Made by a program: the position numbers and the translations under genes | Notes under the pieces: model-generated | Seen by the model: the letters and a program-made list of their open reading frames with translations, nothing else | Database searches by the model: none | What the model was told of the DNA's origin: nothing | Shown here: piece by piece, positions 1 through 64,000 of the stretch | Numbering within the stretch: the stretch's first letter is position 1 | How the letters are laid out: every line of letters begins with the position of its first letter | Assembly (NCBI RefSeq): GCF_014904705.1 | Contig: NZ_JACZCQ010000015.1 | Location: 1 to 64,000, forward strand | Origin: Nisaea sediminum | GTDB taxonomy: Bacteria; Pseudomonadota; Alphaproteobacteria; Thalassobaculales; Thalassobaculaceae | DNA length: 64,000 bases | Direction of reading: 5' to 3'

Positions 1-1251
1 CCCCAGAACGACATGGCTCCGACCCGCCTCCTGGGGGATGCCTCCCGGCGGAGGCCCCCCCCCGCGGGTGCGGCGGCGGCCGCGGAACACCACCAGGCCG
101 TTGTCGGCGCCCGTGGTGTAGTCGACCTGGAACATGATCAGGACGCGGTCCACGATCACATATCCCTTGCGGAAGTCGCCGTAGGTGACGGGGAAAGTGT
201 TGGCCGCGATGTCCGGCAGGTCGGGCATCTCGGCATAGGGCGAATCCAGAATGGTGTTCGGCTTTCCGGCGGCCAGGCCCGACTGCCAGAGATAGTTGTT
301 GTCGGAGCCCTTCAGCTTGCGGATCGCGCCGAGTGTCTTCCTGTTCAGACCCCAAGTGGCGTTCCGGCTGTAACCGGTCTTGAGGTCGTAGCACATCGTG
401 ATAAGACCGTCGGCCGTGATCTGGGACGCGTGTCCGCCGGCGGTGAATGCAATGTCGGCGTTCGTGAGGATACCCTCGGCCTGATTGCTGCCGCCGGTGC
501 CGGAAATGTACTCCGCGCCTTCCTTCACCGAGAACTGCTCCACGGCGTCTTCCCGGAGCTCGGCCAGCAGATCGTAGTCCTGATCCTCGAGCATCTGCTG
601 CGCGATCTCGACGCGCGCGAAGAGCTCCGGCGCGTTGACCTCGAACATGCCGTAGCTCGGATCTCCGGTGTTGTTCCGCTGTTGGGTTTCACCCACACGC
701 GTCGCGGATCCGTTACCGGTCTTCCGCGGCTGCTTCAGGCTGGACCCGCCGATGGTCCGAACCGTTGCCAGAGCCCGCATAGGAGTGGTCTCGATCAGGT
801 CCTTGATGATCTCCTTCTGGAGGTCCGGCGGCGCCGCGAGATAGCCGGCCCCACTGTCATCGCTCTTCGTCAGCGCGTTCTTGCGCTTCTTCAGGGCCTC
901 CCGGTCTTCCGGCGAGCGGTCATCATCCGGACGGCGAATTGCGCGGTCGAATGCCGCGCGATACTCCGCGTCGGCGTTGTCGTTCGCACCGCCCGGCATG
1001 CCGGGCCGGTTGGCCGCGGCTTCGATACGATCCATCTGTTCCTGAAAATCCTTGATTGCCTTGGCATTTGCCTCGGCAAGCGTAATCGCCTGGTTCAGAC
1101 CTTCGTGCTTGTTGAGCGTCTCGTTGATGCGCTCGAGTTTCTCTTCGAGAAGCGCGTCCCGGCGCTTCTCGTTCGCGTCGTTGGCCGCGTGCAGTTCCTT
1201 GACCGCAGATTCGACCTCCTGGATGACTTCCTTCGGTGCTTTATCGGGCAT
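1..1251 (-). CDS. HK97-family major capsid protein, partial (C-terminus beyond window)
   Basis: About 417 codons are visible from the ATG at 1251, and the gene runs off the left edge. The first ~110 residues are charged and predicted helical, like the scaffold-like delta domain of HK97 capsids. The mature fold follows, with hallmarks such as SDDSGAGYLAAP at the domain boundary and a tail region containing YGDFRKGYVIVDR and MFQVDYTTG. It forms the icosahedral shell after cleavage by the neighbouring protease. It directly follows the ClpP-like gene, the usual portal-protease-capsid order. The last ~20 residues before the edge, after a run of nine C at 55-63, look unlike the family; a one-base shift gives a more family-like tail. 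The family call is firm, the exact end is not. Confidence 0.9.
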   Translation of the reverse strand, partial: MPDKAPKEVIQEVESAVKELHAANDANEKRRDALLEEKLERINETLNKHEGLNQAITLAEANAKAIKDFQEQMDRIEAAANRPGMPGGANDNADAEYRAAFDRAIRRPDDDRSPEDREALKKRKNALTKSDDSGAGYLAAPPDLQKEIIKDLIETTPMRALATVRTIGGSSLKQPRKTGNGSATRVGETQQRNNTGDPSYGMFEVNAPELFARVEIAQQMLEDQDYDLLAELREDAVEQFSVKEGAEYISGTGGSNQAEGILTNADIAFTAGGHASQITADGLITMCYDLKTGYSRNATWGLNRKTLGAIRKLKGSDNNYLWQSGLAAGKPNTILDSPYAEMPDLPDIAANTFPVTYGDFRKGYVIVDRVLIMFQVDYTTGADNGLVVFRGRRRTRGGGPPPGGIPQEAGRSHVVLG

Positions 1252-1259
1252 TTCAAACC

Positions 1260-2180
1260 TCACTTGTTGAGCGTGGATCGGATGGTTGCAGCCAGCTGAG
1301 AAAGCCCTTCAAGGGCCTCTTGATCCTCTCCCTCGTCACGCAGGGTGTCGGTCGGCTGTTGGCCCGCACCGTCACGATGCGGGCCGGTGATGCGCATGAC
1401 GGCGGACGCGAGCCGCTTCGCATGCGCGTTGGAGAAACCTTCCCCCTCTCGGAGAAGGCGCTCGATTTCACGGACGGCAGGATCCGATGCCCCTTCGGGC
1501 AGGAGTTCCTTGGGTGTCCGCTGAAAATAGGCGAGGAGGGCAGAGCCCGCGGCGGCCTTGGCCTTCTTTTTCGAAGGCACGAGGACGTCGGCAAATCCGT
1601 GATCTACGGCGTCCTTGCCCTTGAACCAGGTCTCGGCGGCAACCCACGCCTCGAGTTCTCCGCGGTCCTGTTCCGTGCGAGCCTCGTAAGTGTCGATGAT
1701 CGCGGATTCCAACGTGTCGAGAATATCCGCCTCGAGCCGCATGGTATCGGAATCACCAATGACGCCAGACCACGGCTTGTGGATCATGATATGTGCGCTT
1801 TCGGCGATCCTGATCTCGTCGCCGGCCATAGCAATTACGGACGCGATAGAGGCGGCCAGGCTGTCGATGTGGACAATCACCTTGGCCTTGTGGCGAGCCA
1901 GCGCGTTGTAGATCGCGATACCGCCGAAAACGAGCCCGCCCGGGCTATTGATCCGGACATTGATCGTTTCAACGTCGAGCGCGGCGATTTCCTTCGCCAG
2001 CACCTCCGCGTCAACGCCGCCCCACCAGCCGCCGATATCGCCATAGATGTAGATTTCAGCGGAGTTTTCATCCTGCTCACCCTCGGCAAGCCGAATGATG
2101 CCCGGCCCGAGCGCTGCAGGCGCACGGTTTGCCGCCCGCCCCGCCATTGCCGGGGCGACTTCGATAAGTCGTTTCGCCAT
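1260..2180 (-). CDS. ClpP-like prophage head maturation protease (S14 family)
   Basis: A 306-residue serine peptidase that probably trims the capsid delta domain during prohead maturation. The ClpP fold shows in INSPGGLVFGGIAIYNAL (about residues 65-82). The nucleophile region is SLAASIASVIAMAGDEI, and MIHKPW carries the catalytic His. The C-terminal third is a low-similarity tail. The ATG at 2180 is chosen because AGGAAAA lies just upstream; an open frame continues to 2315 but overlaps the portal gene. It sits 8 bases before the capsid gene and 13 bases after portal, so the three are almost certainly co-transcribed. Family assignment is strong; the role in capsid maturation is inferred from position. 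Confidence 0.9.
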   Translation of the reverse strand: MAKRLIEVAPAMAGRAANRAPAALGPGIIRLAEGEQDENSAEIYIYGDIGGWWGGVDAEVLAKEIAALDVETINVRINSPGGLVFGGIAIYNALARHKAKVIVHIDSLAASIASVIAMAGDEIRIAESAHIMIHKPWSGVIGDSDTMRLEADILDTLESAIIDTYEARTEQDRGELEAWVAAETWFKGKDAVDHGFADVLVPSKKKAKAAAGSALLAYFQRTPKELLPEGASDPAVREIERLLREGEGFSNAHAKRLASAVMRITGPHRDGAGQQPTDTLRDEGEDQEALEGLSQLAATIRSTLNK

Positions 2181-2193
2181 AGCTTTTTCCTGA

Positions 2194-3444
2194 TCAGTTA
2201 GGGGAGGGCCGCCGCGGCGGCTCAACGCCCGGATCCTCGCCGCCGCTAAGGCTCTTGGAGCCTTTTTCGACTGCCATAGTGTTCGACGGAACCCGGTAGA
2301 TGCTTCCTTCGTCATAGGGGTTGCGATCGAGCAGTTCCCGAACTTCGTTCGAGTTGATGGCGCCCATGGACCAGATCTTCCAGAGGAACTCGGCGCGGTC
2401 CTTCGCTGCGCCCCGCATCAGGCCGTCGGCGTTGAACTTTGTGTAGAAGCCCGCCTGCCGGTCTTCTTTGGTCAGAAGATTCACGTCAGCCGACTGCTCG
2501 ATGCGTTCGTAATGCGGCGCCAAACCGTGAACGACATGTGCTATGAACATCTGTTCCGCCGACGCATAGGTTGCGGTCTTTTCTGTGACCCCTATCATCA
2601 TCGGAATCACCCCCAGTCCCCGAGCCACCTCCTCGACCTGAAACCTCCGGGTCTCAAGGTGTTGAGCATCGACACCCGACATTGACTGTTGCAGCCACTT
2701 TGCCGCGTGATCGAGTACCAGAGGCGCACCGCGGTTTGGACCGCTGATGCTCTTCTTGATCCAGGCCTCGAGCTTCTTGTGCTGCTCTTCGTCAAGCGTA
2801 CCGTCGACGGAATATGTCCCGGACGCCCATGCGCCGTTTGCATGCAGATCGGCGTGCGCGGCCTCGGTCGCGAGTGAAAGCCCAATTGCCTCACGGGCCA
2901 ACTTGACCGCGTCCATTCCGAGCCAGCTATTCCAGGACGGCCCGCGGATATGCCAGATGGCCTCCTGCGGAAATTCTTCCTGTTTGCCGTCCGCGCCTTG
3001 AACCAGATATCGCAGGCGCCCTGAGACCTCGCGTTTCACCGTCACATTGCCGGGCTCTAACGGAATTAGTTCCATCAGTTTCCGATTGACGACGTTTTTG
3101 AACGAGTAGTGGTTTCCCGCCAGCAGCAGGTGCAACATGATCGTTTCACGGTACTCAAAGCTGGTCTGCCACTCGTTCGGGCGCCGGTGCAGCAGGTCAA
3201 AAACCGGATGGCCTGTCGCTTCTTTCCGCTCGTCGCCGCTTTTCTGAAACAGCTTGAACGGAACCTGCGCAACGCCGTTGCTGAGAACCCGGACACACGC
3301 CAGAACCGCCATTGTTTGAAGGGCGGTCTCGTGTGTCACAACCTGCCCGGATCGTGCGCGGCGGATGAAATCCGGCCAGAATTCCTCCTGAAACGCCACG
3401 TTCTTGCGAGCGGGCGAAAACAGCGATGAGAAAATCCCGCGCAT
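2194..3444 (-). CDS. Phage portal protein (HK97 family)
   Basis: A 416-residue portal subunit that forms the dodecameric ring at the packaging vertex and contacts TerL. Portal-type features include THETALQTMAVLACVRVLS near residue 40, LHLLLAGNHY in the middle, and the wing/stem region with GVIPMMIGVTEKTATYAS near residue 290. A Pro/Arg-rich tail ends the protein. The ATG at 3444 overlaps the TGA of the upstream 60-residue gene as TGATG, which indicates translational coupling. Length and order (TerL, small membrane protein, portal, protease, capsid) match HK97-like prophages. Confidence 0.92.
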   Translation of the reverse strand: MRGIFSSLFSPARKNVAFQEEFWPDFIRRARSGQVVTHETALQTMAVLACVRVLSNGVAQVPFKLFQKSGDERKEATGHPVFDLLHRRPNEWQTSFEYRETIMLHLLLAGNHYSFKNVVNRKLMELIPLEPGNVTVKREVSGRLRYLVQGADGKQEEFPQEAIWHIRGPSWNSWLGMDAVKLAREAIGLSLATEAAHADLHANGAWASGTYSVDGTLDEEQHKKLEAWIKKSISGPNRGAPLVLDHAAKWLQQSMSGVDAQHLETRRFQVEEVARGLGVIPMMIGVTEKTATYASAEQMFIAHVVHGLAPHYERIEQSADVNLLTKEDRQAGFYTKFNADGLMRGAAKDRAEFLWKIWSMGAINSNEVRELLDRNPYDEGSIYRVPSNTMAVEKGSKSLSGGEDPGVEPPRRPSPN

Positions 3445-3626
3445 CAGCTTGTCCGGCCGACCGAACCGAATAGGCCAAGGCCGGCCGCAAGTGCCCCGCC
3501 AACGATCCAACCGGCCGGCGCAAGGAGCTGCCAGGCGCCGAATGCGATCGCCGCGGCGCCTCCGAATACCAGAACGACGTCAAGAGCCCGCCCGGCCATC
3601 GAACCGTATCCGCTTTGCTCGTTCAT
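3444..3626 (-). CDS. Small hydrophobic membrane protein of the head gene cluster
   Basis: A 60-residue protein with a short polar N-terminus and two hydrophobic stretches (VVLVFGGAAAIAFGAWQLLA and IVGGALAAGLGLFG), so probably two membrane passes. It lies between TerL and portal with a start overlapping the TerL stop and a stop overlapping the portal start. Small hydrophobic genes at this position recur in alphaproteobacterial prophages; I know of no assigned function. Confidence 0.7.
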   Translation of the reverse strand: MNEQSGYGSMAGRALDVVLVFGGAAAIAFGAWQLLAPAGWIVGGALAAGLGLFGSVGRTS

Positions 3627-5290
3627 CAGTCCTCACTATCCCAGAATGACCGGCCGCCGCGGGGCTCCGGGTTCATGCTCATGAGTGCGACCGCGTTGAA
3701 AGTCGCCATCAGAGGGTCGACCTTTCCCGCGCCGGATTTCTGTTTCGTGATCAGGATGGCGTTACCTTTCGGCTCCTGCCGCGCATTGCCGACGCACCAG
3801 TTCATCATTCGCATGCCGGCATGGAGCATGCCGCCGGCAGCGAGTTTCCGTTCCGTGGTCTTGATGGCTCCGGAAAGCTTCCAGCCTTGCGGAATTCCAA
3901 CAATCTGCTTTTCGTCAAGGCCCAGATCCTCGAGCGCGTCGAGAATTGCCCCGATGCCGGCGGGGTCAACCCCGACCTCCGCCAGCTTTCCGGAGTCCTT
4001 CACCAGCGCAACGAGGTCGACAACGTCGGCCACGTCATCGCCGACCGCCTTAACGATGGTCAGGTCTCCGTCCTTCTCGAAGTCCTTGTAGCGCGGCGCT
4101 TCTCGCTGCCTTCGCTTGAGCGCCGATGGGTGGGCCCACGCATGGTTCCAGGCGAGCCAGTCGTTCGTCACGGCGCACCGGCCCAAGATGCAGAGACCTA
4201 AGAGGTCGTCCAGGCCGCCGCCGTCAATTCCGACCGTAATTACCCGGGCCCGCCGGATGATTTCGGTCAAAGTCAAACTCTGGTTTGCCGAGGCCTCCCA
4301 GAATTCCGCGCCGGGCCAGCGGTCCGACTGAAGCCCAAGCCCAATCTCGACATTCAGATGCTTGGCGAGAAAGACGCGGAGTTCTTCCTCCCCGTCGTTC
4401 TGAGCCTTGGCGAGTTCCCGCTCAAGAAAGGCCGTATCGACCGAAACGCCGAGGTTCGGGTTTGTGATCCCGAAATTCGCGGGGTCCAGGTGTGCGTCCG
4501 AGTCCAGCATCGCCTGCGGAAACTCGTAGATCACCGGCAAGCTGACCGGATCATCGATTTTCCCGTCCCGGACGTTACGGTGATAATCGAGCTTCTGCTT
4601 GAACACGCCCGCCGGCGGATCGTCCGACTGCGTCGACAGAAACATCAGGAAGCCTTCGGGCCGGGACGCCAGCCCGCCGGTTGCCTCTCTGAGCATCTTC
4701 GCCGCGGCGGCACGCTTGCCGAAGAGCCACAACTCGTCAACCAGGACGCCCGTTGCTTTCTTCCCGGAAACCGTCTCGCTGTCCGCTGCTACAACCTTCA
4801 ACTGTGTCCCGGTTTGCCGGTGCGTGATCGTCCTGATGTGATCCTGCACGTGCATGATTTCGGCGAGCTCTTCATCGAGCGCCACCATGCCGCTTGCCGG
4901 GCTGAATGCGTTGTCCGCGACTTCCTTTGTCGGCGCCAGTATCAGGAACTCGGCGAACATTCGCCAATTGCGAATGATGGCCGTCATCATGATGCCGGCC
5001 GCCAGGGTCGACTTGATGTTCTTCTTCGAGACCAGGAGGAAGAACTCTTGGATCTTGCGTCGACCGGTCTCTGCGTCGTACGCCCCGAAAATCGCCGCTA
5101 CCAGGTCAAACACCCAAGGCTTGCACGCTTCACCGAAAGTCGGCTGCCCGGGGGCGTCGGCGATCCTCAGGGACTTGAACACCTTGAGCGCCTCTTCCGC
5201 CTCGTTCGGGAAAAGCGGCTCAATTGGAACGAGCGAACGCCCCTCCCGGATCCTCGTTTCCCAATCGGGGCAGGCCGTGGACCACTTCAC
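3626..5290 (-). CDS. Terminase large subunit
   Basis: The 554-residue packaging motor and headful/cos nuclease. The N-terminal ATPase shows a Walker A-like KKNIKSTLAAG near residue 89 and a Walker B at TGVLVDELWLFG near residue 182. The C-terminal nuclease contains the acidic patch ITVGIDGGGLDDLLGL near residue 350 and GVDPAGIGAILDAL near 455. The GTG start at 5290 overlaps the TerS TGA (GTGA), typical of coupled TerS-TerL translation. The length is normal for this Terminase_1-like family. Confidence 0.93.
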   Translation of the reverse strand: MKWSTACPDWETRIREGRSLVPIEPLFPNEAEEALKVFKSLRIADAPGQPTFGEACKPWVFDLVAAIFGAYDAETGRRKIQEFFLLVSKKNIKSTLAAGIMMTAIIRNWRMFAEFLILAPTKEVADNAFSPASGMVALDEELAEIMHVQDHIRTITHRQTGTQLKVVAADSETVSGKKATGVLVDELWLFGKRAAAAKMLREATGGLASRPEGFLMFLSTQSDDPPAGVFKQKLDYHRNVRDGKIDDPVSLPVIYEFPQAMLDSDAHLDPANFGITNPNLGVSVDTAFLERELAKAQNDGEEELRVFLAKHLNVEIGLGLQSDRWPGAEFWEASANQSLTLTEIIRRARVITVGIDGGGLDDLLGLCILGRCAVTNDWLAWNHAWAHPSALKRRQREAPRYKDFEKDGDLTIVKAVGDDVADVVDLVALVKDSGKLAEVGVDPAGIGAILDALEDLGLDEKQIVGIPQGWKLSGAIKTTERKLAAGGMLHAGMRMMNWCVGNARQEPKGNAILITKQKSGAGKVDPLMATFNAVALMSMNPEPRGGRSFWDSED

Positions 5291-5676
5291 CCGGTGTTAT
5301 CCACGACTTTGCGGAGCCCCGGCGGGCCGGCGGGAACGGCAAAACGTCCGGAACTGGACGCCGCGTTCGCCCTGTCCGCGGCCTGTTGTTTCTTGCCCGG
5401 CTTGTTGTCCGCCGTACGGGTATGGACGAAAGGTGCCGCGGCGATCGCCGCCCGCATTTTCTGGTCCGCGTTCGCGCTCGGGTCGTTGATGACCTTAATC
5501 AGGTAGTCGACAGGCATCAGCTGCTCGTCGGTCGCTTCCGTTTCCGGCGCAGCCGTCGGCTTCTCCGAAGGCTTGTTTGGCTTGGTCGATTTCGCCTTCT
5601 TCGCAGCTTTCTTTTCCGGCGAGGTGCGGGAGCCTTTGGGGCGCCCGGCCCCCGGCCTGTAACCGCCTCTAGCCAT
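5287..5676 (-). CDS. Phage terminase small subunit
   Basis: A 129-residue basic protein beginning MARGGYRPGAGRPKGSR, the N-terminal signature of many TerS proteins that precede Terminase_1 large subunits. A Lys/Ala-rich linker follows, then a helical region (LIKVINDPSANADQKMRAAI) that would form the oligomerisation core. It recognises the packaging site and recruits TerL. ATG 5676 is preceded by GAGGGG; a GTG at 5688 is an alternative. Immediately upstream lie two perfect palindromes that could be its binding site. Confidence 0.8.
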   Translation of the reverse strand: MARGGYRPGAGRPKGSRTSPEKKAAKKAKSTKPNKPSEKPTAAPETEATDEQLMPVDYLIKVINDPSANADQKMRAAIAAAPFVHTRTADNKPGKKQQAADRANAASSSGRFAVPAGPPGLRKVVDNTG

Positions 5677-5695
5677 TGAAGTTTTCACCCCTCGG

Positions 5696-5746
5696 TTTGA
5701 TTTCCGGAAATCAAAGAAAAAATCAAACGCAGAAATTTTTTCTGCG
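5696..5746. promoter_or_regulatory. Two perfect palindromes upstream of terS (possible cos/TerS site or operator)
   Basis: Positions 5696-5715 form a perfect 20-bp palindrome (TTTGATTTCCGGAAATCAAA). Positions 5728-5746 form an 8-bp inverted repeat with a TTT centre (CGCAGAAA-TTT-TTTCTGCG). Both lie in the 122-base gap between the HNH stop and the TerS start. In cos phages with an HNH protein, the cohesive-end site commonly lies here. Operator or RNA hairpin functions are equally possible from sequence alone. Confidence 0.5.
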
Positions 5747-5798
5747 CGTGAGACCCCTAGCGGTAACGACCCCCAAAAACCGTAGAGATTTACCCCCC

Positions 5799-6128
5799 TT
5801 ACCCCTTCATCCGGGCCGCGCGGGCCTTGATGGTCTTCCTCGTGTGGCAGCGCCCGCAGCGCAGCATCACGTTTGCCTTGTCGAGCGGAGCGCCGCCGTC
5901 CTTCAGTTCAACGATGTGATCGCCGAACACCCGGACTCGACCGCCCGCCTCGTCAAGTGTCCGCCCGCATTCCTCGCACTTCCGGCCGCGCTCGCGGATG
6001 ATCGCGGCCATCAGCCGCCGCCATTCCGGCGACGCGTAGAAAGGATCCGCCTTCTTGGGCTCCGGAGCGGCGGTACGGCGAAGGTCGCGCGTTGTTACCC
6101 GCTCCCGAAGCCGAGCGAGCCGGCTCAC
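5799..6128 (-). CDS. HNH endonuclease
   Basis: A 109-residue HNH protein. The beta-beta-alpha metal core is visible: CEECG near residue 60, DHIVELKDGG (the HNH His) near 77, and NVMLRCGRCHTRKT near 94, so four Cys form a structural zinc site. In cos phages an HNH protein next to TerS stimulates specific cleavage by the terminase. The GTG start overlaps the TGA of the upstream gene (GTGA). The catalytic call is strong; the packaging role is by context. Confidence 0.88.
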   Translation of the reverse strand: MSRLARLRERVTTRDLRRTAAPEPKKADPFYASPEWRRLMAAIIRERGRKCEECGRTLDEAGGRVRVFGDHIVELKDGGAPLDKANVMLRCGRCHTRKTIKARAARMKG

Positions 6129-6460
6129 AGGCGCGTGTCGCCGTCGCCCTCCGGCTCCGGAACGTCATCGCGGGAAAGCCCGGCAGCCGGAACCGGCAGC
6201 CCGGCCCGGATCAAGCGTTTGATCTCCTCGATGTCTTCTTTCGTGACGAAACCTTCGATTTCGAGCAGTTCGGCGACTTCGGCGTTGAAGAACGGCGCCA
6301 AACTGTTGCCGGCGACCTCGAGGTCGAGCGTCTCGCCGTCCCGGTCGACAGGATGGATATCGAACCGCACCTCGCCGCCCGGGCCGCGCTGTAACCGCAG
6401 GCGATGGTCAATGCAGCCGTTGCGCTCGGCATCGGTCAGATAGGTCTCGAAGGTCTTCAT
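6125..6460 (-). CDS. Hypothetical phage protein
   Basis: A 111-residue acidic protein of unknown function. It appears to have a beta-rich N-terminal half (CIDHRLRLQRGPGGEVRFDI) followed by helices (FFNAEVAELLEIEGFVTKED) and a polar tail. ATG 6460 has an AGGA sequence about 8 bases upstream. It overlaps the HNH start, so the two are translationally linked. No recognised domain. Confidence 0.65.
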   Translation of the reverse strand: MKTFETYLTDAERNGCIDHRLRLQRGPGGEVRFDIHPVDRDGETLDLEVAGNSLAPFFNAEVAELLEIEGFVTKEDIEEIKRLIRAGLPVPAAGLSRDDVPEPEGDGDTRL

Positions 6461-6477
6461 GGCGTGTCCTTTCGCGC

Positions 6478-6657
6478 CTATGCCGCCGTGTCAACCAGCA
6501 GCGTTTCCATCACCGTTTCGATAAACGCCTGTGCTTGCGGCCCGACGAGCGCGTTGCCGTAGCCTCTGAGCATCCCCGCGCGGGACTTTCCTTCATAGGG
6601 GCTGCCCGATCCCAGGCGGAAGTCAGCCCCATCAACCAGCGGCTGTGAGCCGGGCCC
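6478..6657 (-). pseudogene. Fragment of a second phage cytosine methyltransferase (C-terminus only)
   Basis: About 60 codons match the last part of the full methyltransferase at 10122-11156. PLVDGADFRLGSGSPYEGK and MLRGYGNALVGPQAQAFIE correspond to PLVNGSAFKLGSGSPFEGK and MLRGYGNALDSEQAQAFIE. Nothing upstream resembles the catalytic domain, so this is a truncated duplicate or a remnant of recombination. The alternative frame also keeps the PAHSRWLMGL motif found in the alternative frame of the full gene. Confidence 0.75.
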
Positions 6658-6730
6658 TCCGGAGGGAAGGCGGGGCCGGTTATCCGTTGAGCGGTGCCGC
6701 CGCTCGGCTTTGGGTGCGCTAACACCCGGG

Positions 6731-6746
6731 CCCCCGCCGGCGGGGG
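6731..6746. repeat. 16-bp GC palindrome
   Basis: CCCCCGCCGGCGGGGG is a perfect self-complementary block between the methyltransferase fragment and the tRNA-like element. The 6658-6787 interval contains other short hairpins, such as GGGTG-N6-CACCC. I see no gene in it; it may be a processing or recombination scar. Confidence 0.45.
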
Positions 6747-6787
6747 ATTCTATAGGGGGGATACGCGCGAAGCGGAGGCAACCCGCG

Positions 6788-6913
6788 TTTGACCTAACGG
6801 ACGGTGTGGGATTCCAACCCACGGACCCCGCACCATTGCCGCCTGCGCCAGCGGTGAGAGGCCTTGCGTCAGGTCACCGTTCAGCCACTCCGGCAACCGT
6901 CCGCTAGGTCAAA
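6788..6913 (-). ncRNA. Degenerate tRNA-Ser-like element inside an 18-bp inverted repeat
   Basis: On the minus strand, a 7-bp acceptor stem GGACGGT/ACCGTCC (6896-6902 with 6799-6805) encloses a serine-type D arm (CCGGAGTGGCTGAACGG). A T arm GTGGG-TTGGAAT-CCCAC directly precedes the acceptor 3' strand. The T loop has G where C56 is expected, no canonical 7-nt anticodon arm can be drawn, and the body is ~105 nt, too long for a normal type II tRNA. The acceptor stem extends outward to 18 bp with one mismatch (6788-6805 against 6896-6913). No CCA is encoded. It is tRNA-derived but probably not a working tRNA. Confidence 0.5.
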
Positions 6914-6922
6914 GAAGCGAAC

Positions 6923-6958
6923 AAAAAAACCCGCCTCTGGAGCCCGGGCGGGTTTTCT
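6923..6958 (-). terminator. Rho-independent terminator of the leftward early operon
   Basis: An 8-bp stem AACCCGCC/GGCGGGTT (6928-6935 with 6947-6954) is followed on the minus strand by seven T (complement of 6923-6929). In the plus direction the T run is weaker (TTTTCTCT). It lies ~90 bases beyond the stop of the last early gene, in an AT-richer gap (6960-7047) with no gene. Confidence 0.8.
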
Positions 6959-7047
6959 CTCACACTTCGCGACAGTGCTTTTTTTGTACCGAACGACTTT
7001 ATGATGCGCAAGTTATTTTTACGCCCACAATATGTTGAAACGGCGGG

Positions 7048-7245
7048 CTACCAGGAGTGTTTCGCGACAATGTGCCGGTGATGGCAGCGCGGCTGAAGGC
7101 GGGCGATAAGAGCCTGATCGGCAAGATGACGGTCTAAAGCCTCGCGAATGACCGCCTCGCCCCACGCGTTGACGATCTCGTCAAAGAACCGATCCAACAG
7201 TATCTCATGCTTCCGAAGTGCTTCGTCCAGATCCGCGTCATTCAT
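7048..7245 (-). CDS. Hypothetical small phage protein
   Basis: A 65-residue, mostly helical acidic protein (LDEALRKHEILLDRFFDEIV) with a His-rich tail (RCHHRHIVAKH). It overlaps the end of the upstream gene by 8 bases, so it is the last gene of the leftward early operon before the terminator. No recognised domain. Confidence 0.6.
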   Translation of the reverse strand: MNDADLDEALRKHEILLDRFFDEIVNAWGEAVIREALDRHLADQALIARLQPRCHHRHIVAKHSW

Positions 7246-7795
7246 CGTTTCGCTCTTTCGGAAGCCCCCAATAGTCCGCCGCCTTGTTCAGAGCCCCCCT
7301 GAGTTCGCTCAACGCGTGCCCGCCGGAAACGCGTATGCCTTCCTTCTCGAAAGCGACCCCGGCGAAATCCCCGTGCCCGCAAACGCCGATGATCGCCGCC
7401 CGTTGCTTGGCTGTTTCCATGCGCTCAAGGATCTGGTTCACCACGGAATGGGCGAGGGCGCGGCTTTCCCCATCGCTCGGTGCGCCGCGCTCTCCGGAAA
7501 TCAGGTCCTTGTAGGCCGCCGTGACCTGCGTTCCGACCGCGAATTCATAGAGACCGCGAAAGCGTATACCGGCGGCGAACTCGCGTTCGTTGACCTGCGC
7601 CCGTTTCCGGTAGATATCGAGCGGGTGTTCGTAGTTGACCCGCGCCACCACCTCGACGTCCTTGCCCGCCTTCGGCTTGATCGCCACCGGCTGAACGCCG
7701 CCGTGGTGCTTCCGTTCCGGCGTTCCAAAGTCCTTTGTGATTGCCAGAAACTCCTGGCCCTTTTTCGGCGGCCTGCCGACATTCCGTGCCATCAT
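7238..7795 (-). CDS. Hypothetical phage protein (DUF6456-like)
   Basis: A 185-residue protein. A basic N-terminus (RNVGRPPKKG) precedes a conserved-looking segment where YRKRAQVNEREFAAGIRFRG and LYEFAVG resemble alphaproteobacterial DUF6456 proteins. The C-terminal part is helical and ends near DYWGLPKER. ATG 7795 follows a GAGGGGG site and lies 10 bases after the replication gene. The position suggests a replication or late-regulation accessory, but the function is unknown. Confidence 0.6.
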   Translation of the reverse strand: MMARNVGRPPKKGQEFLAITKDFGTPERKHHGGVQPVAIKPKAGKDVEVVARVNYEHPLDIYRKRAQVNEREFAAGIRFRGLYEFAVGTQVTAAYKDLISGERGAPSDGESRALAHSVVNQILERMETAKQRAAIIGVCGHGDFAGVAFEKEGIRVSGGHALSELRGALNKAADYWGLPKERNDE

Positions 7796-7805
7796 CGTCA
7801 CCCCC

Positions 7806-8834
7806 TCAATGCGTGGTCACAGGTTCAAAACCGAATTCCCGCTGGATATGCGGCGGCACATCGCATCCGGGCTTGCCCGGAGCGGCGCCCCCCCATATCC
7901 ACCGCTTGCCGTTTTTGAAGTCGCCGACCAGCGAGCGCCACATTCCCTCGGTGCGCCCGTTGATGCGTTCTCCACCGCCGGTACCGGAGGGCGCCGCGCC
8001 CTCCCGCCGGCCGGGTGCTTTGTCACACCAGGAGCGGAACCGGCCGTTCCAGTCCGGGCTTATGGCGCGGCCGCCGCAGGCGCCGCGGATGTGGTTGGTG
8101 AACTTCTCGACTTCCCGGTCCGGGTCCAGACCGAGGCGCCTGGCATAGGCCACCGCCTCGGCGTCCGGCTTCCACCCTTCCGGCAATTCTTCGCCCCGTG
8201 TTTTTCTCCCCCTCGCCTTTCGCGGGGGGGATAAAGGGGGGGAAGGTTCTGTAGGGTTAGGTATAGTAAGGGCGTCACCGGGCGTCACCGTGACGTCACC
8301 GTGACCGTCACGTGATGCCGACGCGTGACGGTCTGGTGACGCGGAATCGCCGCCTCCTGCGCTATTCCCGCCCGCCGCCGCGGCCTCCGCTTCCCGTTTG
8401 AGCTTTTCCCGGTACCGGCGCGAGCTGTTGCGGCTCAGCGTCCGCTTGGATTCGGTGACGGATTGGAACGACAGGGCCTCCTTCACCTTTTCGCAGATCA
8501 CCGGATGATAGAGGCGCCCGCCGGGCCCCTTCATAAAGCCATGGAGTGCCTTTTCGCGGACCTTGAGCCATTCGCCCACCGCGCGCCCGTACCCGGCGAG
8601 GGAGGCCAATACGGCGTCGTCGTCAGGGAGGGACGCGGCCGGGACCTGATGCCAGGCCTCGCACCACAGAAACATGGCCGCCCGGAACTCGTCCCCGGTC
8701 GCCGTGATGGCAAAGTCTGATTTGAGGAGGCGCTGCGTGTCCAATGCCATCCAGGCAAGGTCCCGCAGATCCACGTCCGCCATGGCCTCGAACAGATCCT
8801 CGTCGGTGTCATGTTGACGCTTGTTTTCCGGCAT
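7806..8834 (-). CDS. Replication initiation/primosome protein (DUF1376 family)
   Basis: A 342-residue protein. The N-terminal ~125 residues match the DUF1376 pattern: DLAWMALDTQRLLKSDFA, then LPDDDAVLASLAGYGRAVG and GRLYHPVICEKV. A low-complexity linker (~150-215) follows, then a DnaT/O-like C-terminal domain with KPDAEAVAYARRLGLDPDRE and WNGRFRSWCDKA. It probably binds the phage origin or loads the host helicase. The linker-coding DNA carries an iteron-like cluster, as in lambda O. ATG 8834 has GGGGAAAG upstream. Confidence 0.8.
   Translation of the reverse strand: MPENKRQHDTDEDLFEAMADVDLRDLAWMALDTQRLLKSDFAITATGDEFRAAMFLWCEAWHQVPAASLPDDDAVLASLAGYGRAVGEWLKVREKALHGFMKGPGGRLYHPVICEKVKEALSFQSVTESKRTLSRNSSRRYREKLKREAEAAAAGGNSAGGGDSASPDRHASASRDGHGDVTVTPGDALTIPNPTEPSPPLSPPRKARGRKTRGEELPEGWKPDAEAVAYARRLGLDPDREVEKFTNHIRGACGGRAISPDWNGRFRSWCDKAPGRREGAAPSGTGGGERINGRTEGMWRSLVGDFKNGKRWIWGGAAPGKPGCDVPPHIQREFGFEPVTTH
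8271..8340. other. Iteron-like repeat cluster, possible phage replication origin
   Basis: Within the linker of the DUF1376 gene lie a tandem 10-bp direct repeat GGCGTCACCG (8271-8280, 8281-8290), a further GTCACCG (8295-8301), GTCACG (8307-8312), and inverted copies CGTGACGG (8324-8331) and GGTGAC (8335-8340). A stretch with runs of G and A/T (GTTAGGTATAGTAAG) borders it on the left. Origins of lambdoid phages are embedded in the initiator gene in the same way. Confidence 0.5.
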
Positions 8835-8864
8835 AGTCTTTCCCCGCTGTCGATAGCCTGTTTT

Positions 8865-9284
8865 TCAGGTTGATTGAGTGGTCCGCCCGCGATGCCCGCC
8901 GGGCCCGTTCCCGCACCGCCATTCGGCGATATCGGCATAGACCGCGTCCCGGACCGCGTTGTCGCCGGTGAGGATCCTGACCGCTTCCATAACGTCGAGC
9001 TGGCATTGTTCGGCGTCGTAGGACGCCCCGTGCTTGTTCGCGGCCATGAGCCCGTCCGCTTCCGATTGCCAGTACCGGCAGAGCGCCCGGGCGACGTCTT
9101 CGATGGTGCTGTCTTCCGGCACCCCGGCCGGGAACTTGGCGCCCACCGCCTTCTCGTGAGCCTCCCGGCGAAACCGGGCGGTGTGCTCGGAATGCTGCAC
9201 CCGGCCGCGCGCGATCGCCGCGCCGTCCGGCCATTGCCACATGCCCTGAAGCGCGCCGGGCAGGTGTTTCCCGCGCGCCGCCAT
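8865..9284 (-). CDS. Hypothetical phage protein
   Basis: A 139-residue protein starting MAARGKHLPGALQGMWQW at 9284, with AGGAGGGGG just upstream. The middle is helical (EDVARALCRYWQSEADGLM) and the tail Arg/Gly-rich. The start overlaps the TGA of the upstream 89-residue gene as TGATG. No recognised domain; it is upstream of the replication gene in the same transcript. Confidence 0.65.
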   Translation of the reverse strand: MAARGKHLPGALQGMWQWPDGAAIARGRVQHSEHTARFRREAHEKAVGAKFPAGVPEDSTIEDVARALCRYWQSEADGLMAANKHGASYDAEQCQLDVMEAVRILTGDNAVRDAVYADIAEWRCGNGPGGHRGRTTQST

Positions 9285-9553
9285 CAGGATCCCCCTCCTG
9301 CTTCCATTTGAGTGCGCAAGCGAGCCCGGCCGGCCTTCCACCGCTTGCTGAATTCGGCATAAAGGCGGGGCCCCAGATTTCGGCGCATACCGTCGAGGAT
9401 CGTCCGTCGCGCCTCTTCCGCAGCGCGGATATCGTCGGGGCGCCGCGGACCTGGGGCGTCCAAATACCCCTCTGCATATCCGAGCATTTCCACCGCCGTT
9501 GCGGCGAAAGCGGCCACGATCGGCGCGCGCAGGCCCTCGTCCAGATCCAGCAT
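9284..9553 (-). CDS. Hypothetical phage protein
   Basis: An 89-residue helical protein (MLDLDEGLRAPIVAAFAATA, later EEARRTILDGMRRNLGPRLY) with a basic C-terminus, possibly nucleic-acid binding. ATG 9553 is preceded by GGGGG. It is the first gene left of the divergent control region at 9554-9651. Confidence 0.65.
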   Translation of the reverse strand: MLDLDEGLRAPIVAAFAATAVEMLGYAEGYLDAPGPRRPDDIRAAEEARRTILDGMRRNLGPRLYAEFSKRWKAGRARLRTQMEAGGGS

Positions 9554-9565
9554 CAGGCAACCCCC

Positions 9566-9603
9566 TTGACTGCGTCTTCTTTATGTCCTATATTTAGGAC
9601 ATA
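9566..9603 (+). promoter_or_regulatory. Sigma70-like promoter with operator palindrome over the -10
   Basis: TTGACT (9566-9571), a 17-base spacer and TATATT (9589-9594) point to the gene at 9652. A 9-bp inverted repeat with a 4-base centre, TATGTCCTA-TATT-TAGGACATA (9582-9603), covers the -10. A bound repressor would block the promoter. The small HTH protein encoded just downstream is the obvious candidate ligand. Confidence 0.7.
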
Positions 9604-9651
9604 TACGGGATGGGGAATGGCCCCGCCCGATACGGCCACGGAGGGCCGGAC

Positions 9652-9918
9652 ATGACTCAGATCACGAAGAACGAAGAGCTTTTCATTCAGGTCGAGGGCC
9701 GCAGTTGGTCCGTCGCCTCTCTTTCCGAAGCCTCGGAGAAGTTCTGCGCCGTGCGCGACCGCATGGGCGTCGGCGCCAGCGAGATGCCGCCCGCGCTGCT
9801 CGTCAATGAGCGCGGCGAAATGCGGTTTTCGATCTCCTACAACGGCAAGGTCTGGCCCCACGGACCGCGCGACTGGAAGCCGGGTTCCGTTCCGGCATAT
9901 GACCCTTATGCAAACTGA
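9652..9918 (+). CDS. Hypothetical small phage protein
   Basis: An 88-residue protein with a central LSEASEKFCAVRDRMGVGAS and a C-terminal ERGEMRFSISYNGKVWP. ATG 9652 follows GGAGGG and is the first start after the 9566-9603 promoter. Its stop overlaps the start of the HTH gene, so the pair forms a two-gene rightward unit inside an otherwise leftward operon. Function unknown. Confidence 0.7.
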   Translation: MTQITKNEELFIQVEGRSWSVASLSEASEKFCAVRDRMGVGASEMPPALLVNERGEMRFSISYNGKVWPHGPRDWKPGSVPAYDPYAN

Positions 9919-10153
9919 CCTGCTGACCAGAGCCGGATTGGCCCTGTATGGCGAGAGGTGGCAATCTCCTCTCGCCCGAGACCTGAGAATTTCCGACCGC
10001 ACCATGAGGCGATGGGTAGCGGGCGCGGGCGTGCCTGACAGCGTCGCGACCGAGCTGCAGGCGATGCTACGCGCCAGAGCGGAGAACATCGCGGCAATAT
10101 CCGAAGAGCTTGCGGCGTTGATCACGGCAGCACCTCCATCACCGCCTCGATGA
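9899..10153 (+). CDS. Small helix-turn-helix regulator
   Basis: An 84-residue protein (81 if the second ATG at 9908 is used). A HTH lies in SPLARDLRISDRTMRRWVAG, followed by a helical tail. The likely role is repression of its own promoter through the TATGTCCTA palindrome upstream. Its end overlaps the 3' end of the oppositely oriented methyltransferase gene by ~32 bases, so the two are convergent. Confidence 0.7.
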   Translation: MTLMQTDLLTRAGLALYGERWQSPLARDLRISDRTMRRWVAGAGVPDSVATELQAMLRARAENIAAISEELAALITAAPPSPPR

Positions 10154-11156
10154 AGGCTTGCGCCTGTTCGGAGTCGAGCGCGTTGCCGTATCCCCGGAGC
10201 ATTTCCGCGCGGTTTTTGCCTTCAAAGGGGCTGCCAGATCCCAACTTGAAGGCAGACCCATTAACCAACGGGAATGTGCCGGGTTCAACTGGTCGCCACT
10301 TTCCATCCCGGCAGAAGAGCCAGTCAGCATCTGACCAGAAACCGTTAACCGGGCCGGGCAGGCTGTTTCCGTAACGAGGCCCAGATTCGAGAGGCGCGAC
10401 TTGTCCTTGTCCCCCTGATCGTTCTGGTATTCGCCGCGGTCGCTGTCCATTCTCGTCGGAGATTGCCAGCCCGCCAGCAATTCCACCGTCTTCCGGCTGC
10501 GCTCCGATCCGTCCGGGTTTGTCCCGGTCAGCGCCATGCCGGCCGTGTCCTTCCAGTCCCGCGCCGACGCCGTCGACCAGCCGCTCAATCCCAAGTCGGG
10601 CGAATATCCGGTCGAGTTCTTCGGCTGCTCCGGGGAAGAGGTATTCGAACGCAGCAGCGACGAAATATTGCCTTTGGCGGATGTGGGGGGCTCCGACGCT
10701 CGCAGCGCAGATATCAGTCGACCAGCAGGCGTGCGCCTGTGCTTCCAGGTCATCACATACAAGGTCGATCCACGCGAGGCCGTCCGGAGACGCAACCTGT
10801 TCACCAAGGAGCGGTATATGTCGGCCCTTTCCGTGGCGAAGCTGGTATTCGAAATACGGCCATAGGTGCCGCTCGTCAGCAAACCCATCTCCTTTGCCTG
10901 CGCCGGAGAAAGGCTGGCAGGGGCAGGATGCGGTCCAGACGGGGCGATCGTCGGGCCATCCGGCGCGTCGGAGGGCGTAGGGCCAGACCCCGATTCCGGC
11001 GAAGGCGTGGACTTGATCGTATCCAGCAAGTTCATCTGGCCGAATGTCCTTGATGTCTCGCTCATAGACTTCTCCCGGAGTGATCTCGCCCGCGGCGATG
11101 AGATTGCGCAGCCATTGGGCCGCGTAGGGGTGATTTTCGATGTAGGCGGCGGTCAT
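10122..11156 (-). CDS. Phage DNA cytosine-C5 methyltransferase
   Basis: A 344-residue C5 methyltransferase of the phage type. SAM-binding motif I is VHAFAGIGVWPYALRRAGWP (about 49-68), the catalytic Cys loop is SCPCQPFSGAGKG near 78-90, GEQVASPDG stands near 117, and SVGAPHIRQRQYFVA near 155. The C-terminal target region ends with FCRDGKWRPVEPGTFPL and MLRGYGNAL. The protein modifies phage or host DNA, possibly to escape restriction; its target is unknown. The start matches the family N-terminus. The gene is convergent with the HTH gene and almost completely contains another frame (10139-11065) with its own signals. Its C-terminus is duplicated at 6478-6657. Confidence 0.9.
   Translation of the reverse strand: MTAAYIENHPYAAQWLRNLIAAGEITPGEVYERDIKDIRPDELAGYDQVHAFAGIGVWPYALRRAGWPDDRPVWTASCPCQPFSGAGKGDGFADERHLWPYFEYQLRHGKGRHIPLLGEQVASPDGLAWIDLVCDDLEAQAHACWSTDICAASVGAPHIRQRQYFVAAAFEYLFPGAAEELDRIFARLGIERLVDGVGAGLEGHGRHGADRDKPGRIGAQPEDGGIAGGLAISDENGQRPRRIPERSGGQGQVAPLESGPRYGNSLPGPVNGFWSDADWLFCRDGKWRPVEPGTFPLVNGSAFKLGSGSPFEGKNRAEMLRGYGNALDSEQAQAFIEAVMEVLP
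10139..11065 (-). CDS. Overprinted protein in an alternative frame of the cytosine methyltransferase gene
   Basis: A 308-codon frame nested in the methyltransferase gene on the same strand. The ATG at 11065 has GGGAGAAG a few bases upstream. The product is Ser/Thr/Pro-rich and carries stretches I associate with widespread phage proteins of unknown function: LYVMTWKHRRTPAGRLISAL, GWSTASARDWKDTAGM with TGTNPDGS, LLAGWQSPTRMD, ARLTVSGQMLTGSSAGM, and LNPAHSRWLMGLPSSWD. Compared with the fragment at 6478-6657, the 30 bases encoding PAHSRWLMGL differ at seven positions, all silent in this frame but altering four methyltransferase residues. Translation and function are unproven; the composition is unusual. 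Confidence 0.6.
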   Translation of the reverse strand: MSETSRTFGQMNLLDTIKSTPSPESGSGPTPSDAPDGPTIAPSGPHPAPASLSPAQAKEMGLLTSGTYGRISNTSFATERADIYRSLVNRLRLRTASRGSTLYVMTWKHRRTPAGRLISALRASEPPTSAKGNISSLLRSNTSSPEQPKNSTGYSPDLGLSGWSTASARDWKDTAGMALTGTNPDGSERSRKTVELLAGWQSPTRMDSDRGEYQNDQGDKDKSRLSNLGLVTETACPARLTVSGQMLTGSSAGMESGDQLNPAHSRWLMGLPSSWDLAAPLKAKTARKCSGDTATRSTPNRRKPSSRR

Positions 11157-11221
11157 TCATTCGGTCTCACCGAAGGGCGCCAGGCCCGGTGCACCACCGC
11201 CCGCGTAATCGAGCGGGCGGC

Positions 11222-11608
11222 TCATGTACGCACTCCTGGGTAGCTGATCAGAGGTTGTTTCCGTTGAGCCAGAACAGCATTTGCGGCTTCAACGATGAGC
11301 CGCGCCGAACTTGGGCGCCCGTCTAGCGTCGGCCCCCCGTCTTTGCCCTTCGCGACGCGGTTGCCGATGACCGCCACCGCACGGCTCAACGGGTTCCGGC
11401 CGGTATCCCGGTCGGCAGCGGAGGAATCCTCTCGTTTCTTCTCTTTGTGTGGGCTCTTGGTCCCCTTGGCGCCAACGATACGCTCTACGGTTTGGCGATC
11501 GACGCCGTAGATCTTGGCAACGGCCGAGGCATTCCGCAGCCGGCCGTAGCCCGCCAGAATGGCTTGTTTGGTGCTGTCCGAAACGCGGTTTCCTGTGTTC
11601 CTTTTCAA
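11222..11608 (-). CDS. Hypothetical DNA-binding phage protein
   Basis: A 128-residue basic protein. An HTH-like stretch ASAVAKIYGVDRQTVERIVG lies near residues 28-47, then a charged linker (PHKEKKREDSS) and a small helical C-terminal part (SARLIVEAANAVLAQRKQ). The MKR start at 11608 lies just beyond the stop of the next gene. The 65 bases between its stop and the cytosine methyltransferase start contain no gene. Probably a transcription or recombination accessory; no family recognised. Confidence 0.6.
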   Translation of the reverse strand: MKRNTGNRVSDSTKQAILAGYGRLRNASAVAKIYGVDRQTVERIVGAKGTKSPHKEKKREDSSAADRDTGRNPLSRAVAVIGNRVAKGKDGGPTLDGRPSSARLIVEAANAVLAQRKQPLISYPGVRT

Positions 11609-11610
11609 GG

Positions 11611-12324
11611 TCAGTCCTCCTTGATCAATCCGGATTTCTCAGGGGGTTGTTCGCTCGGGTCGTAATCGCCCGGGCATTCGAGGTCCCGCCGGCAGGGCGG
11701 AATCCAGTCGAACTTCGTCTCAGCCGGACGCGGCGGCGGAAACCAGACGATCCAGCAATAGGCGGTCGCGGTACTCGGCTTCTTCTTGCGCCCGGCTTCG
11801 GCGTCCCAATAGGGGAGCGCCGGATCCCGGCAGCGGTCTTTCGCCATGATGACCCGCTCGGCGAACTGCAGGATCACCGACGGAGGGCTGACCTTGAAAA
11901 GGCCCTCGAAACGCCCGCCCCCTTCGAGAAACGCGGTACGGGCGAGCGCCGCCACGCCGACGCTTTCGAACGAGAGCGCCCGTGTGATGAATTCCAGCCC
12001 AAGCCGGAAAGGAAAATTGAAGAATATCCAGTCTTCGCCGCGCGGCTCCGCGCCCGGGAAGAGGAAGTCTTCAACTTCCGCGCCGGCGCCGTGATCGAAA
12101 ACGTCGGAAGCCCGAACCTCCCGGAAATATTCGCGAAGCGGACGGACCATGTGCCCGCGCCCGCTGCACGGGTCCCAGGCTGTCATGGAAGGGCCAATCT
12201 GACCGTGCCGGTTCAGCCATCGAACCACCGCCCGCGTTGCCCATGGCGGCGTCGGGAAGAATTCGAGGCTGTCGTTCGGCTCGTGCCGCTGCGCCATGAC
12301 GGCGGAAGACGTGTTCTGGCTCAT
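11611..12324 (-). CDS. SAM-dependent adenine methyltransferase-like phage protein
   Basis: A 237-residue protein. EFFPTPPWATRAVVRWL begins the domain, and AWDPCSGRGHMVRPL (about 49-63) is SAM motif I. The catalytic motif IV position reads FFNFPFRLGLEFI where relatives have NPPF. RTAFLEGGGRFEGLF and STATAYCWIVWF also match this phage family. It would methylate adenine N6 in DNA if active, but the Pro-to-Phe change in motif IV could reduce or abolish activity. The stop/start overlap with the helicase-methylase gene shows coupling. Confidence 0.75.
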   Translation of the reverse strand: MSQNTSSAVMAQRHEPNDSLEFFPTPPWATRAVVRWLNRHGQIGPSMTAWDPCSGRGHMVRPLREYFREVRASDVFDHGAGAEVEDFLFPGAEPRGEDWIFFNFPFRLGLEFITRALSFESVGVAALARTAFLEGGGRFEGLFKVSPPSVILQFAERVIMAKDRCRDPALPYWDAEAGRKKKPSTATAYCWIVWFPPPRPAETKFDWIPPCRRDLECPGDYDPSEQPPEKSGLIKED

Positions 12325-15104
12325 GCCGCGCGTCCCCCCACCGCCGCTTCCGCCTCGATCACGTCGAACAGGCCCGGCGTCTGGACCTTGCGTTCCATGG
12401 CCTGCAGGTAGCTCACGCCGTCCAGGAAATACTGGTGGTGCAATTCCACCGCCCGGCCGCGGCGCCCGAGCTTGAGCGCCCTCACCGGAACGGTCGCGAT
12501 CCCGCCGAACGGATCGAACACGAGCTCACCCTTGGCGGAGTACCGCTCTATGAGCCGGTCCACGATATCGAACTGGAGCGGACAGACGTGCATTTCGCGG
12601 CCCTTGGCGGCCTGCGCGCCGTTCAGCGTCCGCATGCGGTTCACGTCGTGCCAGACGTCCGGGTCCGCGCTGCCCGGGGCGAGCGACATGAAGGACGAGG
12701 GCAGGGCCCCGCGCGCTTCGAGCGCTTCGCCGATCCGGACATGCGCCTCGTAGTCGTAGACCCCTTTGAGGCTCCACTCGGTAAAGGCCTTGGCGAGAGC
12801 GTCGGGACCGAGCCGGGCGAGTTCGTCCGGCGTCATCAGCCGTTCGCCGCTGGACCGCCAGAAGGCGTGGGCGTCGACCTGCCACCGGGCAAGGCTGTAA
12901 TCCTCCGCCGACTTCGCCACCCGCTGGTCCGCGTACCCTTTCGAGAGGTCGCTTTGCGGCTTCGCGAAGAGCAGGACGTATTCCGGCGACCCGACGCCCA
13001 TCTTCGTGGCGTCCTTGCGCATCTCGGTATAGCCGAGGCGGTAGGTCTGGTTGTTTTCCCGCACCACGTCGGTGATCACCGTGATCATCCCCATGAAGAG
13101 GAATCCGTGGCGCTGATAGTGAAAGATCGCCTCGGCGTGGAACGGGCTCACGGTCGGCCGGCCGTAGCCGGTGACGTTCCCGAACAGGATCCGGTCCTTG
13201 ACGTGGATGCAGGCAATCCGGCCGGGCTTCATGACCCGGAGCAGTTCCGGCGTCAGGTGGTCCATTTGGCCCCAGAAATGCCCGTTGTCGTCGGTGTGAC
13301 CGAAATCGTTGTAGGACGCGACGTACTCGTAATGGTTCGAGAACGGAATCGAGGTCACCACCAGGTCGACGCTATTCGTGTCCATCGCCTTGGTTTCCTC
13401 GACGCAGTCGTTGTTAGCGAAGAGCCAGGCGTCGCCGGCGGCTTCGATGCGATCGACGCCGATGGAGCGGCTGAGAACTTCGGCCATGGCCAACTGATTG
13501 AGGCCGTACTTGCGGACGATCTCCGTCATCTTCTCCACCATCCTTTCGTGGTCGGACCATTTGCGCTGTAGATCCCGCCAGGTTTCCCGTTCCGCTTCCG
13601 TGAAGATCACGTGCACCTCGACGGGGTGCCGCTGCAGGAACCGCTGGATCCGGTGAATGGACTGGATGAAATCGTTGAACTTGTGCCCGATGCCGACGAA
13701 CACGGCCTTGTGGCAGTGCCGCTGCAGGTTGGTGCCGCTGCCGGCGATGATCGGTTTCGCGGAGAGGTACTGGCTTCGGCCGTCCGAGAAATCGGCGATT
13801 GCCGTTTCCCGATCCTCGAGGTCCTGCGAGCCGTAGACGCTGACGGCGGACGGGACCGCCTTTGCGATCGCATGCCGCTCCGCCTCGAGGTCGTGCCAGA
13901 GAATGAAATGATCCGCCGGCGCGGCCTCAAGGATCCGCACCATCTCGGCAACCCGGGCGGGGATGCTTTCGCGCTTCACTCGCGCCGCGTCGACCACCCC
14001 CACCGCCGCGTCCTCGATCAGGCGGCCTTGCCCGTCCCGTTCGAACTCGTAGCGGATCACGTCGCGGGTGACCTCGTGTTCCACCACCGAGAGCGGCGGA
14101 AGGTCGTATCCCTCGTCGCTGAAGCCGAGGTCGGAGGGTTTCGCGACGAAGGCGGCCCAACTGGCGAGCCAGAGCCAGAACTCTTGTTCCTTGTGCGGGA
14201 ACAGCGTCAGCTTGTTTGCCTTCTTGCTGTCGCGCTTGAAGAAGCGGGTGAGGGCCTGCCCGGTATCCATCACCCCGAGGTAGCCGGCGTAATGCACCAG
14301 TTCCTTGTACCGGTTCGGCGCGGGTGTCGCGGTCGCGACGAAACGGAACGGGACAGCGTCGAAGAGCGGCAGGAAGGTCTGGAAGGTCTTTGACCCGTAG
14401 GACCGGAGCACGCTCGCTTCGTCCAGGGAGGTCACCACGAAGTCGGCCGGGTCGAGCTTGCCCTCGCGCACTGTCTCGTAGTTCGTGAGATAAAGCCCAC
14501 CGTCCCGGGCCTGCTCGATCGAGCGAATGAAGGTGATATGGCAAAGCCGGTCCGGCCGCCATTCCCGCCATTTGCGCAGCGCTTCCCGCTGCTCGTCGGT
14601 GATGTCCGGGTGATTGCCGGTGCGCAGCAGTTCGGCGTCGCGAAGGAACTCCGCCCGCACACCGAGCGGCGCGACGATCAGGCCGCGCCCGCCGAGATAT
14701 TCGGAAACGATCCGGATGATTTCCAGCTGGATAAGGCTCTTGCCGAGCCCGAAGGCGGCGAAGATCGCGCGGCGGCCGCCCTTGACCGCCCAGATGACCA
14801 GCGCGACCTGGTGCGGCTTCAGGATCGGGTTGACGTCTTCCGGGCCAATATCGAAGCCGTGAAAGTCCGCCATGCGGATCTTGGCCTCAAGGAATGCCCT
14901 GTAGGGATCCTCGGACGGCCCCGGCGGCGGTACCGTGAGGCCGCGGCGAAGCCGGAAGGTCCGCCAGATGTCCTCATTCCGGTGCAGGAAGCCGATGACG
15001 GCATCCTTTGACTTGCCGATTTCGGCGCCTATGGCCGCCGTCGAGAGGGTCGTTTCCGCCGCGAAGCGCGCCACAGCCGCCCGCATTTCGTGGTTCCAGG
15101 TCAT
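12321..15104 (-). CDS. SF2 helicase / DNA methyltransferase fusion
   Basis: A 927-residue protein with three parts. An N-terminal ~45-residue GcrA/HTH-like segment contains LSTAAIGAEIGKSKDAVIGF. An SF2 helicase core (about 90-560) has FAAFGLGKSLIQLE as motif I, SLDEASVLR as a variant DEAx box, ATATPAPNRYKEL as motif III and QSIHRIQRFLQRH as motif VI. A C-terminal N4/N6 methyltransferase has VTSIPFSNHYEY at motif IV near residue 608 and FDPFGGIATVPVRA at motif I near 860, so it is circularly ordered. TSIPF replaces the usual TSPPY, a change I recall as normal in this phage family. It lies between the GcrA gene and the smaller methyltransferase with overlapping starts and stops. Confidence 0.88.
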   Translation of the reverse strand: MTWNHEMRAAVARFAAETTLSTAAIGAEIGKSKDAVIGFLHRNEDIWRTFRLRRGLTVPPPGPSEDPYRAFLEAKIRMADFHGFDIGPEDVNPILKPHQVALVIWAVKGGRRAIFAAFGLGKSLIQLEIIRIVSEYLGGRGLIVAPLGVRAEFLRDAELLRTGNHPDITDEQREALRKWREWRPDRLCHITFIRSIEQARDGGLYLTNYETVREGKLDPADFVVTSLDEASVLRSYGSKTFQTFLPLFDAVPFRFVATATPAPNRYKELVHYAGYLGVMDTGQALTRFFKRDSKKANKLTLFPHKEQEFWLWLASWAAFVAKPSDLGFSDEGYDLPPLSVVEHEVTRDVIRYEFERDGQGRLIEDAAVGVVDAARVKRESIPARVAEMVRILEAAPADHFILWHDLEAERHAIAKAVPSAVSVYGSQDLEDRETAIADFSDGRSQYLSAKPIIAGSGTNLQRHCHKAVFVGIGHKFNDFIQSIHRIQRFLQRHPVEVHVIFTEAERETWRDLQRKWSDHERMVEKMTEIVRKYGLNQLAMAEVLSRSIGVDRIEAAGDAWLFANNDCVEETKAMDTNSVDLVVTSIPFSNHYEYVASYNDFGHTDDNGHFWGQMDHLTPELLRVMKPGRIACIHVKDRILFGNVTGYGRPTVSPFHAEAIFHYQRHGFLFMGMITVITDVVRENNQTYRLGYTEMRKDATKMGVGSPEYVLLFAKPQSDLSKGYADQRVAKSAEDYSLARWQVDAHAFWRSSGERLMTPDELARLGPDALAKAFTEWSLKGVYDYEAHVRIGEALEARGALPSSFMSLAPGSADPDVWHDVNRMRTLNGAQAAKGREMHVCPLQFDIVDRLIERYSAKGELVFDPFGGIATVPVRALKLGRRGRAVELHHQYFLDGVSYLQAMERKVQTPGLFDVIEAEAAVGGRAA

Positions 15105-15511
15105 GACGGCATCCAGTTCGAGAAACCGCCGGACGCGCGCGCCTGGTGCGCATTGCAGTAGGGTTTACCGGCCATCGTCTTGTGGCCGCAGAAATGCATG
15201 AATTCGGCGTCGGTGCGCTCAATCCAGAGCGGCCACCGGCATTGGTTCCGCCCGAGGCGCGATAGGTGCCCGGGGCCGTGTTCGACCTTCGTGGAAACAG
15301 CTTCATGGCGGCAGGGCGGCGCGGCGATACCGCGGCTTGCGCTGAATGCCTTCTTGAGGTCCGGCGTCCGATGGATCTTCCCGATGACCTGGTTGCGGGT
15401 GAGGCCGAGGCGGCCGGCGATCCGGGCGGCGGGAAGTTTGCCTTCCGTCACCAGCTGGCGCAGGCCTTCGACCTTGTCGGGCGTCCAGATGTTCTTCGCG
15501 GCCGCCGTCAT
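15101..15511 (-). CDS. GcrA-family cell-cycle regulator homologue
   Basis: A 136-residue protein with both ends of GcrA. The N-terminal HTH is WTPDKVEGLRQLVTEGKLPA then LTRNQVIGKIHR. The C-terminal Cys/His module is CRWPLW followed by FCGHKTMAGKPYCNAHQARA. Host GcrA is a sigma70 cofactor that senses CcrM-methylated GANTC sites. A phage copy next to methyltransferase genes could redirect methylation-dependent transcription. ATG 15511 overlaps the previous stop (ATGA), and its own stop overlaps the helicase-methylase start. Confidence 0.88.
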   Translation of the reverse strand: MTAAAKNIWTPDKVEGLRQLVTEGKLPAARIAGRLGLTRNQVIGKIHRTPDLKKAFSASRGIAAPPCRHEAVSTKVEHGPGHLSRLGRNQCRWPLWIERTDAEFMHFCGHKTMAGKPYCNAHQARASGGFSNWMPS

Positions 15512-16746
15512 GACGCACCTGCGGAATCGGTGCGCGGGAATTCGGACCATTCCCGGCCGTCGAGAAGGCGCCCGGCGGCGTGCTTTCCGACCTTCTGGAA
15601 TATGGCGTGGTCCTCACCGGCGGCGACGAAAGAGAGCCCGTCGTTCCACCCCGGGGCGTTTTCCATGTCGGACGGGAACAGCGTGTGCCGGTCCACCGAT
15701 TGACTCGCCTGGGAACCCCACATCGGGCCGCCCTCCGGCTCCCGCGGCAGCCACTCGCCCCATTGCTTGAAAAAGAACGGGGTTCCGGCGTCGTCGCATT
15801 GGTCGCAGAGCGAGCGCGCCCAATCCGGGTGCATAGGACTGGCGTCGGGGCCTGATTCCCCACCGCAGATGACCCAATCGATTTTCCGGTCAGGTTGATC
15901 AAATATCCCGGTGATGGACTGGTGACCGTCGTGTGCGAGACCGTTCAGCGCGTTGAAATGCAGATGCGTACCGTCCCGCTCTCCGTCATCAATACGGGTC
16001 AGGTCGACCAGCCCCTGCATTGGCTCGACCGAGACGAGACGCACCGCCGCCGGCGTCGCGAGGAGGTCCAGAACGCGGATGGCGCGAGGCTGGTCCTCGA
16101 CGCTGACCCCGAGCCAGACGTTCGGCAGCGGCCATACATCCGGCCGGGGGAACATGACGCCCGGGACATTCGGGGTCGGTCCGTGGATCAGGGCGGAGGC
16201 CGTCGGTGCCCAATGGGACGGATAGGCCACTTCCTCTTCGCCCATGCGCTCCAATATGCGGTAGCCGATGCGTTCCGCCGCGGCGGACTTGTGCGCCCAC
16301 CGGTCGCCGATATAAGCGCGCATGCGGTCGGCGCGCTTGGTGAGGATGATGAAGGTGTGTTGCGGGCAAAGCGCCATGACCGCGAACACACGGTCGATCC
16401 AGTCGTCTTGCATGCCCTCGTAGAACAGGTCGGACATGCTGTTGACGAAGACGGTGCAGGGCTTCTTCCACCGCAGCGGTTCGTCAAGTTTGTGTTCCGG
16501 CGCGAGAGCGACCTCGCCTGTCCAGACCGGCCCGCCCTTGCTCATTTCGGTCAAGCCGCAATAGTGGGCGAGCGGGCCCGGTTCCCCGGTCTTGCGCTCG
16601 TGCGCGTCGGCCATGGCCTGAAGCCGGTAGGCCATATCCATCGCGTAGCAGTTCGTGCAGCCCGGGGAGATCACGGAACAACCCGCAACAGGGTTCCAGG
16701 TCTTCGGCGCGGTGCCGGGGCGATGCGTCCATTCGATCTTCGTCAT
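15508..16746 (-). CDS. Phage Gp37/Gp68-like protein (DUF5131)
   Basis: A 412-residue protein. It starts TKIEWTHRPGTAPKTWNPVA followed by GCSVISPGCTNCYAMDMAYR, the diagnostic Cys-rich start of DUF5131, resembling radical-SAM-type Cys spacing. FVNSMSDLFYEGMQDDWIDR, FIILTKRADRM, LPNVWLGVSVEDQ and DWVICGGESGPDA are further family blocks. FFFKQWGEW comes near the end. The biochemical role is unknown to me; an iron-sulfur enzyme is plausible. ATG 16746 follows GGAGG and overlaps the upstream stop. Confidence 0.88.
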   Translation of the reverse strand: MTKIEWTHRPGTAPKTWNPVAGCSVISPGCTNCYAMDMAYRLQAMADAHERKTGEPGPLAHYCGLTEMSKGGPVWTGEVALAPEHKLDEPLRWKKPCTVFVNSMSDLFYEGMQDDWIDRVFAVMALCPQHTFIILTKRADRMRAYIGDRWAHKSAAAERIGYRILERMGEEEVAYPSHWAPTASALIHGPTPNVPGVMFPRPDVWPLPNVWLGVSVEDQPRAIRVLDLLATPAAVRLVSVEPMQGLVDLTRIDDGERDGTHLHFNALNGLAHDGHQSITGIFDQPDRKIDWVICGGESGPDASPMHPDWARSLCDQCDDAGTPFFFKQWGEWLPREPEGGPMWGSQASQSVDRHTLFPSDMENAPGWNDGLSFVAAGEDHAIFQKVGKHAAGRLLDGREWSEFPRTDSAGAS

Positions 16747-17105
16747 GGGGTGCCTCCGGAGGTTTCCGTCGGTGACGCCACCGCCCGGTCGACAAGGTCG
16801 AGATAAACGTCTTCGACCGAGCTGGAACGGAAAATGGCGAAACAGCGCTGGCAGGCGTCGCAAGCGGCCCGCTTGTGGGCGGGCGCGGCGCGCTCGACCC
16901 AGAACCCGAAAAGCCCGGCCGGGGCGCCTCCGACCCGTGCGGCAAGCGTGAGGAGGCGGGTTGCAATGGCCATGCGGAACTGGCCCGGGCGGTTTTTCAG
17001 ATCGAGAAATTCGAAGCCCGCGGGAACGTGGGCGTGAAATTCGTATCGGTACTTGGCCCCCACCTCCGGCGTTGGGGGAAGGTTCAGGCGCTCGTTGATG
17101 TTCAC
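16743..17105 (-). CDS. Hypothetical phage protein
   Basis: A 120-residue protein with a beta-like start (EVGAKYRYEFHAHVPAGFEF) and a CDACQRC motif near residue 84 that could bind metal. It is coupled to both neighbours by 4-base overlaps. No recognised family. Confidence 0.65.
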   Translation of the reverse strand: MNINERLNLPPTPEVGAKYRYEFHAHVPAGFEFLDLKNRPGQFRMAIATRLLTLAARVGGAPAGLFGFWVERAAPAHKRAACDACQRCFAIFRSSSVEDVYLDLVDRAVASPTETSGGTP

Positions 17106-17338
17106 GGCTTCGCCCCTCCGCTGATCAGCTGGTATCCGTCGGAAAGGCGAGCGTGGACCTCGATCGCCCGGCGCTGCACCGCTTCGGTGACCGGGGAGGC
17201 CATGAAGGCACCGACCAGGTGGAAGTCATCGACCACCGCCTCCCGGCCATCGCCGACTTGCGCGTCAACTTTGTTCAGCATCGAGAGGCATTCGCGCTCG
17301 AGCGCGCGCACGGTCAGGCTCGGCGTGTTGGACTTCAT
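17102..17338 (-). CDS. Hypothetical small phage protein
   Basis: A 78-residue protein (MKSNTPSLTVRALERECLSM...). ATG 17338 overlaps the end of the AAA+ gene (17335) in the ATGA style, so the longer open frame to 17431 is not used. Mostly helical, function unknown. Confidence 0.65.
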   Translation of the reverse strand: MKSNTPSLTVRALERECLSMLNKVDAQVGDGREAVVDDFHLVGAFMASPVTEAVQRRAIEVHARLSDGYQLISGGAKP

Positions 17339-18279
17339 GGCTTCCTCCGTAGCTCGAGCACGTTGCCGGTACCGGGCGCCGTATCGGGCTCCGGCTCTTC
17401 GGTGATTTCGTCGGCGCGGGGCAGCGGCCACGGCAGGTGGTCCACCGCGCTGTCCTTTTCGCCGAGGCTCCAGAGCCGGGGCTTTCCGATGTCCGGGTGA
17501 GGCTGGATCGAGGCGAGCAGGCGCCCGATGACGTCCCGCTTACCCATGGGCCAGCCGACCTTCGGCCCGACCACCGTCTGGCGTTTCAGGTTTTCGCAGA
17601 AAGACCGGATGAGGGCGGGCGAGGCGGTCTCCAAGGCTTCCGCCAGCGCGGCCAGCGGCCCCTTCGGGAGGCCGAACGGCTCCAGGTAGCGCGCAAGGAT
17701 CCGTTCGCGCTCGAACTGGCCCGGAAGGTCGAGGTTGATGTGAATATCGAACCGCCGCCAGATGGCCTGGTCGATGTGTTCCCCGAAGTTGGTCGCGGCG
17801 ATAAGAATGCCCTCGTGGCGTTCCACGCGCTGAAGGAGGGTGTTGACGAAACTGTTACGCTCTTCGTCCGCGCCCTGTTCTGCGCGCTTGCGCTGGATCG
17901 CAATGGCGTCGAATTCATCGAAGAAAAGGGCAACCGGTTCCCCTTCCGCTTCCAGGGCGTCGAAGAGGTCGCCGATATTGCGCGCCGTGGAGCCCACATA
18001 CTTGTCGATGATCCGCTCCGGACTGACCGCAAGCATCGGCATCCCGAGGCGCGCGGCCAGATGGTGCGCCAGCGTTGTCTTGCCGACACCCGGCGGGCCG
18101 TCGAAAAGCGCGCGCTGCCGCGGCTTCACGCCGATCGCTTCGAGCTCCTCACCGGCCCAGATTTCGGTCAGCCATTCGATAAGCGCCGCGCGGACAGGTT
18201 TCGCGAGGATGGGCTCAAGCGCTTCGCTCGGTTCCAGCAGCCGGCCGAAATCGGATAATTGTGGCGTTTGGCCCCGCAT
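17335..18279 (-). CDS. AAA+ ATPase
   Basis: A 314-residue AAA+ protein. Walker A is FDGPPGVGKTTLAHHLAARL (about 60-79), Walker B ALFFDEFDAIA near 117, sensor 1 IAATN near 160, and an Arg-finger-like WRRFD shortly after. The single ATPase domain resembles the FtsH/spastin class, with a short C-terminal lid and an acidic tail. It may remodel phage or host protein complexes; the substrate is unknown. The start overlaps the GapR stop as TGATG, so GapR and ATPase are made together. Confidence 0.88.
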   Translation of the reverse strand: MRGQTPQLSDFGRLLEPSEALEPILAKPVRAALIEWLTEIWAGEELEAIGVKPRQRALFDGPPGVGKTTLAHHLAARLGMPMLAVSPERIIDKYVGSTARNIGDLFDALEAEGEPVALFFDEFDAIAIQRKRAEQGADEERNSFVNTLLQRVERHEGILIAATNFGEHIDQAIWRRFDIHINLDLPGQFERERILARYLEPFGLPKGPLAALAEALETASPALIRSFCENLKRQTVVGPKVGWPMGKRDVIGRLLASIQPHPDIGKPRLWSLGEKDSAVDHLPWPLPRADEITEEPEPDTAPGTGNVLELRRKP

Positions 18280-18944
18280 CACTCGCCCCCGTCGGGACCC
18301 ATGCCGTCGGAGCCGGTTTCGGCGCGCCAGCCTTCATCGAACTTGCCGCGCCGGGAATCCCCGGCCGGGAACGGGTTGTCGATCACCGGCCGGTTGCCCC
18401 GGGCATATTCCTTGCCGAGCTCGAAGGCGCCGGAATCGTCAACGTCCGGGACGTCCTTCTTCCGCCGAACGCTCGGCGTCGGTGCCGGATCATCGCGCAC
18501 CGGGCGGGGGGCGACCTCTTCGACCTGCACCGCCTGGTCCTTGTCCCGCCAGAGGCGGAAGGGCTTTCCGCCCATGTTGACGGTGATGTCGCCGGCCTCG
18601 AACGGCGGAACCAGATCTTTCATCGCTTCGATGACCTGCTCGCGCACGGCCGTATCGATCGACGCGAGGCCCGCGAACTTGAACAGCGGCAGGTTGGATT
18701 CCATGCCGAGGGCGTGCAGGTAGGTGGCCAGCAGCCCTTCGGCTTCCTTCCGGTCTTCCGGCTTCATCTTCCGGATCTTGACCACGGCCTTGATGATGTT
18801 CGGCGCGAAACCGTTGCCCTTGGCCTCGGCGTAGACATCCTTGATGTCCGCCGCGATGGCCTCTTTTTCTTCGATCAGGCGTTCGATGCGCTCGACATAG
18901 GAGCGCAGCTGGTCAGCCGCGACTGTGTTGTGTCCGATGGTCAC
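18279..18944 (-). CDS. GapR-family (DUF2312) nucleoid protein with C-terminal extension
   Basis: A 221-residue protein. Residues 1-85 are a clear DUF2312/GapR domain: [20 protein letters not shown], then [17 protein letters not shown] and [17 protein letters not shown]. Host GapR binds overtwisted AT-rich DNA and supports topoisomerases during replication. Here a ~135-residue charged extension, absent from the ~90-residue host proteins I know, follows. GTG 18944 is chosen because GAGGAGA lies 7 bases upstream and the family starts here. It heads a coupled gene string down to GcrA and the methyltransferases. Confidence 0.88.
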
Positions 18945-19142
18945 GATGCGTCTCCTCGGGGTCCGTGACACCGCCCCGAACGAGGCGGGGCTTGCACGGC
19001 CTTAAACTCCGCTCCGGACTGGCTACCGGCGACGGAGTGCGAAGAGACTGAAAAGGCGGGATTATTGAGAAACCGGCGGGCGGGTCACTTTCTGCGGCCC
19101 CGGCGCCCGCCGGACCCCTCACGAAAAGCAGTCCTTCAAGCG
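18945..19142. other. Intergenic leader with GC hairpin upstream of gapR-like gene
   Basis: This 198-base gap holds no convincing gene. On the transcribed minus strand it contains CCCCG-N7-CGGGG overlapping CCGCC-N8-GGCGG near 18965-18995. A similar hairpin recurs near 20590-20615. It may be an attenuator, processing site or operator. Confidence 0.35.
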
Positions 19143-19448
19143 TCAGGCCTTGGTTGCGGTGACGCGCGCGACCTCCGGCGCGGCGGACGCGGTCACGACA
19201 TAGGCGTGCCGGTAGGTGACGGCCGAACCGAGGCCCTGGACGCTCGCCGAATTCAGAGCCGCGACGGTCACCGCCGCGGCGTCGTCTTCGGCCGGTCGTT
19301 CCACCGCAGCCAGGTCGAGCAGGTCGAAGGTGAGGAGGCTTCCGATTTCCACCCGCTCATGCGGCGCCGGACTGAACCCGCCGATAAGCGGGACGATCAG
19401 CAGCGCGAAGGCGGCGGCAAAGCCGATGCCGAGAAGGACTTTTTTCAT
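19143..19448 (-). CDS. Hypothetical exported or membrane-anchored phage protein
   Basis: A 101-residue protein starting MKKVLLGIGFAAAFALLIVP, a signal peptide or anchor, followed by an Ala/Val-rich region. ATG 19448 follows AAGGAGA. It has no cysteines or domain that I recognise. A membrane role such as superinfection exclusion is only a guess. Confidence 0.6.
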   Translation of the reverse strand: MKKVLLGIGFAAAFALLIVPLIGGFSPAPHERVEIGSLLTFDLLDLAAVERPAEDDAAAVTVAALNSASVQGLGSAVTYRHAYVVTASAAPEVARVTATKA

Positions 19449-19560
19449 TTCCCATTCTCCTTGGTTGACGTTGAGTTTCCCCATCTCCCGAGAGTCTTCG
19501 GGTACCCCTTAAGCCCCACCGGCCGAAGCCGCGCGGGGCCGTCGGGACACGGTGCGCCGG

Positions 19561-20073
19561 TCAGTCGGTGCCCGCCGCCTCCATGGCAGTTTCCAGCGCC
19601 CGTTCGGCGCGCTTGCGGTCATAAAAGTCGCGGGATGTCTTTCCGGGATTGAGCGTGTCCAGTAGATCATCCACCGACACGCATATCTCGGTTGCCATGA
19701 GAGCCATAAGTTCCGGCTCCTCACCGTCGCGGGTGAGGATGATGCAGCGCTTCCCGCGCCCGCAAAACCAGCCCGCCTCGAGGTGCGCGGAACGCCCGCA
19801 CGGCAGGAGCAACACGCATGTATCCGCCCACTCCATTCCGCGCATGTCGGACTGGTATCCCCGCGCGGCGATTGGGCTCGTCAGCAGTTGCTGGCGATAT
19901 TCTTCCGCCGTCCAGAATTTCCAATTCGGATCAAGCTCAGACCATGCGAATCCGGGAACTCCATTGAACGGGTTACGGAAGTCATAGACCTCGTGACCGG
20001 CCATCCGCAGGACCTCGACCAGGCGGGGCTGCATCTCGTTTCGCCAAGAGGACGCTAGATAGATTCGGGCCAT
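19561..20073 (-). CDS. Nucleoside 2-deoxyribosyltransferase-like protein
   Basis: A 170-residue protein starting MARIYLASSWRNEMQPRLVE. The Rossmann-like start, the NPFNGVPGFAWSELDPNW block and ADTCVLLLPCGRSAHLEAGW (with the likely catalytic Glu) match the nucleoside 2-deoxyribosyltransferase-like superfamily in phages. It may salvage or modify nucleotides, or act on NAD-like compounds. The C-terminal ~50 residues are helical. The upstream gap (20074-20174) contains an 11-bp hairpin TGCGGGGCGGC/GCCGCCCCGCA. Confidence 0.75.
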   Translation of the reverse strand: MARIYLASSWRNEMQPRLVEVLRMAGHEVYDFRNPFNGVPGFAWSELDPNWKFWTAEEYRQQLLTSPIAARGYQSDMRGMEWADTCVLLLPCGRSAHLEAGWFCGRGKRCIILTRDGEEPELMALMATEICVSVDDLLDTLNPGKTSRDFYDRKRAERALETAMEAAGTD

Positions 20074-20174
20074 TTCAGGGTTTACCTCTTCGTTTTGGTC
20101 TGCGGGGCGGCGGGTGTCTAATCTGCCGCCCCGCAGGAACGCTGACCCGGCTAACCGCGCCAGCAGCCACACCT

Positions 20175-20474
20175 TCAGGCGGCAGCCGCCGCCGATGTTC
20201 CGGCCAGAAGCCGTTCCGCGATCCGTGCCGCTTCCTCGCCGAACTCGCGCCGCGGCGGCGAATAGGACAGCTTCACGCCGTCCCAATAGTGGATACCCGG
20301 CTTCTCGAACTTGCCCGGCTCGGCCCAATAGCAGGCGACGCCGTCAATAATTCCGAGATGCTTCATCTGTACGCCGCCGGGGCCGGTGATCAGGTCGACC
20401 GGTACCGGCGATTCCGCCACGGGGATCTTCTCAAAGCGCCCGAGCTGATGCGGTGACTGGATGTAACGCGGCAT
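20175..20474 (-). CDS. Hypothetical small phage protein
   Basis: A 99-residue protein starting MPRYIQSPHQLGRFEKIPVA at 20474, preceded by GGGAGAG. It is beta-rich, with IDGVACYWAEPGKFEKPGIH and an Ala-rich tail. No family recognised. The 223 bases upstream (20475-20697) contain no gene but carry CCCGCC-N10-GGCGGG and other hairpins. Confidence 0.6.
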   Translation of the reverse strand: MPRYIQSPHQLGRFEKIPVAESPVPVDLITGPGGVQMKHLGIIDGVACYWAEPGKFEKPGIHYWDGVKLSYSPPRREFGEEAARIAERLLAGTSAAAAA

Positions 20475-20697
20475 GCAACTCTCCCTCTGTTCGTGTGTCG
20501 GCAGGAACGGCCGGCGCGTGACCCGGAGCGCCGATAGTGACCAGTGCGACTGTCTTGGCACGGACTCCGCCGGTATATCTGGTGGCGCCCTGTCACCCCG
20601 CCCCGGAACCAAGGCGGGCCGACCAGCCGTTCCTACCGCTTAAGGCCCGCGCCGGGTTTCCACCGGACCGCGAGCCTGTTGCGACGAGGCGGGGCGC

Positions 20698-20943
20698 CTA
20701 AATGCGCTTGATCGCCTCCGAAATGATCCACCACATACCGATGGCGCAAAGAACGACCGCCAGTGGATACGCCGCGACAACCGACAGGCCCATTTCCATC
20801 AGGGACGCCGTGAGGCCCGGCGAGGCCCCCAGGACCCCGGATACGAACAGGGACACCCGGCAAAACACGGGAACGGCCGCTCGGCGTGTCAGATAGGGCC
20901 TCATAGCCACCACCAGGCGCGCCGGGTATGCGTGCGCGTTCAT
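20698..20943 (-). CDS. Small membrane protein
   Basis: An 81-residue protein with two hydrophobic segments (VFCRVSLFVSGVLGASPG and VVAAYPLAVVLCAIGMWWII) and a basic end. ATG 20943 follows GGGGGAAG and overlaps the ASCH stop. It could be a holin-like or exclusion protein, but its early-operon position makes a lysis role uncertain. Confidence 0.6.
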   Translation of the reverse strand: MNAHAYPARLVVAMRPYLTRRAAVPVFCRVSLFVSGVLGASPGLTASLMEMGLSVVAAYPLAVVLCAIGMWWIISEAIKRI

Positions 20944-21353
20944 GCTTCCCCCTTCGCCACCGGCAGGGGCAGCGCGTCGCAAACGTCTTGCGGGACATGG
21001 AAGAGGCCCTGGTGGCCGCGCGCCGGCACCGCCGCCGGGAAGGCTTCGGCGTTCGTCAGGACGAAACCGCGCGGCCCGACGAACCACGGGCTGAGAAAGT
21101 TCCGCACGCAGTCGGAGAGGATCGCCCGGCCGACATAGCCGCCACGGCGCTTGAGAGCCGCGGTGATAAGCGCCTCCGCATCGGCGGCCGGGAGCATCCG
21201 GCGGATGAAGGCCGCCCCGTCGTCGCTCCAGGTCAGCCCGGCATGGATCAGCAGCGGCCCGCGATAGGAGGTCGGCCAGCTGCGGTTTTCCACCGGCTTG
21301 TGGCCGTATGCGATCGCATCGGCCCACGGCTGATGAATGGTCAGCGCCTTCAT
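20940..21353 (-). CDS. ASCH-domain protein
   Basis: A 137-residue protein with the ASCH/PUA-like start MKALTIHQPWADAIAYGHKP, then VENRSWPTSYRGPLLIHAG and GFVLTNAEAFPAAVP. ASCH proteins bind RNA, and some cleave modified nucleosides or tRNA. In phages they often lie among nucleotide and anti-defence genes. Overlapping starts and stops connect it to both neighbours. Confidence 0.85.
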   Translation of the reverse strand: MKALTIHQPWADAIAYGHKPVENRSWPTSYRGPLLIHAGLTWSDDGAAFIRRMLPAADAEALITAALKRRGGYVGRAILSDCVRNFLSPWFVGPRGFVLTNAEAFPAAVPARGHQGLFHVPQDVCDALPLPVAKGEA

Positions 21354-21793
21354 GCCGGATCCTCCGGCGCGTCGTCGCCGGGCGCCCACCGGTACCGCCA
21401 GAGCCCGAACAGGCCCACAGGCGCGAGCCCGAGGAAGAAAAGCGGGTCCGTGAGGATCCCGAGGAAGGAAAACAGAAACAGCCCGGTAACCACCGCCGCA
21501 TAGTCCAGCGCCTTCAGCCAGGCGGGGCTCCCCGTAAAGGGCGACCCGGCGCCGGTTCTCGCAAAAGGCGGCGCCGGGTCGAAGTTGAACAGGGAGGATT
21601 CGGGCCTCGGAAGCCCAGGAAACCCCACCGACGGGGGGCGCCCTTCGGCCGGATGCTGGGGCCGGCCTGATCGCGCGTAAACATCCTCGCGCGAATTCAC
21701 GTAATTGCAGAACGGGACCGCGTTCCCCGCGTCGCCGTCGCGCGCCGCAAGGTCCGGGTTTCCGGTGATCGGGAAGGGGAGGATTTCAGCCAC
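21350..21793 (-). CDS. Hypothetical membrane protein
   Basis: A 147-residue protein with a polar Pro-rich N-terminal half and two C-terminal hydrophobic segments (AAVVTGLFLFSFLGILTDPL and FFLGLAPVGLFGLW). GTG 21793 has GGAGG five bases upstream and overlaps the preceding stop, so the longer frame to 21991 is rejected. Function unknown. Confidence 0.6.
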   Translation of the reverse strand: MAEILPFPITGNPDLAARDGDAGNAVPFCNYVNSREDVYARSGRPQHPAEGRPPSVGFPGLPRPESSLFNFDPAPPFARTGAGSPFTGSPAWLKALDYAAVVTGLFLFSFLGILTDPLFFLGLAPVGLFGLWRYRWAPGDDAPEDPA

Positions 21794-22103
21794 GCGAACC
21801 TCCGCGTATAAGCTTGCGCTGCGCGCCGTACTCGCCGCGCAACCCATTGATGTCCCGGCGCACGGCCCGGAGTTCCTGAAGAATTTCGTCGGCCTTCGAG
21901 ACGTCGCGGACTTCGCCGGACCCGGGGCGGACCGCCGGGCGGGCGCCAAGCGGGTACTTGGCCCAGATAGGCTTCGGATCTCCGACGGCATATTGCGCCT
22001 TCCACACGAAGCCCCGCTCCACCGGCGGGGAGCCTTTCATGGCCGGATGCAGCTTCGTCAGCGCCCGGCGGAGGAGGAAGGCGAGGAGGGATTCCGTGCT
22101 CAT
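21786..22103 (-). CDS. Hypothetical phage protein
   Basis: A 105-residue basic protein (LLAFLLRRALTKLHPAMKG near the start; a helical ADEILQELRAVRRDING near the end). The ATG at 22103 follows GGAGGGG and overlaps the upstream TGA. No recognised domain. Confidence 0.6.
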   Translation of the reverse strand: MSTESLLAFLLRRALTKLHPAMKGSPPVERGFVWKAQYAVGDPKPIWAKYPLGARPAVRPGSGEVRDVSKADEILQELRAVRRDINGLRGEYGAQRKLIRGGSRG

Positions 22104-22459
22104 CACCGGCCCCTCCGCCCGTATGCGCCGAGGTCCTGCCGCCGCTGATAGGCTTCGCAGATCGCGGCGGGGGCCGAATGCACGGTGCTATTGAAAACCG
22201 GATCGGGCGTCGCCACTTGCGGTTTCGTGACAGAAGAACAGGACCCCCCGTCTAGCACCGCGGCCGCCCGCATTTTCGCCGGGTCGCCGCAGCGCTCCAC
22301 CACCTCAAGCAGGCTTTTGCGCGCATCGCGCGCCGTCCCGACGCCACCGGCGTTGTGGGACCGCCGTTCGTACCGGCGGGCGGCGCGGGCGACCTCGAGG
22401 AGCATTTCGAGCTCGCCGCGCGGGATCATGACGACGTCGTTTGTCATGCGGTCAGCCAT
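22103..22459 (-). CDS. Hypothetical phage protein
   Basis: A 118-residue protein starting MADRMTNDVVMIPRGELEML with GGAGG upstream of 22459. A helical N-terminal half is followed by a tail containing ICEAYQRRQDLGAYGRRGR. Its short promoter gap (22460-22536) is shared with the rightward gene at 22537. Function unknown. Confidence 0.6.
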   Translation of the reverse strand: MADRMTNDVVMIPRGELEMLLEVARAARRYERRSHNAGGVGTARDARKSLLEVVERCGDPAKMRAAAVLDGGSCSSVTKPQVATPDPVFNSTVHSAPAAICEAYQRRQDLGAYGRRGR

Positions 22460-22536
22460 GACAACCTCCGGCTTTCGCGATCGATCCGCCACCGCTACCA
22501 TCGCGTGCGGATGGATTGGAGCGGAGGGGACGGACG

Positions 22537-22899
22537 ATGCCCAGAAACGAACTGGCCGACGAATTTGCGGATCTCGCGGAGCGGGTTTCGGAAGTCGAGA
22601 AAAGAGCGGAACACTTGTCCGATTGCCTGAAGGCCGCGATGGAGGAGAGCCGACAATTGCGCGCACGAACTTCGGCGGCGGAGGCTCTGCTCTCGCGGGT
22701 TATCTGCGATATCGCGCTCGGCGACGCTCTTTCCTCGTCCCGCGCGCTGATCGAAGTACCGCAGGAAATCACGAACCTCGTGCGCGGGTACGCGGTGACG
22801 GAAGAGAATTCCAAGGCGGCCCTGGATGCGGCCACCGATATTGTGGGCGCCGCACGGGCGCTCTTCGAGGCGGTAGAGGACATCAGAAATTCCCCCTGA
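22537..22899 (+). CDS. Hypothetical coiled-coil protein (opposite to operon)
   Basis: A 120-residue, almost wholly helical protein (LADEFADLAERVSEVEKRAE, later ALFEAVEDIRNSP), predicted coiled coil. ATG 22537 follows GGAGGGG. It reads against the surrounding leftward operon, starts back to back with the 22459 gene, and overlaps the end of the next gene by 17 bases. It may be a separately controlled accessory gene. Confidence 0.6.
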   Translation: MPRNELADEFADLAERVSEVEKRAEHLSDCLKAAMEESRQLRARTSAAEALLSRVICDIALGDALSSSRALIEVPQEITNLVRGYAVTEENSKAALDAATDIVGAARALFEAVEDIRNSP

Positions 22900-23470
22900 A
22901 AAGGTCGGAGACCCATTCGGAAATCTTCGCCCAGCCCCGGAGCTGTCTCCGGCGGGCGCGCTCCAGTTTCCTTCGGAGATGGAACTTCCGGGCTGTTTCC
23001 ATCCGGTCGTCCCAGCGTTTGAGGTCGTGGATTGCCTCTTCGACCTCTTTCGAGAACGCCCGCTCCTGCCGTTCCTGGAGTTCGGCGATCTTCTGTTGGT
23101 TGGTGCGCGCCCCCTCGCGGGCGCCGCTACCGGTGCCATCGGACACAAGCCCTTTCGCGGCGGCGATGAGCTGTGCCGTTTCCCCCGTTTCGGCCCATTT
23201 CGCGGAGGTCGTGAGCAGCGCCGCCAGATGGCGCGCCGCCAGCGGAGAGAAAGTGAACCCGCTGCCCTGCCCTCCCATGTGCAGCATGATCGTGACGCCT
23301 TCGGCGCTGTCCCCGATCATGATTCCGGAGGGGGGAAGGTCCACAGCGCTCTGCAGCACGCCGTCATCCAGCAGCATCCACCGGCCGTCGCGGACGGGGC
23401 GCACTGTCGAGGCCTGCAAAGCTTCCTGCGGCGAACGCAGAACGACGGGCATGTCATGTTTTTCGCTCAT
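22883..23470 (-). CDS. Hypothetical phage protein with coiled-coil C-terminus
   Basis: A 195-residue protein. The first half is beta-rich (PVRDGRWMLLDDGVLQSAVD, GVTIMLHMGGQGSGF); the second is a basic coiled coil (NQQKIAELQERQERAFSKEV, then RRKLERARRRQ). ATG 23470 follows GGAGG. No family recognised. Confidence 0.6.
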   Translation of the reverse strand: MSEKHDMPVVLRSPQEALQASTVRPVRDGRWMLLDDGVLQSAVDLPPSGIMIGDSAEGVTIMLHMGGQGSGFTFSPLAARHLAALLTTSAKWAETGETAQLIAAAKGLVSDGTGSGAREGARTNQQKIAELQERQERAFSKEVEEAIHDLKRWDDRMETARKFHLRRKLERARRRQLRGWAKISEWVSDLFRGNF

Positions 23471-23510
23471 GCGGACCTCCGGACTGGCGCGTAGGGGATC
23501 TCGCGCGAGA

Positions 23511-23750
23511 TCAGTCGAAATGCGTCCAGACGGCATGGGCCAGATTGGCCGCCGCGAGGACGAGTGCGGCCGGGCCGATGCTGCCGGGCCCGTGCAGCCA
23601 GATCAGCACTCCGCCCACGATCACGCAGCAGAGCCCGAAGAGCAGGTAGGCCGCGAGGATGCGCCCGCTCCGGTCCGCCAGCAGATCCTCCACCGTGTCC
23701 CGGGCGTTGCAGATCGCGTCCCGGAAGGTTTCGGCCACCGTGTTCCACAT
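23511..23750 (-). CDS. Small membrane protein
   Basis: A 79-residue protein starting MWNTVAETFRDAICNARDTV with two hydrophobic segments (ILAAYLLFGLCCVIVGGVLI and IGPAALVLAAANLAHAVW). TTGGAG precedes ATG 23750. As the second gene of the leftward early transcript it could act at the membrane early in infection; no function known. Confidence 0.6.
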   Translation of the reverse strand: MWNTVAETFRDAICNARDTVEDLLADRSGRILAAYLLFGLCCVIVGGVLIWLHGPGSIGPAALVLAAANLAHAVWTHFD

Positions 23751-23789
23751 GGCGAACTCCAATGCTGAGGGGGGCGAGTGCAGAGAGCG

Positions 23790-24005
23790 TCATGCGGCGT
23801 CCCTCGCTTCCAGAACGTTCGTTTCGGGATCGAAGTCGTATCCGCGGTCGCTCATGTCCCGAGCGATTCGGTGATGCAGATATTCGGGGAAACGATCGTT
23901 TCGTATCCAATTGGAGATCGAAGACAAATACTTCTGGCCGTAGCGCTCTCGAACCGCTTCGCGCCCCCCAAGAATATCAATGACTTTTGCGATCACCGTT
24001 TCCAT
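23790..24005 (-). CDS. Cro-like repressor
   Basis: A 71-residue protein with a Cro/YdaS-type HTH (ILGGREAVRERYGQKYLSSI followed by SNWIRNDRFPEYLHHRIA). It is the first gene of the leftward early operon and diverges from the CI-like gene. An ATTCAA-N5-TTGAAT operator lies 14 bases upstream. It probably shuts down the lysogenic promoter, as lambda Cro does. Confidence 0.75.
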   Translation of the reverse strand: METVIAKVIDILGGREAVRERYGQKYLSSISNWIRNDRFPEYLHHRIARDMSDRGYDFDPETNVLEARDAA

Positions 24006-24018
24006 GGGAATGGACGAT

Positions 24019-24035
24019 ATTCAAATGAATTGAAT
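24019..24035. promoter_or_regulatory. Operator ATTCAA-N5-TTGAAT upstream of cro-like gene
   Basis: A perfect 6-bp inverted repeat with a 5-base spacer (ATTCAA ATGAA TTGAAT) lies between the cro-like and CI-like genes. Matching sites at 26189-26205 and 26221-26235 mark it as the prophage repressor operator. Confidence 0.75.
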
Positions 24036-24077
24036 TTTTCAAGATTGTTTTTTCTGAAACTGACATCGTGCTGAAAA

Positions 24078-24092
24078 TTCAACACATTTGGA
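24078..24092. promoter_or_regulatory. Imperfect operator just before the CI-like start
   Basis: TTCAA-CACAT-TTGGA differs by one base from the operator half-site and ends two bases before the ATG at 24095. A weaker site here suggests autoregulation of the repressor. The site also leaves almost no room for a normal ribosome binding site. Confidence 0.5.
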
Positions 24093-24094
24093 CC

Positions 24095-24424
24095 ATGAGC
24101 AAAAAATCAAACCGCAATAGCCAGAAGCCCGGAGGCGACAATGCGTCGTTCGAGGCCATCTCGCGCCGGCTTAAGGTGTTGATGGCCGCTCACGGGATTC
24201 ACAAGCAAAACGAGTTTGCCCGCATAATCGGCGAAGAACCGCCGAAAATTAACAATTACCTCAACGCAAATGCGCGACCGGCGTTGAATACGGCCATTAA
24301 AATCCGTGAGACCTTCGGTGTTACCCTCGACTGGATCTATCTGGGCGACCTTGGCGGATTGCCGTTCACAAAATCCCAGATTTTGAGCGAAGCGGAGAAC
24401 AAACTCCCGGAACCGGAAAGGTAG
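24095..24424 (+). CDS. CI-like XRE-family prophage repressor
   Basis: A 109-residue protein. A basic start (MSKKSNRNSQK) precedes an XRE HTH (HGIHKQNEFARIIGEEPPKI, then NNYLNANARPALNTAIKI). FGVTLDWIYLGDLGGLP is the usual end of such repressors. It lacks a LexA/S24 peptidase domain, so induction would not be by RecA-driven self-cleavage. It probably binds the ATTCAA-N5-TTGAAT sites and maintains lysogeny. Confidence 0.8.
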   Translation: MSKKSNRNSQKPGGDNASFEAISRRLKVLMAAHGIHKQNEFARIIGEEPPKINNYLNANARPALNTAIKIRETFGVTLDWIYLGDLGGLPFTKSQILSEAENKLPEPER

Positions 24425-24461
24425 TTGCTCGAATAGCCGGTTCGGAGTTATTGACCGTTGA

Positions 24462-25199
24462 ATGGTTAACAGGTCACGGTTCGTCGGCATTCACGGTGCC
24501 GCCCTTAGAGAGCAGGTTCGCTTTCTGCTGCAGGCTTCCGGCCTTGATTTCACCTTTTCGGACGACATGGACCGGTTCGTGTCCCTGATGGACGGGTGGG
24601 AGGCATTCGTTCATCCGAAGTTCAGGGCCGCCCACTACGAGCAAGCCGGCTCAAGATTTCTGGCTATTCACCCCTCGAGTGAACCGAACGATGTCCTTGG
24701 TGTCATCGCCTGGAACGTGTTCGAGACCCACGACTATGAGACCGAATTGAGGGACGGAAAGGCATGGGTCCGGGATCCGTGGGCTCACGGTTGGGAGCCC
24801 ATGAAAGTCAGGCTCCCGGTCAAGCTTTCCGGACGCCTTCATTTCAGGGGCGGCCTTCGGGTGATAAGGACTGGCATGCGCTTGTCTTGGTATCTAACGA
24901 CGCTGCACGAATCGTATTTCACCGAAGACCGGGCGGATTACATTGTGGCGCACGCCACTCCGGAGATTATGAAATCAGGACTGCCGGATTGGCTCTATAG
25001 CTATCGGCATTCGCACGAGCTTCCGCGCCACCGCCTGTCATGGGAAGGACGATGGAACAACTTGACGCTGCTCTGGTCCTCTCAGCATGAGGTCGCCTAC
25101 AACGTCGAGGTAAAGACCATGTGGCTGCGGAGCCGTGGTGATGATGATCTTGTTCACACCGTCGACGTCTTTGAGGCACTGCATAAAGCGGATGAATGA
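24462..25199 (+). CDS. Accessory protein downstream of repressor, unknown
   Basis: A 245-residue protein rich in aromatic residues (MDGWEAFVHPKFRAAHYEQA, VIAWNVFETHDYETEL, LHESYFTEDRADYIVAHATP). It sits just downstream of the repressor in the same direction, so it is probably expressed in the lysogen. No domain recognised. Its last 162 bases overlap the oppositely oriented gene at 25038, which is unusual. A lysogenic-conversion or defence role is possible but unsupported. Confidence 0.6.
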   Translation: MVNRSRFVGIHGAALREQVRFLLQASGLDFTFSDDMDRFVSLMDGWEAFVHPKFRAAHYEQAGSRFLAIHPSSEPNDVLGVIAWNVFETHDYETELRDGKAWVRDPWAHGWEPMKVRLPVKLSGRLHFRGGLRVIRTGMRLSWYLTTLHESYFTEDRADYIVAHATPEIMKSGLPDWLYSYRHSHELPRHRLSWEGRWNNLTLLWSSQHEVAYNVEVKTMWLRSRGDDDLVHTVDVFEALHKADE

Positions 25200-25907
25200 C
25201 CGTCTCTGATCGGAGCGAGGGCTTCGCTCGATGATACAGAACTGAGGCAGCTTTGTTCGCTCGGCGCAGAGATAATCCCGCGCCATGCTTTCGACATAAA
25301 GAGGGTCCGGATTTTGGTTGACCCTCATACCGGTCAAATCCTGCCCTCCCAAATAGCCCGTTGATCTGTCCCATATCTCCGCAAACCAATCTTCCGGCGG
25401 GCCATCGGCGACGAATAAGTGCGTGGCGCAGTTCGGTGCGAGAGCCTTAAGAATCGCGACGGTCTCGCGGAGGTTGTCGCCGTTCCTTCTGTCACGGAGG
25501 TAACTGGCCGCCGGCCCAAGCTGAAGCGGCTCGATCGCCGCGACAGCTTCTGGCCGCATGACTATCTTATTGAGATATGCAGCGCGCCTTTGTTGCTTGT
25601 CGACCGCAATGGCGCGCCTGCGGACTTCGCCAACATCGACCGGCAGCATGAACCGCTTCTGGTGCGGCAAGGGGTCCCCGGTGAACAGGGCCTCATCGCA
25701 CTTAAGAGTTGTTTTCAGGGACGGCTTCCAGCCGGGCTTTCTAACACCCCGAACCGACCCCTCCGACAGCCCTGCCATATCCGCCAGGTCGCGCGGGGAA
25801 AGTTCGCGGCGTTCGACTTCCGCCTGAATGTCCTGCGCCATCTCTGCCAAAATCGCGTCAAGCTGATGCCGCCTATTCGATCTTTGATTAACCAATGATA
25901 TCTCCAT
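25038..25907 (-). CDS. XRE-like HTH protein with unknown C-terminal domain
   Basis: A 289-residue protein. The N-terminal HTH is LSPRDLADMAGLSEGSVRGV. A middle region follows (VAAIEPLQLGPAASYLRDRR), then a C-terminal domain with THLFVADGPPEDWFAEIWDR and IGERSPRSDQRR-like basic residues near KLPQFCIIERS. It faces the 24462 gene and overlaps its 3' end. A short inverted repeat at 25963-25977 lies upstream. A second regulator in the immunity region; the C-terminal domain may sense a ligand or have enzymatic activity. Start uncertain (GTGs at 25916 and 25913). Confidence 0.65.
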   Translation of the reverse strand: MEISLVNQRSNRRHQLDAILAEMAQDIQAEVERRELSPRDLADMAGLSEGSVRGVRKPGWKPSLKTTLKCDEALFTGDPLPHQKRFMLPVDVGEVRRRAIAVDKQQRRAAYLNKIVMRPEAVAAIEPLQLGPAASYLRDRRNGDNLRETVAILKALAPNCATHLFVADGPPEDWFAEIWDRSTGYLGGQDLTGMRVNQNPDPLYVESMARDYLCAERTKLPQFCIIERSPRSDQRRSFIRFMQCLKDVDGVNKIIITTAPQPHGLYLDVVGDLMLRGPEQRQVVPSSFP

Positions 25908-25962
25908 TGACACCACGGCGTGTGTAGATAACTATGACCTTATCGATCAGTTTTCGCAATTA

Positions 25963-25977
25963 ATTCAATTATTGAAT
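25963..25977. promoter_or_regulatory. ATTCAA-TTA-TTGAAT inverted repeat
   Basis: The half-sites equal those of the repressor operators but are separated by three rather than five bases. It lies between the HTH gene (start 25907) and the small gene at 26008. It may be a site for a related regulator with different dimer spacing. Confidence 0.5.
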
Positions 25978-26007
25978 GCGTAAAAAAATACGCACAGGGA
26001 GAAGATA

Positions 26008-26181
26008 GTGCCGGACAAGGATATTTCCCGAACGTGCCCCGCGTGCGCCTGCCAGCTTCGCCCCAAGATTGAGAAAATCATTCAAGCCATGGATGCCGAG
26101 CCCCTCGACGTCATAACAGTGTCCCAACATGCGATCCTCTCCAAGTACCGCTCCCTTCTCGTTGAATCCTTAAGCGAATAA
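26008..26181 (+). CDS. Small zinc-ribbon-like protein
   Basis: A 57-residue protein starting with GTG 26008 after GGGAGAAG. It encodes TCPACACQLRPKIEKIIQAM, a half zinc-ribbon with three Cys, followed by a helix and SKYRSLLVESLSE. It lies directly before two repressor operators and so may be the last lysogenic or first lytic gene. No family known. Confidence 0.55.
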   Translation: MPDKDISRTCPACACQLRPKIEKIIQAMDAEPLDVITVSQHAILSKYRSLLVESLSE

Positions 26182-26188
26182 TCCGATA

Positions 26189-26235
26189 ATTCAAATTACT
26201 TGAATTTTTCTGTTGCACATTTCAAATCATTTGAA
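26189..26235. promoter_or_regulatory. Tandem repressor operators of the rightward early promoter
   Basis: ATTCAA-ATTAC-TTGAAT (26189-26205) and TTCAA-ATCAT-TTGAA (26221-26235) are two operators with about 32-base centre spacing, close to three helical turns. They would control the rightward early operon and match the site at 24019-24035. Confidence 0.75.
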
Positions 26236-26239
26236 TATT

Positions 26240-26400
26240 TTTCCCTCGTGAGCGCCTAGAGCGCCCCGTGAAGCGGCGGACGTCACCCGCCGCGCGGCAA
26301 CACCAGAGGGAAGGCAACGGGCCGGGACGTGCGCGGATTTGGCAAAACGTCAGATCCCTTGGCAAAGGCGCAGCGCCCCGGTCCACCAGCCTGCGAAAGC
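26240..26400 (+). other. Untranslated early leader, GC-rich
   Basis: About 160 bases separate the operators from the first convincing start (26401). The leader is rich in short inverted repeats such as GGCGGACGTCACCCGCC. A short frame at 26268 lacks a ribosome site and protein-like content. It could hold an antitermination signal or structured RNA; none is recognised. Confidence 0.35.
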
Positions 26401-26625
26401 ATGAAGTCAGAACTTCTCGAACTCTTCCGCCGCGAACTGGTCACGTGCCGGGATTGCGTCCGGGATGACGTCCCACTGACCCGGGCCCACCGCCTTTTCC
26501 TCGATTGCGCCGCCGGCCGCCGCTCCAGGAACGACATCACCGACGGCGCGCGGGATCTGCTGCAGATGCTGCGCGCCAAACACCCGGCCGCCACCGCGCA
26601 GGCTGGAATGGGGGCGCAGTCATGA
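26401..26625 (+). CDS. Hypothetical early phage protein
   Basis: A 74-residue protein starting MKSELLELFRRELVTCRDCV; the region near residue 25 resembles small early regulators. The TGA overlaps the next ATG. No recognised domain. Confidence 0.6.
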   Translation: MKSELLELFRRELVTCRDCVRDDVPLTRAHRLFLDCAAGRRSRNDITDGARDLLQMLRAKHPAATAQAGMGAQS

Positions 26626-26957
26626 GCGCAGGGAAGACGATAAAGCAACTGACCACCGCCTATGCCTTGGCGAGCGCACGAAAGAAATCTCGTGTCACCG
26701 TGCAAACGGAAGACCTTGGCGCCGCCCTCTCCTCCATTAAGCGCAACGACGCGCTCAAGGCAGCTGTCGATGAATTTCTCGAGCTATTCGACAAAAACAA
26801 AAACGTCACCCGGTTCGCGTCGATGGACGATATCGAGGAAATGGCGAACAGCGAGGTTTTGCTGATCGAGAAAATGCGCGTCGGACTGAACGAGGCCTTG
26901 TGGCTGAACGCGCCACAATCGGATAACTCCGCGCGGGCCGGATCCGGGGGCGCGTGA
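26622..26957 (+). CDS. Hypothetical early phage protein
   Basis: A 111-residue helical protein (KTIKQLTTAYALASARKKSR and ALKAAVDEFLELFDKNKNVT). Basic N-terminal and acidic central parts suggest a DNA or protein partner. It is coupled to both neighbours by overlapping stop and start codons. Confidence 0.65.
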   Translation: MSAGKTIKQLTTAYALASARKKSRVTVQTEDLGAALSSIKRNDALKAAVDEFLELFDKNKNVTRFASMDDIEEMANSEVLLIEKMRVGLNEALWLNAPQSDNSARAGSGGA

Positions 26958-27241
26958 TGGATTCCATCCTTTCAGAAGATTTCTATGAACGCCTTGAGCT
27001 TGCCATCGAAGGGCAAGGCAAACGGATTATCGAGGCATCGAGGCTCGCGCTCGACTGGATGCCCCTTGCGAGCGTTCTCGATTTACCGGGTTTCCGAATT
27101 TACGAACGCGTTGCCATACGCATGAGCAACGGAGACACGCTCTATGAAGCCGCAGCGGGGGAATATTGCCTGCGTTGGCGGTTGGCGCTGCGCAACCCGG
27201 GCAACCCGTCTTTCCGCCCTCCCCACCTGTTGGGGATGTGA
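26957..27241 (+). CDS. Hypothetical early phage protein
   Basis: A 94-residue protein (MDSILSEDFYERLELAIEGQ..., with LPGFRIYERVAIRMSNGDT). The start overlaps the preceding TGA (TGATG). No family recognised. Confidence 0.6.
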   Translation: MDSILSEDFYERLELAIEGQGKRIIEASRLALDWMPLASVLDLPGFRIYERVAIRMSNGDTLYEAAAGEYCLRWRLALRNPGNPSFRPPHLLGM

Positions 27242-27242
27242 G

Positions 27243-27491
27243 ATGACCGCCTTCATCCCCACCGCCGAGGGCTGGTACTTCGCGAAATGGCGCGTCGCCA
27301 CTGACGGCACGCGCGACGGCGACGAGTTGACCCCATCGGACAGCATCGACTGCGTCCAGGTCGTGCTGAACACCGTCGACCCAACGAGCCGCGACAGGTT
27401 CCGCGCCTTCGTTGTCGGAGTAGAGCGAAGCCAGTCCCTTGACGGCTTCGTCTGGATCGGCCCGGTGCCGATGCCGGGAGGCGGCCAATGA
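27243..27491 (+). CDS. Hypothetical early phage protein
   Basis: An 82-residue protein with a small beta-rich pattern (MTAFIPTAEGWYFAKWRVAT and DGFVWIGPVPMPGGGQ). It begins two bases after the previous stop and overlaps the next start. Function unknown. Confidence 0.6.
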   Translation: MTAFIPTAEGWYFAKWRVATDGTRDGDELTPSDSIDCVQVVLNTVDPTSRDRFRAFVVGVERSQSLDGFVWIGPVPMPGGGQ

Positions 27492-27796
27492 CCGGCGGCC
27501 CTAGACGTCGCGCCGAACTGAAGCGGGCCCAGAGCGCCGCGTGGCGCCTCCAGTCGAAACTCGGCACCGCGCAAACTGCGGAGCGGGCAGGCAACGGCGA
27601 AACCCGCCTCCGTGATTTCACGGAAGGGTTCCGCGACGCCACCGCCGGAATCTACGGCAACCGAAAGCCGGGCGAGTGCCCGGCCGACCCGGAACGCGCC
27701 GCGGCATGGCGGCGGGGCCATAGCGCCGCGACGGACCTGCACCGCGAAATGGAAGCCGCCGCCACCGCCAAAATGAAGGAGCAACCTCGATGCTGA
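27488..27796 (+). CDS. Hypothetical protein with Rmf/CrpP-like motif
   Basis: A 102-residue basic protein. GFRDATAGIYGNRKPGECPA followed by ERAAAWRRGH resembles the G-x-x-A-x-x-G ... W-x-x-G spacing of ribosome modulation factor/CrpP-like proteins seen in phages. The match is weak. Coupled to both neighbours. Confidence 0.5.
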   Translation: MTGGPRRRAELKRAQSAAWRLQSKLGTAQTAERAGNGETRLRDFTEGFRDATAGIYGNRKPGECPADPERAAAWRRGHSAATDLHREMEAAATAKMKEQPRC

Positions 27797-28149
27797 CACA
27801 GGAAACCGACGCCGCTACGGAGGCTGCCGCAGCGGCAGCGTGGGCGGAGATCTCCGACAACGGCGCCAGCATCCTTACCCGGGCCACCGGTCAAAGGATC
27901 CAGCCTGAAACGCCCATTCACATGGTTCGCACGCTTCTGACCGGCTTCGAGCTTGCGGCGCTGTCCCGCTTCCGCAAATACGCGAGCACCGGCGAATGCC
28001 GCTATGCGGCCGCCATGCTGGTCGCTCTCGGCTTCGGGCCGGACCTGCAGCGCACGCGCCCGGGCAAGGCGCTGCTGAAGACACTCGACAGCTACGGCAT
28101 CGACAATGTGCTGCGGCGGGACATCGCCAACGCCTGGCTCGAGGTCTAG
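27790..28149 (+). CDS. Hypothetical early phage protein
   Basis: A 119-residue helical protein (ETPIHMVRTLLTGFELAALS, then RYAAAMLVALGFGPDLQRTR) with an Ala-rich N-terminus. Overlaps the previous gene by 7 bases. No domain recognised. Confidence 0.6.
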   Translation: MLTQETDAATEAAAAAAWAEISDNGASILTRATGQRIQPETPIHMVRTLLTGFELAALSRFRKYASTGECRYAAAMLVALGFGPDLQRTRPGKALLKTLDSYGIDNVLRRDIANAWLEV

Positions 28150-28158
28150 GCGGCCGCA

Positions 28159-28398
28159 ATGACAGATACCGCCACCCCCACCGGCCCCGTCGCCGTGATC
28201 GGCCCCGGGACCCGCCACAAGCGCCGCTGCGCGCTCTGCGGACGGCCGGGAGCGCCCGACCGCGACGTCGCGGCGAGGGAAGGCGGGGAGGGCGCCATAT
28301 GCGGCGGCTGCGCGTCCGAGGCCCTGATCGCCGTCGCCGGCCACGCCGCCCGGCTCGAGGCCGACCGTATCAACCGGAACATCGGGAGTTCGTCATGA
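28159..28398 (+). CDS. Small zinc-finger-like protein
   Basis: A 79-residue protein with CALCGRPG near residue 25 and CGGCASEA near residue 49, a plausible four-Cys zinc knuckle. The rest is low complexity. The end overlaps the next start. Confidence 0.6.
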   Translation: MTDTATPTGPVAVIGPGTRHKRRCALCGRPGAPDRDVAAREGGEGAICGGCASEALIAVAGHAARLEADRINRNIGSSS

Positions 28399-28976
28399 GC
28401 ATTGAGGATTACGCCTATTTCATCGCCAAGGGCCGCTCCCTGGAAGCCGCGCGCGCGGCCTTCGGGATACTTGAGGCGTTCTATGCGAAGGCGAACGCGC
28501 TGCGCGACCGTATTGGCGCCAGCGGCTACTGCACGAAACACCACCGCCTTTACGCCTTCAGCTTCGACGGACCGGCGCCGGAGGGTTACCGCAAGGTCTG
28601 GAGCGACGGCGGCAAGGCCTATTACGCACCGCTGCGGAAAACAGATTGGGGCCGGAAGCTGGTGCGGGAGATGAGGGCGGCCTCGAAGGGCGAATTCTTC
28701 AACCTGATCGGGCAGACGGTCCCGCACGAGGCGCGCGCGGTCATCCGGCCCGAAGGGAACGGTTTCCTGATGCTCCAGGTCGGCGCCCAACGGCTCTGCG
28801 ATGAGATCATCATTTTCGTGCCGCTGAACGCCACAGGCGAGCCCGGCGGGGCGCCGGCGGACGCCGAACCTATTGCGCTCTCCCGGTATTACGAGATGCA
28901 GCACGATCACCAGCTGGCCGCGCAGGCGAGGATCCGCGACGAGGCCGAAGGCACGGCCGCGGCGGGTGCGGCATGA
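28395..28976 (+). CDS. Hypothetical early phage protein
   Basis: A 193-residue protein. The N-terminus is helical (MSIEDYAYFIAKGRSLEAAR). The centre is mixed (HHRLYAFSFDGPAPEGYRKV and SDGGKAYYAPLRKTDWGRKL), and the tail Ala-rich. ATGA-type overlaps on both sides. Unknown function. Confidence 0.65.
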   Translation: MSIEDYAYFIAKGRSLEAARAAFGILEAFYAKANALRDRIGASGYCTKHHRLYAFSFDGPAPEGYRKVWSDGGKAYYAPLRKTDWGRKLVREMRAASKGEFFNLIGQTVPHEARAVIRPEGNGFLMLQVGAQRLCDEIIIFVPLNATGEPGGAPADAEPIALSRYYEMQHDHQLAAQARIRDEAEGTAAAGAA

Positions 28977-29383
28977 GCGCGCCGATGTCGGACTTCGACA
29001 AGATGACGAAGGTCACCCTGCCGCGCATGCGATCGATAGCGGACTCCCTTCCGGTCAACCGCCGGATCCTCGGCTGCATGCAGTACCTGGTGCACGGCTA
29101 CAACCCTTGGGGCGTCCGGATGATGGACCACCGGAACGTGCCGTCGCTTTCCGACTGCGGCGAGGACGTCGACCACGAGAACTGGATCCTCTGCTGCGGC
29201 TACTGGCTGACCGGCCTCGAGCGCAAGAAACTGTTCTTCGGGAAGGTCATCAGGCGCGGCCGCGAAGACGGACACGGCCGCGACACGATGATCGCAGGCG
29301 AGAACCTCGGAGCCTTTCTCAGCGTCGCATGGGAGCGCGTGACGGTCGGTACGGAAGCGATACCGGACGAGGAGGGCGTGTGA
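28973..29383 (+). CDS. Hypothetical early phage protein
   Basis: A 136-residue protein with LPVNRRILGCMQYLVHGYNP followed by WGVRMMDHRNVPSLSDCG and ENWILCCGYWLTGLERKKLF; Cys- and Trp-rich. The stop overlaps the next ATG. No family recognised. Confidence 0.6.
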   Translation: MSAPMSDFDKMTKVTLPRMRSIADSLPVNRRILGCMQYLVHGYNPWGVRMMDHRNVPSLSDCGEDVDHENWILCCGYWLTGLERKKLFFGKVIRRGREDGHGRDTMIAGENLGAFLSVAWERVTVGTEAIPDEEGV

Positions 29384-30006
29384 TGAACATCGACGGCTTT
29401 GACCTTGTGAAAACCTGCAGCGCCAACCCGGAGCAATACGACGTGTTTCTCGGGAAAAACCAGGTGGGCTACCTCCGGCTCCGACATGGCGAGTTCCGCG
29501 CCGACTTCGGCGAGTGCGGCGGCGAAACCGTCTATACGGCGAAGCCCAAGGGCGACGGTGTGTTCGAAGACGACGAGCGCGCGGATTACCTGAGTGCCGC
29601 TATCGCCGCCATTCGAGCAAAGGTAATCGACCGTATCTTCGACGGCGAAGACGTAATTGTGCCGGACGCGCCCACCACATCGGCAGAGACCGGATGCTAT
29701 GTGATCTGGTCGAACGAACACCGCGCCTGGTGGGGTCCGAACCGGTCGGGCTACCGCGCCAAGCTTGAAGATGCCGGCCGCTACACGCGCGATGAAGCCG
29801 TGAGGATCTGCACCCACGCGCGCGGCGGCAGGCAGTTCAACCACAATCCTTCCGAAGTCCCGTTGCTCGAATCCGACGCCGCCGAGTTCTGGAGCGATGA
29901 CACGGAGGAGTGGTTGCGCGCGCGGCAGCAATCTGACAGCGAGCGAGAGCGGGTTCGCGACTTGCTTTACATGGGCGTTCCGGCCGAGGAGCGTGGCGAT
30001 GTGTAA
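29383..30006 (+). CDS. Hypothetical early phage protein
   Basis: A 207-residue acidic protein. VFLGKNQVGYLRLRHGEFRA opens a beta-rich N-terminal domain. A second half with YVIWSNEHRAWWGPNRSGY and YTRDEAVRICTHARGG resembles a small repeat found in phage hypotheticals. It overlaps the next gene by 8 bases. Confidence 0.65.
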   Translation: MNIDGFDLVKTCSANPEQYDVFLGKNQVGYLRLRHGEFRADFGECGGETVYTAKPKGDGVFEDDERADYLSAAIAAIRAKVIDRIFDGEDVIVPDAPTTSAETGCYVIWSNEHRAWWGPNRSGYRAKLEDAGRYTRDEAVRICTHARGGRQFNHNPSEVPLLESDAAEFWSDDTEEWLRARQQSDSERERVRDLLYMGVPAEERGDV

Positions 30007-30454
30007 CGCTCCCACCGCCCCGGCGCGCGAATATCAGGTGCTGGTCCGCTTCAAGAACGGCGAGCATACGACCACCCAGGTCGGCCGGTCCCGCGAGATG
30101 GCTATCTGCCGCGCGTGGCGGGATTACCGCGAGGTCGACGAGGACATCACCTATCTGGATTTCAAGCGGCGGTGCCGGGCCTTCCTGCTACCCGCGCGGC
30201 GGCCCGACGACGCCTATGACTACGTGCGCGGCTACTACGGCCTCGAGGTTTCGCCGGGCGACCGAATCCGCGCCTGCGGCATGACCGGAACCGTCGTTCA
30301 CCCGAAATCCCACCGGCATTACGTCCACTTCATCGAAGACGGCAAGGATTTCAGCGTCCCGGTCCACCCGGACGACGTGATCGTGATCGGCAAAGCCGCG
30401 GGGGATCATCGTCACGATGATCATCAGGATGATGTCGAAGCGATTCCTTTCTGA
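29999..30454 (+). CDS. Hypothetical early phage protein
   Basis: A 151-residue protein with EYQVLVRFKNGEHTTTQVGR and a KOW/SH3-like stretch (VSPGDRIRACGMTGTVVHPK, then VHFIEDGKDFSVPVHPDDVI), ending in a His/Asp-rich tail (DHRHDDHQDD). Function unknown. Confidence 0.6.
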   Translation: MCNAPTAPAREYQVLVRFKNGEHTTTQVGRSREMAICRAWRDYREVDEDITYLDFKRRCRAFLLPARRPDDAYDYVRGYYGLEVSPGDRIRACGMTGTVVHPKSHRHYVHFIEDGKDFSVPVHPDDVIVIGKAAGDHRHDDHQDDVEAIPF

Positions 30455-30481
30455 TCCCCCGCCAATGGAGAAAGAACCCTC

Positions 30482-30787
30482 ATGAGCAATATCGAGATGC
30501 AAACCGCGATGGATATCGCGCTGGCCTACCGCGAGGTCGAGACGGCCGAAAAGCTGCTGGCGGAAATCACCGAGGCTGTGAGCAAGCGTGAGGTGCCGGA
30601 CATCCGCTATGCGTTCGGCCGGATTCGAGATGGGCTGACACTCGGAGTTCCTCACGGCAACAACGGGCACCAGCTTTTTAACGTCCCCTGGAAACTGGCG
30701 AAGCCGATCATCGAGGCTCACATCGCGGAAAAGAAAGCCGCGATCGCAGCGCTGTCGGAAAAGGCCCGGGCCGAACTGGCCACTTAG
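30482..30787 (+). CDS. Hypothetical early phage protein
   Basis: A 101-residue helical protein (TAMDIALAYREVETAEKLLA; later KLAKPIIEAHIAEKKAAIAA). It starts after a 27-base gap containing GGAGAAAG. No domain recognised. Confidence 0.6.
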   Translation: MSNIEMQTAMDIALAYREVETAEKLLAEITEAVSKREVPDIRYAFGRIRDGLTLGVPHGNNGHQLFNVPWKLAKPIIEAHIAEKKAAIAALSEKARAELAT

Positions 30788-30807
30788 GCCCGGCCACAGA
30801 TGCCCCC

Positions 30808-31110
30808 ATGGACCCGCGGACAGGCGAAATCGATGGAGTACCGGTCTACGGCCGCAGCGCGGAAGACTATCTCGGAATCTCCTTGGTGGTCCCGGTACCC
30901 CGCCCGGCAAAACGAGCCCGCCGGGGGCGGCCAAGAAAATCCGCCCCGCCGCCGGAGCCGGAACGGCCGGGCGGATGCGCGAACTGCAAATTTACCGGCC
31001 GTTCGTGCGGCCTCAGGGAAAACATCCCCTGCAGCCACTGCCGGAAAGACGCATTCGTGGCATGGGGGCGCCGGCGGATCGCCGAGAGCCTGAAGAGGAG
31101 ACCGAAGTGA
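30808..31110 (+). CDS. Cys-rich hypothetical protein
   Basis: A 100-residue protein. A basic segment (RPAKRARRGRPRKSAPPPEP, AT-hook-like GRPRK) is followed by CANCKF, SCGLRENIPCSHCRK, a probable zinc site. It may bind DNA. The end overlaps the next GTG start. Confidence 0.6.
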   Translation: MDPRTGEIDGVPVYGRSAEDYLGISLVVPVPRPAKRARRGRPRKSAPPPEPERPGGCANCKFTGRSCGLRENIPCSHCRKDAFVAWGRRRIAESLKRRPK

Positions 31111-31421
31111 GCGAGAATGAGACATTCGAATCCTGGGCCATCGTGGAACTGATGGGCCACCGGAAAATCGGCGGGAAGGTCGGAGAGCAGACCATCGCCG
31201 GGGCGAACCTATTGCGCGTCGACATCTACGAAGGCGAAGGGGAGAGCCCGAAGATGACGCAGTTCTACGGCGGCGGGGCGATCTATTGCCTTACACCGTG
31301 CGCGGAACACCTCGCACGGGCGTTCGGCGATCGCTACAACGCCGCCGCCCCGGTGACCGAATACGATCTGCCGCGCCTTACGCGCCGCGATCGCCATGAT
31401 GATGGTGAGGGTGAGGACTGA
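31107..31421 (+). CDS. Hypothetical early phage protein
   Basis: A 104-residue protein. GTG 31107 overlaps the previous TGA and has GGAG upstream. ESWAIVELMGHRKIGGKVGE then MTQFYGGGAIYCLTPCAEH resembles common phage 'acetyltransferase-annotated' hypotheticals. Function unknown. Confidence 0.65.
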   Translation: MSENETFESWAIVELMGHRKIGGKVGEQTIAGANLLRVDIYEGEGESPKMTQFYGGGAIYCLTPCAEHLARAFGDRYNAAAPVTEYDLPRLTRRDRHDDGEGED

Positions 31422-31990
31422 TGCAGCCCCGCCCTAAGAGGATTCAGCGGCAGCGCACGAAGGGTTGGAAGATGCCCGAGGGCGCGGTCTATGTCGGTCG
31501 GCCGACGAAATGGGGCAACCCGTACCGGCACGATGACCCGGTCGTCGCGGCGCAGGCCTACCGCGACGTGATCACGGATCCGGACGCCGCCACCGAAGAG
31601 CCGCCGGTACCGGGCTTGCGCTGCGCTGGCCTCGCCATGGACCACCACCGGGTGGCTGAAATCAGGGTGGAGGCTGCCCGCGACCTGCGCGGCAAGGACC
31701 TGGTCTGCTGGTGCCCGACGGACCGGCCGTGTCATGCGGACGTCCTGCTCGAGGTCGCCAACGGTTGGGAGCCCGGCTCGGTCGGCCCAATTGCCACCGC
31801 CGGAGAAAAGACGCCCCTGTGGGCGAAGTGCCGCGCTTGTGCGCACTGCTGGCCGATCGCCTACCTGCCCATGAGCATGGCGACATTTGGGAGGATCGCT
31901 AAGAAAGGTTTTGCCTGCCCCGCGTGCGGTGACGATCAGCCTGTCGTCGCGAAGCAGAAGAACGGCGAACTGAAGGAAGAGGTCGCCTGA
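31421..31990 (+). CDS. DUF4326-domain protein
   Basis: A 189-residue protein. AVYVGRPTKWGNPYRHDDPV and LRGKDLVCWCPTDRPCHADV are diagnostic of DUF4326. The C-terminal ~60 residues form a separate Cys-rich ribbon (AKCRACAHCW and FACPACGDDQ). DUF4326 occurs widely in phages; its role is unknown. Confidence 0.85.
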   Translation: MQPRPKRIQRQRTKGWKMPEGAVYVGRPTKWGNPYRHDDPVVAAQAYRDVITDPDAATEEPPVPGLRCAGLAMDHHRVAEIRVEAARDLRGKDLVCWCPTDRPCHADVLLEVANGWEPGSVGPIATAGEKTPLWAKCRACAHCWPIAYLPMSMATFGRIAKKGFACPACGDDQPVVAKQKNGELKEEVA

Positions 31991-32280
31991 TGCCAGTTTA
32001 TCTGGACACGGCCCGGAACCGGTTTCGCCGCATGATCATGTGCCACATGATCGCGGACACGCTGGACGAGCTGCACGCGATGGCGGAGCGGATCGGCATG
32101 CGCCGCGAATGGTTCCAGCCGCGGTCCTTCCCGCATTACGACGTTTGCCTGACCAGACGCGCGGTTGCGATCAAGCACGGCGCCACCGTTCTGGAGCGGC
32201 GGGATTTCGTCGCTGCCATGCAACGGATCCGGGCCGCCGGCGGCACCAGAGATGATAGCAACCCCGGAACTTTCAGATGA
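31990..32280 (+). CDS. DUF4031-domain protein
   Basis: A 96-residue protein. MCHMIADTLDELHAMAERIG and MRREWFQPRSFPHYDVCLTR match DUF4031, a small phage and bacterial domain of unknown role, often next to DUF4326. Coupled to both neighbours by overlaps. Confidence 0.85.
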   Translation: MPVYLDTARNRFRRMIMCHMIADTLDELHAMAERIGMRREWFQPRSFPHYDVCLTRRAVAIKHGATVLERRDFVAAMQRIRAAGGTRDDSNPGTFR

Positions 32281-32624
32281 TCCGCGATAACGACATAAAG
32301 GCGCCCGACGGCTATCTCCTCGGAGGACTCCGGCGCGTCCGGAAAGACGGGACCGTACTATTCCAGCGCGGATGGTGGAAGGTTCCGGACGAATGGATTG
32401 GCGAGAAAGTTTGGGTGCACGAAGCGTGTCCGGACCGTTTCTCGCATGCCGACTTCAATGTGAGCGCGATAGGAGTGACGATGCTTGAGGTGGCCCCTCC
32501 TGATCGCCCCTTCTACTCGGCACAACGAGCGGGTGAAACGGTCTTATGCGATAGAACCGAAAGACCGGATGCCAAGCCGACGTTCCGGCGGCCTTCCACC
32601 AAAGCATGGCTTGCGCGCCAATGA
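32277..32624 (+). CDS. Hypothetical early phage protein
   Basis: A 115-residue basic protein (PDGYLLGGLRRVRKDGTVLF, later PFYSAQRAGETVLCDRTERP). It precedes the excisionase-like gene and overlaps it. No family recognised. Confidence 0.55.
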   Translation: MIRDNDIKAPDGYLLGGLRRVRKDGTVLFQRGWWKVPDEWIGEKVWVHEACPDRFSHADFNVSAIGVTMLEVAPPDRPFYSAQRAGETVLCDRTERPDAKPTFRRPSTKAWLARQ

Positions 32625-32983
32625 CGGAATCCCTTGTTCAGCCCATGACCGCGGAAGAGGCGCGCCGGCATCTCCGGCTCGGCAAGGACTCGTTCAAAAC
32701 GCTGATCACTGAATTTCCGTTCTACTGCCTTCCGGACCCGAATTCCGACCGCAACAAGCGGTTCTTTCCGGAAGATATCGAAGCTCTCGTGGAGGCAATG
32801 CGATGCCGCTCAAGGTCGTCAAAGTCAGGAAGTCAAGGAACCTCTACCTCCGCGGGACCGTCCGGGGCCTCAACGTCTTCGAAACTACAGGCACTGACCG
32901 ACCCGAAATCGCGGAAGAGATCAGGATCCAGAGGGAGAACGAGCTCCTTACGCAATCGGTCCACGGCAAGCGCAGCACCGTAA
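32621..32983 (+). CDS. Excisionase-like HTH protein
   Basis: About 120 residues. MTAEEARRHLRLGKDSFKTL then PDPNSDRNKRFFPEDIEALV is the winged-HTH pattern of excisionase/helix_turn_helix_17 proteins, located directly before the integrase as expected for Xis. The last 60 residues overlap the integrase start and are Ser-rich low complexity. Confidence 0.7.
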   Translation: MTESLVQPMTAEEARRHLRLGKDSFKTLITEFPFYCLPDPNSDRNKRFFPEDIEALVEAMRCRSRSSKSGSQGTSTSAGPSGASTSSKLQALTDPKSRKRSGSRGRTSSLRNRSTASAAP

Positions 32984-33969
32984 GCTTCATGCAGGGCGCG
33001 CTGTCATACCTCGAAGAAGGTGGAAGCCCCCGGTTCCTCGGCAGGCTGGACGAAGAGACCGGCAAGTGGAGCGGCCTGATCGGGTACTTCCACAACACGC
33101 TGATGACCAACATCGACCAGAAGGCGCTCGACAAGGCCGCCCGGGAGCTGTACCCCACCGCCGCGCCGGAAACGCTCAACCGGCAGGCCTATACCCCTTT
33201 CATTGCGGTCTGGAACCATTGCGCCGGAAACGACTGGTGCGAGAAGCGCGACTGGCGCCGGCCGCGCAAGGCGAAGGGAACGCGCAACCGGCCGGAGCGC
33301 CGGCGGACGGGATCGTTTCCGGTCCCCTATCAGAGGGCGGCGGAGTTCGTCACGGCCATGTGGCCGCTCGACGCAATGAACATGACCATCCTGTTCTATA
33401 CCGGCATGCGGCCGATCGAGCTGATGACGCTTGAGCGGCACCAGGTGAACCATGACGGCCGCTGGATCACCCTACCGGCGTCGAAGACGGGCGAGCCGCG
33501 CGGGGTGCCGATCGCCCATATGATCGCGCCCATCCTGAAGGCGCTGACCGACACGTTCGACGGAATCATCATCAACCGGTTCAATCAGGCCACCGGCCGG
33601 ATCGAGCCTTATCCGGATTTCGAGGACGCGGGCGGACAATTCGGGTCCGCTCTGAAATACGCGCGCCGGAAAACGGGGATCACGGACATATCGCCCTATA
33701 CGGCCCGGCACAGCGTTTCCACCTTCCTGGTCGCCGCCGGCGTGCACGCCCATATCAAGGATCAGATCCTCGGGCACGCCGCCACCGAGATGAGCCGCGT
33801 CTATACCGACGTTCCGCAGGAAAACCTCATTCAGGCGATCGACAGACTACCCACGCCGCCCCTCTGGAAGGGTGCGGAAATCGTGGAAAATCCGGGGAGA
33901 GTGCTACAGCGAGTTCTAAATCTGGCACAATCTCAACACCTTAAGCCCCGCGCTCTGCGTCCTTGGTAA
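32803..33969 (+). CDS. Tyrosine-type phage integrase
   Basis: A 388-residue integrase. The arm-binding start is MPLKVVKVRKSRNLYLRGTV. Catalytic blocks are LFYTGMRPIELMTLE (first Arg), the beta-hairpin Lys near LPASKTGEPRGVP, SPYTARHSVSTFLV (second Arg; the His three residues before it is Tyr) and LGHAATEMSRVYTDV (His and the Tyr nucleophile). It integrates into tRNA-Thr(GGT): the last codons and the TAA stop lie inside the tRNA-derived att sequence. Confidence 0.93.
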   Translation: MPLKVVKVRKSRNLYLRGTVRGLNVFETTGTDRPEIAEEIRIQRENELLTQSVHGKRSTVSFMQGALSYLEEGGSPRFLGRLDEETGKWSGLIGYFHNTLMTNIDQKALDKAARELYPTAAPETLNRQAYTPFIAVWNHCAGNDWCEKRDWRRPRKAKGTRNRPERRRTGSFPVPYQRAAEFVTAMWPLDAMNMTILFYTGMRPIELMTLERHQVNHDGRWITLPASKTGEPRGVPIAHMIAPILKALTDTFDGIIINRFNQATGRIEPYPDFEDAGGQFGSALKYARRKTGITDISPYTARHSVSTFLVAAGVHAHIKDQILGHAATEMSRVYTDVPQENLIQAIDRLPTPPLWKGAEIVENPGRVLQRVLNLAQSQHLKPRALRPW

Positions 33970-34007
33970 GGGAGAGGTCGAGTGTTCAAATCACTCCGGC
34001 AGCACCA
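33961..34007 (+). other. Phage attachment site: 3' part of tRNA-Thr(GGT)
   Basis: The sequence equals the 3' part of a tRNA. Anticodon-loop TTGGTAA (anticodon GGT), 3' anticodon stem GGGAG, variable AGGTC, T arm GAGTG-TTCAAAT-CACTC, acceptor strand CGGCAGC, discriminator A and CCA. The bases before it are integrase coding sequence, not a tRNA 5' half. This is therefore the duplicated att core at the right prophage end; the intact tRNA should lie at the left end, outside the window. Confidence 0.85.
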
Positions 34008-34437
34008 TTTTCCCCATAGAAATCAATAAAGTGCGGTTGCCGGCGTATGAGCGCGCGCGGCTTGTGCACGTCAGCCCCGTAGTCGATCCCGATCGGAACC
34101 TTCTGCCGCACCAGCTGATTTGAGAAGGACCAGTCCTCGACCCGCTGGGAGATCAGCTCCTCGTTCGGGATAAGGTGTTCGGTCCCGTCACGTGTGATGA
34201 CCGTGACATAGCGCGCACCGAGCGTGTTGATCCAACCGAAGGTGTCTCAGATCGCGATCACGTCCCCCGGCTTGACCGAGCGGTCGAGCAGACGCTCGAG
34301 AAGGGGAGCGAGAAAGTGGCCGCGACGAAGGCGGTGACGATCGTCACCGCCTGCAGGAAATTGCCGACCGAGAGGACGTTGACGTCGATCCAGTCGACGC
34401 TTCTGTCCAGCCAGTCGGCCAGTTGTTAGGTGGTAAC
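33986..34437 (-). pseudogene. Mechanosensitive ion channel (MscS-type) pseudogene, C-terminal part
   Basis: Minus-strand frames encode DRSVKPGDVIAI, then [39 protein letters not shown] and [20 protein letters not shown], the beta domain of MscS-type channels. A TGA replaces Gly before DTFGW (near 34237). A frameshift lies near 34310-34320, between SVGNFLQAVTIVTAFVAA and FLAPLLERLLDRS. The N-terminal membrane part is missing. It is the first host sequence beyond the att site, and its tail reads into the tRNA piece. Confidence 0.8.
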
Positions 34438-34479
34438 GAGGTTGTCCAGGTCCACGGACTCCCTCTCCCTCTGCCGCCG

Positions 34480-34905
34480 CTATCTCACGACGAGAACGGA
34501 CCTCTTGGTGTGCGTGACCACGTAGCTCGTCGCAGGACTGATGAAGACATCGGTCAGTTCAGGACGATGGGGCGCCATGATGATCAGATCGCAGTCGAGC
34601 GTATCGGCCGCCTTGATGATCTCTTCCCGGATCACGCCATGGGCGACATGACTCTTCCCCCGGATGTTTTCCGGCACATTCTGCATCGCGAACTCGTGAA
34701 GATGTGCCGCGGCATGCTCCAGGGCCTTCTTCTCGAAATCCTCCGGCAGGTACATGCTGAGCGCCGGCATCCCGATATTCGGGACGACCGCCACGAGATG
34801 CAGGACCCCATCGAACTTCTGGACGAGCTCGAGGGCGACCGGAAGGGCCTTCTGCCAGGAGCTGTCGTGCTCAAGATCGACCGGGAGCAGGACTGATTTA
34901 TACAT
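34480..34905 (-). CDS. Universal stress protein (UspA family)
   Basis: A 141-residue UspA-type nucleotide-binding protein. MYKSVLLPVDLEHDSSWQKA carries the conserved V-P-D start, and CDLIIMAPHRPELTDVFISP with YVVTHTKRSVLVVR is the ATP-loop end; the usual G-x-x-G-x9-G is degenerate here. It follows the TRAP permease by 12 bases, like TeaD in the ectoine TRAP system, so it may regulate the transporter. Confidence 0.85.
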   Translation of the reverse strand: MYKSVLLPVDLEHDSSWQKALPVALELVQKFDGVLHLVAVVPNIGMPALSMYLPEDFEKKALEHAAAHLHEFAMQNVPENIRGKSHVAHGVIREEIIKAADTLDCDLIIMAPHRPELTDVFISPATSYVVTHTKRSVLVVR

Positions 34906-34917
34906 TGCGGGCTTCTC

Positions 34918-37530
34918 CTAGGCTTGATTCTCGGCCATGCGGCCGTTCGTATCCGTTTGTGCCCGCCGACGCTGGATCATCACCAGACCCCCCAGCAGGA
35001 TGAGCGCGGGGATGTACATCAGGTACTTTGACGGTTGGTCCACAGGCTGGAGCACAACCGCGATCTCCTGATCCCAGTCGAGCCCCATCTCTTTGGCGGC
35101 GGAGCCGAAAGCGACGTCGTCGATCAGCACCTTGTCGCCGTCCTGACGCAGGGTCAGCCCGGCATCCGCGATGCGTTCCTCGCCGGTCGCGGCCCCGCTG
35201 ACAGGCAGCAGCACCACCCAGCTTCGCGGATTTCCGACCTCGTCCACGCCGTTTATGCGCAGACGCATCTTCTCGCCTTCCGGGGTTTCCGCGAAGGCCT
35301 GAGCGAGCTCCGTGACCGGACGGTCGACCGTCGGCGGAGAGATCATGTCCATCCAGAAACCGGGCCGGAAGAAGGTGAAGGCCAGAAGAAGCAGCAGCGC
35401 CGTCTCCCAAGCCTTGTTCCTGGCGAAGAACCAGCCTTGCGTTCCTGCGGCGAAGAGCAGCATCGCCACGGTCGCGACGACGAAGATGAACAGGCCGTGG
35501 ATGAAGTCGACGCCGATCAGCAGCAGTTCGGTATTGAAGATGAAGAGGAACGGCAGCGCCGCGGTTCTGAGGGAATAGAAGAACGCCACGAAGCCGGTCT
35601 TGATCGGATCGCCGCCGGAGACGGCGGCTGCCGCGAAGGAGGCAAGGCCGACCGGCGGGGTCACGTCGGCCATGATGCCGAAATAGAACACAAACAGATG
35701 CACCGCGATCAGCGGCACGATCAGCCCGCTCTGCTCCCCGAGGGTCACGATAACCGGGGCGAGCAGTGCCGAAACGACGATGTAGTTGGCCGTCGTCGGC
35801 AGGCCCATGCCCAGGATCAGCGAGAGGATCGCGGTCAGGAACAGGATTGCCAGCAGATTGCCGCCCGAGAGCACCTCGACGACATCGGCAAGGGCCGAGC
35901 CCACGCCGGTCTGGCTGACCACGCCGACGATGATGCCGGCCGTTGCCGTCGCGATACCGATGCCGATCATGTTGCGGGCACCGGTCACAAGTCCGTCCAG
36001 CAGTTCCTTCCAGCCGCGGCGAACCTGCCCGGCGATGTCTTCCTGGCCTCGGAAATAGGCATAGAGCGGGCGCTGCGTCACGAGGATGAACATCATCAGC
36101 ACGGAGCCCCAGAATGCCGAAAGGCCCGGAGACAGCTGCTCGACCATGAGACACCAGACGAGCACGATGACCGGCAGCAGGAAATGCAGCCCGGACTTGA
36201 TGGTCGGCGCCGGCTCGGGGAGACGTACCACCGGTTCGTTCGGATCGTCCATCTTCAGATCGGGGAACTTCGCCGCAAAGCGGACCAGCAGGACATAGAC
36301 CACACCGATAAGCGCGACGATCACGACCGTGGCGAAACCTCCGAGAACCGGGCGCATCCAGCCGAGACCGTAATAGACCGCGAGAGAGAGGCCGGAGATA
36401 ACCGCGACGCCGAAGACGAAACCGATCAGGCGCTGCAGCCAGGGCTTCGGCTCGACGGCGCGCGGAAGGCCTTCCATGCCGAGCTTCATGGCTTCCAGGT
36501 GCACGATATAGACCAGCGCGATGTAGCTGATCACGGCCGGCAGGAAGGCGTGTTTGACGACATCGAAATAGGGGATGCCGACATACTCGACCATAAGGAA
36601 GGCAGCCGCGCCCATGACCGGCGGCATGATCTGCCCGTTGACCGAAGATGCGACCTCGACCGCTCCGGCCTTTTCGGCGGAGAAACCGACACGTTTCATG
36701 AGCGGGATCGTGAAGGTGCCCGTCGTCACCACGTTTGCGATCGAGGAGCCCGAGATGAGGCCGGTCATTGCCGAGGCGACGACGGCGGCCTTCGCCGGAC
36801 CGCCCCGCAGGTGGCCCATCAGGGAAAACGCGACCTGGATGAAGTAGTTTCCGGCCCCGGCCGTATCGAGAAGGGCGCCGAACAGCACGAAAAGAAAGAC
36901 GAAACTCGTCGAGACGCCGAGTGCGATACCGAACACGCCCTCGGTGGTGATCCAGTGGTGGTTGACCACTTCGGCAAGCGAGTTGCCCTTATGCGCGATG
37001 ATGCCCGGCATGTAAGGGCCGAGGAACGTGTAAACGAGAAAGATCGTGGCAACGATCGCAAGCGCGGGTCCGAGCGCGCGGCGCGTCGCCTCAAGCAGCA
37101 GCAGGACGCCGACTATGGCGACGACGATGTCCTGCTGGATCGGCGCGCCGACCCGGTCCGCGATGTCCCGGTAGAAGACGAAGAGGTAGGACGCGGAAGC
37201 CGCCCCCAGCAGGGCAAAGACGATATCTATGATCGGGATGTGATCGCGCGGAGAGCGTGCGAAAGCCGGATAGGCGAGAAATGCAAGCAGGATCGCGAAG
37301 GCGAGATGGATGGAGCGCGCTTCCGTGTCATTGAACACGCCGAAATGGAGTGCGAACGGCAGCGGGGACGCGAACCAGAGCTGAAAGAGGGACCATGCGA
37401 GAGCAATGCAATAGAGCACAGCCGATGTCTTGGGGCCGGGATTTCGGCCTCCCGTGTCGCTGGATGCGACGAGTTCATCCAGGTCGACCTGACCCGACGG
37501 GGTGCCGTTTTCGTTGTTGGTCTGGCTCAT
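34918..37530 (-). CDS. TRAP transporter fused permease (4TM + 12TM, TAXI type)
   Basis: An 870-residue polytopic membrane protein joining the small (DctQ) and large (DctM) TRAP subunits. Hydrophobic segments run throughout, with signature blocks FVLFGALLDTAGAGNYFIQV, GLISGSSIANVVTTGTFTIP and ILGMGLPTTANYIVVSALLA. A C-terminal soluble segment (~120 residues) precedes the last membrane helix. ATG 37530 follows GGAGG. It imports a small, probably organic-acid or amino-acid-like, solute with a sodium gradient, fed by the receptor at 37643. Confidence 0.92.
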   Translation of the reverse strand: MSQTNNENGTPSGQVDLDELVASSDTGGRNPGPKTSAVLYCIALAWSLFQLWFASPLPFALHFGVFNDTEARSIHLAFAILLAFLAYPAFARSPRDHIPIIDIVFALLGAASASYLFVFYRDIADRVGAPIQQDIVVAIVGVLLLLEATRRALGPALAIVATIFLVYTFLGPYMPGIIAHKGNSLAEVVNHHWITTEGVFGIALGVSTSFVFLFVLFGALLDTAGAGNYFIQVAFSLMGHLRGGPAKAAVVASAMTGLISGSSIANVVTTGTFTIPLMKRVGFSAEKAGAVEVASSVNGQIMPPVMGAAAFLMVEYVGIPYFDVVKHAFLPAVISYIALVYIVHLEAMKLGMEGLPRAVEPKPWLQRLIGFVFGVAVISGLSLAVYYGLGWMRPVLGGFATVVIVALIGVVYVLLVRFAAKFPDLKMDDPNEPVVRLPEPAPTIKSGLHFLLPVIVLVWCLMVEQLSPGLSAFWGSVLMMFILVTQRPLYAYFRGQEDIAGQVRRGWKELLDGLVTGARNMIGIGIATATAGIIVGVVSQTGVGSALADVVEVLSGGNLLAILFLTAILSLILGMGLPTTANYIVVSALLAPVIVTLGEQSGLIVPLIAVHLFVFYFGIMADVTPPVGLASFAAAAVSGGDPIKTGFVAFFYSLRTAALPFLFIFNTELLLIGVDFIHGLFIFVVATVAMLLFAAGTQGWFFARNKAWETALLLLLAFTFFRPGFWMDMISPPTVDRPVTELAQAFAETPEGEKMRLRINGVDEVGNPRSWVVLLPVSGAATGEERIADAGLTLRQDGDKVLIDDVAFGSAAKEMGLDWDQEIAVVLQPVDQPSKYLMYIPALILLGGLVMIQRRRAQTDTNGRMAENQA

Positions 37531-37642
37531 GCTTCGCCTCCGTGACCGATACGGTCGGTCGCCCGACTCTCTTTCAACCAGGTGTGAGAAAGAGCGTTCC
37601 TCCACCGCCCGGGTGGAGGAACGCTCTGTCGTTCACGGACGG

Positions 37643-38620
37643 CTATTTCAGCCAGCCTTTCTCCTTGTAGTACTTCGCAGCACCATCATGCAGCGGCGCG
37701 GAAAGCCCGCCGGAGATCATGTCGGTTTCCTTCAGATTCGCGAAGGCCGGGTGCAGCTTCTTGAAGCGGTCGAAATTGTCGAACACCGCCTTGACGACCT
37801 GGTAGACGACATCTTCCGGAACCTTGGCCGAGGAGACGAAGGTCGCCTTCACGCCGAAGGTCTCGACGTCGGAGTCGTTGCCCTTGTACATGCCGCCCGG
37901 AACCGTGGCTTTCGCATAGTAGGGATTGTCGGCCACCAGTTTGTCGATTTCGGGACCGGTCACCGGGATCAGGACCGCATCCGTGGTCGTGGTCGCTTCC
38001 TGGATCGAGCCGTTCGGATGGCCCGCGGTGAACACGATCGCATCGACCTTGTTGTCGCCGAGCGCGGCGGCCTGTTCGGAGGACTTCAGCTCGGAGGCGA
38101 GCGCGAAGACGTCTTCCTTCCAGCCCAGCGCATCCAGCACGACGCCCATGGTCGCCCGCTGGCCGGAGCCCGGGTTGCCGACATTGACCCGCTTGCCCTT
38201 CAGGTCCGCAAAGGCGGTGGCACCGGAATCCTTCCGGGCGACGACGGTGAACGGCTCGCCATGAACCGAGAAGACCGCGCGCAGATCCTCGAAGGCGCCG
38301 TCATCCGCGAACTTCGAGGTACCGTGATAGGCATGGTACTGCCAGTCCGACTGGGCAACGCCCATGTCCTGATTGCCGGCTTTGATCGCGTTGATGTTGG
38401 CGATCGAGCCGCCCGTCGACGGAGCGGTGCACTTGATGCCGTGCGTGGCGGTATTGCGGTTCACCAGCTTGCAGATCGACTGGCCGACGACGAAATAAAC
38501 GCCGGTCTGGCCGCCAGTGCCGATGGTGATGAATTTTTCGTCGGCCGCCGAGGACGGCCCCGCCGCCAGTACCTGCCCGGCAAGGACAGCGGCGGCGGAA
38601 AGTGTGAGAAGTTTTTTCAT
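37643..38620 (-). CDS. TAXI-family TRAP solute receptor
   Basis: A 325-residue periplasmic protein with signal peptide MKKLLTLSAAAVLAGQVLAA. FITIGTGGQTGVYFVVGQSI and CTAPSTGGSIANINAIKAGN are the classic TAXI family start. The C-terminal domain contains PVTGPEIDKLVADNPYYAKA. Its ligand cannot be read from sequence; glutamate-like or organic acids are known for relatives. ~112 bases separate it from the permease gene. Confidence 0.92.
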   Translation of the reverse strand: MKKLLTLSAAAVLAGQVLAAGPSSAADEKFITIGTGGQTGVYFVVGQSICKLVNRNTATHGIKCTAPSTGGSIANINAIKAGNQDMGVAQSDWQYHAYHGTSKFADDGAFEDLRAVFSVHGEPFTVVARKDSGATAFADLKGKRVNVGNPGSGQRATMGVVLDALGWKEDVFALASELKSSEQAAALGDNKVDAIVFTAGHPNGSIQEATTTTDAVLIPVTGPEIDKLVADNPYYAKATVPGGMYKGNDSDVETFGVKATFVSSAKVPEDVVYQVVKAVFDNFDRFKKLHPAFANLKETDMISGGLSAPLHDGAAKYYKEKGWLK

Positions 38621-38742
38621 AACAGTCTCCCTGTTTTCTTTGTGTGAAAAGTCTCCATGAGCCAGCCTCTTTGCGAATTCGCGGGCTGCTTTGGACCATA
38701 TAAGCATATCAGCGTATTACTTTTCTCCCGATTGTTGCACCT

Positions 38743-39750
38743 TCACGCGCGCGCCGCACCCATAGGATACTGGATGTGGCGGACGCTTTCGTCCGGTGCG
38801 CCGACCCGATGCCTCCAGGTCACGCCTGGCCACCGGTATTCCACCTTGCCCTTGGCGGGCCAGTAAGCCGCCGTATAGAGCGTGCCGAAGCCGAGATCAT
38901 AGGCCGTCGAGTAGAGCGGCGGCCTCTGGAAAGCCCCGATGAATTTTTCCGCGGGCTCCTGATGCAATGTCAGGCGCTGCAGAAGATAGCGCTCGCGCTC
39001 GACGGTTGCCGTGGCGCGCGCGTGCCGGTGCCATTCGACCTGCTTCTGGTGATTGGTCGCGACGGGCGAATCCGTGATCATGGCGCTTCTATCCGGCGAC
39101 AGATATGCGGTCAGATGCTCTCCGTGCTTGTCGAGGACCGTGACATTGTACGACATGTGACACGGGATCCGCTTGAGCGCCTCGGCCGCGTCCGCAGCCG
39201 TCGAGCAGAACTCGAGCAAATAGCGAATGATGATCGGAACGCCGAAGCCGTCCCCGACGATGGTGCGCCCGCCGAACGTCAGCGAGACCGCGAGACCGTC
39301 CTCGTTCATCCCGTCGACCAGGCCGAACAGGCCGTCGGTCATGCCAAGCACGTGGCGTCCGTTCCAGCAGCTGTCCAGGATGACCCCGTCCGCCAGGGTC
39401 GGCGGATAGTCGTAGTTGCGCACGAGCAACGGCTCGTCGCCCGGCCAGACCGCCTGGGAGCAGCCCGAGAGGTAGGCCGGCGGGCAATAGTAACTGAGAA
39501 ACCTGGCCGCCAGGTCGCCGCCGCCGGCAAGTTCGACGAGTCTCTCGTAGGTCGGCACGATCTCCGGCATGTAATGCCTCAGCGCTCGCAGGCTCGCGAG
39601 ATATGTCTGCCGCGCCTCGATCCCCTCCGACAGGAACCAGTTCCTGTAAGCCGGCCAATGATAGTCGAAAAGCGCGCGCCAACGTTCTCCCGCCGTGGGC
39701 TCGGCCACGGCCTGGAACGTCAGCACGGCTTCTTTCAGGTCGGGTACCAA
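38743..39750 (-). CDS. C45-family autoproteolytic acyltransferase/hydrolase
   Basis: A 335-residue Ntn-hydrolase of the penicillin acyl-transferase (C45) family. SGCSQAVWPGDEPLLVRNYD contains the probable nucleophile Cys (about residue 96) and the family Arg-Asn-Tyr-Asp block. MTDGLFGLVDGMNEDGLAVS and SYNVTVLDKHGEHLTAY follow. The TTG start at 39750 has AGAGAG upstream. The protein may deacylate or transfer an acyl group on the compound handled by the adjacent decarboxylase and amidase; the substrate is unknown. Confidence 0.8.
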   Translation of the reverse strand: MVPDLKEAVLTFQAVAEPTAGERWRALFDYHWPAYRNWFLSEGIEARQTYLASLRALRHYMPEIVPTYERLVELAGGGDLAARFLSYYCPPAYLSGCSQAVWPGDEPLLVRNYDYPPTLADGVILDSCWNGRHVLGMTDGLFGLVDGMNEDGLAVSLTFGGRTIVGDGFGVPIIIRYLLEFCSTAADAAEALKRIPCHMSYNVTVLDKHGEHLTAYLSPDRSAMITDSPVATNHQKQVEWHRHARATATVERERYLLQRLTLHQEPAEKFIGAFQRPPLYSTAYDLGFGTLYTAAYWPAKGKVEYRWPGVTWRHRVGAPDESVRHIQYPMGAARA

Positions 39751-39761
39751 ACGTAACTCTC

Positions 39762-41282
39762 TTAGAGGATCTTGAATGCAGGCGCATCCGATGCCGCGGG
39801 AAGAGCACTCGGAAGCGGCCGTGCCTTGTACTGGTTCTTGATACCGTCGATCCAGGCCTTGGAATGTTTCGTCAAACGGAACTTATTGTCCATCGCCCGA
39901 CCTCGCGTGATCAGGATACCGAGATCGGCACCTTCGTAGCGGAAATCGCCAACCCCCTGAATGCGGAGGAAGAATGCCTCCATTTCGCTCTCCACGGCGC
40001 GCCGGTGGTAGTCGAACCTGTTATATTCGACGGTTCCGTCCGGGAGCATTCTCCAGATCCCGCTCTCCGGCGCCTGCGTGATGATATCGACATTGTCGTC
40101 GGTATGCTTGATCACCATCTGGCACCAGCCGTCGATATTGTCCGGATCGGCCCAGCGATTGTTCAATTCCTCGACGTCGAGATCGAAATCGACGCCGGAG
40201 AATTCCAGCAGATGGAAGAGGAAGAGCGGCGCGTCGGCATGCGCGAAGGCCGCGTGGTTGGTCATCGAACTCGCGCCGGTGACGCGCGGGTTGCATTCGC
40301 CGAGATAGATCTCGCCGGTATCCTGGTCGATCAGGAAGTCGAGCTCGAAATAGCCGCGATAGCCTTCCTTGACCAGCTGGTTGCCGAAATCGAAGGTATA
40401 TTTGCGGGCCGCGTCACGGATCTTCTGGTCGAAGGCGCCGGCAAAGATCTCGTTGCCGCACCAACCGCCGCGATAGGGCGTCAGCTCCTTGAAGCCGACC
40501 AGTTCGGTCATCAGCGGGCCGACGATCGTTCCCTTCTTGGTCGCGCAGGCCTCGATCGCGGAGCCGCGGCAAGTGATCCGTTTCATGATCTTGATTTCGC
40601 CCTTGCCCACGATCTCGTGCTCATGGCGGCGGAAATCGGCCTCGGTCTTGATGAAGAAGGTGGTGTGGCCGGAATCGCCGAAAGCGGATTGCAGGACGAG
40701 ATCCTTGCCGATCGGCTTGGCGACGTCCTGCAGATGTTCCCAGCTCTTCACTTCGGAAAGCACGTTGGGCACGCTCGGCACGCCGGCCTTGTTGCCGATC
40801 CGAACCGTCTCGATCTTGTGGTCGATTTTCTCGCGCAGCTTGGCTTTCGGGAACCAGACCTCGATGCCGAGTTGCTTGCAGATCTTCTCGACCCGCTCGT
40901 CGAACATCAGGAACACAGCCTTGGGCTTGCCGCCCTTCGATTTGATGAAATCGATGACTTCCTTGTGCTCGAGCAGGTAGGCGTTGATGTCCTCGATGGA
41001 CTCGAATTCCGGATGCGGCTGTTCGGTGGGAACGAAGGTATTCGGATGCCGCCCATCATAGCAGTCTATATAATTGATATACCGGAAATTTTTACACCAC
41101 TCGTCGATCCCGAGCAGGTTGAAGTTGGTGGCGCTGATAAAGAAGATCGGATCGTCGTTCCGGTGGAAATAGCGCCGGACCTCGGAGATGTTCTTGAGGT
41201 GCTTCTTCGGCGCCTTCGCGCGCGCCGGCTTCTTGGCGGCGGTCTTCACCGCCGTTTTCTTGCTCGTCGTTTTGGTTGCCAT
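39762..41282 (-). CDS. ATP-grasp enzyme (biotin carboxylase-like)
   Basis: A 506-residue protein. A Lys/Ala-rich histone-H1-like N-terminus (KKTAVKTAAKKPARAKAPKK) precedes an ATP-grasp fold: LVLQSAFGDSGHTTFFIKTE is the P-loop, and GYFELDFLIDQDTGEIYLGE with CNPRVTGASSMTN the metal-binding region. The first half (INYIDCYDGRHPNTFVPTE) suggests a pre-ATP-grasp domain. It likely ligates a carboxylate to an amine; the substrate is unknown. ATG 41282 with GGGAG upstream is preferred to the one at 41300. Confidence 0.8.
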   Translation of the reverse strand: MATKTTSKKTAVKTAAKKPARAKAPKKHLKNISEVRRYFHRNDDPIFFISATNFNLLGIDEWCKNFRYINYIDCYDGRHPNTFVPTEQPHPEFESIEDINAYLLEHKEVIDFIKSKGGKPKAVFLMFDERVEKICKQLGIEVWFPKAKLREKIDHKIETVRIGNKAGVPSVPNVLSEVKSWEHLQDVAKPIGKDLVLQSAFGDSGHTTFFIKTEADFRRHEHEIVGKGEIKIMKRITCRGSAIEACATKKGTIVGPLMTELVGFKELTPYRGGWCGNEIFAGAFDQKIRDAARKYTFDFGNQLVKEGYRGYFELDFLIDQDTGEIYLGECNPRVTGASSMTNHAAFAHADAPLFLFHLLEFSGVDFDLDVEELNNRWADPDNIDGWCQMVIKHTDDNVDIITQAPESGIWRMLPDGTVEYNRFDYHRRAVESEMEAFFLRIQGVGDFRYEGADLGILITRGRAMDNKFRLTKHSKAWIDGIKNQYKARPLPSALPAASDAPAFKIL

Positions 41283-41348
41283 TTGATTAGCTCCCTGCAT
41301 CCCTGTTCATGCATTTTGGTTTTGTTGTGCTATGGCGCGTTCGCTGGC

Positions 41349-44090
41349 CTAAAGACGTTTCTCCAGCGCCTCCTCGGTAAACACGCGCAGGCCCAGATCC
41401 GGGCGGTATCCGTGGATTTCCTTGACGTCCAGCTTGCGCAGGAACTCGATGATCTCGGCGCTGAGGACCTGTCCGGGGACGAGGATCGGGAATCCCGGCG
41501 GGTAGGGAATGACGAAGGTCGCGGAGACGACCTCGCGCCCCCCCTTCATGGCGGCATCCAGGGTCCCGTCGGTCAGTCCGAGATACTCACACTCCTCCTC
41601 CGCATAAGCGAGGAAGTAGGCGGACCGCATGTCGCCTTCCGGCGTCGATCCCTCCCTGTCAGGCCGGAAGGCGTCGTGGAACTTCGAGAAATCCGGTAGC
41701 GGCGGCAGGTCGTGGGTCAGCGAATGGATCTTGCGCTCATGCGCCTTCCGCTCCGGACCGTTCATGTCCTCGTACTGCTCTTCGAGATCGTTGGCGATCT
41801 TGACCAGGACCTCGATCAGATAGGCGATCGAGCTCCGCGTCGTGCCGATATTCGTCATGAACAGCACGGTGTTGCGGGAGGTCTTGTTGATCTGGATCCC
41901 GAACTTGTCCATCAGGATCTCGTTCTTGAAACTGTCCCCGTCGAGCCCGGTGCCGCCGACGAAGAGCGTGACCCTGGTCGCGTCGAGACAGAACTCGTCG
42001 CCCGCCCAGGCATCCCAGATCTCGTTCCAGCCACGCTCCGGATCGTAATAGCTCTCGATACCGGATTGCCGGTGTGATGCCGGAACCATGTCGCCGACCG
42101 TCAGCACCTTGAAATGCTTGTTCAGCAGCGGATGCATCCGGATCCGCTGGCGCAGCACCATGGCGAGCTCGACCTGCTTCTGGACCAGCTCGAAACCTTC
42201 CAGTTCCACCTGCCGGCGGCCGACATCGAGAGACGCCAGGATCTGGTAGTTCGGCGAGGTCGAGGTATGGGTCATGTAGGCTTCGTGGAACGGCTCCTCG
42301 ACCTTGGAGCTGAAATCCTGGTCATGCACATGGATCATCGATCCCTGACGCAGGGAGGTCAGCGTCTTGTGCGTGGATTGGGTGGTGTAGACCCTGATGC
42401 GGACCTTGTCCGGGTCGGGGTAGAGATGTTTGGACAGGTGCGCGCCGATATCGTCCGGATCGAGCTTCGAGAGCTGCTTCTGCTTGGTCGCGTATAGCTT
42501 GCGGTACTCGGCCGAGCGGTATTTCTTGCGCAGCGTCTCGGCGGCATGCATGCCGGTGCGTGTCCGGTAGGTCGGCCCAAAGCGGGCAAAACCGAACCAG
42601 GCCTCGTCCCAGAGGAAGACGAGGTCCGGCTTGATCGCCAGACATTCCTCCATGAAGCGCTCGACATTGTAGATGATGCCGTCGAACGTGCAGTTCGTCA
42701 GCAGCAGCATTTTCACCCGGTCCAGCTTGCCGGCCGCGCGAAGCTCCAGCAGGGTCTTCTTGATTTCCCGGAGCGGAACCGCGCCGTACATCGAGTATTG
42801 GTGCAGCGGATAGGAGTCGAGATAGATCACTTCTGCGCCGGTCAGAACCATTCCGTAGTGATGGGACTTGTGGCAGTCGCGGTCGACCAGAACGATGTCG
42901 CCGGGGCGGACGAGCGCCTGGACGACAATCTTGTTGCAAGTCGAGGTCCCGTTGGTCGCGAAGTAAGTTTGGCGTGAACCGAAGGCTCTCGATGCCAGCT
43001 CCTGGGCCTTCTTGATTGGCCCATGCGGCTCAAGCAGAGAATCCAGGCCGCCCGAGGTCGCGGAGGTTTCCGCCATGAAGATGTTCATGCCGTAGAATTC
43101 GCCCATGTCCTTGATCCAGTGGGACTTGACGATCGATTTGCCGCGGGAAATCGGCAGCGCGTGGAACACGCCGGTCGGCTGCTGCGAGTAGTGTTTCAGA
43201 GCAGTAAAGAAGGGCGTCTGGTAGCGCGCGTCGATGCCGCGCAGGATATTGGTGTGCAGCTCCAGGAAATCTTCGCGGTTGTAGAACACCCGGCGGCAGG
43301 CCTCGCCGACCCGCCCGGCGATATCCTCGACCGCCTGATCGGTGACCAGGAAGAGATCGAGTTCCGGTCGGACGCTATGGATCACGTCGGCTAAGACGAC
43401 GCCGTAATCCTGCGGTTCGAGATCGTCGATATCGCCGATCTGCGCCGAGTTCAGGATCCGCTGCAGGACGGGCATGTTGTGGTTGGAGTGCAGGCGGAAG
43501 CCGAAGCGGATCACGACCGACTGGATCGCCTGGTTGAACAGGATGGCGATCAGTGCGTCCTCGAAGCTGTGCACGAAGACCGGCTCGTAGGTGAAGCTGT
43601 CCTCGTCACGGCGCAGGTCGATGAGATCCTGGCGCTGTTGGCGCTGCTGCCCGGGGCTCAGGTCGTCGACGATCAGGACTTCGAAATAGGGCCGGCGGCG
43701 GGCCCGCTCTTCCGGTTCCTCGTCCTCCTCGTCATCCGATGCGGGATCGAGTTGGGCGGAGAGATTGACGTGCTTTCGCCGGTAGCTCTCGCTCATCAGG
43801 GAGCCGACAATCTGCCGGACGAGAGCGAACAGCGTCTCGAAATCCTCCTCCTGGAGCAGGCCCGAGATCTGATTGAAGGCATGGCGCCCCGGGAAGGCGA
43901 AATACTCTTCCATCGGGGCCAGCAGGTGGAGCAGTTCCCCGACCTGCTCGACATCTTTTTCGCGTCCGCGGCCTTCGGCGAGCCGCTGGCAGAGATTCTT
44001 CAGTTTGTTCCAGGTGTCCGCTCGGAACGAGGAAGCGTTGTAGTACTGGCTAAGTGAGTGTTTTGCTGTGACCGCCTTCGCTTTTGCCAT
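41349..44090 (-). CDS. Orn/Lys/Arg decarboxylase-family PLP enzyme
   Basis: A 913-residue fold-I decarboxylase. Residues 1-290 form an N-terminal domain with an acidic insertion (DDEEDEEPEERARR). The PLP core contains YFATNGTSTCNKIVVQALVR, VDRDCHKSHHYGMVLTGAEV, LVFLWDEAWFGFARFGPTYR, and the Lys loop TQSTHKTLTSLRQGSMIHVH. The C-terminal domain ends with FVIPYPPGFPILVPGQVLSA. It would decarboxylate arginine, lysine or ornithine, giving agmatine, cadaverine or putrescine; specificity cannot be told. It neighbours an ATP-grasp and an amidase gene. Confidence 0.88.
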   Translation of the reverse strand: MAKAKAVTAKHSLSQYYNASSFRADTWNKLKNLCQRLAEGRGREKDVEQVGELLHLLAPMEEYFAFPGRHAFNQISGLLQEEDFETLFALVRQIVGSLMSESYRRKHVNLSAQLDPASDDEEDEEPEERARRRPYFEVLIVDDLSPGQQRQQRQDLIDLRRDEDSFTYEPVFVHSFEDALIAILFNQAIQSVVIRFGFRLHSNHNMPVLQRILNSAQIGDIDDLEPQDYGVVLADVIHSVRPELDLFLVTDQAVEDIAGRVGEACRRVFYNREDFLELHTNILRGIDARYQTPFFTALKHYSQQPTGVFHALPISRGKSIVKSHWIKDMGEFYGMNIFMAETSATSGGLDSLLEPHGPIKKAQELASRAFGSRQTYFATNGTSTCNKIVVQALVRPGDIVLVDRDCHKSHHYGMVLTGAEVIYLDSYPLHQYSMYGAVPLREIKKTLLELRAAGKLDRVKMLLLTNCTFDGIIYNVERFMEECLAIKPDLVFLWDEAWFGFARFGPTYRTRTGMHAAETLRKKYRSAEYRKLYATKQKQLSKLDPDDIGAHLSKHLYPDPDKVRIRVYTTQSTHKTLTSLRQGSMIHVHDQDFSSKVEEPFHEAYMTHTSTSPNYQILASLDVGRRQVELEGFELVQKQVELAMVLRQRIRMHPLLNKHFKVLTVGDMVPASHRQSGIESYYDPERGWNEIWDAWAGDEFCLDATRVTLFVGGTGLDGDSFKNEILMDKFGIQINKTSRNTVLFMTNIGTTRSSIAYLIEVLVKIANDLEEQYEDMNGPERKAHERKIHSLTHDLPPLPDFSKFHDAFRPDREGSTPEGDMRSAYFLAYAEEECEYLGLTDGTLDAAMKGGREVVSATFVIPYPPGFPILVPGQVLSAEIIEFLRKLDVKEIHGYRPDLGLRVFTEEALEKRL

Positions 44091-44119
44091 GTGCTATCGG
44101 ACACGATCTGTGCCGCCCC

Positions 44120-45073
44120 TTACTTTGTTAGAGTTTTTAATTCGTTGGCCGGTGGGTATTCATTCTCCTGACCCGGTGCCTCAAAGAAACTGGATGGCGC
44201 GGGCACGCCGATGCCGTCCCGGGTCCCCTGCGCCGGCATCGACAGCGGACCGAGACTATTGAGGTAACGATTGTCGAAATGGTCGGTATAGACCGGGAAA
44301 TTGCTGTTCCGGTCGCGGAAACTTTTCAGGGTCTGTCCGAGACCGCGCAATCCCGTCGCGCGCTGCCGTCTGACCATGTCGAGATCGACCTCGATCGGTA
44401 TGATCTCTTCCTGGCCTGCGGCCTGGTAGATCACGTTTCCCGACGGCCCCACGACGCAGGACCGTCCGGTTCCACCGGCTCCAAGTCCATTGATATCAAA
44501 TACATAACATTGGAACATCGCGGCGGTGGAGCGTGCGATGGACAGCTCGATATCGCGGTCGATGGTCCCGGTCAGCACCGGGTGCAGCAGGACCTCCGCC
44601 CCCATGGAGGCCAGCTGCCGGGTGGTTTCCGGGAACCAGATATCGTAGCAGATCGACAGGCCGAAGCGACCGACGTCCGGAACGTCGAAGACCAGGAACT
44701 GGTCGCCGCCGGTCACGCCGTGCTCATAGGGCGCGAAGGGGAACATCTTCCGGTACCGTCCGACGATTTCCCCGTGCGGGTTGATCACAACGGATTCATT
44801 GTAAAGCCGTTCTCCGTCATGGACGAAGAGCGACCCTGGAATGATCCAGATATTGTGTTCCCGCGCCTTTTCCTGGAAGGACCAGAGCACGGCATCCAGG
44901 TCGGCCGGATGGTTCGAGGGCAGCGGCCCGTACGGCGCAAGCTCGCTGAACAGCAGCATCTGCACCCAAGGGAACCGCGCCATCGCGAGGTCGACCTTGT
45001 GAGTCATCGCAGACACGTTTTCATGTGTCGCGGCAACATGCATCTGGACGCCGGCGATGGCGAACGGTGTCAT
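44120..45073 (-). CDS. Carbon-nitrogen hydrolase (nitrilase superfamily)
   Basis: A 317-residue nitrilase-fold amidase. The catalytic triad is Glu in LLFSELAPYG (~44), Lys in GRYRKMFPFAPYEHG (~109) and Cys in LSICYDIWFPETTRQ (~142). The C-terminal ~60 residues (NSNFPVYTDHFDNRYLNSLG) are unlike typical N-carbamoylputrescine amidases. Given the decarboxylase and GABA-type aminotransferase on either side, it may hydrolyse an amide or carbamoyl intermediate of polyamine-like metabolism. Confidence 0.85.
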   Translation of the reverse strand: MTPFAIAGVQMHVAATHENVSAMTHKVDLAMARFPWVQMLLFSELAPYGPLPSNHPADLDAVLWSFQEKAREHNIWIIPGSLFVHDGERLYNESVVINPHGEIVGRYRKMFPFAPYEHGVTGGDQFLVFDVPDVGRFGLSICYDIWFPETTRQLASMGAEVLLHPVLTGTIDRDIELSIARSTAAMFQCYVFDINGLGAGGTGRSCVVGPSGNVIYQAAGQEEIIPIEVDLDMVRRQRATGLRGLGQTLKSFRDRNSNFPVYTDHFDNRYLNSLGPLSMPAQGTRDGIGVPAPSSFFEAPGQENEYPPANELKTLTK

Positions 45074-45180
45074 ATGTCCAAGCTCCGGCTTTTAATTAAA
45101 ATCGAGCATTTACCAGCAGTGGTTTCATGGCAACGGATTCTCCTCACCATAGTCCATGCCGTCGGAAAGCCGGACCGCCG

Positions 45181-46485
45181 CTATTCGGCGGCGGCACGAC
45201 CCGCCGACAGCTCGGTGAGGGACTTCTCGATCATGTCCATACCCTCGTCGATCAGCCTGTCTTCCGCGGTTAGCGGAACCAGAATGCGGATCGTGTTGCC
45301 GTAGACTCCGCAGGACAGCAGAACGAGTCCGTTGTCGAGCGCACGGGCGCAGAGCGCCTTCGCGGCATCCGCGTCCGGCTCGTTGCCACCCCGCGATTTC
45401 ACCAGCTCGAACGCGATCATCCCGCCGAGATTGCGGATATCTCCGATCGGGAGCACGTCATTGCGCTCGGCAATGCGATTGATCCGCCCGGTGATGCGCT
45501 TGCCGATCTCGGTGCTGCGTTCCAGCAATTTGCCTTTTTCGATGGCCTCGAGAACGCCGAGCGCCGCGGCGCAGCCGACCGGGCTGCCGCCGTAAGTGCC
45601 GCCGAGACCGCCGGGCTCCGGCGCATCCATGATTTCGGCCTTGCCGATCACGCCCGCGAGCGGGAAGCCGCCGGCGAGGCTCTTCGCGGTGGTGATCAGG
45701 TCAGGCTCGACGCCGGAATGCTCGATCGCGAAGAGCTTGCCGGTCCGCCCGAACCCGGTCTGGATCTCGTCGGCGATCAGGACGATGCCATGGGCGTCGC
45801 ACACCTCGCGCAACCGCTGGATCAGTTCCTTCGGCGCGATGTAGAAGCCGCCTTCGCCCTGCACCGGCTCGATAATGATGGCCGCGACGCGCGACGGATC
45901 GATGTCCGCCTTGAAGAGGCGGTCCATCGCATCGAAGGTGTCCTCGACGGTGACGCCGTGCGGCGGCATCGGGAACGGCAGGTGATAGATCTCGCCCGGG
46001 AAGGGACCGAACCCCTTCTTGTAGGGAACGACCTTGCCGGTCAGGCCCATGGTCATGTGGGTCCGGCCGTGAAAGCCGCCGCTGAAGGCGATCACGCCCG
46101 GGCGTCCGGTATGGGCGCGGGCGATCTTGACCGCGTTCTCCACGGCTTCCGCACCGGTCGTCACGAAGAGCGTCTTCTTCGGGCTTTTGCCGGGAGCGAG
46201 TTCGTTGAGACGCTCCGCCAACTCGACATAGGCGGTGTAGGGAACGACCTGGTAGCAAGTGTGCGTAAAGCGGGCGAGCTGCTCGTTTACCCGCTCCATG
46301 ACGATGGGGTTGCGGTGGCCCGTGTTGAGCACGGCGATGCCACCCGCAAAATCGATGAAGCGTCGACCTTCAACGTCCCAGATTTCGGCGTTTTCGGCAC
46401 GGTCGGCATAAATCGCCGTCCCGACGCCGACGCCACGCGGTGTTGCGGCGATCCGGCGATCGTTGAGAGACTTGTTGCTGGTCAT
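45181..46485 (-). CDS. gabT: 4-aminobutyrate-type aminotransferase (class III)
   Basis: A 434-residue class-III PLP aminotransferase, close to GabT. GGIAVLNTGHRNPIVMERVN and FVTTGAEAVENAVKIARAHT are PLP-pocket blocks. ADEIQTGFGRTGKLFAIEHS holds the Asp contacting PLP, TTAKSLAGGFPLAG the Schiff-base Lys. Full length for the family. It converts GABA (or a related omega-amino acid) to the semialdehyde. The cluster context fits polyamine or GABA catabolism. Confidence 0.88.
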   Translation of the reverse strand: MTSNKSLNDRRIAATPRGVGVGTAIYADRAENAEIWDVEGRRFIDFAGGIAVLNTGHRNPIVMERVNEQLARFTHTCYQVVPYTAYVELAERLNELAPGKSPKKTLFVTTGAEAVENAVKIARAHTGRPGVIAFSGGFHGRTHMTMGLTGKVVPYKKGFGPFPGEIYHLPFPMPPHGVTVEDTFDAMDRLFKADIDPSRVAAIIIEPVQGEGGFYIAPKELIQRLREVCDAHGIVLIADEIQTGFGRTGKLFAIEHSGVEPDLITTAKSLAGGFPLAGVIGKAEIMDAPEPGGLGGTYGGSPVGCAAALGVLEAIEKGKLLERSTEIGKRITGRINRIAERNDVLPIGDIRNLGGMIAFELVKSRGGNEPDADAAKALCARALDNGLVLLSCGVYGNTIRILVPLTAEDRLIDEGMDMIEKSLTELSAGRAAAE

Positions 46486-46567
46486 GGTCGTTCTCCTGGA
46501 TGAAGAAACTCGGTAATTTTCGATGTCCGGCGGTGCGCACTCCGCGCATGCCGGATGCTTTTTTGGA

Positions 46568-47134
46568 TCAGGCGGCCTGCGTATCCGCCCCGAGGGCCTG
46601 AGGCTGCTGGGTCATCACCTGCTCGAACGTCTGATCGACGTTGTCGGCGCGCGGTTCGTGGACGGAAAAACCGGTCGTCTGCGAAGTCTTCTCCACGGAA
46701 CCGGAGGCCGGAATCTGCGCGATCCGGCGCGACACGCTCCACACGTGGCCGAACGGATCGATGAGCTTACCATAACGCTCGCCCCAGGGCATATCGGCCA
46801 ACGGGACGAGAATCCCGGAGCCAGCGGCGACCGCCCGCTGCCAGATCTCGTCCGCATCGGCGAGATAGAGATGCATGCCGACGGCGGTGCCGCCGAAGCC
46901 GAGCGGGGAGAAGATGCCGAAGGCAGGCATTTCGTCCATCACCCGGATGACGGAAGTGCCGATCTTCAGTTCGGCCTGCAGCACGAGGCCGGTATCCTCG
47001 GCGACGGTGCGGGACAGCACGATCGCGCCGAGGACGTCTTCGTAGTAGGCGAGCGCGGCTTGCGCGTTGCGCACGACGAGCTGGGGCGTAACGGTCCGGT
47101 AGCCTTTGGGGATCGGGGCAACTTTCCTGGTCAT
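46568..47134 (-). CDS. VOC (glyoxalase/bleomycin-resistance-like) protein
   Basis: A 188-residue VOC protein. YRTVTPQLVVRNAQAALAYY begins the first beta-alpha-beta-beta-beta module and ERYGKLIDPFGHVWSVSRRI ends the second. The C-terminal ~40 residues are unstructured. PhnB-like members of this family are not enzymes with a known reaction. ATG 47134 is chosen from the family start; an open frame extends to 47248. Confidence 0.8.
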   Translation of the reverse strand: MTRKVAPIPKGYRTVTPQLVVRNAQAALAYYEDVLGAIVLSRTVAEDTGLVLQAELKIGTSVIRVMDEMPAFGIFSPLGFGGTAVGMHLYLADADEIWQRAVAAGSGILVPLADMPWGERYGKLIDPFGHVWSVSRRIAQIPASGSVEKTSQTTGFSVHEPRADNVDQTFEQVMTQQPQALGADTQAA

Positions 47135-47275
47135 GAGTCTGATCCTGTTTCGAGAGGGGGGATTGATTTGTCGGCGCCGCCGGGCGCCGTACGCTCTGCC
47201 GCAATTGATCTCGGTGAAAAAATGCGTGGCATCAATCCTCGACACCATTTATCATGATGTACAACATGGCGAATG

Positions 47276-47737
47276 ATGTGGCCGGATAAATCGAAAGTCA
47301 ACACTATGCTTCAAGATGTCGCTCTCGGTGTAACGACCACGATCACCCAGGCGGATATCCCCGTCCTGCGGGCAGAAGGTCGCCTCGGCGAATATGCCGT
47401 CGTTTACCGTGCCTATCGCCAGCAACAGGGCGGTGGCTTCGGCGATCAGTCCAAGCACCCGTTCGCCTGGGGCGTTCTGGTCTATGTCGACACCCAACTA
47501 GCCCGGGTTTACAGCGCGCGCGGCCTTCCGAGGGAGTGGACCGACCTCACTCGCCTCGAGAAATGGATGCGCGAACAAGGTTTCTGGTACTGGTGGATGC
47601 GCAACGACCTTGAGCCCTTGTCCCTGGGGTCGGGTGAAGACGAGGACGAAGCGGAAGATGCATCCGCGGCCGACGCACCGCCGGAACCGCTTCCGGGCGA
47701 TCTCGGCCATCCGCCGGCGATGGGAGAAACAGCTTAG
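47276..47737 (+). CDS. Hypothetical protein
   Basis: About 153 residues (142 from the ATG at 47309). A compact domain (YAVVYRAYRQQQGGGFGDQS, then WGVLVYVDTQLARVYSARGL) is followed by FWYWWMRNDLEPLSLGSGED and an acidic, disordered tail. No family recognised. It is divergent from the VOC gene, with ~140 bases between them. Confidence 0.6.
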   Translation: MWPDKSKVNTMLQDVALGVTTTITQADIPVLRAEGRLGEYAVVYRAYRQQQGGGFGDQSKHPFAWGVLVYVDTQLARVYSARGLPREWTDLTRLEKWMREQGFWYWWMRNDLEPLSLGSGEDEDEAEDASAADAPPEPLPGDLGHPPAMGETA

Positions 47738-48086
47738 GCTGGTCCCGGAACTTCTTCAGTCAACCGCAAACCTGTCGGCAATAATCGCTTTCGATCGGTT
47801 GTGGCGCGGTTCGGATCCGGCGGCGGTCGGTAACCGAGCTTCTCCCTATCGTGCGGCTTCGCCCAGATTCAGCGGCAAACGCTATCCCGCGTCGAAATCC
47901 CTCGCTTTGCCTGTCAAAGACATTACGATTTTCGCAACCATGCATATGGTTGGGAAAAAATCGGCTCGACAGGCCCGGGCGCACTGGTGCCGGGAATACC
48001 GGTCGGTAAGATGGTGGGACGGCCGCTTCGGAGGAACAAGACCGGGCCGGTTCCGTCCATCGTCGTGAGTGTGCCTGAGGGAAAAT
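47738..48086. other. Intergenic region without recognised gene
   Basis: The 349 bases between the hypothetical gene and the DUF2126 gene show no protein-like frame. A 7-bp hairpin CAACCAT-GCAT-ATGGTTG lies near 47937-47954, in a locally AT-rich stretch, and may be a terminator or operator. Confidence 0.35.
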
Positions 48087-51000
48087 ATGTCGATCAAAGC
48101 CGCCATTTATCATCTGACACACTACAAATACGACCGTCCGGTGGTGCTCGGTCCGCAGATCATTCGGCTTCGGCCCGCCCCACACAGCCGGACGCGGGTG
48201 ATCTCGCACGCGCTGAAGGTCAGTCCGTCCGGTCATTTCGTGAACCACCAGCAGGATCCCTACGGCAACTGGCTTGCCCGCTTCGTTTTTCCCGAACCGG
48301 TCACCGAGCTGAAGATCGAGGTCGACCTGACCGCCGACATGACCGTCTACAATCCCTTCGACTTCTTCGTCGAGGAAACTGCCGAAAAATGGCCCTTCGC
48401 CTATGGTGAGGATATCGAGCCGGATCTGGTCATCTACCGGACGCCGGAGCCGGTCGGACCGCTCCTGCAGACGTTCCTCGATACGATAGACCGGAATGAG
48501 ACAGGCACCGTCGACCTGGCGGTTGGGCTGAACACCCGGCTGTCTCAGGAAATCGACTACGTGATCCGGATGGAGCCGGGGGTGCAGACGCCCGAAGAGA
48601 CGCTGGGCGTCTGCAAGGGGTCCTGCCGGGATACCAGCTGGCTTCTGGTGCAGATCCTGCGCAACCTCGGCTTTGCGGCGCGCTTCGTCTCCGGCTACCT
48701 GATCCAGCTCAAGCCCGACCTGGTCTCGCTCGACGGGCCCGCCGGGACGGACAAGGACTTCACCGACCTGCATGCCTGGGCCGAGGCCTATATCCCCGGC
48801 GCCGGATGGATCGGCCTCGATCCGACGTCGGGGCTTCTGACCGGTGAGAGCCATATCCCGCTGGCCGCCACCCCGCATTACCGCAACGCCGCGCCGATCA
48901 CCGGCATGGCGAGCGCGGCCAATGTCGATTTCGCCTTCGACATGCAGGTCAGCCGGGTGGCGGAGCACCCGCGGATCACCAAGCCGTTCTCGGACGAGTC
49001 CTGGGCGGCACTTGACGCGCTTGGCAAATCGGTCGATGCCGCGCTCAAGGCGGGCGACGTGCGTTTGACCATGGGCGGCGAGCCGACCTTCGTGTCGATC
49101 GACGATTTCGAGTCCGACGAGTGGAACACCTCGGCCGTCGGTCCGACCAAGCGCGCGCTGGCCGACAGTCTGATCCGCCGCCTGCGCGACGAGTTCGCGC
49201 CAAACGGGTTCCTGCATTACGGCCAGGGCAAATGGTATCCCGGAGAGACCCTTCCACGCTGGACCTTCTCGCTCTACTGGCGGCGCGACGGCAAGCCGGT
49301 CTGGTCGGACGCGGGATTGATTGCCGAGGAAGGCACAGAGACCGGCGCGAAGCCGGAGCAGGCGGAGGCCCTGCTGCAGGGGATCGCCGAAGAGCTCGGC
49401 GTGGCGGAGGAGTTCGTGGTGCCGGCTTACGAGGATCCGGCGCTCTGGGTCGTGAAGGAAGGCAATCTTCCGGAGAACGTCACGCCGCAGGATTCCAAGC
49501 TGGAGGATCCCGAGGAACGCAACCGCATTGCCCGGGTATTCTCCCGCGGGCTGACAAAGCCGTCCGGCTATGTCCTGCCTGTCCAGCGCTGGCAGTCGAA
49601 GGCGACCGGCACGAAATGGCGCTCGGAGAAATGGAAGACACGGCGCGGCACGATTTACCTTGTGCCGGGCGACAGTCCGGTCGGCTACCGTCTGCCGCTC
49701 GGCACCCTGCCGCACGTGCCGGCGGCGGATTATCCCTATGTCTATCCGATGGATCCCTCCATGCCGCGGGGGCCTTTGCCCGATCCGGCGGAGCGCGAGC
49801 AGATGCGGGCGTCTTTCGTCGCTGCCGAACCGGTGCAGGAACGTGTCGAGCAGGAGGTTGGCGATTTGTCGGGCGCCGTGCGTACGGCGCTTTCGATCGA
49901 GCTGCGCGATGGCAGGCTCTGTATCTTCATGCCGCCGGTGGAGGAACTCGAAGATTATCTCGAGTTGATCGCCGCGGCGGAGAAGGCCGCGAAATCGCTG
50001 GGGGTTGCGGTGCATATCGAAGGCTATGCCCCGCCGCACGATCCGCGCCTCAACGTGATCCGCGTCGCTCCCGATCCGGGCGTGATCGAGGTGAACATCC
50101 ATCCCGCGTCAAGCTGGGACGAGTGCGTCGCGATCACCGAGGCTGTTTACGAGGCCGCGCGGCAGACCCGGCTCGGCGCCGACAAGTTCATGATCGACGG
50201 CAGGCATACCGGCACCGGTGGCGGCAACCACGTGGTCGTCGGCGGGGCGACGCCGCTCGATAGCCCCTTCATCCGCCGCCCCGATCTGCTGAAGAGCATC
50301 ATCCTCTACTGGCAGCGTCATCCGAGCCTGTCCTATCTCTTCTCCGGCCTCTTCATCGGCCCGACCAGCCAGGCACCGCGGGTCGACGAGGCGCGTCATG
50401 ACAGCCTCTACGAGCTCGAGATCGCCCTTGCGCAGATCCCGAAGGCGGAGGAGGCGGAGCGGGTGGTGCCCTGGCTCACCGACCGGCTGCTACGCAACAT
50501 TCTGACGGACGTGACCGGCAATACGCACCGGGCCGAAATCTGCATCGACAAGATGTATTCGCCCGACGGTCCGACCGGGCGCCTCGGTCTAATCGAGTTC
50601 CGCGGTTTCGAGATGCCGCCGAACCCGCGCATGAGCCTGGCGCAGCAGCTCTTGATCCGCGCCATCATCGCCCGGCTATGGGCGGTCCCGCTCGAGGGCA
50701 ATCCGGTCCGCTGGGGCACGACCTTGCATGACCGCTTCATGCTGCCGCATTTCGTCTGGGAGGATTTTGGCGAGGTCCTCGGCGACCTGGCGGACCACGG
50801 CTTCCCGCTCCGGTCCGAATGGTACGAGGCCCAGGCCGAGTTCCGCTTCCCGTTCTGCGGCGAGGTCAGTTACGAGGGCGTGGACCTGGAAATCCGGCAG
50901 GCGCTGGAGCCGTGGCTGGTGCTGGGCGAAACCGGGGCGATCGGCGGCACCGTGCGCTATACAGACAGCTCCACCGAGCGGCTGCAGGTCAAGCTCACCG

Positions 51001-51395
51001 CTGCCGATGCCTCACGCTACCGGGTGGTCTGCAACGGCCGCGCGGTGCCTTTACAGAAGACGGCGGAGAACGGTGTCGGTGTGGGAGGCGTGCGCTACAA
51101 GGCCTGGCAGCCGGCGAGTGCGATGCATCCGGTGCTGCCGGTCGACGCGCCGCTGGTCTTCGACATCTACGACACCTGGACGGGGCGGGCGCTCGGGGGC
51201 TGCAAGTACCATGTGGCCCATCCCGGTGGGCGGAACTACGAGACCTTCCCCGTGAACGGTCACGAAGCCGAGGCGCGGCGGCTGGCGCGATTCGAGGCGC
51301 ACAGCCACAGCCCGGGGCACTACGAGCCGCAGGTGGACAGGCCGCATCCGGAATTTCCGTTCACGCTCGACCTGCGACGTCCGCCAGGCCCGTGA
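48087..51395 (+). CDS. Transglutaminase-like family protein with DUF2126
   Basis: A 1102-residue protein. Residues 1-290 are a bacterial transglutaminase-like domain: [20 protein letters not shown] at the start, the catalytic Cys in [20 protein letters not shown] and the His in [20 protein letters not shown]. The remaining ~800 residues are DUF2126, with [40 protein letters not shown] and [20 protein letters not shown]. The triad suggests amide chemistry or proteolysis. Such proteins often cluster with an alpha-E or circularly permuted ATP-grasp pair, absent here. ATG 48087 follows GAGGG. Confidence 0.9.
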
Positions 51396-51420
51396 GGCGC
51401 CGCCCAATTTCACAGGGTTT

Positions 51421-52470
51421 TCAGGCGGCGGGCGTGGCCCTGTTCGCCGAGATCAGCTCATGGACGAATTTCAGCTTCTCGAGAATCGCCGGCGTCAGCA
51501 CGAATGGATAATAGTCCTGGTTGCCGAGCGAGCGGTTCATCGCGTTCATTGCCACGGTGAGCGGAACCCAGTGATCGATCAGTTCCTGGACCTCCGCGAC
51601 ATGAAAGGGATCCTCGAGCTGGACCAGTGGCGGCTCGTCTGCACGGAGCGGCTGCGGGTTGATCCCGTAGGCGTAAGCCGTTTCCAGTCCGTCGACCATG
51701 TGGAAGTAATGCGCCCAGGTCTCGGCGAAATCCTCCCATGGATGGGCCGCTGCGTAGGCGCTCACATAGGAGATCTGCCATCCCGGCATCGGACCGTTGA
51801 CGTAATGGGCCTTTAGTGCTTCCGCATAGTCGTTGCTCTCGTCCCCGAAACAGGCGCGGAACGCCTCGGTCGCGGGTTTCTCCCCGATCAGCTTGGTCCA
51901 GTAATAATGCCCGAGCTCATGCCGGAAATGGCCGAGCACTGTCCTGTAGGGCTCGTCCATCTCGGCCCGGGTTTGCTCGCGGACGATATCGTCCGCCTCG
52001 GCGATATTGATCGTGATGCGGCCGTTCGCATGCCCGGTCATGATCCGCTCGGCCGTGCCGTCGGGGCCGATCTCGTCGTTGAGGAACGCGAAGTGCAGAG
52101 ATCCGGATGATCCTTCCGGTCCGCTCTCCATCGGCAGTTTGAACTTGATCATCGCGTAGAACAGACGCCGCTTGGAACGTTCCAGCCGGGACCAACGGGA
52201 GACGTTCATCTCGACGGAAAGATCCGGTATCAGTGTTGTATGGCGGCAGCTGAGGCAGAGCTCGTGATCGTCACTCTCGGAAAGCCAGTTGCAGCCGATC
52301 AGGTCGCGGTTTGCGCAGGGCCTGGCGCCGGCGGCTCCATCGTTGTCGAGAGGTAGTGCCAGAATGCGGTCTTCCGGCGGCAGATACCCCAGCAGGGACG
52401 AACACCATACGCATTGGCTATTGCTGAAATGAACTTCATTTCCGCAGCTGGGACACAAGAAACGGCGCAA
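51421..52470 (-). CDS. Putative zinc-binding metallopeptidase
   Basis: A 349-residue protein. Two N-terminal zinc ribbons (FLCPSCGNEVHFSNSQCVWC and CLSCRHTTL) precede a peptidase-like domain containing HFRHELGHYYW, the HExxH zinc site near residue 190. EDFAETWAHYFHMVDGLETA carries the downstream Glu/His. The family often occurs near the DUF2126 genes, and it is convergent with that gene here. The biological substrate is unknown. Confidence 0.85.
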   Translation of the reverse strand: MRRFLCPSCGNEVHFSNSQCVWCSSLLGYLPPEDRILALPLDNDGAAGARPCANRDLIGCNWLSESDDHELCLSCRHTTLIPDLSVEMNVSRWSRLERSKRRLFYAMIKFKLPMESGPEGSSGSLHFAFLNDEIGPDGTAERIMTGHANGRITINIAEADDIVREQTRAEMDEPYRTVLGHFRHELGHYYWTKLIGEKPATEAFRACFGDESNDYAEALKAHYVNGPMPGWQISYVSAYAAAHPWEDFAETWAHYFHMVDGLETAYAYGINPQPLRADEPPLVQLEDPFHVAEVQELIDHWVPLTVAMNAMNRSLGNQDYYPFVLTPAILEKLKFVHELISANRATPAA

Positions 52471-53108
52471 TGTGGTTCATCTCTCCGGAGCCGCGGATGT
52501 CTTCCCCGGCCGCATTAGATTGGGATATGCGCTCGTGCGCGATGAGGATTGTCAGGGCTGGTTTAGGGTCAATGCAAGTCCGTTCGGTAGCAGGCCGAGA
52601 CGACCGGGGTAATTACCAATCGACGGCGAACCGCATCAAGGTTTTGCTGATGACACCAAGCGGCCGCGTGCGCGGATTACCTCACAGCTCATCGGTGCCG
52701 CGAGTTCGGTCCTGTCTGCAATCCGGATCTTGATTGCCCCCGCAACCGGCTCGCGCAGGCAGGTCGGATCGTAATCTTTTCGAACAATCAATAATTGTTA
52801 TTTTTAAAAAATAGGTGAAGCCGCATGCGACTGTAGTCACAGAGTTTGTCGGTTGACGTCATCCGAAGCGCGGATTTACTGTCGTAATTTTGTATGCAAT
52901 TGAAAGTAAACTAAAAATTCAAAACCCATTAAATATTAATGTCATACGATTGAGTTCCGGCCTTTCCCTCTTTCTCTGCTTCATTCCTGTTTTCAAAAAA
53001 ATGCAAGTTCACCGGCTGTATGTGTGTCGTCATGTATGCAATGAATAATTGTATTAATTGCAGTACGAGCGGACATCCCGTCCGCGGGACGGATCCAGGG
53101 AGGAAAGC
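52471..53108. other. AT-rich intergenic region upstream of Hint gene
   Basis: No gene is seen in these ~640 bases. From about 52790 to 53060 the composition drops well below the genome average. Short repeats include AACAAT-N5-ATTGTT (near 52785). TTGACG at about 52854 could be a -35 element of a promoter for the Hint gene. No transposase or tRNA is found. Confidence 0.45.
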
Positions 53109-54752
53109 ATGGCGAGCGCAATAGACAGAGTCCTAGCAAAGAGTCCCGAACGCGAGCAGGTCGCGCTCGATGTGACGGATGGGGCGGTCCTTGAGTTCCT
53201 GCAGGACAGCTACGCCCGGGCGGGCCTCGGGCCGGAACGAGCACCCGGACTTCACAGGAAATTGCAGGAGCAGCACGAACTCGACCCGAAGGAACTCGCG
53301 GCTGCGGAGAAGAAGGCCACTGCACCGACCGCGACGATGAAAGCGCTGGACGATGACGGCTGGGAAAGCGGTGCGGTCGATGGCGGCGTCGGAAAGACGT
53401 CAAGCGGCGGATACGCTACATCGACGGGGTTTGTCACCTTCGTCGGCGGTGTTTCGTCCGCCTACAGCGTAATTCAGGTGATCGCCCCGACAGAAAACAA
53501 CAAGGTTCTGGCCAGCGGGCAGAATGCGGGTTTTGACGGCGCGACGACGGTGCCGTTGATGACCAACGCAACCGGCGCGCAGCCGATGCAGAACGATGTG
53601 AAGGTCAATATCATCTACTCCTATCAGGTGGTTCCCGGCGCGCCGCTGCAGCACAAGAGCTACCAGACGACCGTGAACGCGCTGGGCGGTTTCGAGAAAC
53701 CCACCGTCGATCAGCCCAAGCAGACAGCCGCGCATGTCGGGAACTCGGCCATCAAGATCGGTCTCGGCCGCGGCCCGATCGGTCAGAACAAGGCCGATGT
53801 CGATTACTGGTTCTGGCAGGGGACCAACGACACAACCTACGCCGTCCCGTTTGTCGGGAACGTCAATTTTCCGCAGAACGTCGACACACCGCTTACGGTC
53901 GGGACGAACTTCTTTCCGGAATTCACGCTGACGCGCACCGACGGCGGCTACAAGAAGCTCATGGGGCAAGGCCTGACCAACGCCGTCAATGGCTTCTCGG
54001 TGAGCGGTCAGACGCTGAGCTGGCGCCTGCCGGCGACGAACGAAGCCGCTACTACCAATCCGATCGTCTTCGGCGCCTTGAACTGGCAGACCGAGAGCAA
54101 CGTCTTCCTGACCGCCCAGTTTCCGGCCACGCTCGCCGACGGCACCCTCGGCTTCGCCGCTGTCGTCAGTACCGACCAGACGCCGCCGGAGACAATCGGC
54201 ACCGCTTACATCAAGCCGATCTGGTTCGTGTATCATTGCGTCGCGCCAGGCACGCTTGTGACCCTGGACGATGGTACGACCGCGAAGATCGAAGACATCT
54301 CGGTCGGACGCAAGGTGCGGGTCGGTGCGGACGGCCGAGCGCTGCCGGTCCTCGCCAACGCGGTTGCGCCACACCGGGGCGAGGCGTTTCGCCTGAAGAC
54401 GAGTGCGGGCCGGGAACTGACCATGAGCTTCGGTCACCTCGTGCTGACGCCGTTCGGTCCGCTGCGGGCGCAGGATCTGGTCACCGGCGGCGAGGTCCTG
54501 ACGGAAAAGGGAACCGAGAAGATCGTCTCGATCGAAGAGATCTTCTACGACGGGCTTTTCTACAATCTCGAGATCGACGACCCGGAGGCCGACGGCGGCT
54601 CGACGCTTTTTGCGAACGGCGTGCAGATCGGAGACATGCGCATGCAGGCCGATCACCGGCGGAGTCCGTATCGCGATGTGAAGGCATCGCTTTCGAGGAT
54701 CGATCCCGACTTTCATCAGGACTTCCTCAACCACCTCAGCTTAGCACTGTAA
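53109..54752 (+). CDS. Hint-domain protein
   Basis: A 547-residue protein. The N-terminal ~385 residues form an unrecognised module: a helical start followed by a beta-rich region (GGYATSTGFVTFVGGVSSAY; KADVDYWFWQGTNDTTYAVP). The C-terminal ~150 residues are a Hedgehog/intein domain: CVAPGTLVTLDDGTTAKIED begins with the cleavage Cys, LTMSFGHLVLTPFG supplies the block-B His, and LFYNLEIDD with LFANGVQ ends the fold. The canonical terminal His-Asn is absent, so N-side thioester cleavage without splicing is likely. No signal peptide. ATG 53109 follows GGGAGGAAAG. Confidence 0.82.
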   Translation: MASAIDRVLAKSPEREQVALDVTDGAVLEFLQDSYARAGLGPERAPGLHRKLQEQHELDPKELAAAEKKATAPTATMKALDDDGWESGAVDGGVGKTSSGGYATSTGFVTFVGGVSSAYSVIQVIAPTENNKVLASGQNAGFDGATTVPLMTNATGAQPMQNDVKVNIIYSYQVVPGAPLQHKSYQTTVNALGGFEKPTVDQPKQTAAHVGNSAIKIGLGRGPIGQNKADVDYWFWQGTNDTTYAVPFVGNVNFPQNVDTPLTVGTNFFPEFTLTRTDGGYKKLMGQGLTNAVNGFSVSGQTLSWRLPATNEAATTNPIVFGALNWQTESNVFLTAQFPATLADGTLGFAAVVSTDQTPPETIGTAYIKPIWFVYHCVAPGTLVTLDDGTTAKIEDISVGRKVRVGADGRALPVLANAVAPHRGEAFRLKTSAGRELTMSFGHLVLTPFGPLRAQDLVTGGEVLTEKGTEKIVSIEEIFYDGLFYNLEIDDPEADGGSTLFANGVQIGDMRMQADHRRSPYRDVKASLSRIDPDFHQDFLNHLSLAL

Positions 54753-54862
54753 CGCTCCAGAGCGGCCGGTCCGCTCATGCGGACCGGCCGGGCCGGGTCC
54801 TCCACCCTGAAGGCGGTTGTTGAACGCCCGGCCAGAAAAGCCATCCCAAGGAGGAACGAGTC

Positions 54863-57259
54863 ATGGCCACGCGTGTCGAAAATCAGGTTGCCGAGTCGAC
54901 TGGGATCGCCGTCGAGCGGCTGCAGGAAATCAAGAGGCGGCGGTCCCTCGATGACGAGGTGCTGCCGGAGGTGCCGCCCGAGGCCCTTATCAGATTGAAC
55001 GAACGGCTCGAGCTGCCGGATATGCCGCTGGCGCGCGAGGATTACCTCGCATTGCGCTACCGGGATGCCGAGGGCCGACTGCCGGAACCGAAACAGATCT
55101 GGCAAGCGAAGAGCGAGGCAATGGAGCTTCGCAATCTCGTGGAGCCGCGCATGGTTGCCGGCATCCCGACGGGGCCCGCGATGGCGGACATCTCCGAAGA
55201 GGGGATCGCAATGGCCAAGGCTGCGAAACCCGTCTGGAAAGAGGCCGGGCCGGGCAATATCGGCGGCCGCACGCGCTCGATCGTACCGCATCCGACGACG
55301 CCCGACCTGCTCTATGCAGGCAGCGTCGGGGGCGGGGTCTGGAGGAGCGTCGACAATGGTCAGTCGTGGCACCCGCTTGGCGACGGCATGGCCAATATGG
55401 CGGTCTGCAGCATGGCTGTTGCGCCGGACGGCGCGCTCTTCGCCGGAACCGGAGAAGGTTTCGGCAATGCGGACGCCCTGCGCGGTGCGGGGATCTTCAT
55501 CAGCCCCGGCGGTACCAGATGGTTCCAGCTGCAGAGCACGCTCACGACGGATTTCCAGTGGGTCAACCGGCTTGCGATCCTGAACGATCCCAGCGGCTAT
55601 GTCATACTCGCGGCGACGCTGTCCGGAATGATGCGCAGTTCGGACCAGGGGCAGACCTGGACCAAGCAGCTGGTCGCCAGTCTGACCGATGCAAAAGCGC
55701 ATCCGACGGACCCGTCGAAGGCGGTCGCGGCAACCAATAACGGCCGCGCCTACTATACCGACGACGGCGGCCTCACCTGGACGCGCGCGCAACCCAACCC
55801 GAATTGGGGAGCGGGACGTGTCGAACTTGCCTATGCGACGGCCAATCCGGACATCGTCTACGCATCGGTCAACCAGAACAGCGGCGAAATCTGGAAGTCG
55901 ACCGACGGCGGGCAGACCTTCACCAAGCGTGCGAGCCATACCAGCGGTGGCGCTGCGGCCAATTATCTTGGCGGGCAAGGCTGGTACGACAACGTGATCT
56001 GGGCCGGCGTGCCGAACGATCCGGATTTCGTCATGGTCGGCGGAATCGATCTCTGGCGATCGACGGATGGCGGCGACACCCTGACGCGGATCAGTTCATG
56101 GTGGCTCTGGAACAGCGGATCCGTCCATGCCGACCACCACGTCATAGTGCCGTCGCGCGGCTTCGACGGCGTCAACAACAAGGCGGTTTATTTCGGCAAT
56201 GACGGCGGGATCTATCGGGCCGACAATGTCCTGACGGCCGGGACTCCAACGACCACAACCGGGTGGAGCAAGCTCAACAATGAGTACGCCGTCACCCAGT
56301 TCTACTACGGTGCGGGCAACAACGGTTCGGGCCAGATCGTGGCGGGCGCGCAGGACAACGGCACGCTGACGACGACGACGGCGACGGGGCAGAACTGGTA
56401 CAACCTGTTCGGTGGCGACGGGGGAGCCTGCGGCGCCGATCAGAACGACAACAAGACGTTCTACGGCGAATATGTCTACCTCCAGATTTTCCGTTCGACC
56501 GATACGGCGAATTCCGGAAGCTATATCTGGGGTCAGGGCAAGCCGGCTCCGTACCTGCTGAGCGATGCCGGGTCCGGCGCCACGTCGCTCTTCATCTCTC
56601 CCTTCAAGGTCGATCCGAACCAGACCCAGCGTATTCTGGCCGGCGGGACGTCGCTGTGGCGGACGAACGACGCGAAGGCAGCGATCACCGGGGCCACCGG
56701 TCCGAGCTGGGAGAACATCAAGGCCAGTTCCGCGGCTTCCGGGAGGATCAGCGCGATCGCGATCGCTCCCTCCTCGTCGGACGTGGTGATGGTCGGGTAC
56801 CAGTGGGGGCAGGTCTGGCATTCGACGAATGCCACGAACGCCACGCCGACCTGGACGAGAAACGGTCCGTCCGGTGTGCCATATTGCACCTCGGTGTGCG
56901 TCGATCCGACAAACACGGATATCCGCTACGCGACCTTCGGCGGATATGGCGGCAGCTCGGTCTGGCGCTATTCGAGCGCAAACACGCCAAACTGGAATAA
57001 CATCACGCCGCAAAATTTCCGGGTTCCGGTACACAGTATCGCGGTGCATCCGGCGCACAACAACTGGCTCTATATCGGAACCGATTCCGGTCTCTGGGTC
57101 AGCGACGACAGCGGTGCGACCTGGGAGGCCGGAAATGCGGCACCCACCAATTGTGCCATCTTCGACTTGTTCTGGATGGGTGAGACCCTGGTCATCGTGA
57201 CCCACGGCCGCGGCGTCTTCACGGTCGACCTGAGCGCGACCCCGGACCCGTCGGTCTGA
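54863..57259 (+). CDS. Asp-box (BNR/sortilin-like) beta-propeller protein
   Basis: A 798-residue protein. After a ~120-residue helical start, a large beta-propeller region contains repeated Asp-box motifs: SVDNGQSW, SSDQGQTW, TDDGGLTW, STDGGQTF, STDGGDTL and SDDSGATW. These blades resemble sialidase-fold or VPS10 proteins, but catalytic Arg residues of sialidases are not evident. No signal peptide. It follows the Hint gene by ~110 bases after AAGGAGG and may be a partner or surface-exposed structure exported by an unusual route. Confidence 0.82.
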   Translation: MATRVENQVAESTGIAVERLQEIKRRRSLDDEVLPEVPPEALIRLNERLELPDMPLAREDYLALRYRDAEGRLPEPKQIWQAKSEAMELRNLVEPRMVAGIPTGPAMADISEEGIAMAKAAKPVWKEAGPGNIGGRTRSIVPHPTTPDLLYAGSVGGGVWRSVDNGQSWHPLGDGMANMAVCSMAVAPDGALFAGTGEGFGNADALRGAGIFISPGGTRWFQLQSTLTTDFQWVNRLAILNDPSGYVILAATLSGMMRSSDQGQTWTKQLVASLTDAKAHPTDPSKAVAATNNGRAYYTDDGGLTWTRAQPNPNWGAGRVELAYATANPDIVYASVNQNSGEIWKSTDGGQTFTKRASHTSGGAAANYLGGQGWYDNVIWAGVPNDPDFVMVGGIDLWRSTDGGDTLTRISSWWLWNSGSVHADHHVIVPSRGFDGVNNKAVYFGNDGGIYRADNVLTAGTPTTTTGWSKLNNEYAVTQFYYGAGNNGSGQIVAGAQDNGTLTTTTATGQNWYNLFGGDGGACGADQNDNKTFYGEYVYLQIFRSTDTANSGSYIWGQGKPAPYLLSDAGSGATSLFISPFKVDPNQTQRILAGGTSLWRTNDAKAAITGATGPSWENIKASSAASGRISAIAIAPSSSDVVMVGYQWGQVWHSTNATNATPTWTRNGPSGVPYCTSVCVDPTNTDIRYATFGGYGGSSVWRYSSANTPNWNNITPQNFRVPVHSIAVHPAHNNWLYIGTDSGLWVSDDSGATWEAGNAAPTNCAIFDLFWMGETLVIVTHGRGVFTVDLSATPDPSV

Positions 57260-57354
57260 GCGAAAGCGATACCGACCAGCGGAGCGGGAGCCGGCATGCG
57301 CGGCCGGCCCCCGCGCCGAGGCATGGCGGTTAACCGGAGCGCTGGAGTGTCCTC

Positions 57355-58521
57355 ATGCTGAAGAACCTGTTCCTCCTGCTCGGTGCCGACGCGCTGGTGC
57401 GGTCCGCGTACCAGATGGGCAAATCCCCGGTGCTGCCGGTCTTCGCGGCAGCGCTTGGTGCCGATGAGGTCTTTCTCGGCATCATCGTCTCGGTATCGGT
57501 GATGACCGGTATGGCGACGAAGCCGGTTTTCGGCTTTCTCTCCGACCGGTGGGGGCGCTGGATCTGGATGGTCGTCGGCGTTTCGATCTTCAGCGGCGTC
57601 CCGGTCCTCTACTGGTTCGTGACCTCGCCGAGCGAACTTTTCGCGATCCGCTCTCTCCACGGCTTCGCCACCGCCATCTTCGGGCCCGTGACGCTGGCCT
57701 ACGTCGGCAGCATGGCGCCGTACCGGAAGGCAAACTGGTTCGGCTGGTTCAGTCTCGGACGCGGCGCCGGTTACGTCATCGGCCCGGTCGCCGGAGGGTT
57801 CCTGCTGTCGGTTCTCTCTCCGCAGGCGATCTACACACTCGTCGGGTTCATCAGCCTGGCCGCGTTCATTCCGCTTGCGATGATCGACAAGGGCGCGAAA
57901 CCGGAGCGTCGCCCTCGGTTCCGGCTGCATGTCCGCCGGGCCCTGTCGACGGTGGCACGCTCGCCGGCGATCTGGTTTCTTGCCGCATACGAGACCTTCT
58001 ATTTTGTCGCTTTCTATGCCTTGAAAGCGTTCCTGCCGGTCTATGCCCTCTCTGCGGGCATGGACATCGCGATGGTCGGGCTGTTCTTCGGCCTGCAGGA
58101 ACTTGTGTCGCTTTCCTTCCGCCCGATTGCCGGCATCGTCGGGGACAGGATTGGCTACATGCGGGCGATCATGACCGGGCTTGCTCTGGTCAGCGCAGCA
58201 CTGTTCCTGCTGAGCCAGACCGATGCGGGCGCAATTCTGTTCGCGGCCGCCGTGTTGATCGGCATCGGGTCCGGATTGATCCAGCCGGCGACGCAGGCTC
58301 TGCTCTCCAACCAGGTCGGCAGCGACGATCAGGGATCGGCCTTCGGTGTGTTCGGAGCGATACGGAACGGCGGAAAGGTGCTCGGTCCGGTGCTGGGCGG
58401 GGTGCTCATTTCCGTCTATGGCTTCCACGGGACGCTGGTGCTCTTCTCGGGTATGCTGACCGTCGTGATCGCGTTGGCCGCTTTTGCCGGAGTCCGGAAA
58501 ATGGCCGCGCGGAAATCGTGA
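57355..58521 (+). CDS. MFS transporter
   Basis: A 388-residue major facilitator with ~12 membrane helices. Motif A-like GFLSDRWGRWIWMVVG lies between TM2 and TM3, and a second one, GIVGDRIGYMRAIM, after the mid-loop. The central loop is short and basic (KPERRPRFRLHVRR). It belongs to the drug-efflux-like group; the substrate is unknown. It follows the propeller gene by ~95 bases and is likely part of the same unit. Confidence 0.9.
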   Translation: MLKNLFLLLGADALVRSAYQMGKSPVLPVFAAALGADEVFLGIIVSVSVMTGMATKPVFGFLSDRWGRWIWMVVGVSIFSGVPVLYWFVTSPSELFAIRSLHGFATAIFGPVTLAYVGSMAPYRKANWFGWFSLGRGAGYVIGPVAGGFLLSVLSPQAIYTLVGFISLAAFIPLAMIDKGAKPERRPRFRLHVRRALSTVARSPAIWFLAAYETFYFVAFYALKAFLPVYALSAGMDIAMVGLFFGLQELVSLSFRPIAGIVGDRIGYMRAIMTGLALVSAALFLLSQTDAGAILFAAAVLIGIGSGLIQPATQALLSNQVGSDDQGSAFGVFGAIRNGGKVLGPVLGGVLISVYGFHGTLVLFSGMLTVVIALAAFAGVRKMAARKS

Positions 58522-58536
58522 CCGAATTCTGAGCCG

Positions 58537-59595
58537 ATGGTTGAACCCGAACATATTCCCGCAGGCGTGTGCGACCGGGACGGAAAGCTCGGCGCTCTCG
58601 AAAGGGATGACGGCAGCGTCGATATCGTCGATCTGCAAACCGGCGAGCGGCTGTCGCATATCGTCGGGCTCAGTCATGCCCTGCTGATCGACGGGGGCTT
58701 TCTATACGGCGGCTGGGCCGATCCGGGCACGCCCCACACTTTCGTTCTGAAGAAGATCGATCTCGGTGCAAAAGCGCTTCCGGTCGTCGCGTCTCACGAG
58801 ATTTCGCTGCCGGCCTGGGTCGATGCGCAGGCAAAGGACGAGACCCGCTTCCGGATCCGGGTGGCAATGGAGGACGGGCGCTTCGTCATCTGGTGGCGCG
58901 GCAGGGACGTCTATGAAGGCGGGGCACCGCCCCCGGCGTTCCTGGAGCAGCAGATTGCGTCCAACCAGTCGGCCGAATGCCTGACTTTCGATGCGGAGAC
59001 ACTGGAGGAGATATCCCGGTTTCCAGAGGACGGCTTCGCAGAAGAGGATCGCGCGAAAGAGGCGGGCGCACGGCTGACACGGACCGCCAACGCGAACGTC
59101 TATCGACGCGGTGGCGCTTATGAAAATGCCCCCTGGGGGGATCGCTCCGAACGGCGGGCTCTGTTTCTGGCCGAGGGGGCTGGGGCGCCGAGACTGATGA
59201 TACGCAGGCTCAAGGGAGACGAGCCGACGCCCGAAGCGGATCGCGATGCGGTCTCGCTGCCGGCCGCGTCAGGCCCGGATACCGTCCCGGAACTGTCGTT
59301 GGATGGGCGTCATTTGGCGGTCGCATCCGGGCAATCGGCCCGCTGGCATGTCTATTCCGTCTCGAAGGGTACGGAGCTCGGCAGTCTGGAGCGGTCTTCG
59401 GAGCCGGTCTCTTTCCGCGTTCTCGGGGAGCGGATGCTCTGGCTGGAAGAGAGCGAGCCGAGCATGGACGCCGAGGGGCAAACCGTGCGAGAGCGGGCGA
59501 TCCATGCGGTCTCGCTTGCCGACGGCCAACGTCTCTGGACCTATCCGTTGCCGCCGAAAAAGCTGCCTGAAGGTTTCGGGTTTCTCCCGCCCTGA
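58537..59595 (+). CDS. Propeller-like (PQQ/WD-type) hypothetical protein
   Basis: A 352-residue soluble protein with repeated beta strands (GSVDIVDLQTGERLSHIVGL, LRFRVLGERMLWLEESEPSM-like blades, SLADGQRLWTYPLPPKKL), suggesting a beta-propeller. There is no signal peptide and no clear motif that would assign a cofactor. It is 15 bases downstream of the MFS gene and may bind a ligand or partner of the cluster. Confidence 0.7.
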   Translation: MVEPEHIPAGVCDRDGKLGALERDDGSVDIVDLQTGERLSHIVGLSHALLIDGGFLYGGWADPGTPHTFVLKKIDLGAKALPVVASHEISLPAWVDAQAKDETRFRIRVAMEDGRFVIWWRGRDVYEGGAPPPAFLEQQIASNQSAECLTFDAETLEEISRFPEDGFAEEDRAKEAGARLTRTANANVYRRGGAYENAPWGDRSERRALFLAEGAGAPRLMIRRLKGDEPTPEADRDAVSLPAASGPDTVPELSLDGRHLAVASGQSARWHVYSVSKGTELGSLERSSEPVSFRVLGERMLWLEESEPSMDAEGQTVRERAIHAVSLADGQRLWTYPLPPKKLPEGFGFLPP

Positions 59596-59640
59596 ATGTG
59601 GGTGGAGGCGAAATCTGCCCTGCCGCCGGTGCGGATACCG

Positions 59641-61731
59641 TCAGGTCCGGATCAAGGCGTCCAGCATGACGACCCCTTTGCCGTCCTCCAGGACCAGCAC
59701 GGGGTTCGCTTCAGCCTCTTCGATCCGCATGTCTGCGGCGAGTAGGGAGAGCGCGCTGACGGCTTCGGCGAGAGCTTCGAGGTCGCCTTTCGGACGGCCG
59801 CGGAATCCCCGCAGAAGCTCGAAACCCTTGACGTCGTCAAGCATCTTGCGGGCCTCTTCGAGATTGACCGGCGCCGGGCGCACGGCGCTGTCCCGGTAGA
59901 TCTCGGTCATGACGCCGCCCATGGCGACGGTGACGACCGGACCGGCGACCGGATCCCTGGAGAGACCGATAAGCGCCTCGCCGAGGCCTTTTGCGAGCTC
60001 CTGAACCAGGATGCTGGACAGCCGGAAGCCGGGATGGAAGCGCTCCGCCGACGCCCGCATCGCGGCAATTGCCGCCTCGAGTTCCGACTTGTCCGCAATC
60101 CCGACCCGGATCGCGCCGGCTTCCGTCTTGTGCGGCAGGTCCGGTGAGACAAGTTTCGCAACGACGGGATAGGCGAAGGGAAGGTCATCCGGGACCGGCG
60201 CGTCGGGGGCCAGAACGAGCTGCGCGGGCCCGCGCAGCCCAAGGGTCTGGAAGGCAGCGGCCGAGGTGACTTCGTCGGCCGTGCCCGACGCGAGCCTGTC
60301 GATCAGATCCGAAGCATCTTGCGGCAGGCCTGTCCCCGGAGCCGTTGCCGGTGCCGCACCCTGCATGAGCATCGCCACGGTTTCGGCGCAGCTCTCGACC
60401 GTCCGGAAGGTCGGCACGCCGCCGGCCTCGAGCAGACGCATGCTGTCCGGGGCGTGCGGCAGGGGAAAGGCGAGCACGGGCGCTGCGTCTTCCGGCGCCT
60501 CGGCCACGGCGTCGACGATGGGTTTCACCGCCAGTTCGGGGTCGAACTGGGCCGAGGACCCGATGGCGACGATCAACACGCCGGTTTGAGGGTCGCGGAT
60601 CAGCGTCGAGACCGCTTCTTTCATCACCTCGTAGCGCGCGCCGGCCAGGGTCACGTCGACCAGTTTGCCGTGGCCGCTCGGAATGCCTTTTTCGGCGAAA
60701 TGCGCTTTCGCGGCGGTACTGGCGCCCGCAATCTCGACGCCGCGGGCGCTCAGCTGATCGACCACCATGGCCCCGCCTCCGCCTGTCGTGGCGATGACGG
60801 TCGCGGTCTTCGGACGGTTCGGCTGCAGGCGGGCCTTGGCGAGCGCCCCCGGCGCCTCCAGCAGGGTTTCGAGCTGTTCCGCCTTGCGGATGCCGATGCT
60901 GCGGAGGAGGGCGTCGACCGCTTCCGCCGACCCTGTCAGCGCGCCGGTATGGGAGACGGAGAGCGCCTGGCCTTCTTCCGACTTGCCGATCATGTAGGCG
61001 ACCACAGGCTTGCCCGCCGCATGCGCCTTCGCGGCGAATGCGGCCAGAGCCCCCCGGTTCCGGATCGTCTCCATGAACAGCAGGAAGCCGTCGATTCCGT
61101 CATGGTCGACCAGGATCTCGCCGATCTCGCCGATCCCGGCCGCGGCCTCGTTGCCGACGGATACGAAGGTGGAGAACGCGATATCGCGCGCCGCGCCCCG
61201 GCTGAGCAGGGTGCCGATCACGCTGCCGCTCTGGGAGATCACCGCCAGCCGGCCGCGTCCGATCTCCGCCGCGCCGAAAGCGGCATTGGTGGTCGCGGCA
61301 AAGCCCGACGCCGTATGCACCACTCCCATGGAGTTGGGGCCTATCAGCAGCATCCCGGCATCTTCGGCGATGCGGCGCACCTCCTGCTGCCGGCGTTCGC
61401 CCTCTTCCCCGGCCTCGGCGAAACCGTCTGCGAGGATCGCAACGATTTTGACGCCGGCCGTCGCGCAGTCTTTCAGGGCCTCGATCGCGGGGTCTGCATC
61501 GAGCAGAATATAGGCGAAATCAATCGGTTCCGGGATGGCTGAGACGGACGGCCAGGCCTTCTCTCCGAGCACCGTGTCGCGTGCAGGATTGACCGGATAG
61601 ATCCGGCCCGCAAAGCCATGCCGTTTCAGAAACCGCATTGGCCGCGCCGTGAGTTTCGTCTCCGTATTCGAAGCGCCAACGATCGCGATGGATGCCGGGG
61701 AAACGAGGGCGTCGAGCAGGGCGGCGGGCAT
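59641..61731 (-). CDS. ADP-forming acyl-CoA synthetase (acetate-CoA ligase family)
   Basis: A 696-residue fusion of the CoA-binding/succinyl-CoA-ligase-like part and the ATP-grasp domain. The CoA-binding start is SPASIAIVGASNTETKLTAR, the catalytic His in QALSVSHTGALTGSAEAVDA near 260, and the ATP-grasp has PDLPHKTEAGAIRVG and FHPGFRLSSILVQELAKG. It interconverts an acyl-CoA with acid, ADP and phosphate; the acyl group is unknown. ATG 61731 is chosen at the family start, and an open frame extends upstream. Confidence 0.88.
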   Translation of the reverse strand: MPAALLDALVSPASIAIVGASNTETKLTARPMRFLKRHGFAGRIYPVNPARDTVLGEKAWPSVSAIPEPIDFAYILLDADPAIEALKDCATAGVKIVAILADGFAEAGEEGERRQQEVRRIAEDAGMLLIGPNSMGVVHTASGFAATTNAAFGAAEIGRGRLAVISQSGSVIGTLLSRGAARDIAFSTFVSVGNEAAAGIGEIGEILVDHDGIDGFLLFMETIRNRGALAAFAAKAHAAGKPVVAYMIGKSEEGQALSVSHTGALTGSAEAVDALLRSIGIRKAEQLETLLEAPGALAKARLQPNRPKTATVIATTGGGGAMVVDQLSARGVEIAGASTAAKAHFAEKGIPSGHGKLVDVTLAGARYEVMKEAVSTLIRDPQTGVLIVAIGSSAQFDPELAVKPIVDAVAEAPEDAAPVLAFPLPHAPDSMRLLEAGGVPTFRTVESCAETVAMLMQGAAPATAPGTGLPQDASDLIDRLASGTADEVTSAAAFQTLGLRGPAQLVLAPDAPVPDDLPFAYPVVAKLVSPDLPHKTEAGAIRVGIADKSELEAAIAAMRASAERFHPGFRLSSILVQELAKGLGEALIGLSRDPVAGPVVTVAMGGVMTEIYRDSAVRPAPVNLEEARKMLDDVKGFELLRGFRGRPKGDLEALAEAVSALSLLAADMRIEEAEANPVLVLEDGKGVVMLDALIRT

Positions 61732-61911
61732 GGGGAGACGGTCCGTGTGAGCTGCAATCGGGAAAGGCGGGTCAGGCGAACAGATCATGCCGCGCGGCGG
61801 GGCAATCTGACAAGTCGCGGTCCCGCAAGGCAAAAAGCTTCTGCAATCTTCATCCCGGCACGGTAAAAGCTAGATGCGTGAAAACGTGCCTGAACGAAGG
61901 GACAATCTCGA

Positions 61912-64000
61912 GTGGATCTACAGGCGCTAGTAAACGACGCCTTCGCACGGCACCAGTCGGGCCGGCTCGACGAGGCACTCCGCCTCTACCGTACGGTTCT
62001 CGCCGTGCACCCGCCGATCGCGCTCGTGCTCTCTCTTGCCGGTGATGCGGCGACCACGTCCGGCGATGCCGCATCCGGCAGGGCCTTGCTACGCCGGGCC
62101 CTCGCCCTGGAGCCGCACAAGAGCTCGTTCCGCCAGCTCCTCGCTTTCGCAGAGGCCTCGCTCGGGAACATCGTTGCGGCCGAAGACAATTATGCTGCCG
62201 CCGTCGAGTTCGATCCCGGCAATCTCTCCGCAATGAGCGACTGGGCCAACCTGATCCGTGTCCGTCATCCGGAGAAAGCGCGTGCCCTTGTGCGCAAATG
62301 CGTTCTGGCCGACCCTGGGAGCGCGTCTCAGTTGAGGCATCTGGCCGAACTCACTGTGCCCGGAAACCGCAAGTCCGGCCTGCGCATGCTATCCAAAGTC
62401 ACGATCCTGAAGCCGTCCGACGAGACCGCCTGGAGAGGGATAGGTCTTGTCGAACTCGCTGAACAGGCTGGTGGGGCGGCAACGCGCTCCCTGAAGAGAA
62501 GCCTTGTCCTCGCGCCGGCGGATGCAGCGGCGTATACCAGGCTTGCGGGCGCCGACGGGGACGCGCAGACCGCTCCGGAGCTTATGAATATTCTGCGATG
62601 GGCTTTGACCCTCGATCATCGGAATGCCGAAGCCTGGCTGTCGCTTTCGAACATCTTGCACGGGGTGGACCGCAAGGAGGAGGCCGGTCTCGGTTTCCGC
62701 CGGGCGATCCTGCTCCACCCGGGTCACCCTATCGCCGTTGGCAATAGCCTCGTTCTGGCGGCGGAGATCCATACCTCCAGCAGCGCCGAGATCCGCGCCG
62801 GTTACAGGCGGGCCCGCTGCATCAATCCGGTCCAGGTCTCGACACTCGTCAACTACACCAAGTTTCTTGTCGAGCAGGGCGCTCTTGGCGAGGCGATCGA
62901 GGCCGCACGGAGTGCGATGGTCGCCGGGGACGCGGATCTGGACATGTTCATAGGGCTCGCCAACGGACATCGCCAATCTCGCCAACACGCAGCGGCCGAG
63001 CTTTGTCTCAGACGGGCGGCAACGGTTTTCCCCGATGCCGGAAATGTTCAGTCCGGTCTGATCATGGGGCATAATTATGAAACAGGCGTCAGCGCGGAGT
63101 CCCTCTATCGGCGGCATAGGGACTGGGCCGAACGGTGCGCACCGGCGGAAGAACCGCTGTCTTACGACGTCGATCTCCGTCCAGATCGCCAACTCCATCT
63201 CGGGTTCCTCTCCCCCGATCTGAAGCGCCATCCCGTCGGGTTTTTCATGATGCCGATACTCAGGTATCTCGACCGCACGGGGTTCCGCATTTCCATATAT
63301 TCGGATCTCGCTAAGGAAGATCTTTTCACCGAAGAATTGCGCCGCCATGCCGAGGCCTGGCACGACACGAGCCGGGTTCCGGATTCCGAGCTGCGGCAGC
63401 GGATCATGGATGACCGAGTCGATATCCTCTTCGATCTGGCGGGACATTCTGCCGGGAACCGGATGCGGCTGTTCGCCCGGAGAGCGGCCCCTTTGCAGAT
63501 GACCTGGATGGGGTATGTCGGGACGACCGGATTGACGACGATGGATTACCTCGTCACGGACCGGTTTCAGACCGCGCCGGGAACCGAGCAGTTCTACTCC
63601 GAGAAATGGCTGGTTCTGCCTGACGACTATATCTGCTTCTTTCCCCCGCCCACCGCACCGCGCGTTGCTCCCGCGCCGGTCCTGACGAACGGGTTTGTGA
63701 CCTTCGGAAGCTTCAATAACCCGGCGAAACTGACGGATGAAACGCTGGCGCTCTGGTGCGACGTGCTTGAGGCGGTTCCGGCTGCCCGGCTGCTGTTGTC
63801 CTACCGCGGCTTCGACGATCCGGGCATTCAAGCCGGAATTCGGGGGTTTCTCGCAGCGCGGGGCATCTCGCCCGAGCTGGTTTCTTTCGAAACCAACCGG
63901 TTCCACGAGGAATTTCTCGGTGGCTACGGCGAAATTGATATCGCTCTCGACACGCTGCCTTATTCCGGCGGCCTGACGACCTGCGAGGCGCTCTGGATGG
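61912..64000 (+). CDS. TPR / SPINDLY-type O-GlcNAc transferase-like glycosyltransferase, partial
   Basis: About 696 codons are visible before the window ends. The N-terminal ~400 residues consist of TPR-type helical repeats (GRLDEALRLYRTVLAVHPPI; RKEEAGLGFRRAILLHPGHP). The C-terminal part matches GT41/SPINDLY-type transferases: LHLGFLSPDLKRHPVGFFMM, DILFDLAGHSAGNRMRLFAR, APLQMTWMGYVGTTGLTTMD and DIALDTLPYSGGLTTCEALW. It would glycosylate proteins such as flagellin or S-layer components. GTG 61912 is the only start downstream of the in-frame stop at 61891, with AAGGGA upstream. Confidence 0.87.
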   Translation, partial: MDLQALVNDAFARHQSGRLDEALRLYRTVLAVHPPIALVLSLAGDAATTSGDAASGRALLRRALALEPHKSSFRQLLAFAEASLGNIVAAEDNYAAAVEFDPGNLSAMSDWANLIRVRHPEKARALVRKCVLADPGSASQLRHLAELTVPGNRKSGLRMLSKVTILKPSDETAWRGIGLVELAEQAGGAATRSLKRSLVLAPADAAAYTRLAGADGDAQTAPELMNILRWALTLDHRNAEAWLSLSNILHGVDRKEEAGLGFRRAILLHPGHPIAVGNSLVLAAEIHTSSSAEIRAGYRRARCINPVQVSTLVNYTKFLVEQGALGEAIEAARSAMVAGDADLDMFIGLANGHRQSRQHAAAELCLRRAATVFPDAGNVQSGLIMGHNYETGVSAESLYRRHRDWAERCAPAEEPLSYDVDLRPDRQLHLGFLSPDLKRHPVGFFMMPILRYLDRTGFRISIYSDLAKEDLFTEELRRHAEAWHDTSRVPDSELRQRIMDDRVDILFDLAGHSAGNRMRLFARRAAPLQMTWMGYVGTTGLTTMDYLVTDRFQTAPGTEQFYSEKWLVLPDDYICFFPPPTAPRVAPAPVLTNGFVTFGSFNNPAKLTDETLALWCDVLEAVPAARLLLSYRGFDDPGIQAGIRGFLAARGISPELVSFETNRFHEEFLGGYGEIDIALDTLPYSGGLTTCEALWM

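Follow-up and report, generated by a model that had tools for sequence, protein, structure and literature searches.

A prophage-like C5 methyltransferase locus of Nisaea sediminum with a second, overprinted frame: very probably one split enzyme

The small chain of M.EcoHK31I is read from a different frame of the gene for its large chain, and as a kind the overprinted two-chain cytosine-5 (C5) DNA methyltransferase is already known. M.EcoHK31I is described as a two-polypeptide C5 methyltransferase for YGGCCR, with motifs I-VIII and X on the large chain and motif IX on the small one (PMC3404938), and since the small polypeptide holds motif IX, it is a working precedent for such a split. Judged by profile matches, the two overlapping frames described here, alpha and beta, have the same motif split (I-VIII and X on the large chain, IX on the small), and the gene of the small chain overlaps that of the large one out of frame, at +1 in 196 of 200 loci; the likeness to M.EcoHK31I is one of described layout. 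A target-recognition domain (TRD) is predicted in the large chain of M.EcoHK31I (PMC3404938), whereas here the TRD-like stretch is in beta too, and M.EcoHK31I is described as part of a restriction-modification system (PMC6456624), unlike alpha and beta. M.AquI is, like the enzyme proposed for alpha and beta, a natural two-chain split of a C5 enzyme, but its split is sequential (I-VIII and part of the variable region on one chain, the remainder and IX-X on the other), and overprinting goes unmentioned in the passage on it (PMC3404938). In C5 enzymes the variable or target-recognition region and motif IX occupy the interval between VIII and X (PMC3404938). Out-of-frame HNH insertions are reported from actinophage methylases (PMC11855218, PMC9957025); going by the abstracts, these are a different thing from the alpha/beta overlap.

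Among phages, WillSterrel gp71 and Filuzino gp68 share a beta-type segment between VIII and X, but theirs is in frame and part of one chain. K1ind2 (ORF29/ORF28, ‘Mte8-like’), Tadhana (gp54/gp55) and PhiXhv-28 carry +1 pairs as here, with both frames annotated, and their product names and notes state no functional link between the two. Among the matches listed, we found no description of the overlap as a general phage class in the open-licence literature.

The window, by which we mean the whole stretch of 64,000 nucleotides analysed, holds two frames on the same strand at the places where an earlier note on this DNA had put them (Table 1). The sequence blocks quoted there are present, and so is the ribosome site, GGGAGAAG, that it saw before the ATG of beta. 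Its description of the methyltransferase as complete did not hold: PCQPFSGAGKG (motif IV), GAPHIRQR (VIII) and GYGNAL (X, by eye) are found together in the alpha chain, but a motif IX of the form LTxRExxRLxGFP cannot be read in the alpha frame of the window.

Table 1. Position of alpha, beta and their motifs in the window.
Feature	Position	Strand	Remarks
alpha, C5 methyltransferase ORF (proposed large subunit)	10122-11156	(-)	344 aa; motifs I-VIII and X, without recognisable IX
beta, overprinted frame (proposed second subunit)	10139-11065	(-)	308 aa; +1 relative to alpha, nested inside it
Likely ribosome site of beta, GGGAGAAG	11069-11076	(-)	From sequence; upstream of ATG 11065
alpha motif IV PCQPFS with catalytic Cys, residues 79-84	10905-10922	(-)	P79, C80 and S84 invariant (n=50 sequences)
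alpha motif VIII GAPHIRQR, residues 155-162	10671-10694	(-)	R160 and R162 invariant (n=50 sequences)
alpha motif X LRGYGNAL, residues 320-327	10176-10199	(-)	L320, Y323, G324, N325 and A326 nearly invariant; assigned by eye
beta conserved N-terminal core, residues 85-124, ending GSTLYVMTWKHRRTPAGRLISALRAS	10694-10813	(-)	From conservation and model
beta putative target-recognition segment GWSTASARDWKDTAGM, residues 162-177	10535-10582	(-)	From conservation and profile match
beta motif IX candidate LNPAHSRWLMGLPSSWD, residues 260-276	10238-10288	(-)	alpha frame there reads VEPGTFPLVNGSAFKLG

Alpha matches PF00145 just above the cut-off (23.5 bits vs 22, residues 74-110) and phrog_363 (3.4e-60), while beta matches phrog_31772 (3.5e-23) and phrog_1008 (1.3e-20); for both chains the PHROGs label is ‘DNA methyltransferase’.

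With the large subunit of a terminase at 3626-5290 and an HNH nuclease at 5799-6128, the neighbourhood looks like a prophage. In the bacterial family of the window beta was found in 2 of 36 genomes, its own included (the other match is weak, E 6e-5), a rarity that fits a phage gene. About 1.2 kb from the C5 pair, 12321-15104 (-) encodes a 927-aa protein with an N6/N4 methylase domain (PF01555) at its C-terminal end, and DNA methyltransferases of two kinds seem to be present in the prophage. At 6478-6822 (-), some 3.3 kb downstream of the complete alpha/beta pair, lies a partial and decayed duplicate of its 3' end; both ends are still readable there, the end of alpha being 73% identical over residues 292-343 and that of beta including AHSRWLMG. 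Adjoining it at 6790-6900 (-) is what by eye appears to be part of a tRNA-Ser; ARAGORN reported no tRNA in the window.

The openness of the +1 frame in this one gene is only mild evidence for beta, 2.7 stops being expected after synonymous codon shuffling (P = 0.025). The longest +1 opening within the 29 presumed window genes of at least 300 aa, some of which may themselves be shadow frames, is that of alpha (337 codons; the next is 199), and +2 openings in the same set reach 689 codons. From the P-value, the long +2 openings and the raised similarity of other frames described below, it could be argued that the second frame is untranslated and that methyltransferase conservation together with GC-rich codon use accounts for its openness and similarity. 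The comparison with relatives argues strongly against this. A tblastn search with beta matched 198 phage records, and beta lies at +1 of a methyltransferase in 196 of the 200 loci fetched in this way (two hits to the own genome excluded, repeats included; 186 distinct beta DNA matches among the 197 loci with alpha). The remaining four comprise one locus with alpha and beta in a single frame (L022) and three near a contig end in which alpha was not matched (L029, L031, L035). Of the 192 +1 loci that do not lie at a contig end, 184 have both frames open; among the remaining eight, alpha is broken in six and beta in three, one locus having both interrupted. The stops inside the alpha match (L047, L087, L118, L157, L198, L200) and the beta match (L157, L171, L178; two of these three at about residue 8) possibly reflect decay or sequencing errors.

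Stops were counted against synonymous shuffling of alpha, with openness not required, after seven loci had been dropped beforehand and, per region, those whose alignment fell short of it. Over beta 61-280 there are 0 stops where about 530 are expected (168-189 loci), that is, none in residues 61-130, 131-220 and 221-280 against 245.5, 172.3 and 112.3 expected (189, 185 and 168 loci, respectively). In beta 1-60, 16 of 189 loci have stops, 24 in all, vs 124.8 expected. The fourfold-degenerate third bases of alpha, which would be free if alpha were the sole protein, are identical 1.29 times as often as expected before the start of beta, 2.08 times inside it and, at the peak, 3.20 times at alpha 282-301, where beta reads LNPAHSRWLMG (70 representatives).

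Selection was estimated for 47 independent pairs with 60-88% alpha identity, by simple counts without correction for multiple hits and after removal of 13 of the 197 loci (4 at a contig edge, 8 interrupted, 1 in frame). For beta dNN/dNS is 0.20 (0.16-0.25) and for alpha dNN/dSN is 0.13 (0.11-0.15). The constraints are complementary: over beta 1-60 beta is loose (0.61) and alpha tight (0.04), and over beta 130-220 beta is tight (0.14) and alpha loose (0.44), so that the Ser/Thr/Pro-rich head of beta is probably mostly passage and the stretch of alpha after motif VIII probably mostly linker. An SD core of at least 4 nt precedes 95 of 185 beta starts vs 700 of 5063 background positions; the start codon is ATG in 180 of the 185, a count biased by the preference of our script for ATG. 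In 68 of 69 pairs the identity in the +1 frame was higher than in any of 20 shuffles, but we set this pairwise test aside as weak because the +2 and the two antisense frames also rose above the shuffles in most pairs.

By this comparative evidence alpha and beta both evolve as protein-coding sequence and the overprinting is real, in agreement with the second protein on the methyltransferase gene that the earlier note had proposed: nonsynonymous change is depressed in both frames, and stops at chance frequency are not seen in the alternative one. The stop-free beta 61-280, wobble bases conserved up to 3.2-fold, the dNN/dNS of beta and the matching in-frame segment of single-chain enzymes (see below) leave an untranslated second frame extremely improbable.

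What beta may be is indicated by enzymes with a single chain. In the mycobacteriophage proteins WillSterrel gp71 and Filuzino gp68 one chain carries motifs I-VIII, LLPTP..., a motif such as RLNPAFPEWMMGWPTGWVT, and motif X, all in frame. A motif scan of the 30 loci found with the WillSterrel protein has the segment in frame in 22; the other eight comprise four without a scan hit for IV/VIII and four whose motif lies past the end of the ORF that was found. With hhalign, beta 127-301 aligns to the VIII-X segment of the single-chain enzymes (P 95.7, E 9.6e-9), whereas one reversed and eight column-shuffled controls gave P 0.2 or less. The alpha profile aligns to these enzymes over residues 3-175, i.e. 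I-VIII only (P 99.4), and to M.HhaI over 71-174; between the profiles of alpha and beta there is no match (P 0.3). Since its core matches the in-frame TRD/IX segment of single-chain methyltransferases, beta looks like a missing enzyme half, most likely the DNA-recognition half (TRD segment and motif IX) of the methyltransferase of alpha. Its TRD role is putative and rests on position and on a repetitive segment. LNPxxxRWLMGxPxxW we take to be motif IX, partly from its likeness to the motif of M.HhaI. The in-frame counterpart of the beta candidate in single-chain enzymes is LNPAFPEWMMGWPTGW, and in one locus (L205) the two readings of motif IX are locked together, LNPNWVEWLMGWPIGWTD in beta being VEPELGRVADGVANRVDR in alpha. 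In Filuzino (L210, 427-2034) beta-like strings, SGMTRNGRL...LLPTPRATDG, are readable in +1 before the in-frame segment, a hint of a past frame switch.

Conservation in beta is sharp only in about 20 residues around motif IX. Within residues 162-177, W163, T165, R169, W171, K172, D173, G176 and M177 are conserved in at least 90% of the sequences and D170 is invariant (n=27 sequences). Searches of Pfam and NCBIfam with beta gave no match, and a profile search of the PDB gave no relative (best E 0.16, an acyl-CoA carboxylase subunit). The model of beta alone is poor (pTM 0.28); it contains a helix at 77-96 and strands at 104-111 and 117-124 with pLDDT block means of about 75-93, and a fold search with it yielded no match at E 0.001 or better. 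The model of the single-chain enzyme matches M.HhaI (E 2.5e-14), with residues 162-302 below pLDDT 50, and its full-length alignments to M.HhaI have an rmsd of 13-15 and give motif IX no structural confirmation.

The SD enrichment at its start, its own constraint and the lack of a fold match for beta alone would also suit a genuine overprinted protein that has nothing to do with catalysis and serves another purpose, such as anti-restriction or regulation of the methyltransferase. We consider this unlikely, as the core of beta matches the TRD/IX segment of one-chain methyltransferases, alpha is without that segment, and in the 200 loci beta is accompanied by alpha except in three near a contig end. 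An anti-restriction or regulatory peptide had been guessed in the earlier note from the Ser/Thr/Pro-rich composition; the match of the core points elsewhere, and the N-terminus that is rich in these residues is the least constrained part of beta. The simple idea of a protein family born inside methyltransferase genes likewise finds no support, the core being a segment that single-chain enzymes carry in frame.

Because alpha is without motif IX and the core of beta matches the in-frame TRD/IX segment, we consider it highly probable that the locus encodes one split C5 DNA methyltransferase in two overlapping frames, the chains of which assemble into an active enzyme. Alpha (frame 0) would provide the SAM-binding and catalytic domain with motifs I-VIII, followed by a linker and motif X. 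Beta (frame +1), which has an ATG and a ribosome site of its own about 30 codons after the start of alpha, would supply the target-recognition segment and motif IX. The DNA would then be colinear with an ordinary methyltransferase gene (I-VIII, TRD, IX, X), with TRD-IX alone read one base out. Both chains would be made from the same message and join to give the active enzyme, whose most likely role would be to methylate the phage DNA and so shield it from host restriction; orphan phage methyltransferases are commonly supposed to protect phage DNA in this way (PMC9957025). Translation of beta in the cell, assembly, a need for both chains, methylation and protection are what we infer from the comparisons above, and at one further remove the split may have originated when a one-chain ancestor underwent a reciprocal frame change, so that the ancestral part of each protein now has the other overprinted on it.

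A +1 offset would also be expected if programmed frameshifting from alpha produced an I-VIII-TRD-IX fusion and no separate subunit, and alpha and beta are indeed merged in one frame in a few loci (L022, L316, L338, L404). However, frameshifting is very unlikely to be the explanation: SD sequences are enriched at the starts of beta, and residues 1-60 of beta, barely constrained, are nevertheless mostly open, which is what one would expect of translation that begins upstream of the core. Moreover, the fusion would be without motif X. L022 was considered as a fused ancestor and rejected, since alpha resumes in the third frame past the junction and an indel or assembly error is likelier.

In a search with distant beta motifs (best 80 of 501; six without classification) beta is at +1 in 73 of 74 classifiable loci and in frame in one, and in 69 of the 73 alpha reads through motif IX. 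A search with alpha I-VIII patterns, which avoid the motif IX of beta, samples relatives of its six seed alphas, themselves found through beta, and not all C5 enzymes; among its best 80 of 583 viral relatives, 69 have a beta-type motif IX in +1 (55 by pattern, 14 more by eye), two are merged in frame, two have their frames exchanged midway and seven are cut by contig ends, and none of the 80 has a classical in-frame motif IX, a count upheld when it was redone directly. By comparison, among the 30 best loci of classical PF00145 controls, 16 of which had no alpha hit, 12 of the 14 classifiable ones have a classical motif IX in frame, and a beta-type IX at +1 is present in none of the 14. Median +1 openings are 246 codons for the 55 loci and 70 for the 12 controls. 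Other sets of relatives comprised the best 80 of 162 and the best 80 of 575. In the two loci with exchanged frames (L331, L350) the alpha and beta readings swap midway, the +1 frame of L331 ending like alpha with GRVAHG...LGNAV and L350 having a similar string; the swap is due to an indel, which may be natural or an assembly error.

The overlapped pairs inspected belong to phages of Proteobacteria, Paenibacillus, Lacticaseibacillus, cyanobacteria and Tunturiibacter, and also to plasmids of Bacteroides and Pseudomonas. A plasmid search for a restriction-modification relative gave 11 records; in the two that were opened (L215, L216) no restriction gene is annotated within the 1.5 kb flanks. As far as these searches reach, the overprinted layout is widespread among phage methyltransferases. 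Strings like EPxxGRVADGVPNRVDR are common at the C-terminal end of methyltransferases in the databases. We are inclined, with some reserve, to the joint reading that overprinted split C5 methyltransferases form a large and ancient class, in which the TRD/IX part of many phage and prophage enzymes lies one base out of frame, the C-terminal EPxxGRVADGVPNRVDR of alpha would be the frame-0 shadow of LNPxWVEWLMGxPxGWTD in beta, the arrangement would stem from a reciprocal frame change in a one-chain ancestor, and most annotated members would be half-enzymes.

How such pairs are annotated was surveyed in 21 annotated regions, which were picked by hand and do not constitute a sample; an annotated overlapped pair is present in 18, and of the remaining three, two are single-chain genes and one is a record that has no annotation. 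Both frames are annotated in 3 of the 18 (Tadhana, K1ind2, PhiXhv-28), alpha alone in 10 (once as fragments) and beta alone, or part of it, in 5. The latter include PMG1, in which beta is called ‘hypothetical, similar to Mte8-like’ and the alpha frame, though open, has no annotation. That beta belongs to a common phage family, and that this family may often be misannotated, had both been suspected from the single sequence; the number of phage records matched by tblastn supports the former and the inconsistent treatment of the 18 records the latter.

If this interpretation is true, phage C5 methyltransferases have in many cases been annotated, and perhaps also cloned and assayed, with one half missing. 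Orphan methyltransferases found to be ‘inactive’, and methylomes to which no enzyme has been assigned, could be explained in this way. Same-strand overprinted genes would also gain a very broad set of examples, in which two subunits of one enzyme are tied to a single stretch of DNA, and, with in-frame relatives available for comparison, the origin and upkeep of a gene overlap would become directly testable.
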